Below are positions 1 to 64,000 of a stretch of 64,000 nucleotides of DNA, one piece after another. The notes below the pieces were generated by a model. That model made no database searches. It saw nothing but the letters and a program-made list of their open reading frames with translations, and was not told where the DNA came from. The stretch covers positions 124,001 to 188,000 of the forward strand of contig CAJIZF010000002.1 of assembly GCA_905181835.1 (NCBI GenBank), written 5' to 3'. The stretch's first letter is position 1; each line of letters starts with the position of its first letter. A program made the position numbers and the translations under genes. Origin of the DNA: an uncultured Flavobacteriaceae bacterium. Its GTDB lineage: Bacteria > Bacteroidota > Bacteroidia > Flavobacteriales > Flavobacteriaceae.

Positions 1-50
1 TTTAATTTAAAAGAATTAAACGTTCAGTTTTAAAATTATAAAATATAAAT

Positions 51-2318
51 ATGGCATTCGATATTGAAATGATAAAAAAAGTCTACTCTCAAATGGTAGA
101 GCGAGTAGATAAAGCAAGAGAAATTACCGGAAAACCATTAACTCTCTCAGAAAAAATATTATACAACCATCTTTGGGATGGAAATGCAACGAAGGTGCTT
201 CTTAGAGGAAAAGATTACGTAGATTTTGCTCCAGATCGTATAGCTTGTCAAGATGCTACTGCTCAAATGGCTTTATTACAATTTATGCAAGCTGGAAAAA
301 ATAAAGTTGCCGTTCCTACTACGGTTCATTGTGATCATTTAATTCAGGCCAAAGAAGGAGCTGCTACTGACCTGAAAAATGCAAATAATATAAGTAGTGA
401 AGTTTTTAATTTTTTAGAGTCGGTATCCAATAAATATGGAATAGGGTTTTGGAAACCTGGTGCTGGAATTATACACCAAGTTGTTTTAGAAAACTATGCA
501 TTTCCTGGAGGAATGATGATTGGTACAGATTCACACACCGTAAATGCAGGCGGATTGGGGATGGTAGCAATTGGAGTAGGTGGAGCTGATGCAGTCGATG
601 TAATGGCTGGTATGCCTTGGGAATTAAAATTTCCTAAACTAATTGGAGTAAAATTAACTGGTAAAGTCTCTGGTTGGACAGCTCCAAAAGATGTTATTTT
701 AAAAGTAGCTGGTATTGTAAGTGCTAAAGGCGGTACAGGTGCTATTGTTGAATATTTTGGTGATGGTGCTCAATCATTATCATGTACAGGTAAAGGAACT
801 ATTTGTAATATGGGTGCTGAAATAGGAGCTACTACTTCTACATTTGGATATGATGATTCAATGGAACGTTATTTGCGTTCTACAGATAGGTCAGATGTTG
901 CTGATGCAGCTAATGAAATAAAAGAATATTTAACAGGTGATGCTGAGGTTTATGCCAATCCAGAAAATTATTTTGATGAGGTAATTGAAATTAATTTAAA
1001 TGACTTAAGCCCTCTGTTAAATGGACCATTTACTCCCGATTTATCTACAAAGGTTGGTCAAACAATGACTAAAGTTGCAACTGATAATGAATGGCCATTA
1101 GCAGTAGAGTGGGGATTAATAGGTTCTTGTACAAATTCATCTTATGAGGATTTATCTAGAGCTTCGTCTATCGCACAGCAGGCTCTAGATAAAGGAATTT
1201 CAATGAAAGCTGATTTGGGTATAAATCCGGGGTCAGAGCAAGTTCGTTACACCGCAGAGCGTGATGGTATACTTCAAGTTTTTAAAAATTTAAATGCAAA
1301 AATATTTACAAATGCCTGTGGACCTTGTATTGGTCAGTGGGCAAGATATAGTGATCCTAAAAATGCTCCAAAAAATAGTATCGTACATTCTTTTAATAGA
1401 AATTTTGCAAAGCGAGCTGATGGAAATCCAAATACCCATGCTTTTGTCGCCTCACCTGAAATAACTGCTGCTATTGCTATTTCTGGGAGGCTAGATTTTA
1501 ACCCAATGACAGATACTATAACCAATCAAAATGGTGAAGAAGTGATGTTTGACGAACCTACGGGGTGGGAATTACCACCCAATGGATTTGACGTTTTAGA
1601 TAATGGATATTTAGCCCCTGAATCAGATGGAGGTCATGTAAAAGTTACAGTGAAAGAAGATTCTGAACGCTTACAATTATTAACTCCATTTACTCCAATT
1701 GGTAATAAAATAGAAGGCGCAAAACTGTTGATTAAAGCACACGGAAAATGTACAACAGATCATATATCTATGGCGGGCCCTTGGTTACGTTATAGAGGGC
1801 ATTTAGATAATATTTCAAACAATTGTTTAATTGGAGCCGTCAATGCATTTAATATGAAAACGAACTTTGTGAAAAGTCAATTAAATGGAGATTACGATGC
1901 AGTCCCAAAAACACAAAGAGCTTATAAAGATGCGGGAATACACACTGTTGTTGTTGGCGATCATAATTATGGAGAGGGCTCTTCAAGAGAGCACGCCGCT
2001 ATGGAACCTCGTCATTTAGGAGTTGCTGCGGTGATTGTAAAATCATTTGCAAGAATTCATGAAACTAATCTAAAAAAGCAAGGAATGTTAGGTCTGACTT
2101 TCGCTAATGAAAGTGATTACGATTTAATTCAGGAAGATGACACGTTTAACTTTTTAGATTTGAATGAATTTGCACCCGGTAAGATATTAACAATTGAGGC
2201 TATACATGCCGATGATACAAAGGATATAATTGTTTTGAATCATACCTATAACGATTCTCAAATTGAGTGGTATAACCAGGGTTCTGCTCTTAATTTAATA
2301 AAGAAGCAAAACGCTTAA
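51..2318 (+). CDS. acn: Aconitate hydratase (mitochondrial-type)
   Basis: TCA-cycle enzyme interconverting citrate and isocitrate through a [4Fe-4S] cluster in the cytoplasm. The 755-residue length fits the mitochondrial-type aconitase rather than the longer AcnA/IRP1 or AcnB forms. The three cluster cysteines are visible: C360 in [10 protein letters not shown], then C423 and C426 in [10 protein letters not shown]. The C-terminal swivel domain carries the [10 protein letters not shown] motif. The ATG at 51 gives the normal N-terminus. It stands alone on the plus strand and ends at a strong hairpin shared with the convergent neighbour. Complete and ordinary. Confidence 0.97.
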
Positions 2319-2338
2319 TTAATTATTTATAAAATTTA

Positions 2339-2368
2339 AAAAGCTTCAATTTAATTATTGAGGCTTTT
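2339..2368. terminator. Bidirectional hairpin terminator between acn and the epimerase gene
   Basis: A 12-bp stem (2339-2350 with 2357-2368, one G-T pair, 6-nt loop) starts with an A run and ends with a T run, so it can stop transcription in both directions. It lies exactly between two convergent genes. Confidence 0.85.
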
Positions 2369-3138
2369 TAATATTCCATCAAATTAGCATATTTAAAACT
2401 ATAATTTAATAATAGTTTAAGCCGATTGCAACTTATAATTTTATACCTATTAGGTGAAGACTCATTAAAAATTGGAGTTTTACGGCCTTCTTTTAAAAAT
2501 TCTTTAGTATAAAAATCTCTTCTAGTTGGATGAGAATCTGAACAGGCATTTAAGGTTTCTTCCCATATATTATTTTTAATGATACAATTAATTATTTGTA
2601 TACAATCATCTCTATGAATAAGGTTTACATACCCTTTAGGACGATCAATAATAGTCTCTTTTTTGAAGAATTTTCCTGGTTTTCTATCAAACCCGATAAG
2701 ACCTCCAAATCGAATAATAGTAGTTTTAAAATTAGTATTAACTCTAAATAGTTGTTCAATTTTTGAGAGATCAGTTTTATGAACTGGGCTATCCTCTGTT
2801 GTTATTGAGTTATTCAGCGGATAAACTGAAGTAGAACTAATAAATATTATTTTTTTAATAGATGATTTTTCTATCTCTGAGATTAAATACTCAAAGTCTT
2901 CAATATTTTTTGATGGAATAGAAATAACTAATAATTTAGTTTTTAGAAAGCTTTTAAAATCATTGTTTCTTTTGTTTATATCGATAACAAAAGGATTTAT
3001 TTTTATCTCATTTAGAGAAACTATCTTAATTGGATTTGTAGTTGTTCCATTTACTTTTCTTCCATCTTTAATAAAATATTCTGCCAATGGTTTTCCCAAC
3101 CACCCACAACCTAAAATGCTTATACCTGTTCGATTCAT
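2368..3138 (-). CDS. SDR-type NAD(P)-binding epimerase-like protein (YeeZ-like)
   Basis: Extended-SDR-like protein of 256 residues. An N-terminal Rossmann motif (SILGCGWLGKPLA, about residues 7-19) is followed by the SSTSVYP segment that sits where SDR enzymes carry catalytic Ser and Tyr, and later by the conserved HRDDCIQII segment. It resembles the YeeZ group of uncharacterised nucleoside-diphosphate-sugar epimerase-like proteins. Substrate is unknown and there is no pathway partner next door. It is convergent with acn and divergent from a small membrane protein. Confidence 0.75.
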   Translation of the reverse strand: MNRTGISILGCGWLGKPLAEYFIKDGRKVNGTTTNPIKIVSLNEIKINPFVIDINKRNNDFKSFLKTKLLVISIPSKNIEDFEYLISEIEKSSIKKIIFISSTSVYPLNNSITTEDSPVHKTDLSKIEQLFRVNTNFKTTIIRFGGLIGFDRKPGKFFKKETIIDRPKGYVNLIHRDDCIQIINCIIKNNIWEETLNACSDSHPTRRDFYTKEFLKEGRKTPIFNESSPNRYKIISCNRLKLLLNYSFKYANLMEY

Positions 3139-3237
3139 ATATTGAAATTTTATAGATTGGAAAATTTATTAACTAATAGCATCAACAGTTTTATTATTTT
3201 TGGTTTTTAAAAATAAAATATTTTTTTATTCAGATTT

Positions 3238-3639
3238 ATGAAAAATAATTTAAATCACTATTTTGATTATAAAATTGGCATCGCAGGAGCCATTGTAATG
3301 GGTGTAACTGTTTTTTGCATAAATTATTTTATTACTTATGTAGCTTTTGATTCAATAATTGCCTCCATAAAACAAGCTTCCTATACTTTTTTTTTAGGAG
3401 GGTTTTTTATGAAAGGTGCCGAATATATTGCCGTATATGTTAAAAAATATAGTTTAGCAATATTCTTAGCAGTATGTATACCCTCAACCATCACGATACT
3501 CTTGACTTATGGATTGCATTTAGTTAAGGGGACCCCAGCACCTTTAGCTTCAACAATTCCAACATTAGCTATTGTGCCAGCAACATTGGTATGGTCCATA
3601 AAAAAGAGAAAGTATTTCTTTCAACAAAAAATTAACTAA
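3238..3639 (+). CDS. Small multi-pass membrane protein of unknown function
   Basis: A 133-residue protein I do not recognise. It has about four hydrophobic segments (roughly residues 13-35, 45-60, 70-92 and 100-118) and a basic C-terminus (KKRKYFFQQK), suggesting an inner-membrane protein with a cytoplasmic tail. A possible -7 box (TATTTTTG, 3195-3202) lies about 35 bp upstream. It is divergent from the epimerase gene and convergent with the esterase gene, so it is probably transcribed alone. No catalytic motif is seen. Confidence 0.6.
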   Translation: MKNNLNHYFDYKIGIAGAIVMGVTVFCINYFITYVAFDSIIASIKQASYTFFLGGFFMKGAEYIAVYVKKYSLAIFLAVCIPSTITILLTYGLHLVKGTPAPLASTIPTLAIVPATLVWSIKKRKYFFQQKIN

Positions 3640-3651
3640 TTAAAATTTGAC

Positions 3652-3674
3652 TGAAATATTTTATTAAAATTTCA
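3652..3674. terminator. Weak hairpin between convergent genes
   Basis: TGAAATATTTT (3652-3662) pairs with AAAATTTCA (3666-3674) with one bulged base. It sits between the 3' ends of the small membrane protein and esterase genes and overlaps the esterase stop region. It is AT-rich, so it may be weak. Confidence 0.35.
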
Positions 3675-4803
3675 TAATTTTTTTAGTAATCATACCTTTT
3701 GAAGTTCTTATACTCAAAAAATAAATACCAGAACTTATATCTGACAGATCTATACTTTCGTTAGATAGATTTATTTTAATAGTTTTTCCTAATGCATTGT
3801 ATAATGTAATTTCAAAAAATTCAAATTGATTATTTGATTCTATATGTATTAATCCATTAGTAGGGTTAGGAAAAATATGAATATTTTTTTCTAAAAAACT
3901 ATAACTACTACTTGAAAGTATGTCATCTATATACTTTTGAAAAAATAACCACGCCTCTTCTCCAGCATTAATATCCATGTTGCCCCAAGCTCCGGGCCAA
4001 TCGTGACCTCCTCCAATTATTTCATAATACCAAACTTCATTATTATTGATTCCATTAAGATGTTTTTCACTGACTACATAACTTCCATCTGAAGGGTCTA
4101 TATCAGGCAGTGTTTCTGTTTGTAATGTTGAGCACTCATTTTTTTCTGAAAAATAATTAATTGTAAACGGAATACTTGGATATGCTCCCCATCCATCGTT
4201 ATTATTAGGATCTCCTGAAATTGGAGTCACATCATCTTGCGAGCCATGAATTTCAAATAGGGGAATTGGATTGCTGTCTTGGCAATCGTCTAAAATATCC
4301 TGTAATATCATACCTGCAACTGGAGCTACAGCCTTGAAAGTATCGTTTGCTTGGCAAGCTAACATATAACACATTTCTCCTCCATTAGACATTCCTGTTG
4401 CAAAGGTAAAATCTGGATTTAAACCGTAATTATTTTGTAAATAAGTTGCTAGTTCAGTTAAAAAACCCACATCGTTAACAGTTTCATCTTCGTGAAATGC
4501 ATAACCAACATTCCAAAAACGATTGCCATCTGAATCTGTAGTTCCTCTTGGATAACAAACAGCAAAACCGTATTGATCCGCAATTTGATTCATACCTGAA
4601 TAATTTTTTATACCACTAGCATCTCCAGTAAAACCGTGCATAACAAAAACGAGTGGTTTTTGCTCATCCAACTCTAATGGCTCGTAGTATATATATTGAC
4701 GATTAATCCCCTCATGTTCAAACTGGATATACTGTGCATTTACTGTAAGGTTAAAACTTATTAGAGTTAGAAAAAAAATTAGAATAGTACACTTACCGAT
4801 CAT
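3664..4803 (-). CDS. Secreted alpha/beta-hydrolase esterase with T9SS sorting domain
   Basis: Extracellular esterase of the PHB-depolymerase/feruloyl-esterase type (LpqC-like). It has a signal peptide (about 1-23, ending VNAQ), the oxyanion segment FVMHGFTGD (53-61), the nucleophile Ser139 in GMSNGG, an Asp in HGSQDDVTP and the His of GGGHDWPG. Residues from about 300 to 379 form a type A T9SS sorting domain (IFPNPTNG start, ending ISSGIYFLSIRTSKG), so it should be exported by the gliding-associated secretion system. It is the last gene of the putative metal-uptake operon, 22 bp after DUF3050. Natural substrate is unknown; an ester-containing siderophore is one possibility. Confidence 0.85.
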   Translation of the reverse strand: MIGKCTILIFFLTLISFNLTVNAQYIQFEHEGINRQYIYYEPLELDEQKPLVFVMHGFTGDASGIKNYSGMNQIADQYGFAVCYPRGTTDSDGNRFWNVGYAFHEDETVNDVGFLTELATYLQNNYGLNPDFTFATGMSNGGEMCYMLACQANDTFKAVAPVAGMILQDILDDCQDSNPIPLFEIHGSQDDVTPISGDPNNNDGWGAYPSIPFTINYFSEKNECSTLQTETLPDIDPSDGSYVVSEKHLNGINNNEVWYYEIIGGGHDWPGAWGNMDINAGEEAWLFFQKYIDDILSSSSYSFLEKNIHIFPNPTNGLIHIESNNQFEFFEITLYNALGKTIKINLSNESIDLSDISSGIYFLSIRTSKGMITKKIMKF

Positions 4804-4825
4804 TATAAATTATTTTAATTAAGAA

Positions 4826-5593
4826 TTAGTTTTTTTTGATTATTTCACTTATGGCATCCCATAACAAGATTCTTTTTTCTAGTGATTTTTTAGCAACCGC
4901 TTGTGCTTCGTCCCATTTTTGAATATCGTTTCCACATAGTTCAGTAACCATTTTTAGAGATAGAGGTCCATGTTCATCACCATCTATTTCTATATGACGT
5001 TCAAGATAGTAAATCAATTTATTATATTTATTGTTTTTAGCATCTGCATTTTTTAAAATTTCAATAAACATATCTGGAATAAGATCTTCTCGGCCGAATG
5101 TAAAGGCAGCAGCTACTAGATGTACTTTTCCAGTTTCAATAATCGAAAAAGTATAGTTAATAAATTCAGCGATTCTATTATCAATATTAATTTGGTTAAG
5201 TGAATAAGTGAGTGATTTTCCTGATTTAATTAATTCAATTAATTTATATATTTCATTTGTATTCCCGTTCACTTGTTGCATTGCATCTAAATACATTTCG
5301 AAATGACTTTTCGGCTCCCCCAATTCGTTGATGTCACTTTCTTCACCATGTACAATTTCATTAATAAACCTTGATAAAGTTGCGTTTTTTGAAGGAAACC
5401 AAGGTGTTTGAACGGTCGTTAATTTCAATTGAAGATATTTTAAAAGAGACATAAAATCCCAAACCGCAAAGACATGATTCTCCATGAAAACTTTTATGTC
5501 TTCAACATTCTTCAGAGTTTTATACAGTTGATGCTTTTTTAGTTGATTTCTTAACGTAGAAACTTCTTTTTCTATTAGTTGCACTTTATTCAT
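4826..5593 (-). CDS. DUF3050 protein, heme-oxygenase-like fold, candidate di-metal oxidase
   Basis: I recognise the DUF3050 family, an all-helical heme-oxygenase-like family with no assigned reaction. Residues 79-82 read E-x2-H (NEIVHGEE), and residues 200-208 read H-x3-D-x3-H ([12 protein letters not shown]). That arrangement resembles the metal-ligand pattern of heme-oxygenase-like di-iron oxidases; E153, H158 and E169 lie between and could add ligands. No signal peptide, so cytoplasmic. It follows the TonB receptor gene by 49 bp and precedes the esterase by 22 bp, which ties it to the uptake operon. The family call is firm; the oxidase idea is inference. Confidence 0.8.
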
Positions 5594-5610
5594 TAATCTT
5601 TTTTCTGTGT

Positions 5611-5638
5611 TTTATAATTCTTCGATAATGATTATAAA
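5611..5638. repeat. 8-bp inverted repeat between the receptor and DUF3050 genes
   Basis: TTTATAAT (5611-5618) and ATTATAAA (5631-5638) are perfect inverted repeats separated by 12 bp. The inside and right arm include GATAATGATTAT. It could be an operator, a weak hairpin or chance in AT-rich DNA. Confidence 0.3.
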
Positions 5639-5642
5639 TATA

Positions 5643-8069
5643 TTAAAACTTTATTTCTAGGGTCATATAAAAATTTCTGTCAGGTGAAGGAATAATTCCC
5701 GGCCCTGGATAACCTGTTGCTCGTCTTGTAAAATAATAATTATTAGTCAGATTATTAACACCAGTTTCTAATTTAAATTGTTTGTAGGTATAGGATAAGG
5801 AAATATCTAAAACTTCATAGGCAGGTATTTGTCCTATAACACCACTTAAATTACCTTCTGTTGCATTCGTAGCATCTGTGAATTGTTCGGACAGATAGGT
5901 GTATTGTATGTTAGAAAGTAAATTTTTATAACCAAACTTAATTCCTGTTTTAAAGTTTAAATTGGGTACAAATTCAACGTTATTTCCCTCCACACCATTT
6001 ACTTGCGAGCTAGTGTATTTAGAATCAATTACCGAAATATTCGTAAAATAATTAAAACTGAAATCGTTGTCTTTAATAAAAATTTTATTTAGATTAAAAT
6101 CGATGAGTGATTCTATTCCATAAATAAAGGCATTACCTACATTACCACGTTCGCTTTTTACGCTTCCGTCAGAGAAGGCTTTTTGAACAAAACCAATACG
6201 GTCGTTATATACAAGCCCGAAAGCTCCTATATCGTAGGATATTTTACTTTTATAATTTCCTCTAAATCCTATATCTGAAGTAAATCCTTTTTCATCATCT
6301 ATATCTGGACTAATTGTAAAAGCCGGGTTAATAATACTAATATCAGCAAAAGTTACTGAGCGATAGTTTTGGGAGATGTTTCCATAAATTTCAGTATTCG
6401 TAAGAGGCTTATAACTAATTCCTATACCCAATAAAACAAATGTTCTTTTTCTTATTTCACTATCTAAAATAGTTTCGTTTAAAATTACATTCCCGGCTCC
6501 ATCGGTATTAATTAGTTTGTAATAACCATTACTCTCAGTTTTTATATGTTCGACTCTTAGACCTGGAGTGATCGATAATTTTTCGTTAATATATATTATA
6601 TTTTCTCCAAAACCACTAATGTTAAGGTTGGGGTAAGTATAATTGGATTGGTTTCTGTAATTAGGAAAGTCATCTAACTGAAAATCAAAATTAGCATCTG
6701 ATCCATTAGACCCCGGTCCTTGTTGACCTGTATTATTTGATTTGTAGAATTTAGATCCTATAAGTAAATTAGATTTTTTATTTGATATTTGGTATTGATG
6801 TAATATTCTTGCCTCAAAGCCATAATTATTAAAATCTCCTTTAATTAAATCCCTTTCATCTAAAGAGTCTACTTGGTCAACACGATTCGTTCTAAATCCT
6901 AAGGCATTCCTTGTTGCGTTTAATCCAAAGGCATTAATTGTTAAATTTGTTTTGCTTGAAAATTTATGAGAAAATTTTAGATTGTACAATAACCAATCAA
7001 TTGAAAACCAGTTTCTAGCTCGGTTACTCTGAAACGGGTTTTCTTCAAACATCTGATCATTTAAACCGCCTGCTTGTTGAGCTAGATATGAAAAATAGGT
7101 TATCTCTGCTTTTAGCGATGTAAGATCATTAAATTGATATCCTATATGTCCATAAGCATTTTTAGATTCAAATTCTGAATTTGGTCTAAAACCATTACCT
7201 CTCTTGTAGTTAAAAAAAGAATAATAACTCCACTTTTCTTTGCTACCACTTATACTGGTAAAATTTGTGTACAACCGGTTACTACCTAGCGTATTCCTGA
7301 CAACTACTTCAACAGGTTTATTAGGGTTTGGTGGCTTCATTATAAAATTTACTAGGCCTCCAAATTGCGTACCATATTGTAATGAAGCTGCACCTCTGAT
7401 AACTTGTATTTCCTTTAGAGCTTCTGAAGCTGGTGTATAATAACTCTCAGGGTATCCTAATACATCAGCACTAATGTCATATCCATTTTGACGGGTATTA
7501 AAATTAGAAGTACGGTTAGGGTCCAAACCCCTACCTCCAATATTTAGTTGCAATCCTGCATCATCATTTTGAAAAATATTTAATCCTGCTACTTGACTAA
7601 AAATTTGCCTTGCATTATTGGATGCAAGATTTGCCATTGATTGGTCTACTAAAACTACTTCTGTTTTTTTACCTGCATAAATAGAGGTTCCTTCTACGTC
7701 TTTTAAACGACTTAGTTCAAATACTTTTGCTTTTCTAGCCTTTATTTCAACTTCGTTTAATTGTTCTGACAATACTGACAAATTTTGATTAATTGAAACA
7801 TCTTCAGTTATTATAAGATCAAGTTCAGAAACTTCATAGTTAAGAGTATAAAATATTAAATGAAGCTCTTTTATTTTAGTTTCAAACTGGAAATATCCAT
7901 CTGAGTTAGATATTGCTAAAAGACCATAATCTCTATCGAAAATACTAACTTTATCGATTGGAAAATTTGTACTTGTGTCAGTTATTACACCCGTAATTTT
8001 ATTTTGAGAAACTAAGTTTAAACTTACAAAACTCAAAATACATAATAATTTAAAGTCCTTTAATTTCAT
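5643..8069 (-). CDS. TonB-dependent outer-membrane receptor, FecA-like
   Basis: Outer-membrane active-transport protein powered by TonB/ExbBD. Residues 1-22 are a signal peptide; about 23-100 form a carboxypeptidase-regulatory-like domain typical of Bacteroidota receptors; about 130-250 are the plug, with the FecA-group stretch RGAASLQYGTQFGG; the rest is a 22-stranded-type barrel ending in an aromatic beta-strand (FYMTLEIKF). The plug and C-terminus (RRATGYPGPG) resemble Fe(III)-dicitrate receptors of the FecA group. Its start overlaps the upstream HTTM gene by 20 bp, implying translational coupling. Ferric chelate uptake is likely; the exact ligand cannot be read from sequence. Confidence 0.88.
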   Translation of the reverse strand: MKLKDFKLLCILSFVSLNLVSQNKITGVITDTSTNFPIDKVSIFDRDYGLLAISNSDGYFQFETKIKELHLIFYTLNYEVSELDLIITEDVSINQNLSVLSEQLNEVEIKARKAKVFELSRLKDVEGTSIYAGKKTEVVLVDQSMANLASNNARQIFSQVAGLNIFQNDDAGLQLNIGGRGLDPNRTSNFNTRQNGYDISADVLGYPESYYTPASEALKEIQVIRGAASLQYGTQFGGLVNFIMKPPNPNKPVEVVVRNTLGSNRLYTNFTSISGSKEKWSYYSFFNYKRGNGFRPNSEFESKNAYGHIGYQFNDLTSLKAEITYFSYLAQQAGGLNDQMFEENPFQSNRARNWFSIDWLLYNLKFSHKFSSKTNLTINAFGLNATRNALGFRTNRVDQVDSLDERDLIKGDFNNYGFEARILHQYQISNKKSNLLIGSKFYKSNNTGQQGPGSNGSDANFDFQLDDFPNYRNQSNYTYPNLNISGFGENIIYINEKLSITPGLRVEHIKTESNGYYKLINTDGAGNVILNETILDSEIRKRTFVLLGIGISYKPLTNTEIYGNISQNYRSVTFADISIINPAFTISPDIDDEKGFTSDIGFRGNYKSKISYDIGAFGLVYNDRIGFVQKAFSDGSVKSERGNVGNAFIYGIESLIDFNLNKIFIKDNDFSFNYFTNISVIDSKYTSSQVNGVEGNNVEFVPNLNFKTGIKFGYKNLLSNIQYTYLSEQFTDATNATEGNLSGVIGQIPAYEVLDISLSYTYKQFKLETGVNNLTNNYYFTRRATGYPGPGIIPSPDRNFYMTLEIKF

Positions 8070-9417
8070 CGTTTAGTGGTAGTATCCAATTTTTGTGTTT
8101 CCAGGATTCTTTTTCTTTATATAAATCTATACTTTTATCAATAAAAGGCTGACTTAATCTTCCATTTAGAGCTACATAGCTCTCTGCAAATACTTGAATG
8201 TTTTTGTGACCCTGTTTTTTAAAATGGTCCCCTAAATAATGAGCATATTCTAAAATAAAATCTGGCTGAAAGCTCATTTGTTTTTCTTGTAGAGGAGTTA
8301 AAAAATCTTGGTTATCTACATAAAAATAATTATTTGTCTCTGCGTTTACTATCTTGAAGTTAGTATATCCCATCTTTTCAATAAGCATTACCCTCCAGGA
8401 AAATCGGTACCCTTCTTCTGTCCAGAATAGTTCTCCAGGATAAGTTAGGTATCTAAATGGGAATAAAAGTTGGACACTTAAAAATAAAAAAACAATAGTT
8501 AATGAAATTTTTCTGTTTAATAATGGATATACCTCATTAATTAATATTTCATTTTTTAACTTTAATAAACGATTGATTCTTTTTCTCAGAAACGAAATAA
8601 TTTTTTTGTGGAAATTTGAATCAAAGAAAATTAGAGTTGAAATAATCATCACATATGGAAACATGCCTATAGGGAACAGGACTCTGGTAAACACATGAAA
8701 AAATACCACTAAAATAAAAGCGAAAATTCTAGTTCTTTTATAGAACAATAAAAAAGGAATTAATAAATCGTAAAACATTCCCGACCAACTCATAGCGTAA
8801 TGAAACCAATTTTGTTGCATCAAATTTTCCCCTAAAAAAGGTAAATCGTATTTTGAAGGTAACCAAATCTTTAGTGGCATGGCTTTCAACAACCAATCAG
8901 AATTTATTTTTGCTAACCCAGCATATAAATACACAATAGTCAACATGATTTTTATAGTATCGATAGTCCAATTTGGAACTAATTTATACGATTTTTTTAG
9001 TAGATAGGAATCTAAAGAAAATGAAGCATTTAAGGGTAAAAAAATCATTAGAAAGCTCATCATACTTATGAAATAATAATGATTCAAATAAATCGTCTTA
9101 TCCATTAATTCTATATAAGTAAAACTTAAAAAAAAGGTAATGATTGCAATCCGATATTTAAAACCCAAGGCGATAAAAATTGTAGCTAAACAACAAATAA
9201 TAAATAAAATATAGGTAAAATTACCTAGTGGTTTTACCCATTCAAAACCAAAATAAGAAAAATGAAAATTGGGTTGTATATAGATTGTTTCAATCCAACC
9301 TTTTATCCAGAAACGAATGATGCCGTAACACATCATGATTCCAAATCCAATCCTAAAAATAACTAGGGGAGAAACATCTGTAGTTTTATTTAAATATGTA
9401 TTTAGATTTTTTGCCAT
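8050..9417 (-). CDS. HTTM-domain membrane protein, vitamin K-dependent gamma-carboxylase homologue
   Basis: Integral membrane protein of 455 residues with about eight hydrophobic segments and a soluble C-terminal domain after about residue 330. YAGLAKINSDW (165-175) lines up with the stretch of animal gamma-glutamyl carboxylase that carries the catalytic-base lysine; Lys170 holds that position. LNHYYF (111-116), FFHVF and PIGMFPYVM also resemble carboxylase segments, as does the later GYRFSW. The animal enzyme carboxylates glutamate using reduced vitamin K; the bacterial role is unknown. It lies between imelysin (32 bp away) and the receptor (20-bp overlap). Homology is strong; retained carboxylase activity is inference. 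Confidence 0.85.
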   Translation of the reverse strand: MAKNLNTYLNKTTDVSPLVIFRIGFGIMMCYGIIRFWIKGWIETIYIQPNFHFSYFGFEWVKPLGNFTYILFIICCLATIFIALGFKYRIAIITFFLSFTYIELMDKTIYLNHYYFISMMSFLMIFLPLNASFSLDSYLLKKSYKLVPNWTIDTIKIMLTIVYLYAGLAKINSDWLLKAMPLKIWLPSKYDLPFLGENLMQQNWFHYAMSWSGMFYDLLIPFLLFYKRTRIFAFILVVFFHVFTRVLFPIGMFPYVMIISTLIFFDSNFHKKIISFLRKRINRLLKLKNEILINEVYPLLNRKISLTIVFLFLSVQLLFPFRYLTYPGELFWTEEGYRFSWRVMLIEKMGYTNFKIVNAETNNYFYVDNQDFLTPLQEKQMSFQPDFILEYAHYLGDHFKKQGHKNIQVFAESYVALNGRLSQPFIDKSIDLYKEKESWKHKNWILPLNDEIKGL

Positions 9418-9449
9418 GAAAAGATCGGCTAAAATACAATCTTTATTTA

Positions 9450-10556
9450 TTAATCTCCATCTGCATCTACATAATCAACACTAATATTGAATGCTTGAAG
9501 CATGTCTACTTTGATTAATACAACCACTGTTTGTAATGCATCATACGCTTGAGTCATTTTTGTGTTGTCGTTATTAATTTGGTCAAAATAATTATCATCT
9601 AGAATAGAAATTTTAGCTCTAGCTTCATCTAATTGATTATTAATTAGGTTGACTAAGTCATTCCTATCCAAATAATTGAGATAATCTTTAAAACCTACTC
9701 CGCTATCATTAGTATTATAATGCGTTCCATTAAATAAATTTTGAAAAGCATTTAAGGCCTCTAGAGTAAGGTCTTTTGAAGTTTCTCTAACATAATATCC
9801 TTCTACAGTGTGAGGTAATGGGGTTGAAGAAAAATTTCCTGCTGGGATTCCTATTTTATTTGCTCTTAGTCCTTTTTCAAAATAATAAATGAAATCATTT
9901 ACAAATTTATTTACTGCGCTTGATGCTGAATTTTCCGTACTAGCAATAAATTCATCTCGATAAGCGGTGGTCCAGTCATTCAATACAATTTCAGTAATGC
10001 TTTTCATTTGGTCGATAAGTGATGACACATAATTTTTATGATTTTGTCCATAATCTTGATTATTATAGGTGTCTAATATCTCTGCATCGTTATCACCTAT
10101 GCCATAAAGCATATAGTCTAATGCAGGAAAACCTGCTGCATCATTATTGTTAGGATTAAATAGATCAGCATTACCAGTGGTTATATTATCTTGAATCTCA
10201 TCGGTATTTGTTGGGTAGACATTCATTTGGTAATGATAAAAATTCTCTTCAGCTTTACCAATATTAAACATTTCTAATGATTGCCAAACCATGTACGATT
10301 CTAAAAAATTGTTTCTAAGAACTTCTAAGTTTTCTTGATTAGAATTTGCAATAAAATTTTCTTTTGCAGACACCAATAAACCTAGTTGTTGACTTAGGTC
10401 TTGATAGGCAGGAATGATAATATTATCTGCTAGATTAGTTTGCAAGCTTCCCCTATCAAAACTTTCATTTTGGCTGTTATCCAAATCATCACCTTCGGAG
10501 CAGGCAAACATGAATCCAATTGAAAATGTTATTGATAAAATAATTTTTTTAAACAT
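9450..10556 (-). CDS. Imelysin-family lipoprotein (M75-like)
   Basis: Imelysin/EfeO-type all-helical protein of 368 residues, a family linked to periplasmic or surface iron acquisition. The N-terminus is a lipoprotein signal with Cys19 (FMFAC), followed by the acidic SEGDD stretch of the kind that exports lipoproteins to the cell surface in flavobacteria. The family segment FPALDYMLYG is clear, and an H-x2-E motif occurs at 249-252 (HTVE). It follows DUF4856 after 90 bp and precedes HTTM by 32 bp. No protease activity has to be assumed: most members look like binding proteins. Confidence 0.9.
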   Translation of the reverse strand: MFKKIILSITFSIGFMFACSEGDDLDNSQNESFDRGSLQTNLADNIIIPAYQDLSQQLGLLVSAKENFIANSNQENLEVLRNNFLESYMVWQSLEMFNIGKAEENFYHYQMNVYPTNTDEIQDNITTGNADLFNPNNNDAAGFPALDYMLYGIGDNDAEILDTYNNQDYGQNHKNYVSSLIDQMKSITEIVLNDWTTAYRDEFIASTENSASSAVNKFVNDFIYYFEKGLRANKIGIPAGNFSSTPLPHTVEGYYVRETSKDLTLEALNAFQNLFNGTHYNTNDSGVGFKDYLNYLDRNDLVNLINNQLDEARAKISILDDNYFDQINNDNTKMTQAYDALQTVVVLIKVDMLQAFNISVDYVDADGD

Positions 10557-10587
10557 AGCACTTTATTTTTTTTGCAAAAATAAGAAT

Positions 10588-10621
10588 GTAGTTGCCATAT
10601 AAAAATTAATATGACAACTAC
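10588..10621 (-). promoter_or_regulatory. Intercistronic stem-loop between DUF4856 and imelysin genes
   Basis: On the transcribed (minus) strand, bases 10621-10609 and 10600-10588 form a 13-bp stem with one G-U pair and an 8-nt loop. No T run follows directly, so it looks more like a processing, stabilising or attenuating element than a full terminator. A TATTTTTG box (10582-10575) lies just downstream, but I see no -33 element at the right distance. Confidence 0.5.
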
Positions 10622-10646
10622 TTTTTGATTAATTCATTAAACAATT

Positions 10647-11867
10647 TTAGTTGGCTGCTTGGTCTACTGTAAATCCGAATTCAGCAGCAATATCTTCGGA
10701 CATTTGATCGAGTGTTTCTGCAGTTACATCCCAAAAACCATCACCTTCCATAAGTGTGTTTATATAACCATCTACCATAGATTTTGATACATAAGGAGCA
10801 TCTGTCATTGGATTTCTTGTAAATTGAAGACTGTATATAAAACCAAAACCTTCCGATAAATCATGAAAAGCACTTGGTAAATCTTCATTTGCAATTTCAC
10901 TCTTTCCACCTTGTAAATAATATACTGCTCTAATTCCAATTATCATTGAAATTTTTTCTCTTAAAATTTCTACTTGCTCGTCACGAACAGTATAGTTTTT
11001 AGCAACAATAGCTGCTCTTCCTAATTTAAAAGCATTATAAATATCATCGGCTATTCCAGCAAAATCCGAATCACCTTCAACTTTATCTAAGTACTTGTTT
11101 AAAAAGCTATCTACACCTAATACTGGTGAAGTTTCATCTTCTTCAGCACCATATAAATATCCAAAAGCTTCATCCCATTTGTGTTCCATAGTGGTATAAT
11201 CTTTACCATCAACTAAAACATCATTGTCATTATTAGTTACATTATCACCTGCATCGAGTACAGCAGAACTTAAGTAATTGTTACATATTTGATCAGCTAG
11301 AAATGCACCATTTAATGATTTTGCAAATGCTTGGTTGTATTCTAATCCTTTTTCGTTAACATAGCGAATAGATCCACCTAATTCTTGGGCTAAACCAGCA
11401 TTTCCAGGGCTTGCTGTATTTTCCCAATTAGGGAATACATCATTAACCTGAGAGGAAATCCAGCTATCAAAATCTGCTTTAATTGCATTAGCATCCGTTG
11501 AATTTGAAGAGAAATAATCCGCAGATCCAGCTGTTTTACTCCTTACATTTTTTGAAGAAGCATTTAATTCTAGCATATCTGGATCGCTAAAATCTTGATC
11601 GCCTTCGACGTGAGCAAACATTGCATCTAAGCTTACTTCATCGCGTGTTTCGTCTTTAAGAGCAGAAATTAACTCTTCTGCCATTGCTATACGTTGAGAT
11701 TGACCTGAATAGCTTACTGTGTTTTCTCCGTTTCTAGTAAATAGATAAGTAGCAGGAGCATCAACATTTTGGTTGTTGTTGTTGTTGTTACCGTTGTTAT
11801 TATCATCGTCACTTGAGCATGATATTAATACCAAAGCTGATATTAATATTGTAAATAATTTTTTCAT
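10647..11867 (-). CDS. DUF4856 lipoprotein
   Basis: I recognise the DUF4856 family, a Bacteroidota lipoprotein family often seen beside imelysin and TonB-receptor genes and of unknown mechanism. The signal ends at Cys17 (LVLISC), followed by SSDDD, an acidic signature compatible with surface export, and then an Asn-rich tract (residues 23-34) acting as a flexible tether. The remaining roughly 370 residues look soluble and helical, rich in Asp, Glu, Ala and Asn, without obvious enzymatic motifs. It is the promoter-proximal gene of the operon, so it is probably abundant. A role in metal or metal-chelate capture is inferred from its neighbours only. Confidence 0.85.
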   Translation of the reverse strand: MKKLFTILISALVLISCSSDDDNNNGNNNNNNQNVDAPATYLFTRNGENTVSYSGQSQRIAMAEELISALKDETRDEVSLDAMFAHVEGDQDFSDPDMLELNASSKNVRSKTAGSADYFSSNSTDANAIKADFDSWISSQVNDVFPNWENTASPGNAGLAQELGGSIRYVNEKGLEYNQAFAKSLNGAFLADQICNNYLSSAVLDAGDNVTNNDNDVLVDGKDYTTMEHKWDEAFGYLYGAEEDETSPVLGVDSFLNKYLDKVEGDSDFAGIADDIYNAFKLGRAAIVAKNYTVRDEQVEILREKISMIIGIRAVYYLQGGKSEIANEDLPSAFHDLSEGFGFIYSLQFTRNPMTDAPYVSKSMVDGYINTLMEGDGFWDVTAETLDQMSEDIAAEFGFTVDQAAN

Positions 11868-11906
11868 TTTATTTTATTTTTATTTAGACTTATTATAAAT
11901 ACTGAG

Positions 11907-11938
11907 CAAATATATAATAGAAAATTATAAATGCAAAA
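11907..11938 (-). promoter_or_regulatory. Flavobacterial promoter of the uptake operon
   Basis: On the minus strand, TTTTG (11938-11934), a 19-bp spacer and TATATTTG (11914-11907) match the Bacteroidota pattern of a TTTG -33 element and a TAnnTTTG -7 element. The expected start near 11900 leaves a leader of about 30 nt before the DUF4856 ATG. Confidence 0.75.
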
Positions 11939-11939
11939 C

Positions 11940-11962
11940 TTATTTAGAATTAATCTTAATAA
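11940..11962. promoter_or_regulatory. Near-perfect palindrome abutting the -33 element (candidate operator)
   Basis: TTATTTAGA (11940-11948) and TCTTAATAA (11954-11962) are 9-bp inverted arms with a single mismatch around a 5-bp centre. The site ends one base from the -33 box. Size, symmetry and position fit a dimeric regulator such as a Fur-type metal repressor, which would suit the iron-uptake genes. The regulator's identity is inference. Confidence 0.5.
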
Positions 11963-12180
11963 AAATTAAAAATAATTTAAATTGAATTTTATCAGAGAAC
12001 TTTTCATTGTTCAGAAATAAATTATTAGTAGTGTTGGGCGAAACGTTTTCGGTAAAAATTTTATTACCTAAAGCAAAAACAGTTTGAGTTATAACCCAAG
12101 CTTTTTTTAATTTAATAATTTTAAATACTAAATTTTATTTAGGTATCTACCGCATATTTTATTTTTCGTTTGCACTTCCT
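11963..12180. other. Intergenic DNA without a recognised gene
   Basis: With the promoter and palindrome to its left this forms a gap of about 310 bp between genes. I see no open reading frame, no terminator with a good T run and no RNA motif. A 13-bp GC-centred palindrome (12039-12051) is the only other feature, and it lies downstream rather than upstream of the sugar genes. Confidence 0.5.
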
Positions 12181-13059
12181 TCAAAGGTTTTCGCAATAGT
12201 CAATCAATAATTCTTTGCTATATAATCCTTCATTATAGCAATATCTTCCTTCGAAGTTAAATCGGGGACATGCTCTGCAAAAGGAATTCCTTTTATATGA
12301 GTTATTGGACTCACGAATCATATTTAGGATAGCTGTGGGAAGTTCTTTTTCGTTTCGTTTAGGAGCTATGGGGCAATTTTTTAAAAAAGAATAAATTTCA
12401 GTCCCCGTAAATTTAAATACATTCATACTGACCCTAAAGTTACCTTCTGCATCCTCATAGTCATTGATTTTTTCTTTGGAAGGCTTTTCAATAATAGCTT
12501 CCAATTGAGAATTTTCATCGACTAAGGTCAATGCAAAGCGTTCTATTTTTTCCATCGGAAAGAGCAAAGCATCCCGATCATAATTGATAAAAGCGTTTGC
12601 GTCTTTACAGATTAACAATGCTTGCAATGCTGCTACCGAGTATAAATTATCGCTATTGCATACGGTAAATGCTTCATGTTGTAATTCTGGAAATTGCGTT
12701 AAGGCTTGAAACAGCGCATCTGCAGTTCCAAAAGGTTTGTCTCTTCCTTTAGGAATATACTGGATCGCATAGGATATAGACAGACCTCTAAAACTATTAT
12801 CTTTTAGTTGTTTACCATAATATTCTTTAAATAATGCTCCTTGCTCGCCAATCACAATAACTACTTTTTTATAACCTGCTTTTTCGGCGTTTAGTAACAG
12901 AAAATCTAAAATAGGTCGTTTAGCATTTCCAAATTCCAATAATGCTTTACTTCTGGTATTGGCATTTTTTAATTCTTCTTCCGAAAGATTTTTTGAAATC
13001 ATGGAATTTTTCATTCTGGAGGAAGCACCTCCTGCAAGTATGATTATGTTTTTATTCAT
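12181..13059 (-). CDS. Sugar nucleotidyltransferase (NTP-transferase domain), frameshifted near the 3' end
   Basis: Nucleotidyltransferase of the sugar-1-phosphate type: the N-terminal ILAGGASSRM (7-16) is the nucleotide-binding loop, and TVCNSDNLYS contains the acidic metal-binding position. The reading frame is normal to about residue 253. After that the encoded tail (Cys-rich, ending YCENL) is unlike the family, while the next frame reads IKGIPFAEHVPDL and runs on to a stop at 12204-12206. One extra base at about 12297-12300 explains this; the repaired protein would be 284 residues. Overlaps the GHMP kinase gene by 8 bp. It probably makes an NDP-sugar from the kinase product. Confidence 0.8.
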   Translation of the reverse strand: MNKNIIILAGGASSRMKNSMISKNLSEEELKNANTRSKALLEFGNAKRPILDFLLLNAEKAGYKKVVIVIGEQGALFKEYYGKQLKDNSFRGLSISYAIQYIPKGRDKPFGTADALFQALTQFPELQHEAFTVCNSDNLYSVAALQALLICKDANAFINYDRDALLFPMEKIERFALTLVDENSQLEAIIEKPSKEKINDYEDAEGNFRVSMNVFKFTGTEIYSFLKNCPIAPKRNEKELPTAILNMIRESNNSYKRNSFCRACPRFNFEGRYCYNEGLYSKELLIDYCENL

Positions 13060-14137
13060 TAAAAATTTTTGTTCCGGAAGTTACTTTAACCGAATAAGCA
13101 TCTTTTGCTCCAGCATTTTTGATCGCTTGACTAATTTTTATTTGTAAATGAACAGGAGCAAGGGCTACAATGCACCCGCCGCCGCCAGAACCAATAATTT
13201 TTGCACCATAGGCTCCTGCATTTAATGCGGCATCGATCATTGCATCTATTCTAGGAATTGTAATTTTTAAATTGTTTTTTAAAACCTGATGATGTTGACT
13301 CATTAAATCTCCAATAAACGAATAATTCAAAGTAGTTTTTTTTAATTCAATTAAAGCTTTCTGAGTAATTACATGATTTTGTATGGCTGCATAAAAATAA
13401 GGAACTAAGTCGTCTGGTAGTGAATTTTGATGAGTTTCAAAGTCTTTTAAAGTCGCTTTTTCTAAATTAAAAAAGGTATCAATTTTTTTTACAAAATCTA
13501 TCGCTTTTAAAGCATTACCTTTGATATTTCCCAATACTCCTAGGGTATCTTTTCCAATTCCAGATTCACCTAATACCAAACCATCAAGAGTTTTTCCTAT
13601 TATTTCGTATTTAAAATCAGCACCCGTTTTTAAGAAAATAAGATGACCGACACCAATGGTATATTGGTCCATCTTACCTCCTGGCGAACTATGTTCTAAA
13701 ACTTCTGCTTCGTAGGCTAATTGAGCAATAAACTCAGGTTGCAGCTGTTTTTTAGTGCCAAATGCTGTTAGTAAAAAATGAACCCAAACAACCACTAAGG
13801 CTGACGAACTAGAAACCCCTGCATTAATAGGAATGTTACCACTTATTTGAATATTATAACCGCTATCTATACAAACTCCGTGTCTTCTAACGACCCTTAA
13901 CGCAGCGGCAAAATGATCTCCTTTTTCAAGATCTTCGAACTTTTCGGATACTTCAATAATCCTTTCAGAATTAATATCTGGAAGCTTTATATATAATTTT
14001 TGATGCTTATTTGTTGCTGCTTTTAAATTAATAAAACGGCCTATAGAACAAGCAATAACCGGTAAACCTAAATAATCTTGGTGATCTCCAAACAAACAAA
14101 TTCTTGCAGGAGCTTTTATAAAAATAGACCAACTCAT
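13052..14137 (-). CDS. GHMP-family sugar kinase, galactokinase-like
   Basis: ATP-dependent kinase of 361 residues. GDHQDYLG near the N-terminus resembles the galactokinase signature; PINAGVSSSSALVV is the phosphate-binding GHMP motif; GAKIIGSGGGGC is motif 3 near the C-terminus. An upstream in-frame start at 14284 would add 49 residues that overlap the preceding gene and look non-homologous, so I chose the ATG at 14137 (MSWSIF), four bases after the upstream stop. It sits between a GH109-like enzyme and a nucleotidyltransferase, consistent with phosphorylating a released sugar at C1. Substrate is not certain: galactose, GalNAc or a heptose are alternatives. Confidence 0.82.
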   Translation of the reverse strand: MSWSIFIKAPARICLFGDHQDYLGLPVIACSIGRFINLKAATNKHQKLYIKLPDINSERIIEVSEKFEDLEKGDHFAAALRVVRRHGVCIDSGYNIQISGNIPINAGVSSSSALVVVWVHFLLTAFGTKKQLQPEFIAQLAYEAEVLEHSSPGGKMDQYTIGVGHLIFLKTGADFKYEIIGKTLDGLVLGESGIGKDTLGVLGNIKGNALKAIDFVKKIDTFFNLEKATLKDFETHQNSLPDDLVPYFYAAIQNHVITQKALIELKKTTLNYSFIGDLMSQHHQVLKNNLKITIPRIDAMIDAALNAGAYGAKIIGSGGGGCIVALAPVHLQIKISQAIKNAGAKDAYSVKVTSGTKIFNE

Positions 14138-14141
14138 ACGT

Positions 14142-15497
14142 TTAGTAGGTATTTTTATTCCAATAATAAGGTTTTCTTTTAACCCAATCTCCTCGTGTAA
14201 AATCGGGAAAATCTTGAGGCTCTCCATTATTGGCAATTGATATTTCAGAAAGGGGAGTGATGGCACTCCAAGCAGCCGCATCATAAACGTCTAGGGGTGG
14301 TGCAATATTTTGTTTAGCGGACTCTATAAAAGCATTGATCACAAAAAAATCCATTCCGCCGTGACCTGTCCCCTCAGCGTGTTTGCCAAATCGTTTCCAA
14401 AGTGGATGATCATAGTGCTCGAGCCATGGGCTAGCATCATCCCAACGGTGTGATTTTTCTGTTTTACCCTCGATGTAGATGCGGTTGCCATCAACTTCCC
14501 AGAGACCTTCGCTACCTTGTACTCTAAAACCAAGTGAATAGGGACGTGGAGAGTTACAGTCGTGAGTAACAATAATAGTTTCCCCATTGGCAGTGTCAAT
14601 AGTTGAGGTGATAATATCGCCTTGTTTAAATGTTAGTTTAGCGTTGGGATGGTCTTTGCCGCCTACCTCTTTGATGTATTTGTTCAACCCAATTCCTTTG
14701 GTCGCGTGGGAGGTCATCGATACAAAACGGTTACCACGATTGATGTTACACATAGTCGCAACAGGACCTACGCCATGGGTTGGATACACATCGGCATTTC
14801 GCATCAACGAGTGTTGGGTTCGCCAAGCAGACTCTGAAATACCTTTTTCACCAAATTCAGCTCCTTTACCATAAGCAGTTTTACCATCGTTAAACTTTAC
14901 AAAACGCAAATCGTGTTGGTAACCACATCTAAAATGTAATAATTCTCCAAATATATTTTGTTTTACCATATTTAAAACAGCTAAAATATCTCTACGATAA
15001 CAGACATTTTCTAAGATCATTAAATGCGATCCTGTTTCTTCATGTACATTCACCAAATCCCAGCACTCTTCCATGGTATTGGCAGCAGAAACTTCCAATC
15101 CAGTAAATTTTCCTGCTTTCATTGCATCTTTAGCCATTTTGGTATGCCACAACCAAGGGGTCGAAATAATCACAGCATCCAATTCTTTTAGAGCTAGTAA
15201 ATTGCGATAGTCATAATCGTATTTCCCAAAAACTTTTGCTTTATTTTGTCCCTTTTTTGTAATTAAATCCTGAGCTATGGAAATTCTTTTTGAATCGATA
15301 TCACAGATTGCAGTTACTCGACAGTCATCTCTTAATAAAAGGTTATTTAAATGATTGATTCCTCGGAGGCCAACACCAATTAAGCCAATATTTAGTGTTT
15401 CCTTGATACTAGTACTCCCAAATGTTAATTGTGGAGCCAAAGCAATTCCCGCTCCTAGGGCTGCGGTTTGTTTAACAAAGTTTCTTCTTGAACTCAT
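14142..15497 (-). CDS. Tat-exported Gfo/Idh/MocA-fold protein, GH109-like (NAD-dependent glycosidase)
   Basis: A 451-residue protein with a twin-arginine signal (SSRRNFVKQTAALGAG) and an NAD-binding Rossmann motif (IGLIGVGLRG). The family pattern, including ENVCYRRD, YPTHGVGPVA and GTGHGGMDFF, resembles glycoside hydrolase family 109, in which tightly bound NAD supports hydrolysis of alpha-N-acetylgalactosaminides. Folded export to the periplasm by Tat fits a cofactor-containing enzyme. It is the first gene of a three-gene leftward cluster followed by a GHMP kinase four bases later. It could instead be another inositol- or sugar-dehydrogenase-like family member; I favour GH109. Confidence 0.78.
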   Translation of the reverse strand: MSSRRNFVKQTAALGAGIALAPQLTFGSTSIKETLNIGLIGVGLRGINHLNNLLLRDDCRVTAICDIDSKRISIAQDLITKKGQNKAKVFGKYDYDYRNLLALKELDAVIISTPWLWHTKMAKDAMKAGKFTGLEVSAANTMEECWDLVNVHEETGSHLMILENVCYRRDILAVLNMVKQNIFGELLHFRCGYQHDLRFVKFNDGKTAYGKGAEFGEKGISESAWRTQHSLMRNADVYPTHGVGPVATMCNINRGNRFVSMTSHATKGIGLNKYIKEVGGKDHPNAKLTFKQGDIITSTIDTANGETIIVTHDCNSPRPYSLGFRVQGSEGLWEVDGNRIYIEGKTEKSHRWDDASPWLEHYDHPLWKRFGKHAEGTGHGGMDFFVINAFIESAKQNIAPPLDVYDAAAWSAITPLSEISIANNGEPQDFPDFTRGDWVKRKPYYWNKNTY

Positions 15498-15763
15498 GGT
15501 GATTAATTTAATTGTAAGTGGTTATCTAACAAATTTAAAATAATTATGGAAATAGTGTAAGTATTCAAGTTTAATTTTGACTACGGTTGTATGAAAATGA
15601 ATTTTATAAAAAAGTAGGAACTGCTCGTTGCAATATTTTAAAAGTATACCATACCATTGATAAATGATTAATAGAATAAAATAGTTCTTGTTTTTCCATC
15701 TATTACTAAGTTTTTTTTTGCTACTAACTTTAATTTCACAAGCCGCCTGTATCCTAAAATCAT

Positions 15764-15771
15764 TACATTTG
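15764..15771 (+). promoter_or_regulatory. -7 box of the fhs promoter
   Basis: TACATTTG matches TAnnTTTG and lies 22 bp before the fhs ATG. I do not see a clear -33 element at the usual distance. The 296-bp spacer to the divergent GH109-like gene otherwise shows nothing I can name. Confidence 0.45.
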
Positions 15772-15793
15772 TATCAAATTAGATGATAGATTT

Positions 15794-17485
15794 ATGAGTA
15801 CTACAAAACAAAAGTTTTTGTCCGATATAGAAATTGCACAAGCCAATAATATGAGACCTATTAAAGAGGTTGCAAATAAGTTAGCTATTGCGGAAGATGA
15901 TATGGAAGTATACGGAAAGTTCAAAGCGAAATTACCTATACGATTAATCGATGAGCGTAAAGTAGCAAAAAGTAATCTGATTTTAGTAACGGCACTCACA
16001 CCCACTCCAGCTGGAGAGGGAAAAACAACTGTTTCTATTGGATTAACCGAAGGATTAAATAAAATAGAGAAACAAGCAACCGTTGTATTAAGGGAACCCT
16101 CGTTAGGGCCTGTATTTGGAATTAAAGGAGGAGCTGCTGGTGGTGGATATTCTCAAGTAGTACCTATGGAAGACATCAATCTTCATTTTACAGGTGATTT
16201 TTCGGCTATTGAAAAAGCCAACAATTTACTTTCCGCATTAATAGACAATAATCTACAATCAAAAACAAGAAACTTAGGAATCGATCCAAGAACCATCGCC
16301 TGGAAAAGAGTCATGGATATGAATGATAGAGCATTACGAGATATTACTATTGGATTGGGTGGCACTGCAAACGGGATTCCTAGACAAGACGGATTTAATA
16401 TTACTCCAGCCTCTGAGGTTATGGCCATTTTGTGTATGGCTAGAGATTTTTCTGACTTAAAAGAACGCTTAGGAAATATTTATATCGGTCAAACATTTGA
16501 AAAAAAATCTATTTACGCAAAGGATTTAACTGCAGAAAACGCCATGGCAATATTATTAAAGGATGCCATCAATCCAAATTTAGTTCAAACTTTAGAGGGA
16601 AATCCTGCTATCATTCATGGGGGTCCTTTTGCCAATATTGCTCAAGGAACCAATACTATTTTAGCTACTAAAATGGGAATGACCTTATCAGAATATGTTG
16701 TCACCGAGGCGGGGTTTGGAGCAGATTTAGGTGCTGAAAAATTTTTAAACATCAAATGTGTGTCTGGAGGATTAAAACCCAAAGCGGTAGTTTTAGTAGC
16801 TACTATAAGAGCTTTACGTCACCATGGGGGCGCAACTAAGGACCAATATAATGATGCCAGCCTAGAAAGAGTTGAAAAAGGTTTTGAGAACCTTGAAAAA
16901 CATATTGAGAATATGAAGAAGTTTGGGTTAAACCCGGTAGTTGCTATTAATTCATTCTTCTCAGATAGCGATGATGAGGTACAATTAGTTCAAGAACGTT
17001 GTGCCAATATGGGAGTAAAAGCAGTTGTATCAGAAGGCTTTACGAAAGGCGGTGAGGGGACTAAAAACCTAGCCATCGCAGTAGTTGAAGAAATTGAAAA
17101 TGGATCGAATGAGTTCAAACAATTATACCATTGGAAAGCACCTGTAAAAGAAAAAATTGAAATAATAGCCAAGGAGATCTATGGTGCCGACGGGGTTGAG
17201 TATTCTAAGAAAGCGTTAATAGGGCTTCGTAAAATTGAAAACTTAGGTTTAGACAATGTAGCGGTGTGTATGGCAAAAACTCAGAAATCTTTTTCTGACA
17301 ATGAGAAATTAACGGGAAGACCCACCGGTTTTAACGTCACCGTTAGAGAATTTGAGTTTGCAGCTGGAGCGGGATTTGTGATCCCTATTTTAGGAAATAT
17401 GATGCGTATGCCTGGTTTGCCAGCAGTACCTGCTTCGGAGGGAATGACTATCGATAATAATGGAAAAATTTCTGGATTATCTTAG
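15794..17485 (+). CDS. fhs: Formate--tetrahydrofolate ligase
   Basis: ATP-dependent ligation of formate to tetrahydrofolate, giving 10-formyl-THF for purine and formyl-methionine synthesis in the cytoplasm. The P-loop TPAGEGKTT near residue 72 and the downstream EPSLGPVFGIKGGAAGGG segment are characteristic. Its 563 residues match the usual size and the C-terminal ASEGMTIDNNGKISGLS is intact. It is divergent from the sugar cluster and is followed by sucC after 148 bp, so it is probably a single-gene unit. Confidence 0.97.
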   Translation: MSTTKQKFLSDIEIAQANNMRPIKEVANKLAIAEDDMEVYGKFKAKLPIRLIDERKVAKSNLILVTALTPTPAGEGKTTVSIGLTEGLNKIEKQATVVLREPSLGPVFGIKGGAAGGGYSQVVPMEDINLHFTGDFSAIEKANNLLSALIDNNLQSKTRNLGIDPRTIAWKRVMDMNDRALRDITIGLGGTANGIPRQDGFNITPASEVMAILCMARDFSDLKERLGNIYIGQTFEKKSIYAKDLTAENAMAILLKDAINPNLVQTLEGNPAIIHGGPFANIAQGTNTILATKMGMTLSEYVVTEAGFGADLGAEKFLNIKCVSGGLKPKAVVLVATIRALRHHGGATKDQYNDASLERVEKGFENLEKHIENMKKFGLNPVVAINSFFSDSDDEVQLVQERCANMGVKAVVSEGFTKGGEGTKNLAIAVVEEIENGSNEFKQLYHWKAPVKEKIEIIAKEIYGADGVEYSKKALIGLRKIENLGLDNVAVCMAKTQKSFSDNEKLTGRPTGFNVTVREFEFAAGAGFVIPILGNMMRMPGLPAVPASEGMTIDNNGKISGLS

Positions 17486-17633
17486 TTATCTTCTAAGTTT
17501 TATGATAGTAATAACCTGTCAATAAACTTAATTTAATTTTTAAAAAACAGATGATTAAATAATAAATAATCATAACATTTGTTATTTTTGTAGTCTTAAA
17601 ATAAGTCCTATTAATTTGGAAAAATAACACTTT

Positions 17634-18824
17634 ATGAATTTACACGAATATCAAGGAAAAGAAATGTTAAACAGTTTTGGAGTTGAAATCCAACGAGGAA
17701 TTGTTGCGCAAAATCCAGCTGAAGCTGTTGCTGCTGCTAAAAAATTAACGGAAGATACCGGTACAGGTTGGCACGTTATAAAAGCTCAGGTTCATGCCGG
17801 TGGACGTGGAAAAGGTGGAGGTGTTAAATTAGCAAAGAGCCTAGTAGAAGTAGAACAAATTGCAGATCAAATTATTGGAATGCATTTAGTAACTCCTCAA
17901 ACTACGACTGAGGGAAAACTAGTAAGTCAAATTTTAGTTGCAGAAGATGTTTATTATCCGGGCGATTCAGAACCAAGCGAATTTTATATAAGTGTTTTAA
18001 TGAATAGAGCAACCGGTAGAAATATGATCATGTATTCAACGGAGGGAGGAATGGATATTGAAGCAGTCGCTGAAAATACGCCACATCTTATATTTAATGA
18101 GGAAATTGATCCGACTCTGGGTTTACTTCCTTTTCAAGCCAGAAAAATTGCATTTAATTTAGGATTAAGCGGTAAGGCTTTTAAACAAATGACAAAATTT
18201 GTTTCTTCTTTGTATACTGCTTATGTTAAATCGGATTCATCATTATTTGAAATTAATCCAGTATTAAAAACAAGTGATGATCGTGTTATTGCAGTTGATG
18301 CGAAAGTAACTATCGATGATAATGCCTTGTTTCGTCATAAGGACTACGAAGCACTAAGAGATTTAAGAGAAGAAAACCCTGTGGAGGTTGAAGCTAAAGC
18401 AGTGGGTTTAAGTTATGTAGATCTAGATGGTAATGTAGGTTGTATGGTTAATGGAGCTGGATTAGCAATGGCAACCATGGATTTAATAAAGCAAGCAGGT
18501 GGAGATCCTGCTAATTTTTTAGATGTGGGAGGTACAGCTGATGCAGAACGTGTTGAAATTGCTTTTAATTTAATACTCAAGGATCCAAATGTAAAAGCTA
18601 TCCTAGTAAATATATTTGGAGGAATTGTTAGATGCGATAGAGTAGCACAAGGAATTATAGATGCCTATAAAAGTATTGGCTCAATTGAAGTACCAATTAT
18701 AGTTCGTTTAGAAGGAACCAATGCTGATATTGCAAAAAAATTAATTGATGACAGTGGCTTAGATGTATACAGTGTAATTGAATTCCAAGAAGCAGCTGAT
18801 AAAGTACAAGAAGTATTAGCTTAG
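17634..18824 (+). CDS. sucC: Succinyl-CoA ligase [ADP-forming] subunit beta
   Basis: Beta subunit of the TCA-cycle enzyme that makes ATP from succinyl-CoA. The N-terminal ATP-grasp domain starts MNLHEYQGKEML and includes KAQVHAGGRGKGGG; the C-terminal CoA-ligase domain contains NIFGGIVRCD, close to where the alpha-subunit phosphohistidine docks. Length (396) is normal. The alpha subunit gene sucD is not adjacent, unlike in Escherichia coli. A TATTTTTG box (17583-17590) lies 43 bp before the start. Confidence 0.97.
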   Translation: MNLHEYQGKEMLNSFGVEIQRGIVAQNPAEAVAAAKKLTEDTGTGWHVIKAQVHAGGRGKGGGVKLAKSLVEVEQIADQIIGMHLVTPQTTTEGKLVSQILVAEDVYYPGDSEPSEFYISVLMNRATGRNMIMYSTEGGMDIEAVAENTPHLIFNEEIDPTLGLLPFQARKIAFNLGLSGKAFKQMTKFVSSLYTAYVKSDSSLFEINPVLKTSDDRVIAVDAKVTIDDNALFRHKDYEALRDLREENPVEVEAKAVGLSYVDLDGNVGCMVNGAGLAMATMDLIKQAGGDPANFLDVGGTADAERVEIAFNLILKDPNVKAILVNIFGGIVRCDRVAQGIIDAYKSIGSIEVPIIVRLEGTNADIAKKLIDDSGLDVYSVIEFQEAADKVQEVLA

Positions 18825-18970
18825 TTTAAATTTTCATAACAAAAAAACTTAGATTTTTTTATAATATATAAAAAATACTTTCAATTTAGGAATAGATTAT
18901 AATATTATAATTTTCTGTTAATGTGTTACTTATAATTTAAATTAAGTATGCTTTAACAATATATTTATCA

Positions 18971-19138
18971 TATATTTGTAATTCTGAACTAACCTTCAAA
19001 AATATATTTTTTAAATCTTACCGATTTTAAAAAGACCAATCGTACACAAAAAAATGGTTGAGATTTCATAATTGAAATTTAATTTGGTTAGTTAGTTGAT
19101 ATAACCACGTGCTTCTCAATCGGTACGTGGTTTCTTTT
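18971..19138 (+). other. Candidate small RNA locus between sucC and rluF
   Basis: The 323-bp gap between sucC and rluF has no open reading frame. It contains a TATATTTG -7 box (18971-18978) and, about 150 bp on, a terminator hairpin with a T-rich tail. Between them, AACTAACC (18987-18994) is exactly complementary to GGTTAGTT (19086-19093), so a transcript could close into a long-range stem. No -33 element is seen. It could equally be a distal terminator for sucC plus spacer DNA. Confidence 0.3.
19103..19138 (+). terminator. Rho-independent terminator downstream of sucC
   Basis: A 10-bp stem (19103-19112 with 19123-19132, one G-T pair) has a 10-nt loop and is followed by TCTTTT. The T run is on the plus strand only. 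It is 280 bp from the sucC stop and 10 bp from the convergent rluF stop. Confidence 0.7.
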
Positions 19139-19147
19139 AAAACTATA

Positions 19148-19888
19148 TTAACTTCGTTGTTTTGCAGAAATATTTAATGAGTCACCAAGGGATAGTTTTA
19201 AATCTTTTAATTCTTTTTCAGTTAAATATCGCCATTTACCTATGGGTAATTTTCCCAATTCTATATTCATAATACGTTCTCGTTTTAGAGTTTCCACCTC
19301 GTAACCTAAATGCTCACACATTCTTCTTATTTGACGATTTAAACCTTGTATTAAGGTGATTTTAAAAACGAATCGGCCAATTTTTTCTACCTTACATTTT
19401 TTGGTAACTGTATCTAATATTGGGACGCCTGACTGCATTCTTTTAATAAAACTATCTGTAATACGTCTATCCACTTTTACAAGGTATTCTTTTTCGTGTT
19501 GATTACCTGCTCTTAAAATTTTATTCACAATATCACCGTCGTTTGTCATTAACAATAATCCCTCACTTGGCTTATCCAGTCTTCCAATATGAAATATTCG
19601 TTCTTTATGATTAATAAAGTCTACCACATTACCTTCAACTCTTCTGTCTGTTGTACAGGTAATTCCTACAGGTTTATTTAAAGCAATATAAACTAATTGT
19701 TCGCTTTTGGTGATGGTTATATTTTTTACTTTGATAATGTCATTAGGCATCGCTCGATCTCCCAAAGATGCTAGTTGATCATTTATGGTTACTAAACCTT
19801 GCTCAATAAATTTATCAGCCTGTCTTCTAGAGCAATATCCACTATCGCTAATCGCTTTATTTAGCCTTTTAGAATCTTGATGATACAT
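19148..19888 (-). CDS. rluF: 23S rRNA pseudouridine synthase, RluF-type
   Basis: Makes pseudouridine in 23S rRNA. An S4 RNA-binding domain (about residues 7-60, [18 protein letters not shown]) precedes the catalytic domain, with the catalytic Asp105 in [13 protein letters not shown] and the C-terminal [13 protein letters not shown] motif. Length (246) and the S4-containing RsuA-family layout favour RluF over RluB or RluE, although exact target position rests on annotation of homologues. The ATG lies four bases after the uvrB stop, so it is cotranscribed with uvrB. Confidence 0.85.
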
Positions 19889-19892
19889 GATG

Positions 19893-21899
19893 TTATGTTT
19901 TTTTAAGAAGTTCTAATTCCTTTTGATAATACTTTATAGTATCTCTTAATTTAGCTGCTACTATAAAATCTAACTCTTTTGCTGCTTTTTCCATTGCTTT
20001 TCTTGTATCTCTAATTTTTTTCTCAAGTTGAGGTTGATTTAAGTATTCGTTTTCTGATTCTGCTACAAGATTATCGATTAAATTAGTGGTATAAATTTCC
20101 TGTCTTTCTTTTGTTAGTGCATTGTCTAATGATTTTTTTATTGCTCTTGGGGTAATATTATTTTTTATATTGTAGGCTTCTTGTTTTTTACGTCGGTATT
20201 CCGTAGCATCTATAGTTTGTTGCATGCTTTTAGTGATTTTATCGGCATACATTATAGCTTTACCATTTAAATTTCTTGCTGCACGACCTACAGTTTGTGT
20301 TAAGGATCTCGCAGATCTTAAAAAACCTTCTTTATCAGCATCTAAAATGGCGACCAAGGAAACCTCTGGCAAATCTAAACCTTCCCTCAATAAGTTGACT
20401 CCAACCAAAACATCAAATATACCTAAACGCAAATCTTGCATGATTTCTACGCGTTCTAGGGTATCTACATCACTATGTATATACCTACAGCGTATTTCAA
20501 TTCTTGCCATATACTTGGTGAGTTCTTCGGCCATTCTTTTTGTAAGTGTAGTAACTAAAATCCGCTCATCTTTTTCGACTCGTAACTGAATTTCTTCTAA
20601 TAAATCGTCAATTTGATTGAGACTTGGGCGAACCTCTATAGGAGGATCCAAAAGCCCTGTGGGTCTTATGATTTGTTCCACAAAGACCCCTCCACTCTTT
20701 TCCAATTCATAATCTGCTGGCGTAGCACTGATATAAATTACTTGATTTTGCATGGTAACAAATTCATCAAACTTAAGGGGTCTGTTGTCCATTGCAGCAG
20801 GTAATCTAAATCCGTACTCTACTAAATTTTCTTTTCTGGATCGATCGCCTCCATACATCGCTGAAACTTGGGGTATCGAAACATGACTTTCATCTACTAT
20901 CATTAAATAATCATCAGGGAAAAAATCTAATAAACAGAAAGGTCTTGTACCTGGTAGGCGTTTATCTAAGTACCGAGAATAATTTTCAATTCCACTACAA
21001 TAGCCTAATTCTCGAATCATTTCTAAATCAAAATTAGTTCGTTCTTCGAGCCTTTTCGCTTCCAAATGCTTTCCAATTTCCTTAAAGTAGGCAAGTTGTT
21101 TTGTTAAATCATCTTGGATATCAACGATAGCTTCTTGTAAAATATCTGGTGAGGTAACAAACATATTAGCAGGATAAATATTTAGTAATTCATATTTCTC
21201 AATAATTTTATTTGTCTGTACATTGAAAATCTCAATTTCTTCAATTTCATCACCAAAAAAGTGAATCCTAAAAGCATCATCTGCATAACTTGGGAATACA
21301 TCAACAGTATCTCCTTTAATTCTGAAATTACCATGCTGAAAATCTGCTTCTGTCCGAGAATAAAGACTTTGTACTAAATTATGAAGCAGTTTAGTTCTTG
21401 AGATGACTTGCCCTTTTTGTAATTTGATGATATTTTTTTGAAACTCAGTTGGATTACCAATTCCATATAAACAAGAAACCGAAGCTACCACAATAATATC
21501 TCGTCTCCCTGATAGTAATGATGAAGTGGTACTTAATCTCATTTTTTCAATTTCATCATTGATTGAGAGATCTTTTTCTATATACAAACCAGTTGACGGG
21601 ATATAAGCCTCTGGCTGGTAATAGTCATAGTAGGAAACAAAATATTCTACTGCATTATTTGGAAAAAACTGCTTAAACTCAGAATATAGTTGAGCAGCTA
21701 ACGTTTTATTATGAGCTAAAATTAAAGTTGGCTTTTCAACTTGTTCAATTACATTGGCAACCGAGAATGTTTTTCCACTACCGGTAACACCAAGGAGTGT
21801 TTGGTCTAATTCACCAGCTGCTATACCTTCCACTAGTTGCTTAATTGCTTGTGGTTGATCACCCGTCGGAACAAAATCAGAAACGATATTAAATTTCAT
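19893..21899 (-). CDS. uvrB: UvrABC excinuclease subunit B
   Basis: DNA-damage recognition helicase-like subunit of nucleotide excision repair. The Walker A motif GVTGSGKT (37-44), the beta-hairpin segment [12 protein letters not shown], the Walker B region [10 protein letters not shown] and helicase motif VI (QTVGRAARN) are all visible. A C-terminal UVR domain (near 628-664) binds UvrC. Full length at 668 residues. It leads a two-gene unit with rluF. Confidence 0.98.
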
Positions 21900-21981
21900 A
21901 GAAAAAAAAATACACTACTAAATTAAGAAAATGCATTTCAATTGAGAGATTAAAAAAACTTTTTAATGTTTTGTGAGAGAA

Positions 21982-23040
21982 TTAGACTTTCTGCTCTTTA
22001 TTGAAATAAACCAAATAATAATACATTTGTTTTTCCTCATCCCAACCTTTCTCAACAAATTTATCAGCGCTTTCGGTATTAATAAAGTCCAATTTAATTT
22101 GAATATTGGTGTCTAAATTGATAACGTTTTTTATTTTCTTTCTAGCTGCAGTAACCGCTGTATTAGCAATTGGAAATTCGGTTAAATCTTCTATTTTATA
22201 TTTGGGAGCTTGTTCCGACTTATAGTGCTTAAACTCCGGAATTAGATCAGGATTATCTATTACTTCATTTATAAACAAGGATTCTTCAAATTCATTGTTT
22301 TTTGCAAAATGATTTACTGCACGATTCATAAACAAAACTTCTTCTTTTTTGTCTTCAGCAGGTAAAACCACATCTTTAGCAAAATTTTGACAAAATTTGA
22401 GGTATTTTTTAGTATAAAAATTTTCATCCTCAAAAGCGTCAACCCCTAAAAATGAGTCCAGCCAGTAGCGAGCATCGTAACGATTACTATCTACGGATAA
22501 TATTTTGTACCCTTCTTCTTTATTAATATTAAATATTAAACAACCTTTATCTAGCTTATTTAGATTAACACCTTGTTGTAAGTGAGCTTTTAATTGATTT
22601 TTATTTTCAGAAAACTGCAAAAATTCTTGTTTGATTTCAGACTTAAAAATTCCTATAGCATCTACTTTTTCATTATTCAATTGAATATTTTCAAAATAAA
22701 CAACATATAACTCACCTGGTTTTATATGTGGATGAAGTGATTGATCGTATAAATGTGTTGCAATTGTTTTACTTTGCTCGTGAATCGTGTTTGGAGTCTC
22801 AAATATTTTGGAAGATAAACCGTGTAATCCATGGAATTCTAAATCTGTCTCGTGTATAAATTGATAATAATTTTCTTCCTTTTCTCTAAACGGTTTTAAA
22901 AAATATTCTTTAAGTAAAGGGGTTAGTTCATCATCGGCATGAAAACTATCATTCGATAAAAAAATAGGTTCATTGTTGATTTTATTTCCGACTCTGTGAA
23001 TTGAAATTGAGGTGATGTGTGCACCGTATAAGTTAATCAT
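21982..23040 (-). CDS. Nucleoid-associated protein (NdpA/YejK family)
   Basis: A 352-residue protein of the 37-kDa nucleoid-associated family. The opening (ISIHRVGNKI), the middle segment GCLIFNINKEEGYKIL and the DARYWLDSFLGV stretch are typical. Family members bind the nucleoid; a precise role is not established. It lies 38 bp after the pRiA4b-ORF3-like gene and may share its promoter. Confidence 0.75.
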   Translation of the reverse strand: MINLYGAHITSISIHRVGNKINNEPIFLSNDSFHADDELTPLLKEYFLKPFREKEENYYQFIHETDLEFHGLHGLSSKIFETPNTIHEQSKTIATHLYDQSLHPHIKPGELYVVYFENIQLNNEKVDAIGIFKSEIKQEFLQFSENKNQLKAHLQQGVNLNKLDKGCLIFNINKEEGYKILSVDSNRYDARYWLDSFLGVDAFEDENFYTKKYLKFCQNFAKDVVLPAEDKKEEVLFMNRAVNHFAKNNEFEESLFINEVIDNPDLIPEFKHYKSEQAPKYKIEDLTEFPIANTAVTAARKKIKNVINLDTNIQIKLDFINTESADKFVEKGWDEEKQMYYYLVYFNKEQKV

Positions 23041-23078
23041 TTAGTAGCTTTTGGGAATTATTTTTAGTTTGATACGTA

Positions 23079-23591
23079 TTAGTTCCAATTTTCATTAAAA
23101 TCTAAATCACCATAATCTTCTGGATCTAAATCGTCGTCATATTGCTCATCATCGGTCTCTTTACCTTCAGCTATAAATTCTTTTTCAGGAGCTTCATCCG
23201 GTAAATTTCCATGAGAAAACATAAGGTTGGGATAAGTTTGATTTGGATCTGGTTCGGCAATGTCTGCTAACTCCACCAAAAAAGTCCACATACTTAAAAA
23301 ATCATACACATATAACAATCTTGGTTGATTTCTGTCAGTCACATCATCGATTGAAGTTTCATTCATTATGCGGATACTATCCATTCCCTCACTCATGTCG
23401 AATAAAGCAATTTCTTCACCTTGTTCCCAGTTTTCGTTACTGACGTAAAAAGATGCCATTTCATTTCCTTCAAAACCAAAAGCTTGAGTGATACTATTGT
23501 GTAATTCTTCTAAGGTATTTTCTGAACCGATTTCAATATCTCGAAAAACATCTTCTTTTGCATCTAATATAATTCTAAAGCGGTATATCAT
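23079..23591 (-). CDS. pRiA4b ORF-3-like protein (IS1096 TnpR-type passenger domain)
   Basis: A 170-residue acidic protein. The first 110 residues (IYRFRIILDAKEDVFRDIEI then TLEELHNSITQAFGF) match the plasmid pRiA4b ORF-3-like fold, which databases also label as an IS1096 passenger protein. No transposase or terminal repeats are near, so the mobile-element name is only historical. The tail (about 125-170) is very acidic and probably disordered. Function unknown. It has its own well-formed promoter. Confidence 0.75.
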   Translation of the reverse strand: MIYRFRIILDAKEDVFRDIEIGSENTLEELHNSITQAFGFEGNEMASFYVSNENWEQGEEIALFDMSEGMDSIRIMNETSIDDVTDRNQPRLLYVYDFLSMWTFLVELADIAEPDPNQTYPNLMFSHGNLPDEAPEKEFIAEGKETDDEQYDDDLDPEDYGDLDFNENWN

Positions 23592-23609
23592 AAATTATTA
23601 ATTATATGA

Positions 23610-23642
23610 CAAATATACTTAAATCAATTCCCTTGAAGCAAA
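23610..23642 (-). promoter_or_regulatory. Promoter of the pRiA4b ORF-3-like gene
   Basis: On the minus strand, TTTG (23642-23639), a 21-bp spacer and TATATTTG (23617-23610) fit the flavobacterial consensus. The predicted start is about 10-15 bp before the ATG at 23591, giving a short leader. Confidence 0.65.
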
Positions 23643-23715
23643 CAGAATTGTTATGAATAATGAATATTTTTTTTAGACCTTAGCTAGTTTTAGAGCTGGA
23701 GTTTAATTTAATATT

Positions 23716-24744
23716 TTATGCTTTTTTGATGGTTGTTTTTAATATTAAATAAAATTGTAATCCAAATAATAATGCGGATAATACCAGGTGTAAGGGTTGT
23801 GTAGTAAAAGGAAAGTTTAAATAATACATAAGAATTCCAGTGACTACTTCAAGACCTATAACTAAAATGATGTAATTTATCAAGGGTTCATTTAGCTGTA
23901 TTTTTTTAATGATCATATATAAGCTCGCATTGATTAGGATAATTAGTATGGATAATGTTCGATGTATATAGAATTGTAAATTAGGATTTTGTAACCATAA
24001 CTCTTTTTTATAACCAAAATTCAACACCTGTTCATCTATAAATTGCCGTACCTGTGTACCTAAAAATACTTGAATAAAAGTCAGTGAAATAGCACTTATT
24101 AAAACATATTTAAATACTTGAGGAAAGATAATGACTTTTTGAGGCTTCAGATTCTTCGGCTGGGAATGATAAATAGCATATAATAATAATGCAATAATGA
24201 TGAATGAGCCCATCATATGTATAGTTATTTTATAGGGTGATAAATTTGAGTCAACTACCGTTTTACCTAACCATGCTTCAAATCCCATCCCAAGTATGAC
24301 TAGTATACTAGTGATGGTTAGATTTCTGTAAGGTTTATTTAGTCTTAGTGATATAATGAATAGTATTAAAATAGGAATACCTGCAAAAGCTGTTAATAGC
24401 CTATTAATATATTCAATCCAAGTATGAATTACATTGAAGGTATTATAACTATGTTGAGTGTTGATTTCCCAATTGCTTAAGTCCAATTTCAAAGCGGATG
24501 TAAAATTCTCTTTTGCATAATAAAAAACATCTTCATATTGTATTACTTGGCCTGATTTGTAATGATGTTTAGGTTGAAATTGAATTTCAGATATTTCAGT
24601 AGGGGGTATGTAGTATCCAAAACATTTTGGCCAATCAGGACAACCCATTCCTGAACCAGTCATTCTAACTACTGCTCCCGCAATAATTATAAAATAGATA
24701 CAGATCAATGATATTTTAGCAAGCTTATTAAATCGTTTTAGCAT
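23716..24744 (-). CDS. ctaA: Heme A synthase (CtaA/COX15 family)
   Basis: Inner-membrane enzyme that oxidises the C8 methyl of heme O to give heme A for cytochrome oxidases. About eight transmembrane helices are seen in 342 residues. The GAVVRMTGSGMGCPDWPKCF region near residue 22 is the family signature, including the Cys of the first loop; NVIHTWIEYINRL and KITIHMMGS carry heme-ligand histidines, as does FYIHRTLS. Its start overlaps the acetyltransferase gene by 17 bp. The cytochrome oxidase genes it serves lie outside this window. Confidence 0.92.
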   Translation of the reverse strand: MLKRFNKLAKISLICIYFIIIAGAVVRMTGSGMGCPDWPKCFGYYIPPTEISEIQFQPKHHYKSGQVIQYEDVFYYAKENFTSALKLDLSNWEINTQHSYNTFNVIHTWIEYINRLLTAFAGIPILILFIISLRLNKPYRNLTITSILVILGMGFEAWLGKTVVDSNLSPYKITIHMMGSFIIIALLLYAIYHSQPKNLKPQKVIIFPQVFKYVLISAISLTFIQVFLGTQVRQFIDEQVLNFGYKKELWLQNPNLQFYIHRTLSILIILINASLYMIIKKIQLNEPLINYIILVIGLEVVTGILMYYLNFPFTTQPLHLVLSALLFGLQFYLILKTTIKKA

Positions 24745-25282
24745 ATTCTTTCTTTGTTAACACAAACCATTGAAGAGTTTTTTTTTCTGGAATGTCTTCT
24801 TCACCAGGATAAAAATCAATTTTATCTAACTTAAAACCCACTTTTAGCAAAACATTTTTAGAAGCACTATTTTCTAGCTCTGCAAAACCAAAAATTCGTT
24901 TAAGTTTAAGTTTTTTAAAAGCAAATTTTAAGGACATTTTTGAGGATTCTGTGGCAATACCTTTTCCCCAATATTTTGGTAAAAAACGATAGCCTAAATC
25001 CGATTCTCCATTAGCTTCAGGTAAATACTTAATTCCTGTAAAACCGATAAGTTTTTGATCAGGTTTATAGATAACCGCAAACCTACCATATCCGTAAATT
25101 TCATAATCTTTAAGGATGATATTATATAAAACATCTTCAGCTTGCTTTTTAGTGGTTAAGATAGTATCTCCTGTATATTTTTGAACAAGAGAATTTGAAT
25201 TCAACTCGAGTATGGCTTGTTCATCTCCTATTTTAAAGGGGCGAATTAATAGACGATCAGATTCTAATTTTACATATTCCAC
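24728..25282 (-). CDS. GNAT-family N-acetyltransferase (RimJ/RimL-like)
   Basis: A 184-residue GNAT protein. It opens with ESDRLLIRPFKIGDEQAI, a common start of RimJ/RimL-type members; the acetyl-CoA-binding loop region YWGKGIATESSK is near residue 104, and the ENSASKNVLLKVGF segment is typical of the last motif. Acceptor unknown; these proteins may acetylate ribosomal proteins, amino acids or drugs. It sits one base after the cca stop and overlaps ctaA, so it is cotranscribed with both. Confidence 0.82.
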   Translation of the reverse strand: MEYVKLESDRLLIRPFKIGDEQAILELNSNSLVQKYTGDTILTTKKQAEDVLYNIILKDYEIYGYGRFAVIYKPDQKLIGFTGIKYLPEANGESDLGYRFLPKYWGKGIATESSKMSLKFAFKKLKLKRIFGFAELENSASKNVLLKVGFKLDKIDFYPGEEDIPEKKTLQWFVLTKKEYAKTI

Positions 25283-25283
25283 A

Positions 25284-26705
25284 TCAGTAACTTTTTAATC
25301 CTAGTTCTTTCCCTTTTTGAAGCATGAATTCTTTAGCAGGGATATATTCATTTGGAATTTTGCCTTCCAGAATAGCTTCTTTAATAGCATCTTTGATTAT
25401 TCCTATTTCTTTTGAAGGTTTTAAATTAAATGTTTTGATGATTTCTTCTCCGGAAATTGGGGGTTGAAAGTTTCTGATATGATCCCGCTCCTCAACTTCA
25501 ATTATTTTAGCTCTTACCCTTTGAAAATTTTGATGATATCTTTTGAATTTTTCAGGGTTTTTAGTTGTAATGTCTGCTTCGCATAGGGTCATTAAATCTT
25601 CAATATGATCTCCTGCGTCAAAAACTAATCTGCGTACAGCGCTATCGGTCACATCCGAAGCAATTACGATTGGTCTTGAGCTCATGAATACCATTTTTTG
25701 AACAAATTTCATTTTTTCATTCAAAGGCATTTTTAATCGCTTAAATAATTTATAAACCATTTTTGATCCAACAAATTCGTGACCATGAAAAGTCCAACCT
25801 ATTTTCTTATCAAATTTTTTAGTGGGTGCTTTTCCGATATCATGTAACAGTGCTGCCCATCGTAACCATATATTATCTGTGCTTTTAGCAATATTGTCTA
25901 CCACTTCAAGCGTGTGCCAAAAGTTATCTTTATGATGTTGACCCTCGATACTGTCAACACCTTTTAAATTTGAAAGCTCGGGTATAATATGAGTTAATAA
26001 ATTAACTTTATTTAGGATAGCAAAACCAATGGAAGGCTTAGGAGATGCTAATATTTTATGTAGCTCATCTACAATTCGTTCTGTAGAAATTATAGTGATT
26101 CGTTTTGCGTTTTTTTCAATCGATTTAAAGGACTGATCCTCTATTCTAAATTGAAGTTGCGTAGCAAATCGAATCGCTCTTAACATCCGTAATGGATCGT
26201 CATTAAAAGTAATATCTGGGTCAAGTGGTGTCCTAATTATTTTATTATTTAAATCGTTGATCCCATTAAAAGGATCTAAAAGTGCACCAAAATTATACTC
26301 GTTTAAACTCAATGCCATCGCATTAATTGAAAAATCTCTTCTATTTTGATCGTCTTCCAAGGTTCCCTCTTCAATAGCAGGGTTTCTGCTAGTTTTTTTA
26401 TAAGACTCTTTTCTTGCTCCTACAAATTCAAGTTCAATTTCATCCGTTTTTAACATAGCAGTTCCATAATTTTTGAAAATGGATACTTTAGGCTGACTTG
26501 GAATCAAACTTGAAACCTTTTTTGCCAAATCGATACCACTACCAATGGTTACTATATCAATATCTTTCGAGTTTGTTCTATTTAAAATAAAGTCTCTAAC
26601 ATATCCTCCGATTACATAACTTTCTAGGTTTAACAAAGAAGATGCTTCAGCTACTATTTTAAAAATAGGCTTTGAAAGTGCTGTTGTATGTATTTTTTTA
26701 GACAC
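25284..26705 (-). CDS. cca: CCA tRNA nucleotidyltransferase with HD domain
   Basis: Adds or repairs the 3' CCA of tRNAs. The N-terminal polymerase-beta-like head has GGYVRDFILN (about 33-42) and the catalytic SKDIDIVTIG; the neck includes RRDFSINAMAL and DPLRMLRAIRFATQ. A C-terminal HD phosphohydrolase region (HHKDNFWHTL, LLHDIGKAPT) suggests 2',3'-cyclic phosphatase activity. Full length at 473 residues. It is 23 bp downstream of the Sua5/YciO gene, a coherent tRNA-maturation pair. Confidence 0.93.
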   Translation of the reverse strand: MSKKIHTTALSKPIFKIVAEASSLLNLESYVIGGYVRDFILNRTNSKDIDIVTIGSGIDLAKKVSSLIPSQPKVSIFKNYGTAMLKTDEIELEFVGARKESYKKTSRNPAIEEGTLEDDQNRRDFSINAMALSLNEYNFGALLDPFNGINDLNNKIIRTPLDPDITFNDDPLRMLRAIRFATQLQFRIEDQSFKSIEKNAKRITIISTERIVDELHKILASPKPSIGFAILNKVNLLTHIIPELSNLKGVDSIEGQHHKDNFWHTLEVVDNIAKSTDNIWLRWAALLHDIGKAPTKKFDKKIGWTFHGHEFVGSKMVYKLFKRLKMPLNEKMKFVQKMVFMSSRPIVIASDVTDSAVRRLVFDAGDHIEDLMTLCEADITTKNPEKFKRYHQNFQRVRAKIIEVEERDHIRNFQPPISGEEIIKTFNLKPSKEIGIIKDAIKEAILEGKIPNEYIPAKEFMLQKGKELGLKSY

Positions 26706-26728
26706 TATTTTTTTAATGATTAAGTAAA

Positions 26729-27289
26729 TTACTTACGAATAACGCTAACAGATCCATTGCTTTCAATTTTTATAATGGATGATGGTTTTGAAGGTTTAGT
26801 TTGTTGATTCAATGGAACTACATAGTCAACTCCCTCTAAAATAATTTTATTGATTTCTTTAAAATTATTTGGAGTTGCTTTTCCAGTTAAATTTGCGGAA
26901 GTAGATACAATAGGTTTTTTAAATTTTTTTATTAATTTGCTTACAAAACCTTGTCTAACGACTCTAATTCCTATTGAATTATCTTCAGCTATTAAATTCT
27001 CAGCCACGTGTAAGGGACGATCATAGATTATGGTGGTAGGGGTGGTTGCATACTTAATGATATCATAGGTAACCTCTGGTACATCTTCAATATACTGATT
27101 GAGCATTTTAAAATCATTCACCAATGAAATCATAGATTTATTGGATGCTCTTTCTTTTAATTTAAAAATCTTATCGACTGCTTCGTAATTAGTAGCATCA
27201 CATCCAATTCCCCAAACCGTATCGGTAGGGTAGAGTATAATACCACCTTTTTTAAGCACATTTAAGCATTCATTAATTTCGGTTTGCAT
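26729..27289 (-). CDS. L-threonylcarbamoyladenylate synthase family protein (Sua5/YciO/YrdC)
   Basis: YrdC-like domain protein of 186 residues, family role being formation of threonylcarbamoyl-AMP for the t6A modification at tRNA position 37. The KKGGIILYPTDTVWGIGCDA stretch (13-32), KLKERASNKSM and the STSANLTG loop near the C-terminus are typical. Without the Sua5 C-terminal domain it resembles TsaC; a YciO-type paralogue cannot be excluded. It leads a run with cca, the GNAT gene and ctaA. Confidence 0.88.
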   Translation of the reverse strand: MQTEINECLNVLKKGGIILYPTDTVWGIGCDATNYEAVDKIFKLKERASNKSMISLVNDFKMLNQYIEDVPEVTYDIIKYATTPTTIIYDRPLHVAENLIAEDNSIGIRVVRQGFVSKLIKKFKKPIVSTSANLTGKATPNNFKEINKIILEGVDYVVPLNQQTKPSKPSSIIKIESNGSVSVIRK

Positions 27290-27391
27290 GTGAATTATCG
27301 ATTTGAATTTCTTGGTAAAAATAATAAAATAAAGCCACTGTTATTTTTAAAATTTTCATAAATCATGAATTGACAAATTAAAGCTACATTT

Positions 27392-28309
27392 TTATTGTTT
27401 AAACTTTAAGGATTTAGATAAAGGTGCCCCAATTAAAAGCGTCATAAACAGTTTCCAATATTTTGGTTTGACCATAGCGGTAAAAAGATATCTAATTATA
27501 AAATACAAATTCAATATTTTTTGTTGCCCCCAACCATAATGTTTTTTTGTGTGGTACAACAAAGAAATTTTTTGTTCAATTTTAATATCTATATTTTTTT
27601 TAATACTAGCACTCTTGTAATGAATATATTCTAATGAGGGAACCAAATACGTGTATTTATTTTTTAATTTTAACAGACGTAACGAAATATCAGATTCTTC
27701 ATAGTATAAAAATAAATTTGTATCAAAACCACCAATTTCATTAAAATCTGCACTCCCAATAAACATGAATGATCCTTGAACGTAATCAACTTTTATTGGT
27801 TTTTCATATCTTATTTTTCGATTGAGATATGTTTTAGGAAAAAATGTTTCTAGAAACGGACGTCTTAATATCTCTCGTTGTAAAGATGAAAAATGATCAA
27901 TAGTTACTCTAAAATTCTTATGTTCATCCAACATTTGTGGGGAGCACAAACCTGCTTGAGATTCAGTTTCTAAAAATTCCATCAAATGCATGAGACAATA
28001 TTCACTCACTTGTAAAGTATCATTATTAATAAAAGCATAATATTTAGAAGGCGACGCATTGGAAACTCCTAACATATTCCCTCCACCAAAACCAGTATTA
28101 ATGTTACTCCTAATTAATTGTAAATTGCTTTTATGTAAACTGTCTAGTTTTGATTTTAAGGCGGTGTAATCGTCTTTTTTTGATGCGTTATCAACGACGA
28201 TAATTTCAAAATTTAGATTGTTTTTATGGGTTTCGTATAATGATTTAACAGCTTCATAAGTATAATTTGAAGTGTTGTAGTTTATGATAATGCAACTGAC
28301 GTCTAACAT
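27392..28309 (-). CDS. Family 2 glycosyltransferase
   Basis: GT-A-fold transferase of 305 residues. It starts MLDVSCIIINYNTSNYTYEA, with VVDNAS and the metal-binding NND within YAFINNDTLQ, then GSFMFIGSADFNEIGGFD and YYEESDISLRL, as in rhamnosyl- and related GT2 enzymes of cell-surface glycans. An in-frame start at 28402 would add 31 residues inside the preceding gene; I chose the ATG at 28309, two bases from the upstream stop, because it starts directly with the fold. Cotranscribed with the GT4 gene. Confidence 0.88.
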   Translation of the reverse strand: MLDVSCIIINYNTSNYTYEAVKSLYETHKNNLNFEIIVVDNASKKDDYTALKSKLDSLHKSNLQLIRSNINTGFGGGNMLGVSNASPSKYYAFINNDTLQVSEYCLMHLMEFLETESQAGLCSPQMLDEHKNFRVTIDHFSSLQREILRRPFLETFFPKTYLNRKIRYEKPIKVDYVQGSFMFIGSADFNEIGGFDTNLFLYYEESDISLRLLKLKNKYTYLVPSLEYIHYKSASIKKNIDIKIEQKISLLYHTKKHYGWGQQKILNLYFIIRYLFTAMVKPKYWKLFMTLLIGAPLSKSLKFKQ

Positions 28310-28310
28310 A

Positions 28311-29375
28311 TTAATATAAAATTGGTTGCCATCGTTGTGCAATTGATTCTTCATAATATTTTTTAGCTTCAAGTTTTGCATTATTAGACATAGATACATC
28401 AAAATTTGTTTTGTTAATTAATTTTGAAATAGCTAATGTAATTTCACCTTCTTCAGTTAAAAGCCCTACATCTTCTGTAATTATTTCTTTGGGACCTGAG
28501 TGATTAGTGGCAATCGGAATAACTCCTTGCGACATAGCCTCAATGATAGCCATACCAAATAATTCCTCCCATTTTTGGGTTCTTATTGAATTTAATACTA
28601 AGTATTGTTGTGTATTTAACAGTTGAGCAAGTTTTTGTTTATTGGAGATATGTGGAATCCATCTTATAGAATTATTTGTATCGGCAATTGATGTTATGAG
28701 ATGTTTTTCTTTTCCGTCACCAACAATAGTTAGAATTGCATTCTCTTGTTTTTCAAAATAATTTACGAGTTCCTTTAGACCCTTTTGAGGCACTAATCTT
28801 CCAAAATAAATAAAACTAAGTGATTTTTTATTTGTTTTAAATTCATTTTTAAATACTCCATCTAGTGAATGATAAACTACACTAATTTTTTTATTAGAAA
28901 TATTGTAATTTTTTAATAATTGATTTTTACTTTGCTGAGTTACTGCAAATAAATGATTACACTTTTTTTCAAGAAATTCACACCACGTTTGATAGACTTT
29001 AGCTGAGTTGTTTTTTTGTTTAGGATGAAAACTTTTATCCCAATAGGTCCATGAGGTATGGTAAAAAACTTTATGATTTTGTAAAATTCTTAAGAGTAAT
29101 TTTAGCTTAGAATCAAAAGGAGCAATCCCTAAGACTATCTTTTTGTTTTTAGTCAATACTAGATTTATAATAAAGCAAAAATTAATTAGTTGTTTCTTAA
29201 ATAACTTAGCATTTAAAGTTAAAATTGCTTTTATGGCTTTACTGATTATAGAAAACTCTCTATACTCTAAAATCATTCCTTTTTTATCAAGAAGGTGATT
29301 TAATGCTAAATAGTGACTATTTGCACCGTTTTTATGAAATATATAAACTTTGTTTTGTGTATCTAACATAAACAA
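28311..29375 (-). CDS. Family 4 glycosyltransferase
   Basis: GT-B-fold transferase of about 354 residues. The C-terminal nucleotide-sugar domain has FIYFGRLVPQKGLKELVNYF and the E-x7-E region EELFGMAIIEAMSQGVIPIA. The N-terminal acceptor domain starts after residue 8. The start could also be the ATG at 29369 (two residues shorter, MLDTQNK). It is directly followed by the GT2 gene and faces an InaA-type kinase, so it probably builds an LPS core or surface glycan. Sugar specificity is unknown. Confidence 0.88.
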   Translation of the reverse strand: MFMLDTQNKVYIFHKNGANSHYLALNHLLDKKGMILEYREFSIISKAIKAILTLNAKLFKKQLINFCFIINLVLTKNKKIVLGIAPFDSKLKLLLRILQNHKVFYHTSWTYWDKSFHPKQKNNSAKVYQTWCEFLEKKCNHLFAVTQQSKNQLLKNYNISNKKISVVYHSLDGVFKNEFKTNKKSLSFIYFGRLVPQKGLKELVNYFEKQENAILTIVGDGKEKHLITSIADTNNSIRWIPHISNKQKLAQLLNTQQYLVLNSIRTQKWEELFGMAIIEAMSQGVIPIATNHSGPKEIITEDVGLLTEEGEITLAISKLINKTNFDVSMSNNAKLEAKKYYEESIAQRWQPILY

Positions 29376-29499
29376 GTGTAATTAAAAGTAATTGAATATA
29401 TACATTTATAATTATAACTTTATCTTTACAAATTTACGATTTCAATATCTAAATATATTATTAAATATCATTAAACCTTTTTAAAACAGGTATCTTTTT

Positions 29500-30276
29500 A
29501 TGTCAAAGAGAAATAAAGAACATAAAGTATTCAGCAAGGATCAAACAGCTGCCTCTATTAAAACAATCTCAGGTGTGATTAAAGATTTTGATACTTTTGA
29601 TGGGGAAAAGGGAAGTCGAAATACCATTAAAAAGATTATAATTGAAAATTTTAGCTTCAATGTTAAATCCTTTAAAGTCCCACATTTAATAAATAGAATT
29701 GCTTATTCTTTTTTTAGAAAATCAAAAGCAAATCGATCTTTTGAGTATGCAGAGATTCTTATAAATAATGGGATTAATACTCCAAAACCTATAGCTTACT
29801 TTGAGTTTTTTAATTTTAATTTTTTAAACAAAAGTTTCTATATAAGTAACCAATTAGATTATGATATTACCTATAGAGAATTGGTAAACAATAAAGATTA
29901 TCCAAATTTTGATACTATCCTTAGAGAATTTACTCATTTTACCTTTGATTTACACGAAAAAGGAATTAACTTTTTAGATCACTCTCCTGGAAATACGCTC
30001 ATAAAAAGAAATGAATCTACAAAAAAGTATGATTTTTATTTAGTTGATTTAAATAGAATGAAATTTCACCAAATGTCGTTTAAAGATCGTATGAAAAATT
30101 TCTCAAAATTAACTCCAAGAAAAGAGATGGTTGAAGTTATGGCAAATGAATATGCCAAGTTATTTGGTGAAAGTGAAAAAAAAATATTTAATCAAATGTG
30201 GTTGTTTACGGAAGAATTTCAAAAAAAATACCACAAAAAAATAGCTACAAAGAAAAAAATATTCTTTTGGAAATAA
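29500..30276 (+). CDS. Kdo/InaA-type lipopolysaccharide kinase
   Basis: A 258-residue protein-kinase-like fold enzyme of the Kdo-kinase/InaA group, which phosphorylates LPS core sugars on the cytoplasmic side. FLDHSPGNTLI (158-168) is the catalytic loop, with Asp160 as base and Asn165 as metal ligand; YLVDLNRM follows as the second metal-binding aspartate segment. The usual HGD triplet is replaced by LDH, a common variant in this group. It is transcribed away from the GT4 gene and towards the GT9-GT2 fusion, inside an LPS-type cluster. Confidence 0.8.
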   Translation: MSKRNKEHKVFSKDQTAASIKTISGVIKDFDTFDGEKGSRNTIKKIIIENFSFNVKSFKVPHLINRIAYSFFRKSKANRSFEYAEILINNGINTPKPIAYFEFFNFNFLNKSFYISNQLDYDITYRELVNNKDYPNFDTILREFTHFTFDLHEKGINFLDHSPGNTLIKRNESTKKYDFYLVDLNRMKFHQMSFKDRMKNFSKLTPRKEMVEVMANEYAKLFGESEKKIFNQMWLFTEEFQKKYHKKIATKKKIFFWK

Positions 30277-30300
30277 AATTTAGAGATATTTAGCATTACT

Positions 30301-30337
30301 ACTCTGAAGATCTATAAGAATCGCCTTCAGGAGTTTT
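30301..30337 (+). terminator. Terminator of the LPS kinase gene
   Basis: ACTCTGAAG (30301-30309) pairs with CTTCAGGAGT (30325-30334), with one bulge, and TTTT follows. It overlaps the last codons of the convergent glycosyltransferase gene. Confidence 0.5.
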
Positions 30338-32204
30338 GATGCCAAAGTCTGTATAGTTTTTGATATTTTAATAATGTTATTCTAAATTTTTGTTTGCAAA
30401 TTCGATAACCAATTTTTCCATTCAAAATACCGAATCTCAAAATATAAGAATAAAAAAATGCCCAGGTTGGTCTAAGCAATATTTTAAAATAAGTAGATTT
30501 TATTCCTAATTGATAATACGCATTCGACGCGATTGTTGAAAAATTTTCTACTTTATCGAGTAGTTCTTGATAGTCTTTATGAATCCAGTGGTGTATATCA
30601 CCCTCCAGTTTCCCAATTTTTTTTCCTTTTTTAAGCGCGTAGCTATCATGTGGATTGATGCCTTTCCATTCTCCACTACCTTTTTTAAATAGACGTATTT
30701 TTTTATCAGGATACCATCCTGAGTGTTTTATCCATGTTCCACAATAATTATTTAGTCTATTTGAGTAATAACCGTCATGATCCCAGTGTATTTTTATATC
30801 TAGAATAGATTTTTTTAACTTTTCTGACAAAGCCTCGTCTCCATCTAGCGATAAAATATAATTAAATTTAGCCTGTCGTATAGCATAATTTTTCTGCTCT
30901 ATGTATCCTTGAAACTTATGTTTGATGAAATTGACATTATACTTAGAACAAATCTGTTCTGTTTTATCCGTAGAAAAAGAATCAACCACTATAATTTCAT
31001 CGGCAACGCCAACAAGTGACGCTAAACATTTTTCTATATGTTCTTCTTCATTATAAGTTATTATGACAGCAGAGAGAGGGAATTCCTTGTGCAGGGCATA
31101 TACTTGCTCGAAATCAGTAGGTATAGGAAGTGGTTTTTCTTCGTTTAAGTTATAGTCTATAAATTGTAATAACTTAGATTCAAAATAAGAAGGTTTTAAA
31201 TGCTGGTAAAACTCGATGGATTGATTTTTTAATTGTTTCTTTTTTCTTCCCTCTATTAATTGAGGTTGATAATCTAACAAATGAACGGAACTGTGAAGTT
31301 TTCCATCTTCAAAAGTTGACCAAAAACGTTTTTCAATCCAAGGTGAAAAAATAGTAAATGATGGTTTTTTTAAAGCTTTAGACATATTAATCGCTCCACC
31401 ATCATTTCCTACAATAAAATCACAAGCATCCATTATAGTTATAAACTCCCTCAAGTCTTTTCCTAATAAATCAAAGTATATATTTTTTTTAGTTTCTTCA
31501 GAACAATAATTATAAACCTTTTTTGCTAGTTCTCGCTGTTTAGGAATATAATTGAAAAGGATATTTGCATCTACTTTCGCGGCAATTAAATCAATAACCC
31601 TAGCCATGTAATTTAATGGATACGTTTTATTTAATCTACTACCAACAATGGATATCATCACTGTTTTTTTTGTGGTATCTAATTTAAAATCATTAAATAA
31701 TTTAGCAACAATTTTTCGTTCTTCCTCTGTAACTAGCAGACTTGGTTCGACTTCTATTCTTGTATTAAGATTTAGTGGTGATAATAGCGAAAGCCTTCGT
31801 TCTATTACTAGACCTATATTTGATTTAGGTTCGTCACATAATGGAACATTGTGCGTATACAAGAACGTTCTACCAAATTTTTTGTACGAAATTTTAGTTG
31901 TGGCATTAGAAAAAAGTACGGTTAACCAACTTTCTAATTTTGAATAAGCATCAATAACCAAGTCATATTTTTCTTTTCTAATATCAAATATTAATTTGAA
32001 AAATTTTAATTTACTTTTTCGATGTTTTTTTTCAAATAAAATAAAATTGTCAATACTCGTATTTCCTTTTAAAACGGGTAGCGTACTTTTATAGACCATA
32101 TAATCTATTTGTGCACTCGGATAAGCTTTTCTTAAATTATTACAAAGTAATGAGCTAACTAATACGTCACCAATCATTTTTTGTTGTATTACAAGTATTT
32201 TCAT
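30327..32204 (-). CDS. GT9 heptosyltransferase-like / GT2 glycosyltransferase fusion
   Basis: One 625-residue chain with two glycosyltransferases. Residues 1 to about 345 are GT9 (opening VIQQKMIGDVLVSSLLCNNL, then IVGNDGGAINMSKAL and FTIFSP), as in ADP-heptose:LPS heptosyltransferases. Residues from about 375 are GT2 of the WaaE/KdtX type (LSAVIITYNEEEHIEKCL, VVDSFSTDKT, LSLDGDEAL, then GWYPDKKIRLF). A linker of about 30 residues joins them and the frame is continuous. The two activities probably act on successive sugars of the LPS core; acceptors are not known. Confidence 0.87.
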   Translation of the reverse strand: MKILVIQQKMIGDVLVSSLLCNNLRKAYPSAQIDYMVYKSTLPVLKGNTSIDNFILFEKKHRKSKLKFFKLIFDIRKEKYDLVIDAYSKLESWLTVLFSNATTKISYKKFGRTFLYTHNVPLCDEPKSNIGLVIERRLSLLSPLNLNTRIEVEPSLLVTEEERKIVAKLFNDFKLDTTKKTVMISIVGSRLNKTYPLNYMARVIDLIAAKVDANILFNYIPKQRELAKKVYNYCSEETKKNIYFDLLGKDLREFITIMDACDFIVGNDGGAINMSKALKKPSFTIFSPWIEKRFWSTFEDGKLHSSVHLLDYQPQLIEGRKKKQLKNQSIEFYQHLKPSYFESKLLQFIDYNLNEEKPLPIPTDFEQVYALHKEFPLSAVIITYNEEEHIEKCLASLVGVADEIIVVDSFSTDKTEQICSKYNVNFIKHKFQGYIEQKNYAIRQAKFNYILSLDGDEALSEKLKKSILDIKIHWDHDGYYSNRLNNYCGTWIKHSGWYPDKKIRLFKKGSGEWKGINPHDSYALKKGKKIGKLEGDIHHWIHKDYQELLDKVENFSTIASNAYYQLGIKSTYFKILLRPTWAFFYSYILRFGILNGKIGYRICKQKFRITLLKYQKLYRLWHQNS

Positions 32205-32264
32205 TAATTATTTTATGGCTATTAATTAGACAAGAAAGATAAGCTTTTTTTGAGTTCGTTATTA

Positions 32265-33080
32265 CTAAATAGCCACATCGTATTCTCTGAGAGCATCGTT
32301 TAAAGAAGTTTTTTTATTAGTGCTTTCTTTTCTTTCACCAATAATCAATGCGCACGGCACTTGATATTTACCTGCTGCAAATGATTTAGTATAGCTACCA
32401 GGTATAACTACTGATCTTGCAGGAACAATTCCTTTGGTCTCTATTGGAACGCTTTGAGTAACATCAATGATTTTTGTTGATGCTGTTAAAACTACATTAG
32501 CTCCAAGAACAGCTTCTTTTTCAACTTTAACACCTTCAACTACGATGCAACGAGATCCAATAAAAGCATTATCTTCAATAATTACAGGAGCAGCTTGTAA
32601 GGGTTCTAAAACACCACCAATACCAACGCCTCCACTTAGATGCACATTTTTGCCGATTTGTGCACAACTTCCGACTGTGGCCCATGTGTCTACCATGGTG
32701 CCTTCATCGACATAAGCTCCTATGTTAACATAACTGGGCATTAAAATAACACCTTTCGAAATATAAGCGCCATGTCTTGCAACCGCGTGTGGTACTACTC
32801 GTATTCCTTTTTTTTGATATCCTCTTTTTAGGGGAATTTTATCATGGTATTCGAAAATACCGGTTTCCAATACTTCCATTTTTTGAACAGGAAAATAAAG
32901 AACTACTGCTTTTTTTACCCATTCGTTAACTTGCCAACCATTTTTGGTAGGTTCTGCGCAACGTAGTTTACCATCATCCAGTAAACTTATTACCTCTCTT
33001 ATAGTATTGATATAAGTTGGATCAGCTAATAGAGATCGGTCGTTCCATGCTTTTTCAATAATTTCTTGTAAATCAGTCAT
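32265..33080 (-). CDS. dapD: 2,3,4,5-tetrahydropyridine-2,6-dicarboxylate N-succinyltransferase
   Basis: Succinyl-CoA-dependent step of the lysine/meso-diaminopimelate pathway. The 271-residue length matches DapD. After a helical N-terminus, hexapeptide repeats of a left-handed beta-helix start near residue 105 (ARHGAYISKGVILMPSYVNI) and include GVLEPLQAAPVIIED. Divergent from ruvX, with -7 boxes on both strands in the 65-bp gap. Confidence 0.96.
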   Translation of the reverse strand: MTDLQEIIEKAWNDRSLLADPTYINTIREVISLLDDGKLRCAEPTKNGWQVNEWVKKAVVLYFPVQKMEVLETGIFEYHDKIPLKRGYQKKGIRVVPHAVARHGAYISKGVILMPSYVNIGAYVDEGTMVDTWATVGSCAQIGKNVHLSGGVGIGGVLEPLQAAPVIIEDNAFIGSRCIVVEGVKVEKEAVLGANVVLTASTKIIDVTQSVPIETKGIVPARSVVIPGSYTKSFAAGKYQVPCALIIGERKESTNKKTSLNDALREYDVAI

Positions 33081-33098
33081 ATTTATCTAATAATTTCA

Positions 33099-33137
33099 CA
33101 AAGATAGAAGTCACTTTTAATTAATCCCTTATTTTTG
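33099..33137. promoter_or_regulatory. Divergent -7 boxes of dapD and ruvX
   Basis: On the minus strand TATCTTTG (33106-33099) lies 19 bp before the dapD ATG; on the plus strand TATTTTTG (33130-33137) lies 9 bp before the ruvX ATG. Both match TAnnTTTG, but -33 elements are not clear. The ruvX box implies an almost leaderless message. Confidence 0.4.
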
Positions 33138-33145
33138 CACAAAAT

Positions 33146-33559
33146 ATGGCACGATTATTAGCAATAGATTTTGGAACTAAAAGAACGGGTATCGCAATTA
33201 CCGACGAAATGCAGATAATTGCGTCTGGTTTAACGACAGTTTCAACCAAAGATTTAATCTCATTTTTAAAAGATTATTTTGCAAAAGAGGACGTTGAGCT
33301 TATTGTAATTGGAGAACCCAAACAAAAAGATGGTACGCATTCTGATGTTGAAGTATGTATTAAAAATTTTATAATAAAATTAGTAAAAGCTTTTCCAACG
33401 TTAAGAATAGAACGGATGGATGAACGATTTACAAGTAAAATAGCTTTAAAAACAATGATTGAAAGTGGCTTAAGTAAAAAAAAGCGACAAAATAAGTCTC
33501 TAGTTGATGAAATTAGTGCTACTATTATTTTACAAGATTACTTAAAAATAAAACAATGA
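33146..33559 (+). CDS. ruvX: Holliday junction resolvase-like RNase H-fold protein (YqgF)
   Basis: A 137-residue RNase H-like nuclease of the YqgF/RuvX family, linked to pre-16S rRNA maturation and proposed as a Holliday junction resolvase. LLAIDFGTKRTGIAITD (4-20) holds the first catalytic Asp, IVIGEPKQKDGT the second segment, MDERFTS the glutamate and LVDEISATIIL the last acidic residue. Its stop overlaps the def start by 4 bp (ATGA), so the two are translationally coupled. Confidence 0.93.
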   Translation: MARLLAIDFGTKRTGIAITDEMQIIASGLTTVSTKDLISFLKDYFAKEDVELIVIGEPKQKDGTHSDVEVCIKNFIIKLVKAFPTLRIERMDERFTSKIALKTMIESGLSKKKRQNKSLVDEISATIILQDYLKIKQ

Positions 33560-34146
33560 TATTACCAATTATAGCTTACGGGGATCCTGTTTTAAGGAAG
33601 TTAGGAAAAAGTATTGATAAAGAATATCCAGCATTAGAATCCTTATTGGAGAATATGTTTGAAACGATGTATGGAGCAAAAGGAATTGGCTTGGCAGCTC
33701 CACAAATAGGTTTACCTATTCGAATATTTATTGTTGATGCAACTCCTTTTAAAGACGATGAAGAATTAGAATTAGAAGAAAGAAATTTTTTGAGCACTTT
33801 TAAGCAAGTCTTTATAAATGCACAAATAATTGATGAGACAGGTGATGAATGGGTCTTTAACGAAGGCTGTCTTAGCATACCTGATGTTCGAGAAGATGTT
33901 TTTAGAAATGAAACTGTTAAAATTGAATTTTTAGATGAAAAATTTGAAAAGCATACTAAGGAATTTAGTGGAATTGCTGCTCGAATTATTCAGCACGAAT
34001 ATGATCATATTCAAGGAATATTATTTACAGATAAACTTTCTTCTTTAAAGAAACGATTGATTAAGGGGAAGCTTGCTAACATATCTAAAGGAAAGATAAG
34101 AATTGATTATCGAATGCGTTTTCCACATATGAAAAAAAAACGTTAA
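33556..34146 (+). CDS. def: Peptide deformylase
   Basis: Metalloenzyme removing the formyl group from nascent proteins. Motif 1 GIGLAAPQIG, motif 2 EGCLSIP with metal ligand Cys105, and motif 3 HEYDH with metal ligands His147 and His151 and catalytic Glu148 are all present. Length (196) fits a bacterial type I enzyme, with a short insertion after about residue 60 (DDEELELEERN) as seen in Bacteroidota. Coupled to ruvX. Confidence 0.97.
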   Translation: MILPIIAYGDPVLRKLGKSIDKEYPALESLLENMFETMYGAKGIGLAAPQIGLPIRIFIVDATPFKDDEELELEERNFLSTFKQVFINAQIIDETGDEWVFNEGCLSIPDVREDVFRNETVKIEFLDEKFEKHTKEFSGIAARIIQHEYDHIQGILFTDKLSSLKKRLIKGKLANISKGKIRIDYRMRFPHMKKKR

Positions 34147-34216
34147 AAGATTCACCAGTTATCTATACATAACATATTTATTCAATCATAAATAAAAATA
34201 ATCCTAAATTTACATA

Positions 34217-34627
34217 ATGAGCTTAGAAAAAATATTAACGATTTCTGGTAAACCAGGGCTTTACCAACTTCAAAATCAAACAAGAAATGGGTTTTTAGCA
34301 ACCTCTTTAATCGATGGAAAAAAAATAAGTGTAAGTGCTAGACAAAATGTTAGTATTTTGGCGGAAATAGCCATTTATACTTTAACTAAAGAGTTACCTT
34401 TAAGCGAAGTTTTAACTAAAATATTTGACAAGGAAAAAGGGGGTGAGGCTATTAGTCATAAGTCTACAAAGGATGAACTAGAAGAATATTTTTTCGAAAT
34501 CTTACCTGACTATGATGAGGATAGAGTTTATCCAAGTGATATAAAAAAAATTGTTCAATGGTATAATCTACTAACCAAAAATGGAATATCACAATTTAAA
34601 AATGAATCTTCTGAAGAGGAAGAATAA
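34217..34627 (+). CDS. DUF5606 protein
   Basis: A 136-residue Bacteroidota-restricted protein I recognise as DUF5606, of unknown function. It opens with LEKILTISGKPGLYQLQNQT, a small beta-rich N-terminal domain (about 1-50), followed by a helical C-terminal half (DELEEYFFEILPDYDEDRVY) and an acidic tail. It is cytoplasmic. The order def, DUF5606, mazG on one strand with 3 bp to mazG suggests cotranscription. Confidence 0.8.
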   Translation: MSLEKILTISGKPGLYQLQNQTRNGFLATSLIDGKKISVSARQNVSILAEIAIYTLTKELPLSEVLTKIFDKEKGGEAISHKSTKDELEEYFFEILPDYDEDRVYPSDIKKIVQWYNLLTKNGISQFKNESSEEEE

Positions 34628-34630
34628 CAA

Positions 34631-35407
34631 ATGAATTCGAGAGCTAATCAACTTAAGGCATTAAATAGACTTCTTACCATTATGGACGAGCTAAGAACAA
34701 AATGTCCTTGGGATAAAAAGCAAACATTTGAATCACTTCGTCATTTAACTATTGAAGAAACCTATGAGCTCGGTGATGCTATTCTTGATAACAATTTACT
34801 GGAAATAAAAAATGAATTAGGAGACTTATTATTACATATTGTTTTTTATTCTAAAATTGGAAGTGAAACAGAAGATTTTGATTTTGAGGATGTTGCTAAT
34901 TCTATTTGTGATAAGTTAATTTCAAGACATCCTCATATTTATGGTGATGTAAAAGTTAACAATGAAGAGGAAGTCAAACAAAATTGGGAGTCACTAAAGC
35001 TTAAGGAAGGAAAAGAAAGTGTTCTTGAAGGGGTTCCAAATTCATTACCAGCACTTGTTAAAGCTAATAGAATTCAAGATAAAGTAGCTGGTGTAGGGTT
35101 CGATTGGGAGGAACCGCATCAGGTTTATGATAAACTTAAAGAAGAACTCCAAGAGTTAGATCATGAAATTTCAGAAAATAATACGGATAATATGGAAGCT
35201 GAATTTGGAGATGTTTTATTTTCTATGATTAATTATGCTCGTTTTTTAAATGTAAATCCTGAGAATGCACTAGAGCGAACAAACAAAAAATTCATTAAGA
35301 GATTTCAATATTTAGAAAAAAAAGCCAAAAAGCTTAAAAAGCCAATTAAAGAAATGACCTTATCTGAAATGAATATCTATTGGGAAGAAGCTAAAAAAAA
35401 GCAATAA
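34631..35407 (+). CDS. mazG: Nucleoside triphosphate pyrophosphohydrolase MazG
   Basis: Hydrolyses NTPs to NMP and pyrophosphate as house-cleaning. Two tandem MazG domains are seen in 258 residues: the first with LTIEETYELGDAI and NELGDLLLHIVFYSKI, the second with EELQELDHEI and EAEFGDVLFSMINYARF; both keep the E-x2-E and E-x2-D metal ligands. CPWDKKQTFESL near residue 19 is the family start. It ends in a strong terminator. Confidence 0.95.
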   Translation: MNSRANQLKALNRLLTIMDELRTKCPWDKKQTFESLRHLTIEETYELGDAILDNNLLEIKNELGDLLLHIVFYSKIGSETEDFDFEDVANSICDKLISRHPHIYGDVKVNNEEEVKQNWESLKLKEGKESVLEGVPNSLPALVKANRIQDKVAGVGFDWEEPHQVYDKLKEELQELDHEISENNTDNMEAEFGDVLFSMINYARFLNVNPENALERTNKKFIKRFQYLEKKAKKLKKPIKEMTLSEMNIYWEEAKKKQ

Positions 35408-35434
35408 AAAAAAGGTGTTAATTAACACCTTTTT
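35406..35434. terminator. Bidirectional terminator between mazG and the DUF349 gene
   Basis: GGTGTTAA (35414-35421) is followed directly by TTAACACC (35422-35429), flanked by eight A and five T. The perfect palindrome serves both convergent genes. Confidence 0.88.
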
Positions 35435-35440
35435 AATTTT

Positions 35441-37405
35441 TTAAGATTGTTCTTTTCGTAAGACTCTTACTTTTTTTAATTTTTCAACCCAAGTATCTAA
35501 TTGCTCTTTTTGTTTTGAAATATTCTTATTGACATCCTTTACTAAGGGATTGTCATCTTTAACGTGTTTAAAAAATAATAAATTATTTTCCAATTGTCTT
35601 ATTTCATTTTTTATTTCACCTACTTTCTTGGAGATAAAAAACTCTTCATTTTTTAATTTTCTATCATCCTCCTCTGATACAAAAGAATTTAATTTGTTTT
35701 CAAATTTAATCAACTCTATTTGTTTTTTGTCTAAATCTAATTTTTCAAATAGATCATCTAATTTTTTATTAAAATCTTGTTCTATATTTTTTTTATTGTA
35801 GGGTACTCTTCCTAATCCTTTCCATTCTTTTATTTTGGCTGTTATGGTAACAATATCCTTTTTATAATCTCCTTCTAAGGATAAAGACTTTAAAGAATCT
35901 AAAAATACTTTTTTGGCTTCAAAATTTGCAATTTCTTCTTTATTTGCCTCATTTTTTTGAGAATGTAAACGATCAAAATAATGATTGCAAACAGCCTTAA
36001 ATTCTTTCCAGATTTTGTCACTATCCTTTCTTGGAACGTGTCCTATTTTTTTCCAATCTGTTTGTATTTTTTTCATTAATGGAGTTAATGTTTCAAAATC
36101 ATCTCCGTCTTTATTGTCTTGTGCAATTTTTATTAATTCTCTTTTCTTGGCAAGATTATCAAACTGTTCTTTCTTTTGGCTTTTATAAAAAGCATTCTTT
36201 TCTTTATTAAAATTCCGAGTAGCTTCTTTAAATGTATTCCAAATTTCTTTATTTTTTGAACGAGGAACATTACCGGCTTCAAAGAATTGATCTCTAAGTT
36301 CTTGGACTTTTTTTATGGTATTTTGCCAAATTTGATGCCCTTTATTTTTCGCAGTGTCTGTTAAAGAATTTATATTATTTATTATTTCAATTTTAAATTC
36401 AACATTTTTTTCTGCCTCTGCTTCTAGTTCTTCAAGGTGTTGATTTCTTTTATCGTGAATGATTTTGGTAGCTGCACTAAATTTATCCCAAATCTCGTCA
36501 CTGAATTCTTTAGCAACAGGGCCAATTTCCTCTTTCCACATTTTGTGGAGCATTTGTAATTCACGAAAAGCTTTGTTGTTATTTTCTTCTTTAGTTAGTT
36601 CCTCTGCTCTTCCTATTAATCTTAATTTATGTTCTAGATTTTGTTTAAAATTACGATCCCTAAATTCTCTATCTAAGTGAAGTATATCATAAAAGTTTTC
36701 AACGTGATGATGATAATTATTCCAAACCGTATTGTATTTATCTCTGGGTATAGAGCCAGCATCAAACCATCTTTCTTGAATGTCTCTAAATCTTTTGTAG
36801 ATAGTACTAGTATTTTCTTTAGCATTAAAAAGACTTTTTAACTCTTCAATTATTTCCTCTCTTTTGATAAGATTAGCTTTTTGATCTTTTTGGAGGTTTT
36901 TATAATAATTACTTCTTTTGTCTTTATAGTGGTAATAGCTGGTATCAAACTCTTTTTTTTCTGGAGTTGTAAAATAAAAATCTATAATATTTCCTCCCTC
37001 TGCTAGAAAGCTTTCCTTATTTTTTTCTAATTCATCTTGGAATTTTGAATTGAATTCATTTTTAATGATTTCAACCACCTCTTTAATTTCGTTCACTGGT
37101 TTACTACCTAGGACAGTTTTAAGTTCAGAAATTAATTCTAGTTCGGATAATTTACTGTAATCTATAACAGTGGGTTCTTCGTTGTTTTCAGACTTTCCAT
37201 TATCTTTTATTAGTACTTCTTTTTCTTCAACAGGAATCGTATTTTTTGGAACAGTTTCTAAAATTTCTTTTTCAGTAATTCCTTCGCTTTTAGTTAGTTC
37301 AGGAGAAGTTTTTTCAACTATTTCTGTTTGATTCGAAGATTCTGAAACTGGTGTTTCAATAGTTTCAATTTCTTTATTGCTTTCTTTTTCTGACATTTTT
37401 TTCAA
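35441..37405 (-). CDS. DUF349-repeat coiled-coil protein
   Basis: A 654-residue cytoplasmic protein. Residues 1 to about 80 are acidic, Glu/Lys/Thr-rich and disordered. After that come several DUF349 repeats of roughly 70 residues, visible from recurring W-x-n-G-x-(I/V)-P-R-x3-x-(I/V)-W patterns: RWFDAGSIPRDKYNTVW, QFFEAGNVPRSKNKEIW, DWKKIGHVPRKDSDKIW and EWKGLGRVPYNKKN. A long coiled coil closes the chain. Function is unknown, though the fold is common in Bacteroidota. The start may be the ATG at 37396 (MSEKESN), three residues in. Confidence 0.85.
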   Translation of the reverse strand: MKKMSEKESNKEIETIETPVSESSNQTEIVEKTSPELTKSEGITEKEILETVPKNTIPVEEKEVLIKDNGKSENNEEPTVIDYSKLSELELISELKTVLGSKPVNEIKEVVEIIKNEFNSKFQDELEKNKESFLAEGGNIIDFYFTTPEKKEFDTSYYHYKDKRSNYYKNLQKDQKANLIKREEIIEELKSLFNAKENTSTIYKRFRDIQERWFDAGSIPRDKYNTVWNNYHHHVENFYDILHLDREFRDRNFKQNLEHKLRLIGRAEELTKEENNNKAFRELQMLHKMWKEEIGPVAKEFSDEIWDKFSAATKIIHDKRNQHLEELEAEAEKNVEFKIEIINNINSLTDTAKNKGHQIWQNTIKKVQELRDQFFEAGNVPRSKNKEIWNTFKEATRNFNKEKNAFYKSQKKEQFDNLAKKRELIKIAQDNKDGDDFETLTPLMKKIQTDWKKIGHVPRKDSDKIWKEFKAVCNHYFDRLHSQKNEANKEEIANFEAKKVFLDSLKSLSLEGDYKKDIVTITAKIKEWKGLGRVPYNKKNIEQDFNKKLDDLFEKLDLDKKQIELIKFENKLNSFVSEEDDRKLKNEEFFISKKVGEIKNEIRQLENNLLFFKHVKDDNPLVKDVNKNISKQKEQLDTWVEKLKKVRVLRKEQS

Positions 37406-37512
37406 TGTTAAAGTTCAAATTGTATACAGATTTTTTCTGCGTATTTTTATGGTATCAAGATACTAACTACTGACTAATTACCAAAGGAAGGTCAAGGTAA
37501 TTAAATAAATTT

Positions 37513-38253
37513 CTAAATATTATTTGCTTTCCATATCGACCAAGCTTCCTCGGCTTGGAATTCTAACATTTTTAATCCATTGCTGATTCTAGCTCCTTGT
37601 TCTTTACTTAATTTTATAAACATAGTTTCTAGCGGATTATACGTGAGGTCGAACATAAGATGATTTTTTGTGACGTATTGATAAGGAATACTAGGATATT
37701 GGTCAATATTTGGGAATGTGCCCAGTGGAGTACAATTGATAATTAATTGGTGTTGAATCATGACCTCTTTATTTAATTCTGCATAAGTAGTAATACCTTC
37801 TTTTTTTACTCTAGAAACTTGGGTGACCTTATAATTTAAAGATTTTAAAGCATATACAATTGCTTTACTAGCTCCCCCAGTTCCAAGAACTAATGCATTC
37901 TTTTTTGATATAGGTAGCAAATTTTTTAAGGATTCTTTAAACCCAATGTAATCTGTATTGTAGCCAATTAGTTTCCTTTCAGCAGTAATTTTTATGGTAT
38001 TGATTGCTCCAATTTTTTGCGCATTAGAGTCAATTCTATCTAAATACTTAATAATACTTTCTTTGTAAGGAATCGTTACATTTAAACCCTTTAATTTTGG
38101 GTTTTTAAGAAGGACTTCTGAAAGTTGACTCAAATCAGAAATATCAAAATTTTCATAGGAATCATTACTTTCTTCCTTTTTAAACTTAGAATTGAAAAAA
38201 GTTTTTGAGAAGGAATAATCAATATTATTTCCAATTAATCCGTATTTATCCAT
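37513..38253 (-). CDS. aroE: Shikimate dehydrogenase
   Basis: NADPH-dependent reduction of 3-dehydroshikimate in aromatic amino acid synthesis. The substrate motif is NVTIPYKESII (about 58-68); the NADP-binding loop is LGTGGASKAIVYAL near residue 124; INCTPLGTFPN follows. Length (246) is at the short end but normal for Bacteroidota. Its start overlaps the DUF368 gene by 8 bp, so it is the tail of a three-gene unit. Confidence 0.94.
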   Translation of the reverse strand: MDKYGLIGNNIDYSFSKTFFNSKFKKEESNDSYENFDISDLSQLSEVLLKNPKLKGLNVTIPYKESIIKYLDRIDSNAQKIGAINTIKITAERKLIGYNTDYIGFKESLKNLLPISKKNALVLGTGGASKAIVYALKSLNYKVTQVSRVKKEGITTYAELNKEVMIQHQLIINCTPLGTFPNIDQYPSIPYQYVTKNHLMFDLTYNPLETMFIKLSKEQGARISNGLKMLEFQAEEAWSIWKANNI

Positions 38254-39268
38254 TCGAATATATTTTTATTTTATGATATCGATCTAAGAAAAGAAGAATT
38301 AGAACACCTATTGCCACACATAAAATCGCTAAAAAAAAATCAGTGTTTAATTCTGTTGGAAAGTATCTTTGGTAGCTTATAACGATTTCTCTTCCATTGG
38401 AATCCATTAGAATGTTTCCAAAACTATCTTTTTCTAAAATTTTTTCTTTCCATGGCCAAACTACCCCTAGCGATCCACCTATAAATCCAATGATTAGTGC
38501 ATTTGTATTTTTTTTATAGTTTTTTAAGAGAAATGATAAAACATTAGAAAGGGTAACTAATCCTGTAATAGATCCCAAAGAAAATACAGATAAGACTTTT
38601 AATAAATGAATTCTATTTGCATCCTCTAAAAAGTTGTAATCGCCATGCAGTATATCCGAAAAAGTTTCGTAGAGTGCATTTACAGAATCTACTAAAAGTA
38701 ACACATAATTACCCAATAGAATTAGAATAAAAGAACCTGACAATCCGGGTAATGTCATACCAGAAACTCCAATAATTCCACATAAAAAAACAAAAAATAA
38801 ATTATCGTTTTCTTTTGCAGGCTCCAAAAAACTAATACTAACACCTATTAAAACACCAAGTAATAAAAAAAAAATGTATTTCCGATTCCATTTTTGAAAG
38901 TCTTTGGCAATATAATACAAGGATCCGATAATCATTCCAAAAAAAGTAGACCAAACGTAAAGTTCAAAATTGACCAGTAGATAATCTAGTATTTTCGAAA
39001 TACTAAAATAACTGATAATCATCCCTAAAAACAATAGACCTAGGAAACGAGCATTGATATAAACCAAAAATGATTTTAAACCTCTTTTAAATAGAAGAAG
39101 AAATGCTTTTCTATTTATTTTTTGTAGGGAGTATATGAACTCTTCATAAAAACCAGCAACAAATGCAACAACACCTCCAGAGACTCCCGGAACTTTATTA
39201 GCTGTACCCATTGCTAGGCCTTTTAGTACGAGCCATATTTTATCAATTAACGATCTTTCAATGGCCAT
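38246..39268 (-). CDS. DUF368 polyprenyl-phosphate transporter, second copy
   Basis: Polytopic membrane protein of the DUF368 family. Family members have been shown to recycle undecaprenyl phosphate across the inner membrane (PopT). The hallmark LKGLAMGTANKVPGVSGGVV (16-35) recurs as an inverted-repeat-like motif at GMTLPGLSGSFILILLGNY. The first motif differs from the upstream copy (NK replaces DA before VPGVSGG). It overlaps both neighbours, by 11 bp upstream and 8 bp downstream. Confidence 0.88.
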   Translation of the reverse strand: MAIERSLIDKIWLVLKGLAMGTANKVPGVSGGVVAFVAGFYEEFIYSLQKINRKAFLLLFKRGLKSFLVYINARFLGLLFLGMIISYFSISKILDYLLVNFELYVWSTFFGMIIGSLYYIAKDFQKWNRKYIFFLLLGVLIGVSISFLEPAKENDNLFFVFLCGIIGVSGMTLPGLSGSFILILLGNYVLLLVDSVNALYETFSDILHGDYNFLEDANRIHLLKVLSVFSLGSITGLVTLSNVLSFLLKNYKKNTNALIIGFIGGSLGVVWPWKEKILEKDSFGNILMDSNGREIVISYQRYFPTELNTDFFLAILCVAIGVLILLFLDRYHKIKIYSNG

Positions 39269-40283
39269 TTCTTGGTTTTTTTGTAGCAGTTTTTTCTAAC
39301 AAAAACACGATTGTAAAGCCCAAAAACATTAGGACAACAGAGAGTAATACTTGAGGGTCAATCCCATTATTTATTTCTGAATAGGTAAAAGGACTGATAC
39401 TTTTTTCCAGGATACTTTTATAACTATTGAAATCAAAATTCTGTTTTTGAAAAACGGAAAGAGTCCCTAAATCTGAAATTTGGTTAAAAAATAGTTCTAG
39501 ACCTTTTTCCTTAGAAAAAACTGTTATCGTTTGCTTCCAGGGCCAAATTACATTGAGTGAACCCATAATGAATCCTGTCAAAACAGCTAAGGTTAAGTCC
39601 TCATAATTTTTAAAAAGCCATTTTAATAGTTTACTGAAGCTAATTAAACCTATAAAGGCTCCTCCTACAAAAATTAAAATATTTTTAAAATTAAAGTCAT
39701 GTATTGCATCGCTCAAGGTCTTATAGGCTCCTAATATTAACAGTATAAATGAGCCTGAAATACCTGGTAAAATCATTGCACAAATAGCGATTGCCCCTGC
39801 TAAAAAAAGGAAAAAAGGCTGATCGTTGTTTGGTATAGGAGGTATGGTTGTTATAAAATAAGCAATAAGACCGCCTAATATTAATGCGAATAAGGTTTTA
39901 AAAGACCATTTTTTGATTTGCCTGCCAATGTATAAAATACTCGCAACAATAAGCCCGAAAAAGAACGACCAGATTAAAATTGCTTGTGTTTCAATTAGAT
40001 ATTTTGCAATTCTCATAAAGCTCACAAAACTAATTGTAATTCCAACTACCAATGCCAAGATGAAATTTCCATTTAGTTGTTTCCAAAAAGCTACTAAACC
40101 TTGTTTTTGTAATGTTTTAATGAGTGAAAGATTAATGCCACTTAAAGTAGTTATTAATTCTTCATAAATTCCAGTAATAAATGCTATTGTTCCACCAGAT
40201 ACCCCAGGTACGGCGTCAGCAGCACCCATAGCTAATCCTTTGAGTGTTATAGTCAGGTAATCTATAAAATTGCGTTTTGGCAT
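39258..40283 (-). CDS. DUF368 polyprenyl-phosphate transporter, first copy
   Basis: The same family as the next gene and similar in size (341 residues). It has GLAMGAADAVPGVSGGTIAF (15-34) and the second signature AMILPGISGSFILLILGAY. About eight to ten hydrophobic segments are visible. Canonical motif residues make this the likelier housekeeping transporter. A weak -7 box (TATTTTTG, 40322-40315 on the minus strand) lies 32 bp upstream. Confidence 0.88.
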   Translation of the reverse strand: MPKRNFIDYLTITLKGLAMGAADAVPGVSGGTIAFITGIYEELITTLSGINLSLIKTLQKQGLVAFWKQLNGNFILALVVGITISFVSFMRIAKYLIETQAILIWSFFFGLIVASILYIGRQIKKWSFKTLFALILGGLIAYFITTIPPIPNNDQPFFLFLAGAIAICAMILPGISGSFILLILGAYKTLSDAIHDFNFKNILIFVGGAFIGLISFSKLLKWLFKNYEDLTLAVLTGFIMGSLNVIWPWKQTITVFSKEKGLELFFNQISDLGTLSVFQKQNFDFNSYKSILEKSISPFTYSEINNGIDPQVLLSVVLMFLGFTIVFLLEKTATKKPRNGH

Positions 40284-40328
40284 TTTTTTGATGCATTAAA
40301 AGAACTAATTACATCAAAAATACACATT

Positions 40329-41717
40329 TTAAAGGGAAGCTTTTTTGTGTACTTTAATTATTTCTTTAACTTTCTTTAAGCTATATACTTTTGGAAAAAG
40401 TTCTTCTATGATAATTAAAAATTCAGAATCTAATTTAAGAGCATTTTTTAGATGAAATTCACCTTTATTAAATTCTAAGTTCTTAAAAAATAAACCTGCT
40501 AATCTATATTCTATTTCTGCACTTTCTTCATAAAATTCTTTTGCCTGAAATAAGTTATTCTTTGCGGCTTCAAATTCTCCTAATTTTAGCAAAATATCGT
40601 TACGTGTCAACCAAGAGTTAAGTTCATAATTCCCCAATTCTAATGTCTTCCGGTAACCTACCTCAGCCTCTTCATAAAGATTAAGCCTAAAGTTTATATT
40701 TCCATATCGTTTCCAGTATAGTACGTTTTCACTGTCGATATTAATAGCTTTATTTATAAAATACAAAGCTTTTTTAAAATTTTTACTTTTAATGTAATAA
40801 TCGGTAATAGCAATCCAGCCTTTATCTAACAGAGCATCTTCTTCTACACATTTATTAAAAAACTGAAGCGCTAATTCACTATTTCCTAAATTTTCATAAC
40901 ACTTACCTATTCTTAATAAAGCAAAGGAAGTTGGATCATCTAATCCTAGTGTTACCGTATAACTTTCTATTGCTTCATTATATCGATTTAACTTTTCTAA
41001 AACTTTTCCTTTTTCAAGATAGGCTCCAATGAATCGATCATCACTAATAATTGCAAAATCAAAGGCAGCTAATGCTTTTCTGTATTCTTTCAATAAGAAA
41101 TATTGTTTTCCAACTTGATGCCATGCAACTTCGCAGTATGGATTTTTATTTAAAAACCCATTTAAATATTCAATGGCCTCCTCGGTTTGATTTAAATACT
41201 CAAAACAATAAATAATATTATACAGTGCAGAGAAGTCTTCGCTATCTTCAAAAAGACATTGAATAAAATATTTTTTTGCATTTTCAAAATCTTCTAAAAA
41301 TAAATATTCCATCCCAATAAGAGATAAGACATCAGAGGGTTCTGTAGATAAATTATGAGCCTTTTCTAGCATTTTAATAGCTTCCAAATGCTTATCTCTT
41401 CTTGAGAGAATATTGGCTTTTTGTATGAAAACTTCCTCATTAAATTGTTCAAGCAAATAGATGTTCTCTAATAGCTCCTCTGCTATTTCTAATTCATTCT
41501 CAAAAATGAACATTTCAACTTGAAATAATTTTAGGTTGGTAGAAGTTGGATGTTGTTCTAATCCTAGTTTTGTAGCCTTTTTAGCAAGTGCTATTTTTCC
41601 ATTATTTAGATAATAATGAATAATATCTTCAAACTCACTAGAATCAAAGAAAAACACGTTATTTGTTTTTAACATGGATTCGAAACGGGTGAGTGGTATG
41701 TTGTTTTGCTCGCTCAA
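40329..41717 (-). CDS. Tetratricopeptide-repeat protein
   Basis: A 462-residue protein made almost entirely of TPR helix pairs, about ten repeats from residue 25 to 450; the repeat AYLEKGKVLEKLNRYNEAIE is a clear example. It lacks a signal peptide and probably acts as a cytoplasmic scaffold. No catalytic domain is seen. It has no close coding partner: the DUF368 gene starts 45 bp downstream and the aminotransferase gene ends 148 bp upstream of its start. Confidence 0.85.
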   Translation of the reverse strand: MSEQNNIPLTRFESMLKTNNVFFFDSSEFEDIIHYYLNNGKIALAKKATKLGLEQHPTSTNLKLFQVEMFIFENELEIAEELLENIYLLEQFNEEVFIQKANILSRRDKHLEAIKMLEKAHNLSTEPSDVLSLIGMEYLFLEDFENAKKYFIQCLFEDSEDFSALYNIIYCFEYLNQTEEAIEYLNGFLNKNPYCEVAWHQVGKQYFLLKEYRKALAAFDFAIISDDRFIGAYLEKGKVLEKLNRYNEAIESYTVTLGLDDPTSFALLRIGKCYENLGNSELALQFFNKCVEEDALLDKGWIAITDYYIKSKNFKKALYFINKAINIDSENVLYWKRYGNINFRLNLYEEAEVGYRKTLELGNYELNSWLTRNDILLKLGEFEAAKNNLFQAKEFYEESAEIEYRLAGLFFKNLEFNKGEFHLKNALKLDSEFLIIIEELFPKVYSLKKVKEIIKVHKKASL

Positions 41718-41865
41718 TTATAACTTTTTAAGTAAATCAAAATTTAACTTAATTAAATATACTAATGTAAGATAACTTTCAAATGTTGTGCCGTTTTTGT
41801 TGTTAACGGACTTATTAACAGATGGAGAGATTTTTTAACTTAAATTTAAGAGTTAGTGGGGGTGG

Positions 41866-43050
41866 TTAATTAGTTAAAATTGAATCGAATACTTCAAGTA
41901 TAATTTCACAACCTTCTCTAATTTCTTGTTCAGATATTGTTAAGGGTGGAGTTATACGAATCGCTTTATTTTCAAAAAGCAGCCAAAAAAGCAATACTCC
42001 CTTTTCTTTACACTTTAATATTAATTTTGAAGCAAGTTCCGGAGATTCAACTATTAATGCAAGCATTAAACCTTTTCCCCGAATTTCTTTTATGGATGGG
42101 TGAACTAAAAGTTTTTTAAAAAGTTTTTCTTTTATTAGAGTTTCTCTAATTAATGAAGTTTCCGTTAATTCTTTAAGTGTTGCTAGGGCAGCAGCTGCTA
42201 TTACAGGGTTTCCACCAAAAGTAGTGATATGTCCTAATTTAGGATGGTTAGACAATAACATCATTAATTCATTAGAAGCAATAAAACCACCAATTGGCAT
42301 TCCTCCACCCATTCCTTTTCCGACCACTAAAATATCTGGTGATATTTCAAAATGTTCAAAACCAAATAATTTTCCAGTTCTACCAAATCCAGGTTGAATT
42401 TCATCTAAAATTAATAATGCACCAACCTCTTCACAACGTTTCTTTACTTTTTTTAAATAATCACTTTTTGGAACTATAAAACCTGCACCACCTTGTATAG
42501 TTTCCAATATGACACCAGCTGTTTTATTCGTTATTTTTGATAATTCACTTTCAGTATTAAATTCGATTGCATGACACTCAGGTATTAGTGGTTCAAATTT
42601 TTGTTTTTGACTTTCAACCCCCAGAATACTTAAAGCTCCAAGTGTACTTCCGTGATATGCCTTTTTTGCATAAATAATTTCTTTTCTTTCAGTGGCTCTT
42701 CTAGCAAGTTTAATAGCTCCTTCAATAGCCTCAGTACCGCTATTGGTTAAATATGTAGTCGTTAAGTTATCTGGTAGGTAATGGTGTAGTAGTTTTGTTA
42801 AATGAACTGCTGGTTCTTGAATAAATTCTCCATAGACCATTACATGAAGATATTTGTCTAACTGATTTTTCACAGCTTTTACAACCTTAGGATGACAATG
42901 ACCTAAACTACAAGCAGAAACACCAGCTATAAAATCTAAATATTTCTTTTGATTTTGGTCGTAAATGTAGGATCCTTTGGCTTTTAATACCTTGAGGGCA
43001 AGAGGATGCGGAGTGGTTTGAGCTTGATATTTAAAAAAATCTTTTTCCAT
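41866..43050 (-). CDS. Class III PLP-dependent aminotransferase (acetylornithine aminotransferase-like)
   Basis: Fold type I, class III aminotransferase of 394 residues. The PLP lysine is Lys245 in VGKGMGGGMPIGGF; ILDEIQPGFGRTGK lies before it and TNSGTEAIEGAIKLARR binds the phosphate. It resembles ArgD/GABA/ornithine-type enzymes; without other arginine or lysine genes nearby the substrate cannot be fixed. It is 29 bp downstream of the OstA-like gene and may share its transcript. Confidence 0.88.
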   Translation of the reverse strand: MEKDFFKYQAQTTPHPLALKVLKAKGSYIYDQNQKKYLDFIAGVSACSLGHCHPKVVKAVKNQLDKYLHVMVYGEFIQEPAVHLTKLLHHYLPDNLTTTYLTNSGTEAIEGAIKLARRATERKEIIYAKKAYHGSTLGALSILGVESQKQKFEPLIPECHAIEFNTESELSKITNKTAGVILETIQGGAGFIVPKSDYLKKVKKRCEEVGALLILDEIQPGFGRTGKLFGFEHFEISPDILVVGKGMGGGMPIGGFIASNELMMLLSNHPKLGHITTFGGNPVIAAAALATLKELTETSLIRETLIKEKLFKKLLVHPSIKEIRGKGLMLALIVESPELASKLILKCKEKGVLLFWLLFENKAIRITPPLTISEQEIREGCEIILEVFDSILTN

Positions 43051-43079
43051 TGATTTCTCACTTTGTAATAGTTTGATGT

Positions 43080-44717
43080 TTAGTTATATTTTTTAGCTTC
43101 ATTATTGAAAAAATCTTCCTCTTTTTTTGGTAAATGTATGCCTTTAATTTTAGGAAGAATAGGGGCCGTTTTTCCTTTAAATAAATCGCTCACTTTTAAG
43201 AGTCGTTCATCCCCAAACCATTTAAAACCGGGTAGAATTCTTGCATTTTCTGGAAATTGTGATGGCGGATATAATTTTCCATTTACTTTTTTGATAAACC
43301 GAATCCCTCTAATTTCTTGATTTTCAAGATACATTTGAATAGAGCTACTCGTTGTGTTATTTATTCCAACTAATTCTTCATTTTCGTTTCTTGAAAAGAA
43401 AATTACTTGCGTATTTTTTTTAATATTTATGGTGTCTAATTCGTTATTTGTAAATAACCCAATCAATCGTTCTCCTTTTACTTGATTATACCCAGCGCTA
43501 TCCTTTTGGATAACAAACGAATTATTATAGACCTTTAAAGTATCTAATTTATCTGTATTGATATTTCTTAATAAATGAATGGTATCACCTGTCATTTGAT
43601 TTTCTCCAGACCATAATATCGGATTGCGTAATAATTTAGTAATTCCGGTTCTTTCATTTACGTATATAGAATCACATTTACCGCTGGTGGGTTCTTCACC
43701 TGGTTGTCCTCTTTTAAAAAACCGTGCTTTGTAAAATCCTCTTAAAACTCGACGATCAGGTTTTCCAGTAATTTTTAAGGTATCTGCATGAATATATATG
43801 GAATCATTTTCTCGAACTGTTATTGCAACCGCTCTTTTCGTTATAAAAACAGAATCTTTGTTCTTAAAAACTTCTGCATAATGTCCTCTTACGTAACTAT
43901 TATTTAGGGTATCAATAATTCGTATATTATTTGTTGCAGAGGCAAAGTTTTTATTTCTATTAAAATAAATACTATCACCATACATTATCCTATTTTCATA
44001 ATCAACTCTTGAGTTTTTGACAAAGTATCCAATATCTTTTCTGGTGTTGTAATATCCTCTTTCACAATATACAGTACTCGTTTTACCTATAATAGTAGAT
44101 TTACCATACAGGTAGGCTATACCTGTTTCAGAAAAGAAATCTAATTGTTCTGAGTTTATAGTATACTTTGGATTTTTTATCTCTACATTCGATGAGAATT
44201 GATACTTTTTAGATTTGGCAAAATACCTTCCAACGATACTAGTCAGTGTACTTGAAGAATCCTTTACAATTCCACCACTATTATAAAAGGCTTGCTGTTT
44301 GATACGATCAAAGTATAAGGTATCTGTTTTTAAAGATGTTTTTTGATCTTTAAAGAAAACTTCGCCACTGGCAAAAGCAAATTGAGTATTACCATTGTAC
44401 TCGCTATAATTACTTTTCATAGAAACAGTATCTCCCTGTATGATTTTTACAGCCCCATATGCCTTTACAAAATTATCTTTAGTATAAACATAAGCTTGAT
44501 CACACCACATTTCAACTCCCTCATGGATAATATAAACTTGTCCAGATTTATCTCTGGTATAGATAACTGCATCTGGCACATCAGGTTTCTTTTCCCAATA
44601 ACCTGATTTAATAGTTACTTGAGTTTTTTCACGGGGACTAACAGGCTCCTCTTGAGCGGTTAAAGTATAGCCGCACCAAATAAAAAATAATACTAGAATG
44701 TAATTATTAAGTTTCAA
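43080..44717 (-). CDS. OstA/LptA-like protein of lipopolysaccharide transport
   Basis: A 545-residue exported protein (signal peptide about 1-21, ending LTAQ). Repeating beta-rich segments (YSEYNGNTQFAFASGEVFFK, YFDRIKQQAFYNSGG) are those of the OstA/LptA fold, which shields lipid A as LPS crosses the periplasm. The Bacteroidota version is much longer than Escherichia coli LptA. A TATCTTTG box (44750-44743 on the minus strand) lies 26 bp upstream. Confidence 0.83.
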   Translation of the reverse strand: MKLNNYILVLFFIWCGYTLTAQEEPVSPREKTQVTIKSGYWEKKPDVPDAVIYTRDKSGQVYIIHEGVEMWCDQAYVYTKDNFVKAYGAVKIIQGDTVSMKSNYSEYNGNTQFAFASGEVFFKDQKTSLKTDTLYFDRIKQQAFYNSGGIVKDSSSTLTSIVGRYFAKSKKYQFSSNVEIKNPKYTINSEQLDFFSETGIAYLYGKSTIIGKTSTVYCERGYYNTRKDIGYFVKNSRVDYENRIMYGDSIYFNRNKNFASATNNIRIIDTLNNSYVRGHYAEVFKNKDSVFITKRAVAITVRENDSIYIHADTLKITGKPDRRVLRGFYKARFFKRGQPGEEPTSGKCDSIYVNERTGITKLLRNPILWSGENQMTGDTIHLLRNINTDKLDTLKVYNNSFVIQKDSAGYNQVKGERLIGLFTNNELDTINIKKNTQVIFFSRNENEELVGINNTTSSSIQMYLENQEIRGIRFIKKVNGKLYPPSQFPENARILPGFKWFGDERLLKVSDLFKGKTAPILPKIKGIHLPKKEEDFFNNEAKKYN

Positions 44718-44764
44718 ATAAAATTCCTTGTATATACATTAACAAAGATACTAAAGAATTGGTA

Positions 44765-46036
44765 TTACCTTAGGATTGTTTGTTTCCTATCTGGACCTAC
44801 AGAAACTATTTTAATGGGTAATTCTAATTCTTTTTCAAGAAAATCGATATAATCGTTTAACTCCTTAGGTAACTGACTAGCCTCTGTCATTTTAGTCAAA
44901 TCTTCTTTCCAACATTTTAAGTTGGTATATATTGGCGTTACGTTTTCCGCTTCGATATTGTAAGGGAGATGTTTTATGACTTCACCTTTATAGTTATAAG
45001 AGGTACAAACTTTAAGATGACCAAAACCACTTAATACATCACTCTTCATCATCATCAATTGAGTAACTCCATTCACTTCACAAGTATATTTTAAAGCAAC
45101 CAAGTCTAACCAGCCACAACGTCTAGCTCTACCGGTAACTGCACCAAACTCATGACCTACTTTAGCCATTTTAGCTCCTACATCGTCGAATAATTCCGTT
45201 GGAAATGGTCCCGAACCTACACGCGTTGTATAGGCTTTAAATATTCCATATACTTCCTTTATTTTTCCAGGTGCAACTCCAAGGCCAGTACATGCTCCTG
45301 CAGCAGTGGTATTAGAAGAAGTTACGAAAGGATAGGTTCCAAAATCAATATCTAAAAGAGAACCTTGAGCTCCTTCTGCTAAGATAGTTTTTTCAGATTT
45401 GATAGCTTGATTTAAATACTCCTCACTATCAATAAAAGTTAACTTTTTTAGTTTTTCTAAGGATTCAAAAAATTCTACTTCCATTTCGTCCAAATCATAT
45501 TGAATATCTACATTGTAGAAGTCTATCATTGCAACGTGTTTTTTTGCAAGAGATTTATACTTTTGCTTAAAAGTTTCAAGTTCTAAATCTCCAACACGAA
45601 TACCATTTCTACCTGTTTTGTCCATGTATGTAGGACCAATTCCTTTTAGGGTAGACCCAATTTTTGCCTTCCCTTTAGAAGCCTCAGATGCAGCATCTAG
45701 TAGTCGATGAGTAGGTAAAATTAAATGTGCTTTTCTTGAAATAATTAATTTAGACACGTAGTCAATATCGTATTTATCAAGACCTTCTAATTCTTTTACA
45801 AAAACAACAGGATCTATTACCACACCATTTCCAATCACATTGATGGATTTTTCATGAAAAATACCAGATGGGATTGTTCTTAATACATGCTTTATACCGT
45901 CAAATTCTAAGGTGTGCCCTGCATTTGGACCCCCTTGAAAACGTGCTATTATATTATAATTTTTTGTAAGAACATCTACAATTTTTCCTTTTCCTTCGTC
46001 TCCCCATTGTAATCCTAGTAATAAATCTACTGCCAT
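44765..46036 (-). CDS. purA: Adenylosuccinate synthase
   Basis: GTP-dependent condensation of IMP and aspartate in AMP synthesis. The N-terminal QWGDEGKGKIVD carries the catalytic Asp and GTP-binding Lys; GGPNAGHT, GIGPTYMDKTGRNGIRVGDL and the SSNTTAAGACTGLG region are canonical. Full length at 423 residues. It follows the Fur-family gene by 3 bp, so their translation is likely coupled. Confidence 0.97.
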   Translation of the reverse strand: MAVDLLLGLQWGDEGKGKIVDVLTKNYNIIARFQGGPNAGHTLEFDGIKHVLRTIPSGIFHEKSINVIGNGVVIDPVVFVKELEGLDKYDIDYVSKLIISRKAHLILPTHRLLDAASEASKGKAKIGSTLKGIGPTYMDKTGRNGIRVGDLELETFKQKYKSLAKKHVAMIDFYNVDIQYDLDEMEVEFFESLEKLKKLTFIDSEEYLNQAIKSEKTILAEGAQGSLLDIDFGTYPFVTSSNTTAAGACTGLGVAPGKIKEVYGIFKAYTTRVGSGPFPTELFDDVGAKMAKVGHEFGAVTGRARRCGWLDLVALKYTCEVNGVTQLMMMKSDVLSGFGHLKVCTSYNYKGEVIKHLPYNIEAENVTPIYTNLKCWKEDLTKMTEASQLPKELNDYIDFLEKELELPIKIVSVGPDRKQTILR

Positions 46037-46039
46037 AAG

Positions 46040-46507
46040 TTATGATTTGTCCTGTTTGGTTTCAGGATTTTTTTTATTTCCGTAAAAATAAAGTGAATGA
46101 TTAATGATATCTACATTAAAAACTTCTTCAATGGTTTTTTTAATAGATTGGATCCTAGGATCACAAAACTCTATTACTTCTCCATTAGATAAAATGAGAT
46201 GATCGTGTTGTTTATCAAAATAACATTTTTCGTAATGTGCTTGAGTTTGTCCAAATTGATGTTTTCTTACCAAACCACATTCTAAAAGTAATTCTATAGT
46301 GTTGTAGAGTGTGGCTCTACTTACTCGATAGTTTTTGTTCTTCATATTGATGTACAATGACTCAATATCAAAATGTTCTTCTAGATCGTATACCTCGTGA
46401 AGTATTGCATATCTCTCCGGTGTTTTTCTATGACCTTTTTCACCTAAAAAAGCCGTAAAGACATTCTTTACAATTACTTGATTATTTGGATTTACTTTTG
46501 TGCTCAT
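46040..46507 (-). CDS. Fur-family transcriptional regulator
   Basis: A 155-residue Fur-type repressor. The winged helix has [19 protein letters not shown]; the dimerisation domain has the [15 protein letters not shown] segment with its metal-binding His pair. The usual C-x2-C structural zinc pairs of Fur and Zur are missing: LSNG stands where CxxCG is expected, and no second pair is seen. A -7 box (TATTTTTG, 46522-46515) lies 7 bp from the ATG, implying a near-leaderless message. The metal or signal sensed is unknown. Confidence 0.88.
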
Positions 46508-46527
46508 GATATCACAAAAATACTTAA

Positions 46528-48732
46528 TTATAGTCTGCTAACTTTATCGATACCATTAATTTTTTTAATGTTTTTCACAAGGTTATCAAGAATAGTAATA
46601 TTTTTTACCACCACAGCAATATTTCCGTTAAAAACACCATCGTCACTTTCAAAATGAAGATTAATCATATTGATGTTGTGATTGTTGGAAATTATTTTTG
46701 TGACCTCGTTAACCAAACCAATAGTATCTATTCCAGATATAACAATTTCTGCTTTGAAGTCACTTTGTGTCGAATCTTTCCACTTAGCATTTATGATTCT
46801 GTAACTAAAGTTACTTTGAAGCTGTAAGGCATTGGGACAATTTTTTTTATGAACTTTAATTCCGTCAGATACGGTTATGAAACCAAATACGTTATCACCA
46901 GGTATTGGATTACAGCATGCAGATAATTTATAATCTAATTTTTCTTCATCTTTTCCAAACACCAACAAATCGTATTTTGCAGTAATTTCATCTTTATCGA
47001 TTTCCTCTGTCTTCGTATTTTTTCTTAATCTATTTTTAAAGAAACTGACAAAAGCATTGTTTCTATTTACTACAAATTCTTTTAGCTTTTTATTATCTAT
47101 GATTCCGACTCCAACGCGATAAAATAAATCCAGACTTGTATTGATTTTAAAATAGGATACAAGTTGGTTAACCGTTTTTTCATCAAAAGGAATTTTAAGA
47201 GATTTTAATTTTCTACGTAAAATTACTTTTCCCTCTTCAGCTATTAGTTTTTCTTCTTCTTTTAATGAGGATTTTATTTTTGATAATGCTCGTCCTGTTA
47301 CCGCATAATCCAACCAATTTGAATTTGGTTTAGCTTTATCTGAAGTGATGATTTCAACTTGATCTCCGCTCTTTAATTTTTTACTCAGTGGAACCAATTT
47401 ACCATTTACCCTTGTTCCCCTGGTATGAAGCCCAATTTCCGTATGAACGTGAAAAGCAAAATCGAGGGCAGTAGAACCTTTTGATAAAGAATATAAATCG
47501 CCCATAGGGGAGAATACAAATATTTCTTTAGCATAAAGGTTAAGTTTAAATTCTTCAACAAAATCGACCGCACTAATTTCTGAACTACCAAGAGTTTCTT
47601 GAATTTTATTGAGCCAATTATCTAATTCAATATCTCCTTTTTCTTTGTTTTTGTATTTGTAATGAGCCGCAAAACCTTTTTCGGCAATTTCATTCATCCG
47701 CTCCGATCTAATTTGAACTTCAACCCAACGTCCTTTGGGGCCCATAACGGTTATATGTAGCGCTTCATAACCTGTCGATTTTGGCGATGAAATCCAATCA
47801 CGTAATCTGGTGGGGTTGGGGCGAAAATTATCAGTTACTATAGAATATATTTTCCAAGCGATAAACTTTTCGTTTTCCTTACTAGATTTATACACTATTC
47901 GCACAGCAAACTTGTCATAAACTTCATCAAAAGAAACATTTTGAACCATCATTTTTCTTCTTATTGAAAAAATTGACTTTGGTCTTCCTTTAATTTCGTA
48001 CTTTAATTTTTCCTTATCTAATGTATCTTTAACAATGCTAGTAAAAGTTTTAATGTATTTGTCTTGCTGTTGTTTACTCTCCTTTATTTTACTAAATATG
48101 TCATTGTAAACTTCAGGTTCTGTGTATTTTAATCCTAAATCTTCCAATTCTGTTTTAATATTGTACATACCAATTCGATGAGCCAATGGCGCATATATGT
48201 ACAATGTCTCTGAAGCTATTTTTACTTGCTTGTCTGGAGGCATAGCCCCCATAGTTTGCATATTGTGCAATCGGTCTGCAATTTTAATGATGATAACTCT
48301 AATGTCTTCATTAAGAGTTAAAAGCATTTTTCTGAAATTTTCAGCTTGAAGAGAAATATCTTTATCTGTAGATAAATGAGAAATTTTGGTCAAACCATCA
48401 ACGATTCTTGCAACCGTCTCCCCAAACATTTGTTCCACGTCAGCTAAAGAGTAATTAGTATCTTCAACAACATCGTGTAATAATGCTGCTGCGATGGAAG
48501 TGGAATCCAACCCAATTTCAGAAGCTACAATTTTTGCTACAGCAATAGGGTGAAAAATGTAAGCTTCGCCTGACTTTCTTCTTTGCTCTTTATGGGCATC
48601 AACTGCAATGTCGAAAGCACTTCGGATTAGTTTTTTATCTTCTTTCGAAAGTGTTCGATAACTAATTTTAAGCAATTTTTTATACTGCTTAGCAATTTCC
48701 TTATTTTCTAGATCCAGTGCCTTATCTGTCAT
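46528..48732 (-). CDS. Bifunctional (p)ppGpp synthetase/hydrolase, RelA/SpoT family
   Basis: Stringent-response enzyme of 734 residues. The N-terminal HD hydrolase is intact ([30 protein letters not shown]), so hydrolysis is likely. The synthetase follows ([38 protein letters not shown]), then TGS ([20 protein letters not shown]) and a C-terminal ACT domain from about 660. As the only copy in this window, it is probably the cell's main long RSH enzyme. It precedes the Fur gene by 20 bp. Confidence 0.96.
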
Positions 48733-48840
48733 AAATTAAAAATACACAAATGATTGAAATAAACAATAAAATAAAATCTTATTTATATTAGATGTTAAGT
48801 TTTTTTTTAAAGTTCATAACGCTAAATTAAAATAGAGTAT

Positions 48841-50073
48841 TTATTTTTTCATATTATGATATCGCTGAAGTAATGTTGGATGCGAATAATAAACAAAAAC
48901 ATAAGCTGGATGGGGAGTTAGATTGCTTAAACTATTTTTGTTTAGTTTTTTTAGACCCGAAATTAATGGTGCAGCATCGAAGGTTTCTTTTGCATAATTA
49001 TCGGCTTGGTATTCAAATATCCTCGAAATAAAGTTCATTATCAATCCTGTAAGCTCTGAAATGGGACTGTATAGTATTCCAAAAGCTATTAAACCAATAT
49101 GGAAGGAAGGTGAAGCTACATTTAAGGCTTCTGATAATATTGGATTTCCTATGAATAACGATAATAACCAGAAAGTAAACCCCATTATTAAAATACTAAT
49201 TATTAAATTAAATAGTATGTGTTTCCTTTTATAATGGCCTACTTCGTGTGCCAAAACTGCAACAATTTCTTCTTCTTCTAAATCTTTAATTAAGGTATCA
49301 AATAGCGTAACCCTTTTTTCACTTCCAAAACCTGAAAAATAAGCATTGGCTTTTGTACTTCTTTTAGAACCATCAATTACAACTATTTTATCTAGTTTAA
49401 ATCCTACTTTTTGAGCATAATCTTGAATTTTAGTTTTTAATGAACCATCACAAAGTGGTGTTTGCTTATTAAAAAGAGGGACAATTAAACGTGCGTAAAA
49501 CATATTCATAAAAAAAATAAATACAGCTATTATACCCCAAGCATACAACCAAAAATTACTGCCTACAGCTTCATAAAACCAAATAATTATCGAAAGTAAC
49601 AGACCTCCTAAAATAGCAGACATTAACCATCCTTTAATTTTATCCACCAGAAATGTTTTTAAAGTAGTTTTATTAAATCCAAATTTTTCTTCAATGATAA
49701 AGGTATGGTAATAGCTAAAAGGAGTGCTTAATAAATCACTAGCAAACATGATACTTCCAAAAAAGAGGAGCGCAATTATAATTGTGTTGTCTGAAAATGT
49801 TCGAGCCCATTCATCTACAAAAGCAAAACCATCTAAATAGAAAAAAAACAATGTTACAACTAACGAAATTGATGAAGCAATGGAGCTAAAACGATCATTT
49901 GCTTTTTTATAATTTTGTGATTTTAGATAGTCTTCTTCTTCGTATACATCACTGAGCTCAGGAGGTATGGGGTCCTTGTAATGTTTTGCATTTAAAGCAT
50001 CTAAAACTTTATCAACAATAAAGCTGATTATTAATATGGAAATAAGAATATAAAAGAGCGTGTCGGATGTCAT
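48841..50073 (-). CDS. M48 membrane metalloprotease (Ste24/CAAX-protease-like)
   Basis: A 410-residue inner-membrane zinc protease. HEVGHYKRKH holds the H-E-x2-H site (His276, Glu277, His280); the third ligand glutamate lies in the later SRIFEYQADNYA segment. Seven or so transmembrane helices resemble eukaryotic Ste24/CAAX prenyl protease 1 more than short HtpX. In bacteria this family is thought to take part in membrane-protein quality control. Confidence 0.9.
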   Translation of the reverse strand: MTSDTLFYILISILIISFIVDKVLDALNAKHYKDPIPPELSDVYEEEDYLKSQNYKKANDRFSSIASSISLVVTLFFFYLDGFAFVDEWARTFSDNTIIIALLFFGSIMFASDLLSTPFSYYHTFIIEEKFGFNKTTLKTFLVDKIKGWLMSAILGGLLLSIIIWFYEAVGSNFWLYAWGIIAVFIFFMNMFYARLIVPLFNKQTPLCDGSLKTKIQDYAQKVGFKLDKIVVIDGSKRSTKANAYFSGFGSEKRVTLFDTLIKDLEEEEIVAVLAHEVGHYKRKHILFNLIISILIMGFTFWLLSLFIGNPILSEALNVASPSFHIGLIAFGILYSPISELTGLIMNFISRIFEYQADNYAKETFDAAPLISGLKKLNKNSLSNLTPHPAYVFVYYSHPTLLQRYHNMKK

Positions 50074-50119
50074 TTGTAAAATCTATTTTTTTAGATAGGA
50101 TTTGAATTTTTAATAAATA

Positions 50120-50920
50120 TCATTTGAAATTTCGTTGTCTTTTAACTTCAAATAAAAGTATCCCTGCTGCTACAGAGACGTTCATCGAATCGATTTCCCC
50201 TTGCATAGGAATATGGATGTTTTTATAACTAGTTGTTCTCCATTCTTGCGATAAACCAGTAGATTCAGTACCTACTATAATCGCAGTATTTCTTGTGAAA
50301 TCTTGAGTGTAATAAGGCTCTGATTCTTGGAGAATGGCACTAAATATATTTATTTTTTTTTCTTTTAAAAAGGTGATAATTTCTGAAGTGCTTCCAGTAG
50401 CAAGCGTATTGGTAAAAAGACATCCAATGCTAGATCTAATAATGTTTGGATTGTATAAGTCTGTTTTAGGATTTGCAATAATTACGGCATCCACATTTGC
50501 AGCGTCAGCCGTCCTTAAAAAGGCCCCTATATTACCTGGTTTTTCTGGAGCTTCTGCAACGAGCACAAATAAATCTTTTTTTCGTAGATTTAAATTAATC
50601 AGGCTCAAATCTTTAGTTTTAGATATAGCTATAATGCCCTCTGTAGAACTTCGATAGGCAATTTTCTTATAAACTTCAGCACTAATTTCTATTAAATTAA
50701 TGGTCGGTTCTCCAAAATGATTTAAGACTTCTTCTTTTGATGTAATAACTGAACTGAAAAGAATAGTTTCTATTAGATAACCTCCCTTTAATGCTAATTT
50801 AATCTCTCGTTTTCCTTCAATAACAAAGGCACCTGTTTTTTTACGTTCCTTAGATTTTTCCTGCAATAAAATAATTTTTTTTATTAGCGGATTTTGAGTG
50901 CTTGAAATATTTTTTAGCAT
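50120..50920 (-). CDS. TrmH/SpoU-family RNA 2'-O-methyltransferase
   Basis: SPOUT-class methyltransferase of 266 residues. An N-terminal RNA-binding substrate domain (about 1-100, KKTGAFVIEGKREIKLAL) precedes the knotted domain with VAEAPEKPGNIGAFLRTADA, IIVGTESTGLSQEW and IPMQGEIDSMNVSVAAGILL, the three SpoU motifs. It probably methylates a ribose in rRNA or tRNA; the exact site is unknown. A TATATTTG box (50932-50925) sits 5 bp before the ATG. Confidence 0.92.
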   Translation of the reverse strand: MLKNISSTQNPLIKKIILLQEKSKERKKTGAFVIEGKREIKLALKGGYLIETILFSSVITSKEEVLNHFGEPTINLIEISAEVYKKIAYRSSTEGIIAISKTKDLSLINLNLRKKDLFVLVAEAPEKPGNIGAFLRTADAANVDAVIIANPKTDLYNPNIIRSSIGCLFTNTLATGSTSEIITFLKEKKINIFSAILQESEPYYTQDFTRNTAIIVGTESTGLSQEWRTTSYKNIHIPMQGEIDSMNVSVAAGILLFEVKRQRNFK

Positions 50921-50952
50921 AGGACAAATATAAGTTTTTGCTAAACAATCAG

Positions 50953-52257
50953 TTATTTATTACTGTACTTATTGGTGTAGCGTTTCCAAAGTTCTGTTTG
51001 GTGTGTTTCAAGAGAAATTTCTCTTCCATCAATAAAAGCTTTAATTAATTGATTGGACATCATATCCAATGCATCTCCTTCACTTATAAAGAGCGTAGCA
51101 CTTTTCCCTACTTCTAAGGTTCCATAAGAATTGTCAATTCCTAAGATTTTTGCTGGATTTTCAGTAATTAACTGCAATGCTTTTTCTTTATCCATTCCTT
51201 GACCAACAACTTGACCAGCATAAAAAGGTAAGTTTCTTGTATTCATCCTAGACATTTGTCCACTAGATTGTAAAGCCACTAATACCCCTTCTTCCACTAA
51301 TAGCTTTGCTAATTTATAAGGCAGGTCATAATCATCATCATCACCTTCTGGTGTGGTATGCACTCGTTGAATTAAAACAGGAACATCATGCTGTTTTAGA
51401 TAATCTGTAATTTTATAAGCTTCATAAGCACCAACTAAAACTAAATTATCTATTCCATTATTTTTAAGTATAGAAACAGCGTCAATCATTTCTTTTTCAC
51501 CGTTAGCATGAATAAACATTTTTTGCTCACCTCTAAAAAGTCCTTGCATCGCTTTATAGGATTCATTAATTGTTTCAGGAGTTGATTTTCCATAGGTTTT
51601 ACTGTTTACAATAAAACTTGTAATACTTTCTAGTTCTTCTTGATATTTTTTATTTGGTTTTTCAGCACTAGACTCTCCTAACCACCATCTTCCTTGTACA
51701 TAACTTTCTGGCCAGTTCAAGTGTATACCATCGTCCACCTTTATTGCAGCATCTTCCCAATTCCAAGCATCAAGTTGTACAATAGATGAGGTTCCAGAAA
51801 TTATTCCTCCTCTCGGCGTAGTTTGTGCAATTAAAACCCCGTTAGGCCTTAACGATTCAACAACCCTGCTTTCGGCATTGTATGCTATTAATGATCTTAT
51901 ATTTGGAATAAATTGGCCTAATTCATCTAGATCTCTTGAGGGTCTAACGGCATCTATTTCTACGAGACCTAAGGTAGTATTTGGAGCTATAAAACCGGGA
52001 TAAACATGTTTTTCGCTAGCATCAATAATAGTTCCTCTTAAAGCTATTTTAGAAGTAGTTGCATCAGCTACTGCTACTATCTTTCCGTTTTCAAAAGTGA
52101 TGATACTGTTTTGAATAATTTTACCATTTCCAATATGGGCAGTTGCTCCAGATATAGTTAACACTTCTTTTTGTAAAGGAGCAGGTGTTTGTTGTGAATA
52201 AACAATAAAACCAAAGCTCATAATTAGTATCGGTAGTATATTTTTTAATGTTTTCAT
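50953..52257 (-). CDS. Secreted amidohydrolase-superfamily protein without the metal HxH motif
   Basis: Amidohydrolase-fold protein of about 434 residues. I start it at 52257 (MKTLKNIL), 17 bp after the upstream stop; an in-frame ATG at 52287 would add ten residues inside that gene. A signal peptide follows (about 1-22, ending VYSQQ). The composite-domain segments TISGATAHIGNG and GTLEVGKSATLFI are typical. Where active enzymes have H-x-H after strand 1, this protein reads GFIAPNTTLG, and the late Asp region reads LQSSGQMSR, so it may be non-catalytic. Cotranscribed with the two-domain amidohydrolase. Confidence 0.8.
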   Translation of the reverse strand: MKTLKNILPILIMSFGFIVYSQQTPAPLQKEVLTISGATAHIGNGKIIQNSIITFENGKIVAVADATTSKIALRGTIIDASEKHVYPGFIAPNTTLGLVEIDAVRPSRDLDELGQFIPNIRSLIAYNAESRVVESLRPNGVLIAQTTPRGGIISGTSSIVQLDAWNWEDAAIKVDDGIHLNWPESYVQGRWWLGESSAEKPNKKYQEELESITSFIVNSKTYGKSTPETINESYKAMQGLFRGEQKMFIHANGEKEMIDAVSILKNNGIDNLVLVGAYEAYKITDYLKQHDVPVLIQRVHTTPEGDDDDYDLPYKLAKLLVEEGVLVALQSSGQMSRMNTRNLPFYAGQVVGQGMDKEKALQLITENPAKILGIDNSYGTLEVGKSATLFISEGDALDMMSNQLIKAFIDGREISLETHQTELWKRYTNKYSNK

Positions 52258-52273
52258 AATTTCTTTGATTAGG

Positions 52274-53605
52274 TTATAAGCTTTCACAAGTAAACTGTTT
52301 TTTCTGTTTTTTTACAGGTATTTTCTTTTTTATACCTTTGTCTTTATCATCCCTCATTAACTTTATAAGCTTGTTTTTCTCTTTTTTAATTGCGGCACGT
52401 TGTAATTTATCTTTTTCAATATCAAAATATACGGCTCCTTCAATCAATGTTTTTTCAGCGATGGCATACACCGACAATGGGTGATCACTCCATAAAACTA
52501 AATCTGCATCTTTTCCAACTTTTATGCTACCCACTTTATCATCTAAATGTAACAATTTAGCAGGATTGAGGGTTACCATTTTCCATGCTTCTTCCTCAGA
52601 CATTCCTCCATATTTTATTGACTTAGCCGCTTCTTGATTTAACCTTCTTGACATTTCTGCGTCATCACTGTTAATAGCTACGGTGACCCCTGCAGCTGCC
52701 ATAATGGATGCGTTGTGAGGAATCGCATCTTTTACTTCGTATTTATATGCCCACCAATCGCTAAATGTTGAACCTCCGACACCGTGTTCTCTCATTTTGT
52801 CTGCAACTTTATAGCCTTCTAGTATATGCGTAAATGTGTTAATTCTAAAATTAAAACGCTCTGCGACCTTCATTAACATATTAATCTCACTTTGTACATA
52901 TGAGTGACAGGAAATAAAACGTTCTTTATTTAATATTTCGACTAAAACCTCCATTTCGAGGTCGTAACGATAGGGCTTTCCACTTAATTTTTTTACTTCG
53001 TATTCTTTTGCTCTAGTAAAGTAATTAACATACAATTGTTCTACACCCATTCTCGTTTGTGGAAAACGACTATAACTTTGCCAATTGGATTGTTTTACGT
53101 TTTCCCCTAAAGCAAACTTTATAAATTTTGGAGCATCTTTATATAACAGACCTTTTGCATCTGCACCCCAACGAGGTTTAATAATGGCAGAACGACCTCC
53201 AATAGGATTGGCAGAGCCATGTAAAATTTGAATAGCGGTAACCCCACCCGCTAAATTTCTATAAATATTAATATCTTCAGGATCTAATACATCTTCTATA
53301 GTAACTTCAGCAGAAGAATTTTGCCCACCTTCATTAATACTAGTTGCAGCAATGTGTGAGTGTTCGTCAATAATTCCAGTAGTTAAATGCTTCCCTGTGG
53401 CATCTATGGTCAATAAATTTCCTGAAGCTAAGTTTTTTCCAATCTTTTCAATTTTCCCATTTTTTACCAATACATCAGTTTCAGTTAATATTCCAACTTC
53501 TTCGTTGGTCCAAACAGTTGCGTTTTTAAATAAAATAGTTTGTTTTTTGGGACTTTCTAAATAACCATAGCCAACATTTGGATAGGTTAGAGGTACTACT
53601 CTCAA
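52274..53605 (-). CDS. Amidohydrolase 3' half (catalytic domain)
   Basis: C-terminal domain of the split gene, 443 residues if a TTG start is used at 53605; there is no ATG nearby, which supports its being a continuation. It is the only one of the three amidohydrolase domains here with an intact metal site: HSH in GIIDEHSHIAATS, a later His in FTHILEGY and the Asp of INSDDAEMSRRL. GSIKVGKDADLVLWSDHP closes the composite domain. It resembles imidazolonepropionase-like enzymes; the substrate is unknown. Confidence 0.75.
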   Translation of the reverse strand: MRVVPLTYPNVGYGYLESPKKQTILFKNATVWTNEEVGILTETDVLVKNGKIEKIGKNLASGNLLTIDATGKHLTTGIIDEHSHIAATSINEGGQNSSAEVTIEDVLDPEDINIYRNLAGGVTAIQILHGSANPIGGRSAIIKPRWGADAKGLLYKDAPKFIKFALGENVKQSNWQSYSRFPQTRMGVEQLYVNYFTRAKEYEVKKLSGKPYRYDLEMEVLVEILNKERFISCHSYVQSEINMLMKVAERFNFRINTFTHILEGYKVADKMREHGVGGSTFSDWWAYKYEVKDAIPHNASIMAAAGVTVAINSDDAEMSRRLNQEAAKSIKYGGMSEEEAWKMVTLNPAKLLHLDDKVGSIKVGKDADLVLWSDHPLSVYAIAEKTLIEGAVYFDIEKDKLQRAAIKKEKNKLIKLMRDDKDKGIKKKIPVKKQKKQFTCESL

Positions 53606-55232
53606 CGTGACTATTTTTCTCTTCTTTTTGCTTCTCTTTTTTCTCTTCCTTTTTCTCTTCTTTTTTTAATGCGGTGAAGTTGGTTTGTGTACCATCCGGT
53701 AAAATTAATATACCTGAGAAATTAGAATGATTTTTTTCTATTAAAGCTTTGGAATTATACACATCCTTTGTTTCTTTATCAGTAATCGAAATTGTAACCC
53801 AATCATCTTTGTACGACAATTTTGAATCATATATTAAGGTGTCAACTTTAACTGTAGCCTTTAATTTATTAATATTCCCAGCTATAGAAATATCGAATTT
53901 TTTTTCATCTGTAGTCAGGGTATAAGTTCCTCTAATATCTTTTTTACTTAATGAATTGATACTGTTTTTGGTCCCTTGTACCCAATTTTCATAAAGAATT
54001 GTTTCTTCATCAAACAATTCTCCAGACATGATTAAAAAATTTGCATATCGACCCTTTTTTAAGGTTCCTACCTTATCACTCTGTCCTAGCATCGCTGCAG
54101 GAATAACCGTTAAAGCTTCTAATGCTTTGGTTTTGTCAAAGCCGTATTTAATAGCTTTTTTTAGATTTTTATCAAACTCAGAAACTTTTTTAAGTTTAAA
54201 AGTGGTCAATGCAAATTCAATATTGTTTTTTGATAAGACCCTGAGGTTTGTAGGAGCTTGATTCCAATCGCGCATTTCTGCAATGGTCAAATATTTAATA
54301 GCATAGGGATCGCTAACATCATAAGGCTCCGGAAAATTAATTGGAATAATATATTTAGATTGAGTAGCTTTTATACTCTCAATTGCTTCGTATTCGTCAC
54401 CAGCACCAATAATAGTATAATTCAAATCGAATAAATCACTGATATCATCTGCATTGATGTTTTTTCTTTTATCACCACTTTCAATAAAAGAAGGTAACGA
54501 TTTATTGGTATTTAAAGCTTCTAATGATAAGTCCTTATTTTTTGCATGACCATCGGCATACCATTTGGCATCATAATGCATTTGCTTTAATAAAGCAATG
54601 GCTCCCATGTGAGAAGAAGGGTAGGACTGTCTGCTTGCTTCTGATTTTTTAAAAGAAAAGTATTGACCAGAACTATCATTAATAATTCTTTCTGAATTAT
54701 TCAACCTATCATTAAGTGTTACCAAAATCCCCGTTCCCCTGGCGATACCATCCATAATATGGGTGTTTATAACTCCAAACCCTGCTTTTCTGAGTTCATC
54801 GGCTTTTTTACGATCGTACTCAAACCTATCAATTGCTCGATTTTCTGGCATCACATGATCATTCCAATAAAAACCTTCTCTTTTAGATTCGTATTGAGGT
54901 CCGTTCTCCCATTTAACTTTTTTGGTTTTCGGGATTCCAAAACTGGAATATGGATCAATAAATGAAGGATAAATATAGTTCCCATTAAGATCTATAACAA
55001 TCGTATTATCCGGGATTACAACAGATTTTCCACTTTCAACTACTTTTCCATTTTGAATTAATAAGGTTCCTTTTTTAATAACCTTGTTGGGAGAAATATA
55101 GAGGGTAGCGTTTGTAAATGCCGTGTAGTTATTATTCTCTTGTTTTAATCCAGAGTTTGTAGGAAAATAATCTTGAGCTATTGATGTTGCAACACTAATT
55201 AAAAGTAGGCAGGTAAATAATGTTTTTTTCAT
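53526..55232 (-). CDS. Amidohydrolase 5' half (exported, metal site degenerate)
   Basis: N-terminal portion of the split gene: 568 residues, of which the last 25 or so, after the KKEEKKEEKK linker, are out of frame. A signal peptide (about 1-19, ending SIAQ) directs export. The fold starts with AFTNATLYISPN and has TLKKGRYANFLIM near residue 400. The strand-1 motif reads SFIDPYSSFG instead of H-x-H, so this domain probably lost its metals and may be structural. A C-terminal beta-domain (about 425-540) precedes the linker. Confidence 0.75.
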   Translation of the reverse strand: MKKTLFTCLLLISVATSIAQDYFPTNSGLKQENNNYTAFTNATLYISPNKVIKKGTLLIQNGKVVESGKSVVIPDNTIVIDLNGNYIYPSFIDPYSSFGIPKTKKVKWENGPQYESKREGFYWNDHVMPENRAIDRFEYDRKKADELRKAGFGVINTHIMDGIARGTGILVTLNDRLNNSERIINDSSGQYFSFKKSEASRQSYPSSHMGAIALLKQMHYDAKWYADGHAKNKDLSLEALNTNKSLPSFIESGDKRKNINADDISDLFDLNYTIIGAGDEYEAIESIKATQSKYIIPINFPEPYDVSDPYAIKYLTIAEMRDWNQAPTNLRVLSKNNIEFALTTFKLKKVSEFDKNLKKAIKYGFDKTKALEALTVIPAAMLGQSDKVGTLKKGRYANFLIMSGELFDEETILYENWVQGTKNSINSLSKKDIRGTYTLTTDEKKFDISIAGNINKLKATVKVDTLIYDSKLSYKDDWVTISITDKETKDVYNSKALIEKNHSNFSGILILPDGTQTNFTALKKEEKKEEKKEKQKEEKNSHVESSTSNLSKCWLWLFRKSQKTNYFI

Positions 55233-55314
55233 GGGTGAGTTATTATCAGTAAAATTTAAAAATACGGATACTGTTTTATTTAAAATAATTAATTAAAATT
55301 TTAACACAAAAATA

Positions 55315-56382
55315 TTAAAAGGGTTGTTCTTCATAATAGTTTACAATTAAGCCGACCATATAATTATAACTTTTTATTCCATTAGTTTGATTATTCACTT
55401 TTAAAAAACGATCCCATACTGTTTTTGAAATAGTTTCAAAAGGATTTTCATAACTTTTCCAAAAATCTTGCATTTCTTGATAGCTTTTCAAAATTCCAGG
55501 ATGAACGGTAGGCAACATCTTTTTATACCTATCTAAATCTCTTCTAGCAATTTCGTTTAAACAATAGCGGAGTGCAAAAATATACCCGGTGTAATTTATA
55601 AAAAGGTCATCATTATTGATGGTCGCTAAAACTGCGATAAAATTTGCTTCATTTTCAGCAGCATAACCCAATTGATGGGCTTGCTCATGACAACTAACTA
55701 CCGGAAACCCGTAGTGTTTAATTAAATCGTTAACCTGTGCCTCACCAGTTAGCGGATTGTAATAACCACTGTAGCCCATGTAGGTAAGAAGCAGACTCCA
55801 ACTACTTTTTTTAATACTGGATTTTTGATAGTCAAGATTGGGGTGTTTTTTTTGAATTTTCTGATACCCGTTTATTGATTTGTCAAATAGTTGCTGATTG
55901 TTGTGTGGAGCTTCAACTTTAGCTGAATCCTGAAAACCCAAAGCAAGATGTACTTCATTCGATTTTTTTATAAGTCGCTCAGTCGTATTAATAAGTAGCT
56001 CTAAATTGTATGTTTTTTTTATTAACAAGGATTCGTGCAATGGAATTCTGTAATAATTGAATCCCCATATTAAATTAAAGAACAAATAAATTAGGGATAA
56101 GCTTGAAAATACATCTAAAAAAAAAGACTTAGGATCGCGTCGAACTTTTATCAAGTTTTTAAAGAGCCATCGAACGATCAGGATCATAAAAATGAGGTAA
56201 AAAATATCACCAACAGAAAAAGGAATCCAACCAAAGGTGAATCTTAAGGCTTCAGAAATTAATGGAAAAATTCCTGTACTGTAATAGACTTCAACAAATT
56301 CTGGGAAATATTTTAATATCTGCAAAACAATGACCTGAACTGGAATTAAGCTAATTAGAAGTAATTTTCCTTTGTTTTTCAT
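55315..56382 (-). CDS. DUF3810 membrane protein with HExxH motif
   Basis: I recognise the DUF3810 family (function unknown). About three transmembrane helices occupy residues 10-115 (LLLISLIPVQVIVLQIL first). The soluble C-terminal domain contains HEQAH (His232, Glu233, His236) followed by GYAAENEANFIA, whose glutamates could be the third zinc ligand, as in gluzincin-type metalloproteases. The active site would face the periplasm. It is 82 bp upstream of the amidohydrolase gene on the same strand. Confidence 0.82.
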   Translation of the reverse strand: MKNKGKLLLISLIPVQVIVLQILKYFPEFVEVYYSTGIFPLISEALRFTFGWIPFSVGDIFYLIFMILIVRWLFKNLIKVRRDPKSFFLDVFSSLSLIYLFFNLIWGFNYYRIPLHESLLIKKTYNLELLINTTERLIKKSNEVHLALGFQDSAKVEAPHNNQQLFDKSINGYQKIQKKHPNLDYQKSSIKKSSWSLLLTYMGYSGYYNPLTGEAQVNDLIKHYGFPVVSCHEQAHQLGYAAENEANFIAVLATINNDDLFINYTGYIFALRYCLNEIARRDLDRYKKMLPTVHPGILKSYQEMQDFWKSYENPFETISKTVWDRFLKVNNQTNGIKSYNYMVGLIVNYYEEQPF

Positions 56383-56415
56383 ATTTCAAACTCACAAATT
56401 AAAGCTGCACAATTT

Positions 56416-56586
56416 TTATTTCACTGTTTCTTCTATTATGATAGCACATTTAAAATCCATAAAAAAGACATAATCTAATTCGGTCTTACGCTTGAATGCT
56501 TCTGCATCAATAATATTTGAAAAAACATCAATATCCTTTGAAAAGCCGGTATCATCAAATTCTTTTAAAACAATAAATACTTTCAT
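56416..56586 (-). CDS. Small protein of 56 residues, unknown
   Basis: A short frame reading MKVFIVLKEFDDTGFSKDID and ending IIIEETVK. Codon use and residue mix look genuine: a beta strand, an acidic loop, an amphipathic helix with basic residues (AEAFKRKTE) and a second strand. It is divergent from a small acidic protein gene 87 bp away and starts 33 bp before the DUF3810 end region on the same strand side. I know no family for it. Confidence 0.45.
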   Translation of the reverse strand: MKVFIVLKEFDDTGFSKDIDVFSNIIDAEAFKRKTELDYVFFMDFKCAIIIEETVK

Positions 56587-56673
56587 TCTATTACAAATTA
56601 ATTAATTAGATAAAACAGATTGTAATAGTAATATTTTTTTTTATTTTTAAATACTAAATTTAATAAATAAAAA

Positions 56674-56934
56674 ATGAGTATTAAAATGATTGTTTTAGAT
56701 ATCTACGAAGCAGATGATTTTGGAGCTGCTGACAAGGTTGAGAGAATTGAAGGAACTTATAATGGTAAAGCATTTGAATTGGATAGAGTATATTCTGATT
56801 ACAACGAAGAGGATGATACCTATGGGTTAATCGAGGTAGAGTGGTATGATGGAGATTCGTCCCTTACAGACGAAGAACTTGTAGACACTATTATAGAAAG
56901 ATTTTGGGATATGGATTATGATGAAACAGCATAA
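56674..56934 (+). CDS. Small acidic protein of 86 residues, unknown
   Basis: Very acidic protein (more than 25 Asp and Glu) beginning MSIKMIVLDIYEADDFG and ending with WDMDYDETA. I do not recognise a family. Four or five predicted strands and a C-terminal helix (TDEELVDTIIERFW) suggest a small folded domain, perhaps a binding or antirestriction-like acidic protein, though nothing shows that. It is transcribed divergently from another small gene. The 232 bp that follow, up to pepD, hold no gene I can see. Confidence 0.55.
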   Translation: MSIKMIVLDIYEADDFGAADKVERIEGTYNGKAFELDRVYSDYNEEDDTYGLIEVEWYDGDSSLTDEELVDTIIERFWDMDYDETA

Positions 56935-57166
56935 AAAAACCTTTATTATTTTAATATGAGTAATAAATTTAAACTTCAGGGAACTTACCAAAAAAAATGA
57001 CAAAGTAACTAGCGCTCTTTTCTCAGATCATAATAAGTATATAGTACTTACCATGGGGCCTAATAATTTACCATCAATTTATTAAATTAAATTTCTTTAA
57101 AGACGACATGCTCGTTTTTAAGCAAGTAAATTGTAATTTTGTTTTAAATTTTTAAATTGTCCACGA

Positions 57167-58618
57167 ATGAATGAATCGATAAGAAATTTAGAGCCAATAA
57201 GACTTTGGAATAATTTTGCAGATTTAAATGCAGTACCAAGAGCATCTAAAAAAGAAGAACAAGTCATTGAGTTTATAAAAAACTTTGGAAATCATTTAGG
57301 TTTAGAAACTTTTGAAGACGATGTTCGAAATGTAATTATCCGAAAACCTGCTACTCCAGGAATGGAGAATAGAAAAGGGATTGTATTGCAATCGCATCTC
57401 GATATGGTACATCAAAAAAATAACGATACCGTATTCGATTTTGCAACTCAAGGCATAGAAATGTTTGTGGATGGTGATTGGGTGAAAGCTAAAGGTACCA
57501 CATTGGGTGCAGATAATGGATTAGGAGTGGCCACTATCATGGCTATTTTAGAAAGTAAAGAAATTGCTCACCCAGCTATCGATGCTTTATTTACTATTGA
57601 TGAAGAAACCGGTATGACTGGTGCTATGGGGTTAAAAGGTGGTTTATTAAAAGGCGAAATACTTCTTAATTTAGACACTGAAGAGGACGATGAAATTGGT
57701 GTAGGTTGTGCAGGTGGAGTAGATGTTACAGCCTCTAAAAGTTACTCTCCACAATCCACTCCAGAAAATGCGATTGCCTACCAAATAAGCGTTAAAGGTT
57801 TGCAAGGCGGACATAGTGGTATGGAGATACACCTTGGCCTAGCCAATGCAAATAAAATAATGAATCGTATTCTAATAGCAACCAATGACTGTTGTTCTAT
57901 ATCGTCCGTACTTGGTGGAAGTTTAAGAAATGCCATTCCCAGGGAAAGCAATGCTCAGGTTGTGATAGTCAATGAAACTAATTTTATAACTGCTTTTGAA
58001 AAAATTAAAGCTGATTTATTAGATGAATACCAGCCCATAGAATCAGAGATGATCATCAGTATTGAGAAACTCCACGAGCTACCAAAAACCATAATAAGTA
58101 ACGAATGTCAACAATTATTTTTAAAAGCAGTATCCGGAGCACACAATGGTGTTTTTAGGATGAGCCCAGCCATAGCCGACTTGGTGGAGACTTCTAATAA
58201 TATTGCAAAAATAATTTTAGAGAAGGGTCAAATTAAAATTGAATGTTTAACACGCTCCTCGGTTGAATCCTCAAAGGAACATATGGTAAATTCATTAAAA
58301 TCAGTATTTGAATTAGCTGGTTTCAGCGTGGTCTTATCAGGAGATTATCCCGGTTGGGCTCCGAATATGGATTCTGCTATTCTAAAAGTATTAGACTCTT
58401 TATATGAAAAAATGAATGGTGAAAAAGCACATGTAGCAGCCTGTCATGCTGGCTTAGAATGCGGAATTTTAGGAACAAATTATCCGAAAATGGATATGAT
58501 TTCTTTTGGACCAACCATCAAAGGAGCACATTCTCCAGATGAACGTGCTTGCATATCATCTACTCAAAAATTTTGGAGTTTCTTAAAAGAAATTCTAAAA
58601 GAAATTCCTCTAAAATAA
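57167..58618 (+). CDS. pepD: Aminoacyl-histidine dipeptidase (cytosolic non-specific dipeptidase)
   Basis: M20-family zinc dipeptidase of 483 residues. The first ligand segment is LQSHLDMVHQ; TLGADNGLGVA carries the bridging Asp, TIDEEETG-like DEETGMTGAMGL the catalytic and metal glutamates, LNLDTEEDDE another ligand and SFGPTIKGAHSPDE the last His. A dimerisation domain (about 205-400) interrupts the catalytic domain. A TAATTTTG box (57134-57141) is 25 bp before the ATG. It ends 15 bp from the convergent CDP-alcohol transferase gene. Confidence 0.94.
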   Translation: MNESIRNLEPIRLWNNFADLNAVPRASKKEEQVIEFIKNFGNHLGLETFEDDVRNVIIRKPATPGMENRKGIVLQSHLDMVHQKNNDTVFDFATQGIEMFVDGDWVKAKGTTLGADNGLGVATIMAILESKEIAHPAIDALFTIDEETGMTGAMGLKGGLLKGEILLNLDTEEDDEIGVGCAGGVDVTASKSYSPQSTPENAIAYQISVKGLQGGHSGMEIHLGLANANKIMNRILIATNDCCSISSVLGGSLRNAIPRESNAQVVIVNETNFITAFEKIKADLLDEYQPIESEMIISIEKLHELPKTIISNECQQLFLKAVSGAHNGVFRMSPAIADLVETSNNIAKIILEKGQIKIECLTRSSVESSKEHMVNSLKSVFELAGFSVVLSGDYPGWAPNMDSAILKVLDSLYEKMNGEKAHVAACHAGLECGILGTNYPKMDMISFGPTIKGAHSPDERACISSTQKFWSFLKEILKEIPLK

Positions 58619-58632
58619 GTGGTATTTATTTT

Positions 58633-59406
58633 TTAATGTCGATTAAAAAATAGTTTTCTAATTGCAATAAATATAAAAACAAGCATGGTATTGATCAGGA
58701 AAAAAGGAATAATAAAGGCCTTTAAACCCAATACTAGCATACCTGCAATTACGAGTAATTGAAATCCTAAGCCAAAAATAGACACGACCGTCATAAATAA
58801 ATTTGGCCAACATTTGCTTTTTTCTGCTGAGGAATCTAATTGGTATATAATTTTATCAAAAACTCCGTACAGTAGTTTATATAAACTAAATAAAATGGTG
58901 ACATGTTTTTGCTTTTCACCAGCCAATGCTATTGGGGTACTATTTTCGAAAATTCGACTGGTTGTATCACCATTAAATTTATTTCTTAAGATGGTGTAAT
59001 AGTAATTGTATAGTGTCCCTTGCAGTTGTAACCCGAAAAAAGCTAAAAAGCAAGCCCAATAATTAGCATTGGTAATATAAGCTATGGTTATAAAAAAGAG
59101 GGCGTTTAATATTATATCTGCTACGGAGTCGAGAAAGCGACCCGTATAGGAAGGTTTTTGTTTTACACGAGCTAACTCCCCATCTGCTGCGTCTAAAATT
59201 GATTTTAAAATTAAAAAAAAAGCAGCATACCAGTATAAGTTTTCTAGCATACAATAAATTGCTAAAAAACCAGCAATGATAAATCCAATGGTTACATGAA
59301 TTGGCGTTAAAACGGTATTTTTAAGATAATTTGCAATGATTTTAGCGATCGGACGTCCATAGTCTGAAAGATCAATAAATTTATGCTCTTTGGGTAATTT
59401 AGACAT
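58633..59406 (-). CDS. CDP-alcohol phosphatidyltransferase family protein
   Basis: Inner-membrane phospholipid-synthesis enzyme of 257 residues. The family signature is complete: Asp72, Asp75-Gly76, Ala79-Arg80, Gly89, Asp93 and Asp97 (in DAADGELAR and GRFLDSVAD), so it should bind two metals and be active. Six helices are predicted. The alcohol acceptor (glycerol phosphate, serine, inositol or choline) cannot be told from this. Possibly linked to the DUF1295 and small membrane protein genes on the same strand. Confidence 0.88.
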   Translation of the reverse strand: MSKLPKEHKFIDLSDYGRPIAKIIANYLKNTVLTPIHVTIGFIIAGFLAIYCMLENLYWYAAFFLILKSILDAADGELARVKQKPSYTGRFLDSVADIILNALFFITIAYITNANYWACFLAFFGLQLQGTLYNYYYTILRNKFNGDTTSRIFENSTPIALAGEKQKHVTILFSLYKLLYGVFDKIIYQLDSSAEKSKCWPNLFMTVVSIFGLGFQLLVIAGMLVLGLKAFIIPFFLINTMLVFIFIAIRKLFFNRH

Positions 59407-59486
59407 GAGTTCTTATAGAAACGCTGAGGTTAAGAGTACTTTATATAGCGCTGTAATATACGTTTTAAATTATGGTTAAAATTAAT

Positions 59487-59762
59487 TTAATTTTTTTTAT
59501 CAAAAAAGAGGTAAGCTAAAAAAAGCAACAAATAAACCAACAAATAAAACAGATAAAAGTTTCTAAATTTTATATAGGCTTGGTTTTTTGGATAAAGTGT
59601 TCCGAATAGACCTTTTATTTCTTTGATGAAATAGGGCTTAATATTGATAAGCCAACTATCAGTTTGATAAACTATTTTTCGAAATTTACTTCTGTAATAA
59701 CTTAATGGTAAGCCCCATAAAACAAAAAGAATAAGCCATATATTTTTCTTTATAAAATCCAT
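59487..59762 (-). CDS. Small membrane protein of unknown function
   Basis: A 91-residue protein with one hydrophobic segment at each end (about 8-22 and 68-86) and a basic middle (SYYRSKFRKIVYQ). I do not recognise it. It lies 4 bp after the DUF1295 gene and 80 bp before the CDP-alcohol transferase, so it is probably cotranscribed with DUF1295. Confidence 0.55.
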   Translation of the reverse strand: MDFIKKNIWLILFVLWGLPLSYYRSKFRKIVYQTDSWLINIKPYFIKEIKGLFGTLYPKNQAYIKFRNFYLFYLLVYLLLFLAYLFFDKKN

Positions 59763-59766
59763 TTAA

Positions 59767-60543
59767 TTATTTTTTTTGGAACCAAGGGAAAAAAGAACTC
59801 GTTTTATCGATATAATCAGAATAGGCAGTTTTTGTTTGTTTTAAAGATTTTTCAAGCAATGTTACTCCAGAAATGTTAATAATTAGCAAGGTCATCAGTA
59901 TGGAGCCAATTACCTGCAAATAAGCCCCTGCAGAAATACTGAAAATTGCGTAAGACCACCAAACTGCAGCATCTCCAAAATAATTTGGATGGCGGGTATA
60001 TTTCCAAAACCCTGTAGTTAATAAGTTGCCTTTATTATTAGTATTTTTTTTAAAACGCATCAATTGATAATCGCCGCCAGCCTCAAAAATAAATCCGATT
60101 AGCCAAATACCGATACCTATATAATCTAAAGCACTAAGTGTTGTTGGTTGAGACGAAAAACTCATTCCAAGCAGTGTACTAGAAATAAGGATCATCAAAG
60201 CACCTTGTAATAAAAAAGCTTGAAAATAACTAAACCACCAATAGCGCTTGGGGCCAAATTTTCTTCTAAATTCTTGATATCTAAAATCCTCTCCCTTCCC
60301 TATATTTCTGTATGCTAGATAAATACTAAGTCGAAGTCCCCAGACGCTTACTAAGACTAATAGCAGTATTTTTCTTGAATTTAAATCACCTGAATTTAAA
60401 ACATAAAAAATATTTAGAATTACAAATCCTAAGCCCCAAAAAATATCTACAATGCTAACGTCTTTTAAATAAACACTCCAAATCCAAAGAATAGTTACTA
60501 AAATAAAAATAAGAAAAGAAGCTTGATAGTATAATTGAAACAT
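59767..60543 (-). CDS. DUF1295 membrane protein (steroid 5-alpha-reductase-like)
   Basis: A 258-residue polytopic protein of the DUF1295 family, related to isoprenylcysteine methyltransferase and sterol reductases. TGFWKYTRHPNYFGDAAVWW (near 180-199) is the hallmark of the C-terminal catalytic region, where His and Asn bind the cofactor. Six or seven membrane segments are predicted. Lipid or isoprenoid substrate unknown. First gene of a short leftward unit. Confidence 0.85.
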   Translation of the reverse strand: MFQLYYQASFLIFILVTILWIWSVYLKDVSIVDIFWGLGFVILNIFYVLNSGDLNSRKILLLVLVSVWGLRLSIYLAYRNIGKGEDFRYQEFRRKFGPKRYWWFSYFQAFLLQGALMILISSTLLGMSFSSQPTTLSALDYIGIGIWLIGFIFEAGGDYQLMRFKKNTNNKGNLLTTGFWKYTRHPNYFGDAAVWWSYAIFSISAGAYLQVIGSILMTLLIINISGVTLLEKSLKQTKTAYSDYIDKTSSFFPWFQKK

Positions 60544-60568
60544 GTTAAAGTGATAATTGATTCTATAA

Positions 60569-60596
60569 AAAAGACCTTCTGGTAAGAAGGTCTTTT
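60569..60596. terminator. Terminator downstream of the cyclophilin-FKBP gene
   Basis: A perfect 12-bp stem (60569-60580 with 60585-60596) with a 4-nt loop ends in a T run on both strands. It serves the leftward nrnA-gldI-PPIase unit and separates it from the DUF1295 gene start. Confidence 0.88.
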
Positions 60597-60615
60597 TCTG
60601 TTTTAATAAAAGTTT

Positions 60616-61743
60616 TTATTTTACAATTTCCACTAATTCTAAAGTAAAAATTAAATCACTTCCTGGAGGGATTAAATTTGGAATTCCTCGTTCGCCATAT
60701 GCTAGATGCGAAGGAATTAAAATTGTAGTTTTATCACCCACACTCATCATCAATAAACCTTCTCTGAATCCAGGTATTAATTGAGCGTTTTTACTATAAT
60801 CTGTTGGGATTGGTTGATATCCGCCAGCATCAGCTCTACGATGGTCAAAAGTATTGTACTTTTTTGCTATCTCTTCTAGATTTGAATCAAATAAAGATCC
60901 ATCTTTTAGATAACCTGCATAGTTCATTTTAATTTTGGAACCTTCGTTTGGTTTTACACCTTTCCCTTTTTTATTAAAATAAACCTTAATACCTGAAGGC
61001 ATTTCTTCTGCTTTGGCAATATCACTCGCTAACGTTTCAGCAGTTATTATTGCTACTGCTTCTTTTGCTGCTTGTTCTTCTTTTACTTTTTCTTCGGCTT
61101 TTGCCATCGCATCATTGAATGAAATAACGTCAGCACCACCAACTCGTAAAATATTTAATTTGTTTATTACAACAGCTTCAACCGGCTTGTCACCTGGTTT
61201 TGATGTTTCTACAAGCCCTAAAGAATCTACCACATCTTGACCTATTGCAATTTCTCCAAATACCGAGTGTTTACCATCTAACCATGGAGTTTCTTTTAAG
61301 GTTATAAAAAATTGACTACCATTGGTTCCTGGCCCTGAATTTGCCATCGATAAAACTCCTTTTTTATCGTGTTTTAAATTATCAGAAAATTCATCAGGAA
61401 AGGTATATCCTGGATTTCCAGATCCTGTCCCTAATGGATCACCACCTTGTATCATAAAGTTTTTTATGATCCTATGAAAAATTAATCCGTCGTAATATTT
61501 TTTTCCTTTGTATGCTGAATCCACTAATTCGTTTCTGCCTTCAGCTAATTCAACAAAGTTGGCAACCGTAAGTGGTGTCTCTTCATGATATAATTTTGCT
61601 ACAAAAACACCTTTGTTAGTGTTGAACTCTGCATAAACACCTTTCTCTAGATTTGGATAATTAGTTTCTTGACATGAAGCCAAACCAAGGCTCAGTATTA
61701 AAATTAAAAATGCTCCTTTTTTCATAATTCTAGTAATTTTCAT
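60616..61743 (-). CDS. Cyclophilin-FKBP fusion peptidyl-prolyl isomerase lipoprotein
   Basis: A dual-family immunophilin of 375 residues. The lipoprotein signal ends LGLASC (Cys24 from the first ATG; the start could be MKKGAFL at 61725). A cyclophilin domain (about 35-205) shows FHRIIKNFMIQGGDP, the SMANSGPGTNGSQFFITL core and WLDGKHSVFG. An Ala/Glu/Lys linker (about 212-250) follows, then an FKBP domain (about 262-375) with LIPGFREGLLMM and LAYGERG. Both active sites look complete. It starts inside the gldI end (14-bp overlap) and probably assists folding of envelope proteins. Confidence 0.92.
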   Translation of the reverse strand: MKITRIMKKGAFLILILSLGLASCQETNYPNLEKGVYAEFNTNKGVFVAKLYHEETPLTVANFVELAEGRNELVDSAYKGKKYYDGLIFHRIIKNFMIQGGDPLGTGSGNPGYTFPDEFSDNLKHDKKGVLSMANSGPGTNGSQFFITLKETPWLDGKHSVFGEIAIGQDVVDSLGLVETSKPGDKPVEAVVINKLNILRVGGADVISFNDAMAKAEEKVKEEQAAKEAVAIITAETLASDIAKAEEMPSGIKVYFNKKGKGVKPNEGSKIKMNYAGYLKDGSLFDSNLEEIAKKYNTFDHRRADAGGYQPIPTDYSKNAQLIPGFREGLLMMSVGDKTTILIPSHLAYGERGIPNLIPPGSDLIFTLELVEIVK

Positions 61744-62287
61744 TTGTTTTATTTATTGAATTTAATGTTACTGTGCATTGTATAGGAACGTTAGTTCCTA
61801 ATTTATTTTCTATTCCATAATAGCCATATGCTTTGTAGGATGGAAATAAAAATGTAATCGTTTCTCCTTCTTTCATTAATTTAAGGCCATCACGTATTCC
61901 AGAAATTAGTTCTTGATTAGTTTTATCTATAACACAATTTTGAAGGCCAACTTCATTTTTTGATAGTATCGTTATGCCATTTAAATCTTTGATGTTATGA
62001 TAAAAAGTAACTTTATCTCCATACTCAGGGACTTTAGTTTTAGAACTATCTTTTACCTCATAATAATACCAAAAACCAGATTCTGAAGTAAAATAAGACT
62101 CTATTTTATTAGCCTCTAAAAGTTGGAGAATTTCTTTTTCTTCCTTTTCAAAAATAGCTTTATTTCTTTTGATAGATGTAGAAATAAATGAACTCGATGT
62201 GTATTGTACAGGTTTTCTTGCTTCAGGACTTTTACAAGAAAATAATACTAGTAAAAACGTAAAGGTTAAAAATAAATTAAGCTTCAT
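61730..62287 (-). CDS. gldI: Gliding-motility-associated FKBP-type isomerase GldI
   Basis: Lipoprotein of 185 residues (lipobox VLFSC, Cys18) with an FKBP-type domain from about residue 80 (GDKVTFYHNIKDLNGI, then GIRDGLKLMKEGETITFLFP and YGYYGIENKLGTNVP). In flavobacteria gldI is required for gliding and thus linked to the T9SS machinery. The order nrnA, gldI, PPIase next to divergent ndk matches the arrangement I know from gliding relatives. It overlaps nrnA by 11 bp. Confidence 0.88.
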   Translation of the reverse strand: MKLNLFLTFTFLLVLFSCKSPEARKPVQYTSSSFISTSIKRNKAIFEKEEKEILQLLEANKIESYFTSESGFWYYYEVKDSSKTKVPEYGDKVTFYHNIKDLNGITILSKNEVGLQNCVIDKTNQELISGIRDGLKLMKEGETITFLFPSYKAYGYYGIENKLGTNVPIQCTVTLNSINKTNENY

Positions 62288-63296
62288 TTAATTCTTTTTT
62301 GTAGCCAGGCAAGATACTAATAAATTCTTCAACGGTCTTAGATAAAGTTTTTGAACTTTTGCCACCGGCAGCATTGGTATGCCCACCTCCATTGAAATAT
62401 TTTCTTGAAAAATCATTCACCGAAAAGGAACCTTTACTTCGAAGCGATATTTTTATGATTTTTTCTTTTTTATTTTCAATAAAAATCATCGCAAAAATAA
62501 CACCTTTCATTGATAAGGCGTAGTTGACGAAACCTTCGGTATCTCCCTTTTTAAAATTGTTATTATTTAACTCTTCTTGACTCATGGTGATGTAAGCCGT
62601 TTTGTATTCGGGAAGCATAACCATATTTTTTAACGCAACTCCTAATAGCTTTAATCGATCAGGGCTATTAGTATCGTAAACGTTTTGATGAATGATCGAG
62701 TTAGGAGCACCTGCTTCGATTAGATGGGCAATTACCCTATGGGTAGCAGCTGTTGTCGCTGGAAAACGAAAAGAACCCGTGTCGGTCATAATACCAACAT
62801 ATAACTGCGTGGCAATTTCTTTATTTAACAAGTTAAGGCCACCGATAAATTCAATAAAATGATATACCATTTCTGAAGTTGAACTCATACCTACATCGCT
62901 ATAGGTTACAAGGGCGTAATCATCTGGTTCTTGGTGGTGATCAATGAGTATAAAATCTGCTTTAGTTGCCATTAATTCTTGTGCTAAATCTCCAGTTCTA
63001 TTCAGGGCGTTAAAGTCTAGGGTAAAAACAAGATTTGCTTCGCTAAGACAATTTTTTACATTGTCTCGATGCTGTTCATAATTAATGATTGTTTGAGTTT
63101 CAGGAATCCATTTTAAGAATTCAGGAAAATCATTAGGCATAACCACAGTTACTTGGTGTTCTAATTGTTTTAAAAAATTAGCCAAGCCTAAACAGGACCC
63201 AATTGCGTCTCCGTCTGGGTTTTTATGCCCTACAATAACTATATTGCTCGTGTTGGCCAGGGCTTGTTTTAGTATGAAAATTTCCTCTGAATTCAT
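62277..63296 (-). CDS. DHH-family phosphoesterase (NrnA-type oligoribonuclease/pAp phosphatase)
   Basis: Cytoplasmic manganese phosphoesterase of 339 residues that degrades nanoRNA or pAp. GHKNPDGDAIGS (23-34) holds the first metal aspartates; ILIDHHQEPDD is the DHH motif; the C-terminal DHHA1 domain has FNGGGHTNAAGGK, the substrate-binding Gly/His loop. Full length. It heads the leftward unit with gldI and is divergent from ndk. Confidence 0.92.
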   Translation of the reverse strand: MNSEEIFILKQALANTSNIVIVGHKNPDGDAIGSCLGLANFLKQLEHQVTVVMPNDFPEFLKWIPETQTIINYEQHRDNVKNCLSEANLVFTLDFNALNRTGDLAQELMATKADFILIDHHQEPDDYALVTYSDVGMSSTSEMVYHFIEFIGGLNLLNKEIATQLYVGIMTDTGSFRFPATTAATHRVIAHLIEAGAPNSIIHQNVYDTNSPDRLKLLGVALKNMVMLPEYKTAYITMSQEELNNNNFKKGDTEGFVNYALSMKGVIFAMIFIENKKEKIIKISLRSKGSFSVNDFSRKYFNGGGHTNAAGGKSSKTLSKTVEEFISILPGYKKELNEA

Positions 63297-63328
63297 AGTA
63301 TGCGAATATACAATTTATTAGTGTTTAC

Positions 63329-63361
63329 TTGTGGTAAATGATTTCAAATTGCATACTTTTG
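63329..63361 (+). promoter_or_regulatory. Promoter of ndk
   Basis: TTG (63329-63331), a 22-bp spacer and TACTTTTG (63354-63361) fit the flavobacterial consensus. The leader before the ATG at 63379 would be about 10 nt. Confidence 0.55.
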
Positions 63362-63378
63362 CAAAAAAATTATAAAAA

Positions 63379-63798
63379 ATGAGAACAGACAGAACATTTA
63401 CTATGTTAAAGCCCGATAGTGTTGAAAAAGGAAACATTGGTGCTATACTTGAAAAAATTACAGCTTCAGGATTTAGAATCGTAGCTATGAAACTTACTCA
63501 AATGACCACGGATGATGCAAAAGCTTTTTACGCTGTGCATAGTGAGCGTCCTTTTTTCGGAGAGTTAGTTGAATATATGACTCGTGGTCCTATTGTTGCT
63601 GCTATTCTTGAAAAAAATAATGCTGTAGAAGATTTCCGTACTTTGATTGGAGCTACCAATCCAGCCGAGGCTGCAGAAGGTACGATTAGAAAACTATATG
63701 CTGCCTCTATTGGTGAAAATGCTGTTCACGGTAGTGACAGTGACGAAAATGCAGCTATTGAAGGCTCTTTTCATTTTTCAGCAAGAGAAATGTTTTAA
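63379..63798 (+). CDS. ndk: Nucleoside diphosphate kinase
   Basis: Balances NTP and dNTP pools by phosphate transfer through a phosphohistidine. The opening [20 protein letters not shown] and the active-site [12 protein letters not shown] with His117 are canonical. Length (139) is standard. It is a single-gene unit between a clear promoter and a strong terminator. Confidence 0.97.
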
Positions 63799-63813
63799 AA
63801 ATATTTTAAATAC

Positions 63814-63844
63814 AAAAAAACCTTCCATAACGGAAGGTTTTTTT
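63814..63844. terminator. Bidirectional terminator after ndk
   Basis: Seven A and CCTTCC (63814-63826) pair with GGAAGG and seven T (63832-63844) around a 5-nt loop. It lies between ndk and the convergent DUF721 gene and can serve both. Confidence 0.88.
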
Positions 63845-63860
63845 ATGCTATAATTTATGG

Positions 63861-64000
63861 TTAACGCAGAATAATTTTATTAATTATTTCTTTACCCATT
63901 TCTTCGTTAATCATCGCTATTATTTTTGTTTTACCATAACTTAATTCTTCTCGTAATACAGAAGAACTTAATTGAACATAAAGCACTTGTCGATCTAACT
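63861..64000 (-). CDS. DUF721 (DciA-like) protein, C-terminal part, cut by the window edge
   Basis: The last 45 or so codons of a gene running off the window. The reading DRQVLYVQLSSSVLREELSY then IIAMINEEMGKEIINKIILR and a TAA stop is the typical C-terminus of DUF721 proteins. The family includes DciA, which helps load the replicative helicase in many bacteria. Only the C-terminus is available, so the start and exact role cannot be judged. Confidence 0.75.
   Translation of the reverse strand, partial: LDRQVLYVQLSSSVLREELSYGKTKIIAMINEEMGKEIINKIILR

Follow-up and report, generated by a model that had tools for sequence, protein, structure and literature searches.

A predicted Fur-controlled four-gene core with a vitamin-K-carboxylase homologue, conserved across Bacteroidota, points to ferric-iron acquisition

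Introduction

To our knowledge, the function of the bacterial relatives of the clotting-factor carboxylase is an open question. An orthologue of the carboxylase in Leptospira has reportedly been studied. In Neisseria, TbpAB and FbpABC move iron by a scheme in which a surface lipoprotein and a TonB receptor hand Fe(III) on to a binding protein in the periplasm, with transferrin as the substrate. The closest described genes are those of Riemerella anatipestifer, where a receptor, a gamma-carboxylase, an imelysin and a hypothetical gene were all found to be up on iron restriction (PMC5609570, Table 4). Their iron response remained in a Fur mutant (2.70-3.07), and the derepression caused by loss of Fur was modest (1.36-1.93). 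Table 5 of that paper gives no Fur box for the four genes, and the gel shifts were conducted on other promoters (PMC5609570). Among the open-access papers listed in a search for the four-gene set, this was the only one to mention a carboxylase, an imelysin and a receptor together.

Imelysins have been surveyed more widely (Xu 2011, PMC3143127), and Fig. 8 of that survey includes a Flavobacterium locus, FP1487. In Leptospira under iron limitation, an imelysin, a di-haem oxidoreductase and another imelysin are described with a TonB receptor nearby (PMC7567364, PMC13066512). Terms for a vitamin K carboxylase, and in PMC13066512 also HTTM, were looked for in these two papers and were absent. In a Bizionia argentinensis MliR mutant, expression of an imelysin-like gene falls together with that of a TonB receptor, and the transcript of the same receptor goes up with added ferric citrate, contrary to a simple Fur pattern (PMC9478572).

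Results

Six genes and a conserved core of four

The window, a 64-kb stretch of Flavobacteriaceae DNA, contains six intact ORFs on the minus strand at 3664-11867, as seen in Table 1. In transcription order the intergenic gaps are 90, 32, -20, 49 and 22 bp, the HTTM and receptor genes overlapping by 20 bp. An earlier note on this DNA had named six close-packed genes on one strand, one of them a vitamin-K-carboxylase homologue. Both claims were confirmed. All six family calls were above the Pfam cut-off and agreed with the names given, and the HTTM and VKGC_lumenal_dom matches were both over theirs.

Table 1. Positions of genes and predicted regulatory elements in the window
Feature	Position	Strand	Evidence
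DUF4856 lipoprotein, 406 aa, core gene 1	10647..11867	-	Pfam 8.4e-148; N-terminus ...LISC-SSDDD
Imelysin-family lipoprotein, 368 aa, core gene 2	9450..10556	-	Peptidase_M75 2.4e-33
HTTM / vitamin-K-carboxylase homologue, 455 aa, core gene 3	8050..9417	-	HTTM 1.6e-74, VKGC_lumenal_dom 1e-60; human GGCX ~1e-41
TonB-dependent receptor, 808 aa, core gene 4	5643..8069	-	plug + barrel + CarboxypepD_reg; FecA of E. coli 4e-14
DUF3050 protein, lineage-specific addition	4826..5593	-	Pfam 2.5e-100; HxxxDxxxH, residues 200-208
PHB/feruloyl-esterase-like protein, T9SS tail, lineage-specific addition	3664..4803	-	PHB esterase + Por_Secre_tail
Fur-family regulator, candidate repressor	46082..46441	-	PF01475 5.9e-25; G000:C2:170082-170441
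Promoter P1 (predicted), TTG-N19-TAnnTTTG	11907..11936	-	Bacteroidota-type motif
Fur box 1 (predicted), directly upstream of -33 element	11942..11960	.	17/19 to Riemerella consensus (PMC5609570)
Fur box 2 (predicted), between P1 and DUF4856	11882..11900	.	17/19 to Riemerella consensus (PMC5609570)
Terminator-like hairpin between genes 1 and 2	10588..10621	-	folding
Possible -7 box of second promoter, TATTTTTG	10575..10582	-	TAnnTTTG; place read by eye

Four of the six genes make up a probable iron-starvation operon kept together across Bacteroidota. DUF4856, imelysin, HTTM and the TonB receptor are contiguous in 17 of 20 loci of the family, in 20 of the 23 that came from a further genus and in 31 of 36 loci phylum-wide, the last having been found through DUF4856. 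Bizionia argentinensis JUB59, isolated from the Antarctic marine environment, is among the carriers of the core (L072). The second, weak DUF4856 of genome G016 (L048) was excluded from the family count, and two loci whose DUF4856 was unrecognised by the profile (L199, L200) were scored as misses. Distinct loci, here and below, are those that remain after duplicates were merged; neither sequences containing X nor short upstream regions entered the Fur-box, phylum-locus, residue and conserved-column counts. The conserved order that the earlier note expected for six families therefore stood for the core and failed for the full set, since neither DUF3050 nor the esterase lies behind the receptor in any of the same 20 family or 36 phylum loci. 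On these surveys a conserved six-gene pathway was rejected.

DUF3050 and the esterase follow the receptor only in the window and in a sister genome, G077. Three congeners (G060, G065 and G073) have the core without either gene behind it. In G060 and G065 both genes are on contigs other than the core's, as is the esterase in G073, where a search for DUF3050 found none. By gene order, the two genes joined the core recently, in one small lineage. The DUF3050 protein has the family match and the HxxxDxxxH motif of the haem-oxygenase-like di-iron proteins (Table 1), whose ligand roles are predictions in PMC4520260. The esterase has a C-terminal sorting domain, an esterase domain and GxSxG, as T9SS PHB/feruloyl esterases do, and scores 148.3 against a depolymerase equivalog with a cut-off of 150.

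Promoter and Fur boxes

A good promoter with an adjoining palindrome had also been claimed for this locus, and both were recovered. P1 carries TTG-N19-TAnnTTTG, which we take to be the Bacteroidota promoter motif. The palindrome is, from its sequence, a Fur box, and a second copy lies on the other side of P1. With the consensus of Riemerella (PMC5609570), these were the only two sites of at least 17/19 in the 64 kb, and each of 20 block-shuffled windows had 0. Boxes of at least 15/19 were found in 94 of 96 DUF4856 upstreams, compared to 17 of 288 shuffles, which preserve base composition only, and 1 of 58 HMGCL upstreams. The same threshold was reached in 118 of 122 upstream regions (27 of 30 in the phylum subset), the loci counted being related to each other. 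With a predicted box at its promoter, the core would belong to a Fur regulon.

The claim of one operon with one promoter fared less well. A single transcript from P1 is doubtful because the 90-bp gap after DUF4856 has a terminator-like hairpin and a -7-like box. Of 119 distinct gaps between the first two genes, 101 showed a folding excess (z<-2), and 67 of the 119 contain TAnnTTTG, compared to 9.2 in shuffles. No Fur box of at least 15/19 was found in this gap of the window. A second promoter after gene one is likely, judging from the motif counts.

The receptor and the two lipoproteins

The receptor has both TonB-dependent domains (PF07715 and PF00593) over their cut-offs. Calling it FecA-like is right only loosely: it scores 105.9 bits against the FecA NCBIfam equivalog, whose cut-off is 1100, although no solved relative other than FecA turned up. 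Near the receptor, 11 of 145 distinct loci have a permease and a FutA/FbpA-like protein, whose matches to solved Fe(III)-binding proteins reach 2.6e-109. Of the 145 distinct loci, 16 have haem-oxidoreductase/imelysin genes close to the core, and a haem-binding-domain gene is near it in 25 of 143 loci.

By a simple pattern, a lipobox was found in 105 of 124 DUF4856 proteins, 82 of these with at least three acidic residues among the next eight, and in 105 of 129 imelysins, 33 of these with such a stretch. The surface-export consensus of F. johnsoniae is SDDFE. Since many of the proteins bear an acidic stretch like this published signal after the lipid-anchored cysteine, capture at the surface by the two lipoproteins is plausible. 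The imelysin has an M75 domain (116.4 bits, cut-off 23.5) and lacks GxHxxE, reading GFPALD in the window, with P at the H place in 137 of 146 and D at the E place in 142 of 146. An imelysin subfamily without the histidine exists (Xu 2011, PMC3143127).

The predicted model of DUF4856 is confident (pLDDT 90.5). Foldseek against the PDB gave no match at E<=0.001, and VIA-align 2 gave middling rows only, at or below Z 6.5, among helical proteins. Fourteen of 21 members match NCBIfam FEA1_rel_lipo, the best at 1.2e-8 and far under the cut-off; none of 198 phylum genomes had a member of this family itself, and the controls gave no match. A relationship of DUF4856 to algal FEA1 may be suggested as a lead only.

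The HTTM protein compared to human GGCX

The HTTM protein is homologous to GGCX over residues 4-448. The alignment ends at human residue 505 of 758, and most of the propeptide-binding (docking) domain is absent. GGCX K218, H160, N159 and most quinone-pocket residues are kept in 126 of 126 HTTM proteins, the catalytic lysine and histidine being K170 and H113 here, and N159 and H160 hold the substrate carboxylate in GGCX (residue roles from PMC12589487). At the pocket positions N290 and M401, all 126 have T and V. The places of N158, R436 and K217 are taken by L, Q and A/T, so the contacts to the Gla backbone are not retained. Also, a VKOR for quinone-epoxide recycling was looked for and none was found. 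Reading by eye, without statistics, through the columns conserved in DUF4856, imelysin and receptor showed no Glu-rich cluster, which speaks against a Gla-type substrate among these partners.

HTTM and receptor genes overlap in 106 of 120 distinct loci. HTTM is absent from its slot in four loci (L028, L041, L045 and L238) and is, therefore, not indispensable. In L045 the slot is filled by an O2-dependent FA_hydroxylase.

Discussion

Taken together, gene order, predicted Fur boxes, the hairpin and the retained catalytic residues, along with the iron response published for Riemerella (PMC5609570), make it probable that DUF4856, imelysin, HTTM and the receptor form a Fur-controlled system of Bacteroidota for acquiring ferric iron or a ferric chelate. 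The iron-uptake role proposed earlier for six genes is thus supported for the core, also by the ferric ABC importer near the receptor in some relatives, and not for a six-gene pathway. Speaking against the preferred reading are the persistence of the Riemerella response in the Fur mutant with its modest derepression, an importer near the core in few loci, the loci that do without HTTM, the lack of any VKOR found and the two altered quinone-pocket residues. Surface capture, transport, the ligand and all of HTTM's action are what we infer beyond this. Low iron would release P1, flanked by its two Fur boxes. The DUF4856 lipoprotein would be made first and, owing to the hairpin that follows its gene, probably in excess, and imelysin, HTTM and receptor would be expressed by read-through, the second promoter or both. 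Both lipoproteins would sit on the outer membrane, probably at the surface, and gather Fe(III) or its chelate for the receptor, which would import it using energy from TonB. A binding protein of the FutA/FbpA type with an ABC importer, or another route, could take it further inward. HTTM would act as a membrane enzyme, using menaquinol and K170 as base, on a carboxylate-bearing substrate, which could be the chelate or one of the partner proteins. DUF3050 and the esterase, which the window's lineage added at the 3' end, may act on an iron ligand or be passengers.

That the esterase outside and DUF3050 inside are instead dedicated ligand-processing steps of one conserved system is very improbable. 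Their strand, their 49- and 22-bp gaps, the identical arrangement in G077, the single ORF between them in G060 and the retained di-iron ligand motif would suit it, but they are behind the receptor in none of the 20 family or 36 phylum loci and off the core's contig in G060 and G065. It is quite improbable, too, that iron merely controls the core while the imported ligand is a different one, for instance haem or a copper chelate. Imelysins elsewhere bind other metals, and the haem-binding-domain genes near the core would agree with this, but the only solved receptor relative found is FecA and the importers near the receptor are of the Fe(III) type.

Gamma-carboxylation by HTTM of glutamates in DUF4856, imelysin or the receptor, the resulting Gla then binding metal, would explain why the catalytic base and the carboxylate-holding residues are invariant, and the gene lies between those of its candidate substrates and in most loci overlaps that of the receptor. 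We consider it decidedly unlikely, given that the propeptide-binding domain is mostly missing, that N158, K217 and R436 are altered and that the partners have no Glu-rich cluster by eye. It is unlikely, though less easily dismissed, that HTTM modifies nothing and reduces Fe(III) with menaquinol or only aids receptor assembly. A mostly retained quinone site with a lost dock for protein substrates, the lack of any VKOR found and the systems without HTTM all speak for this, but N159 and H160 are invariant and the enzyme that takes the slot in L045 is an O2-dependent hydroxylase and not a reductase. Our tentative proposal, more likely wrong than right, is that HTTM works as a carboxylase or oxygenase, depends on menaquinol and modifies either the chelate itself or the machinery that binds iron, with FA_hydroxylase in the same slot in some lineages. 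This would give the bacterial homologues a role in iron acquisition, and the hydroxylase would make an O2-dependent modification step general to the core iron system.

HTTM is tied to one outer-membrane receptor phylum-wide by gene order, predicted iron control and translational overlap. These ties and its intact catalytic residues make its role directly testable. The core also defines an iron-acquisition system, if the preferred reading is right, in many marine Bacteroidota, where it is now annotated merely as DUFs, imelysin and HTTM.

Comparison with known systems

The core would resemble TbpAB and FbpABC as a working scheme and not by known homology of the lipoproteins. FecA, the ferric dicitrate receptor, supplies the only solved relatives found for the core's receptor, which differs from it by the CarboxypepD_reg domain in front. 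Compared to GGCX, the HTTM protein also lacks the arch domain. CciT-CciO of Caulobacter is similarly a conserved operon of an iron-importing TonB receptor with an oxygenase of unclear precise function, but CciO is a 2-oxoglutarate/Fe oxygenase and CciT a different receptor (PMC12004943). The EfeUOB, PA4370-4373 and LruB operons share iron-regulated imelysin lipoproteins with outer-membrane uptake genes; imelysin/EfeB operons, however, pair imelysin with a DUF1111 di-haem protein, which the core does not have, and the core's imelysin is without their GxHxxE (Xu 2011, PMC3143127).

The nearest system is RAYM_09779-09794 of R. anatipestifer, with a TonB receptor, a 'vitamin K-dependent gamma-carboxylase', an imelysin lipoprotein and a hypothetical protein under adjoining tags, all induced by iron restriction (PMC5609570). 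It is almost surely the four-gene core, with RAYM_09794 as the presumed DUF4856. That paper does not present these genes as a system, the order being inferred from the tags, and its list includes neither DUF3050 nor the esterase. The earlier note's remark that no such complete pathway was known still holds for function, but for three of the four core gene families an iron response is already in print (PMC5609570). What the present comparison adds, as predicted from sequence, is the phylum-wide core, the two-box promoter, the conserved hairpin with a likely second promoter after gene one and the FA_hydroxylase that now and then appears in the HTTM slot.

Conservation of a four-gene core

The earlier note had described six adjacent genes on the minus strand, and ORFs and family matches confirmed their number, places and families. 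All six are intact and are transcribed in the order DUF4856, imelysin, HTTM, TonB receptor, DUF3050 and esterase, with intergenic gaps of 90, 32, -20, 49 and 22 bp. The nearest gene upstream of DUF4856, 313 bp away on the same strand, encodes an NTP transferase. This Pfam-supported gene lies in a set of mutually overlapping same-strand genes (12181-15497) whose other two members, named by eye, look like a sugar kinase and a Gfo/Idh-type oxidoreductase.

The note had joined all six genes into one metal-uptake pathway, and gene order was surveyed in relatives. In the family sample, DUF4856 occurred in 21 of 60 genomes, the window genome included, and the other 20 loci were fetched. Imelysin adjoins DUF4856 with the receptor behind in 20/20, HTTM lies between imelysin and receptor in 17/20, and neither DUF3050 nor the esterase was found behind the receptor in any of the 20; one locus (L043) has a DUF3050 gene upstream of the core on the opposite strand. 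In the phylum sample of 247 genomes, 38 had DUF4856, and 36 loci were added (all except those of G000, the window genome, and G001). The four genes are contiguous in 31/36; the misses (L188, L199, L200, L201 and L203) have a divergent DUF4856, with a contig end nearby in two. Thus, the four-gene core is kept, while the six-gene inference fails as a conserved system.

One further genus, with DUF4856 in 24 of 58 genomes, gave 23 new loci, 20 of them with the contiguous four; of the rest, L247 is truncated ahead of the receptor, L238 has no HTTM, and in L245 an FA_hydroxylase takes the HTTM slot. A scan of named genomes with an HTTM alignment found the contiguous four in 71 of the best 80 of 581 relatives, a set that favors near relatives and the presence of HTTM. 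The other nine were cut by contig ends (five), lacked a recognised DUF4856 (two) or had FA_hydroxylase in the slot (two). Counting loci with distinct receptor sequences, this biased best-80-of-581 set included, the total is 134/145. These four genes make up a genuine operon found across the phylum. Two variants were observed: L181 (genome G315) has two tandem DUF4856 genes at the operon head, and the receptor at L226:5409-7804 (genome G378) reads as two ORFs of 430 and 356 aa (a frameshift, assembly error or pseudogene).

The genus sample comprised 19 genomes, 18 besides that of the window. DUF4856 was found in six, of which G069 carries a partial copy where a contig ends, and the six-gene arrangement in the window genome and G077, which is also named locus L069. 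G060, G065 and G073 (L174-L176) have the core with neither gene behind it. In all three an esterase orthologue (71-72% identity) sits on a different contig from the core, as does DUF3050 in G060 and G065; in G060 the two genes are one ORF apart. DUF3050 was not found in the G073 assembly (~83% complete). Because these congeners have the core without either gene behind the receptor, DUF3050 and the esterase look like a recent 3' addition.

Fur boxes and the iron response

The 64-kb window holds exactly two matches of at least 17/19 to the Riemerella Fur consensus (PMC5609570), and 20 block-shuffled windows held none. At a threshold of at least 15/19, DUF4856 upstreams had a box in 94/96 loci, versus 17/288 shuffles preserving base composition alone and control upstreams of HMGCL (1/58), guaB (3/55), pyrD (1/42) and lysE (0/29). 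Within the core, the same test gave HTTM 2/101, receptor 1/99 and imelysin 20/96. When a longer stretch was taken, one box was present in 118 of the 122 distinct DUF4856 upstreams, two or more in 91, and a promoter flanked by boxes on both sides in 67; a phylum subset had a box in 27/30; in all these counts the loci are related and hence not independent events.

Coordinates of features in the window and in fetched loci (L-numbers)
Feature	Position	Remark
Fur box	11882-11900	at least 17/19 to Riemerella consensus
Fur box	11942-11960	at least 17/19 to Riemerella consensus
Promoter	11907-11936	between the two Fur boxes
Fur homologue	46082-46441	
DUF4856-imelysin gap	10557-10646	hairpin and -7-like box
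Hairpin	10588-10621	
PF04116 FA_hydroxylase	L045:10349-11299	in or near HTTM slot
PF04116 FA_hydroxylase	L143:6428-7405	in or near HTTM slot
PF04116 FA_hydroxylase	L148:6427-7404	in or near HTTM slot
PF04116 FA_hydroxylase	L041:11243-12190	in or near HTTM slot

The iron response of the core is partly in print. For RAYM_09779 (TonB receptor), 09784 (vitamin K-dependent gamma-carboxylase), 09789 (imelysin lipoprotein) and 09794 (hypothetical), PMC5609570 gives -Fe/+Fe values between 2.11 and 3.07, which judging by its log2 threshold are apparently log2 as well. The same paper reports that the response is still seen in a fur mutant (2.70-3.07) and that derepression with iron is 1.36-1.93; its Table 5 names no Fur box for these genes, and its gel shifts concern other promoters. 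This persistence, the modest derepression, the unlisted box and the choice of gel-shift promoters argue against a simple Fur story. The Fur boxes and the response of the apparent Riemerella orthologues support the iron link of the earlier note for the four-gene core, but not for the six-gene set. The core very likely serves iron acquisition.

The DUF4856-imelysin gap folds with z < -2 in 101/119 distinct gaps (median -4.2; window -4.0). TAnnTTTG occurs in 67/119, mostly 20-40 bp before imelysin, versus 9.2 in shuffles, and a Fur box of at least 15/19 in 30/119 versus 1.0; by comparison, the imelysin-HTTM gap has them in 3/84 and 0/84. The window's own gap has only the -7-like box, with no Fur box of at least 15/19. 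The gap looks like a terminator with a second promoter behind it, Fur-linked in some loci, which would explain the 20/96 Fur boxes upstream of imelysin.

Lipoproteins and neighboring genes

A simple pattern found a lipobox in 105/124 DUF4856 and 105/129 imelysin proteins; 82 and 33 of these, respectively, have at least three acidic residues among the next eight. Acidic stretches behind the lipobox are described as surface-export signals in Bacteroidota (PMC5080379). Imelysin has GFPALD where GxHxxE is expected, and its C-terminal DxDxD, conserved in 97% or more of 146 sequences and reading DADGD in the window (9450-9470), is perhaps a metal-binding tail. Among solved structures the closest to this imelysin is 3pf0 (4.3e-8), which we take to be the variant-motif protein of Xu 2011. 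The DUF4856 model is confident and mostly helical, and fold comparisons gave no clear match to known structures. DUF4856 members (10647-11867 in the window) weakly match the NCBIfam "FEA1-related lipoprotein" (14/21, best 1.2e-8), and a link to algal iron-assimilation proteins is possible.

In 11/145 distinct loci the surroundings of the receptor include genes for a FutA/FbpA-like binding protein and its permease (same strand in nine, other strand in two), some with intervening genes. The binding protein of L239 resembles solved Fe(III)-binding proteins, with values down to 2.6e-109; NCBIfam gave its relatives in L143 and L028 different substrate names, all below cut-off. Di-haem oxidoreductase genes lie near the core in 16/145, with flanking imelysins established for the closely examined L075, where imelysin, di-haem oxidoreductase and imelysin stand directly behind the receptor on the opposite strand (L075:14190-18030). 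These neighbors point to iron. Tenacibaculum maritimum vesicles are rich in a FecA homologue and in four imelysin-like lipoproteins associated with it (PMC10288586), a possible parallel to the core.

HTTM and human GGCX

The interesting point of the system is the job of the vitamin-K-carboxylase relative within the operon. HTTM is not universal, being absent from the slot in L028, L041, L045 and L238; elsewhere in the genomes of the first three there was no HTTM (G016), one match below cut-off (G002) or one HTTM (G033). FA_hydroxylase fills the slot in L045, fills it in L143 and L148 with HTTM behind the receptor, and in L041 is the second gene after the receptor, on the opposite strand. These few cases suggest a possible exchange of HTTM and FA_hydroxylase, the latter weakly like the ornithine lipid hydroxylase OlsE (46 bits versus a cut-off of 475). 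The HTTM and receptor genes overlap in 106/120 distinct loci; the overlap measures 20 bp in 46 of them and 23 bp in another 22 (starts chosen mechanically). The window genome has two more HTTM proteins, at G000:C4:8963-9736 (L046) and G000:C4:720178-720951 (L047), in contexts differing from the core; both keep the K218 and H160 equivalents. VKOR was not found in this genome (~90% complete).

The alignment of HTTM to human GGCX covers residues 4-448 (~1e-41). With residue roles taken from PMC12589487 (human numbering), K218, H160, N159, W223, G259, F286, H287, F294, F299 and M402 are kept in 126/126 HTTM; N158 is changed to L, N290 to T and M401 to V in all 126, K217 to A or T, and R436 to Q in 119. 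On the human protein of 758 residues the HTTM alignment reaches no further than residue 505, which leaves HTTM without most of the propeptide-binding domain. The protein dock of human GGCX is not kept in HTTM, whereas the enzyme core is common to both.
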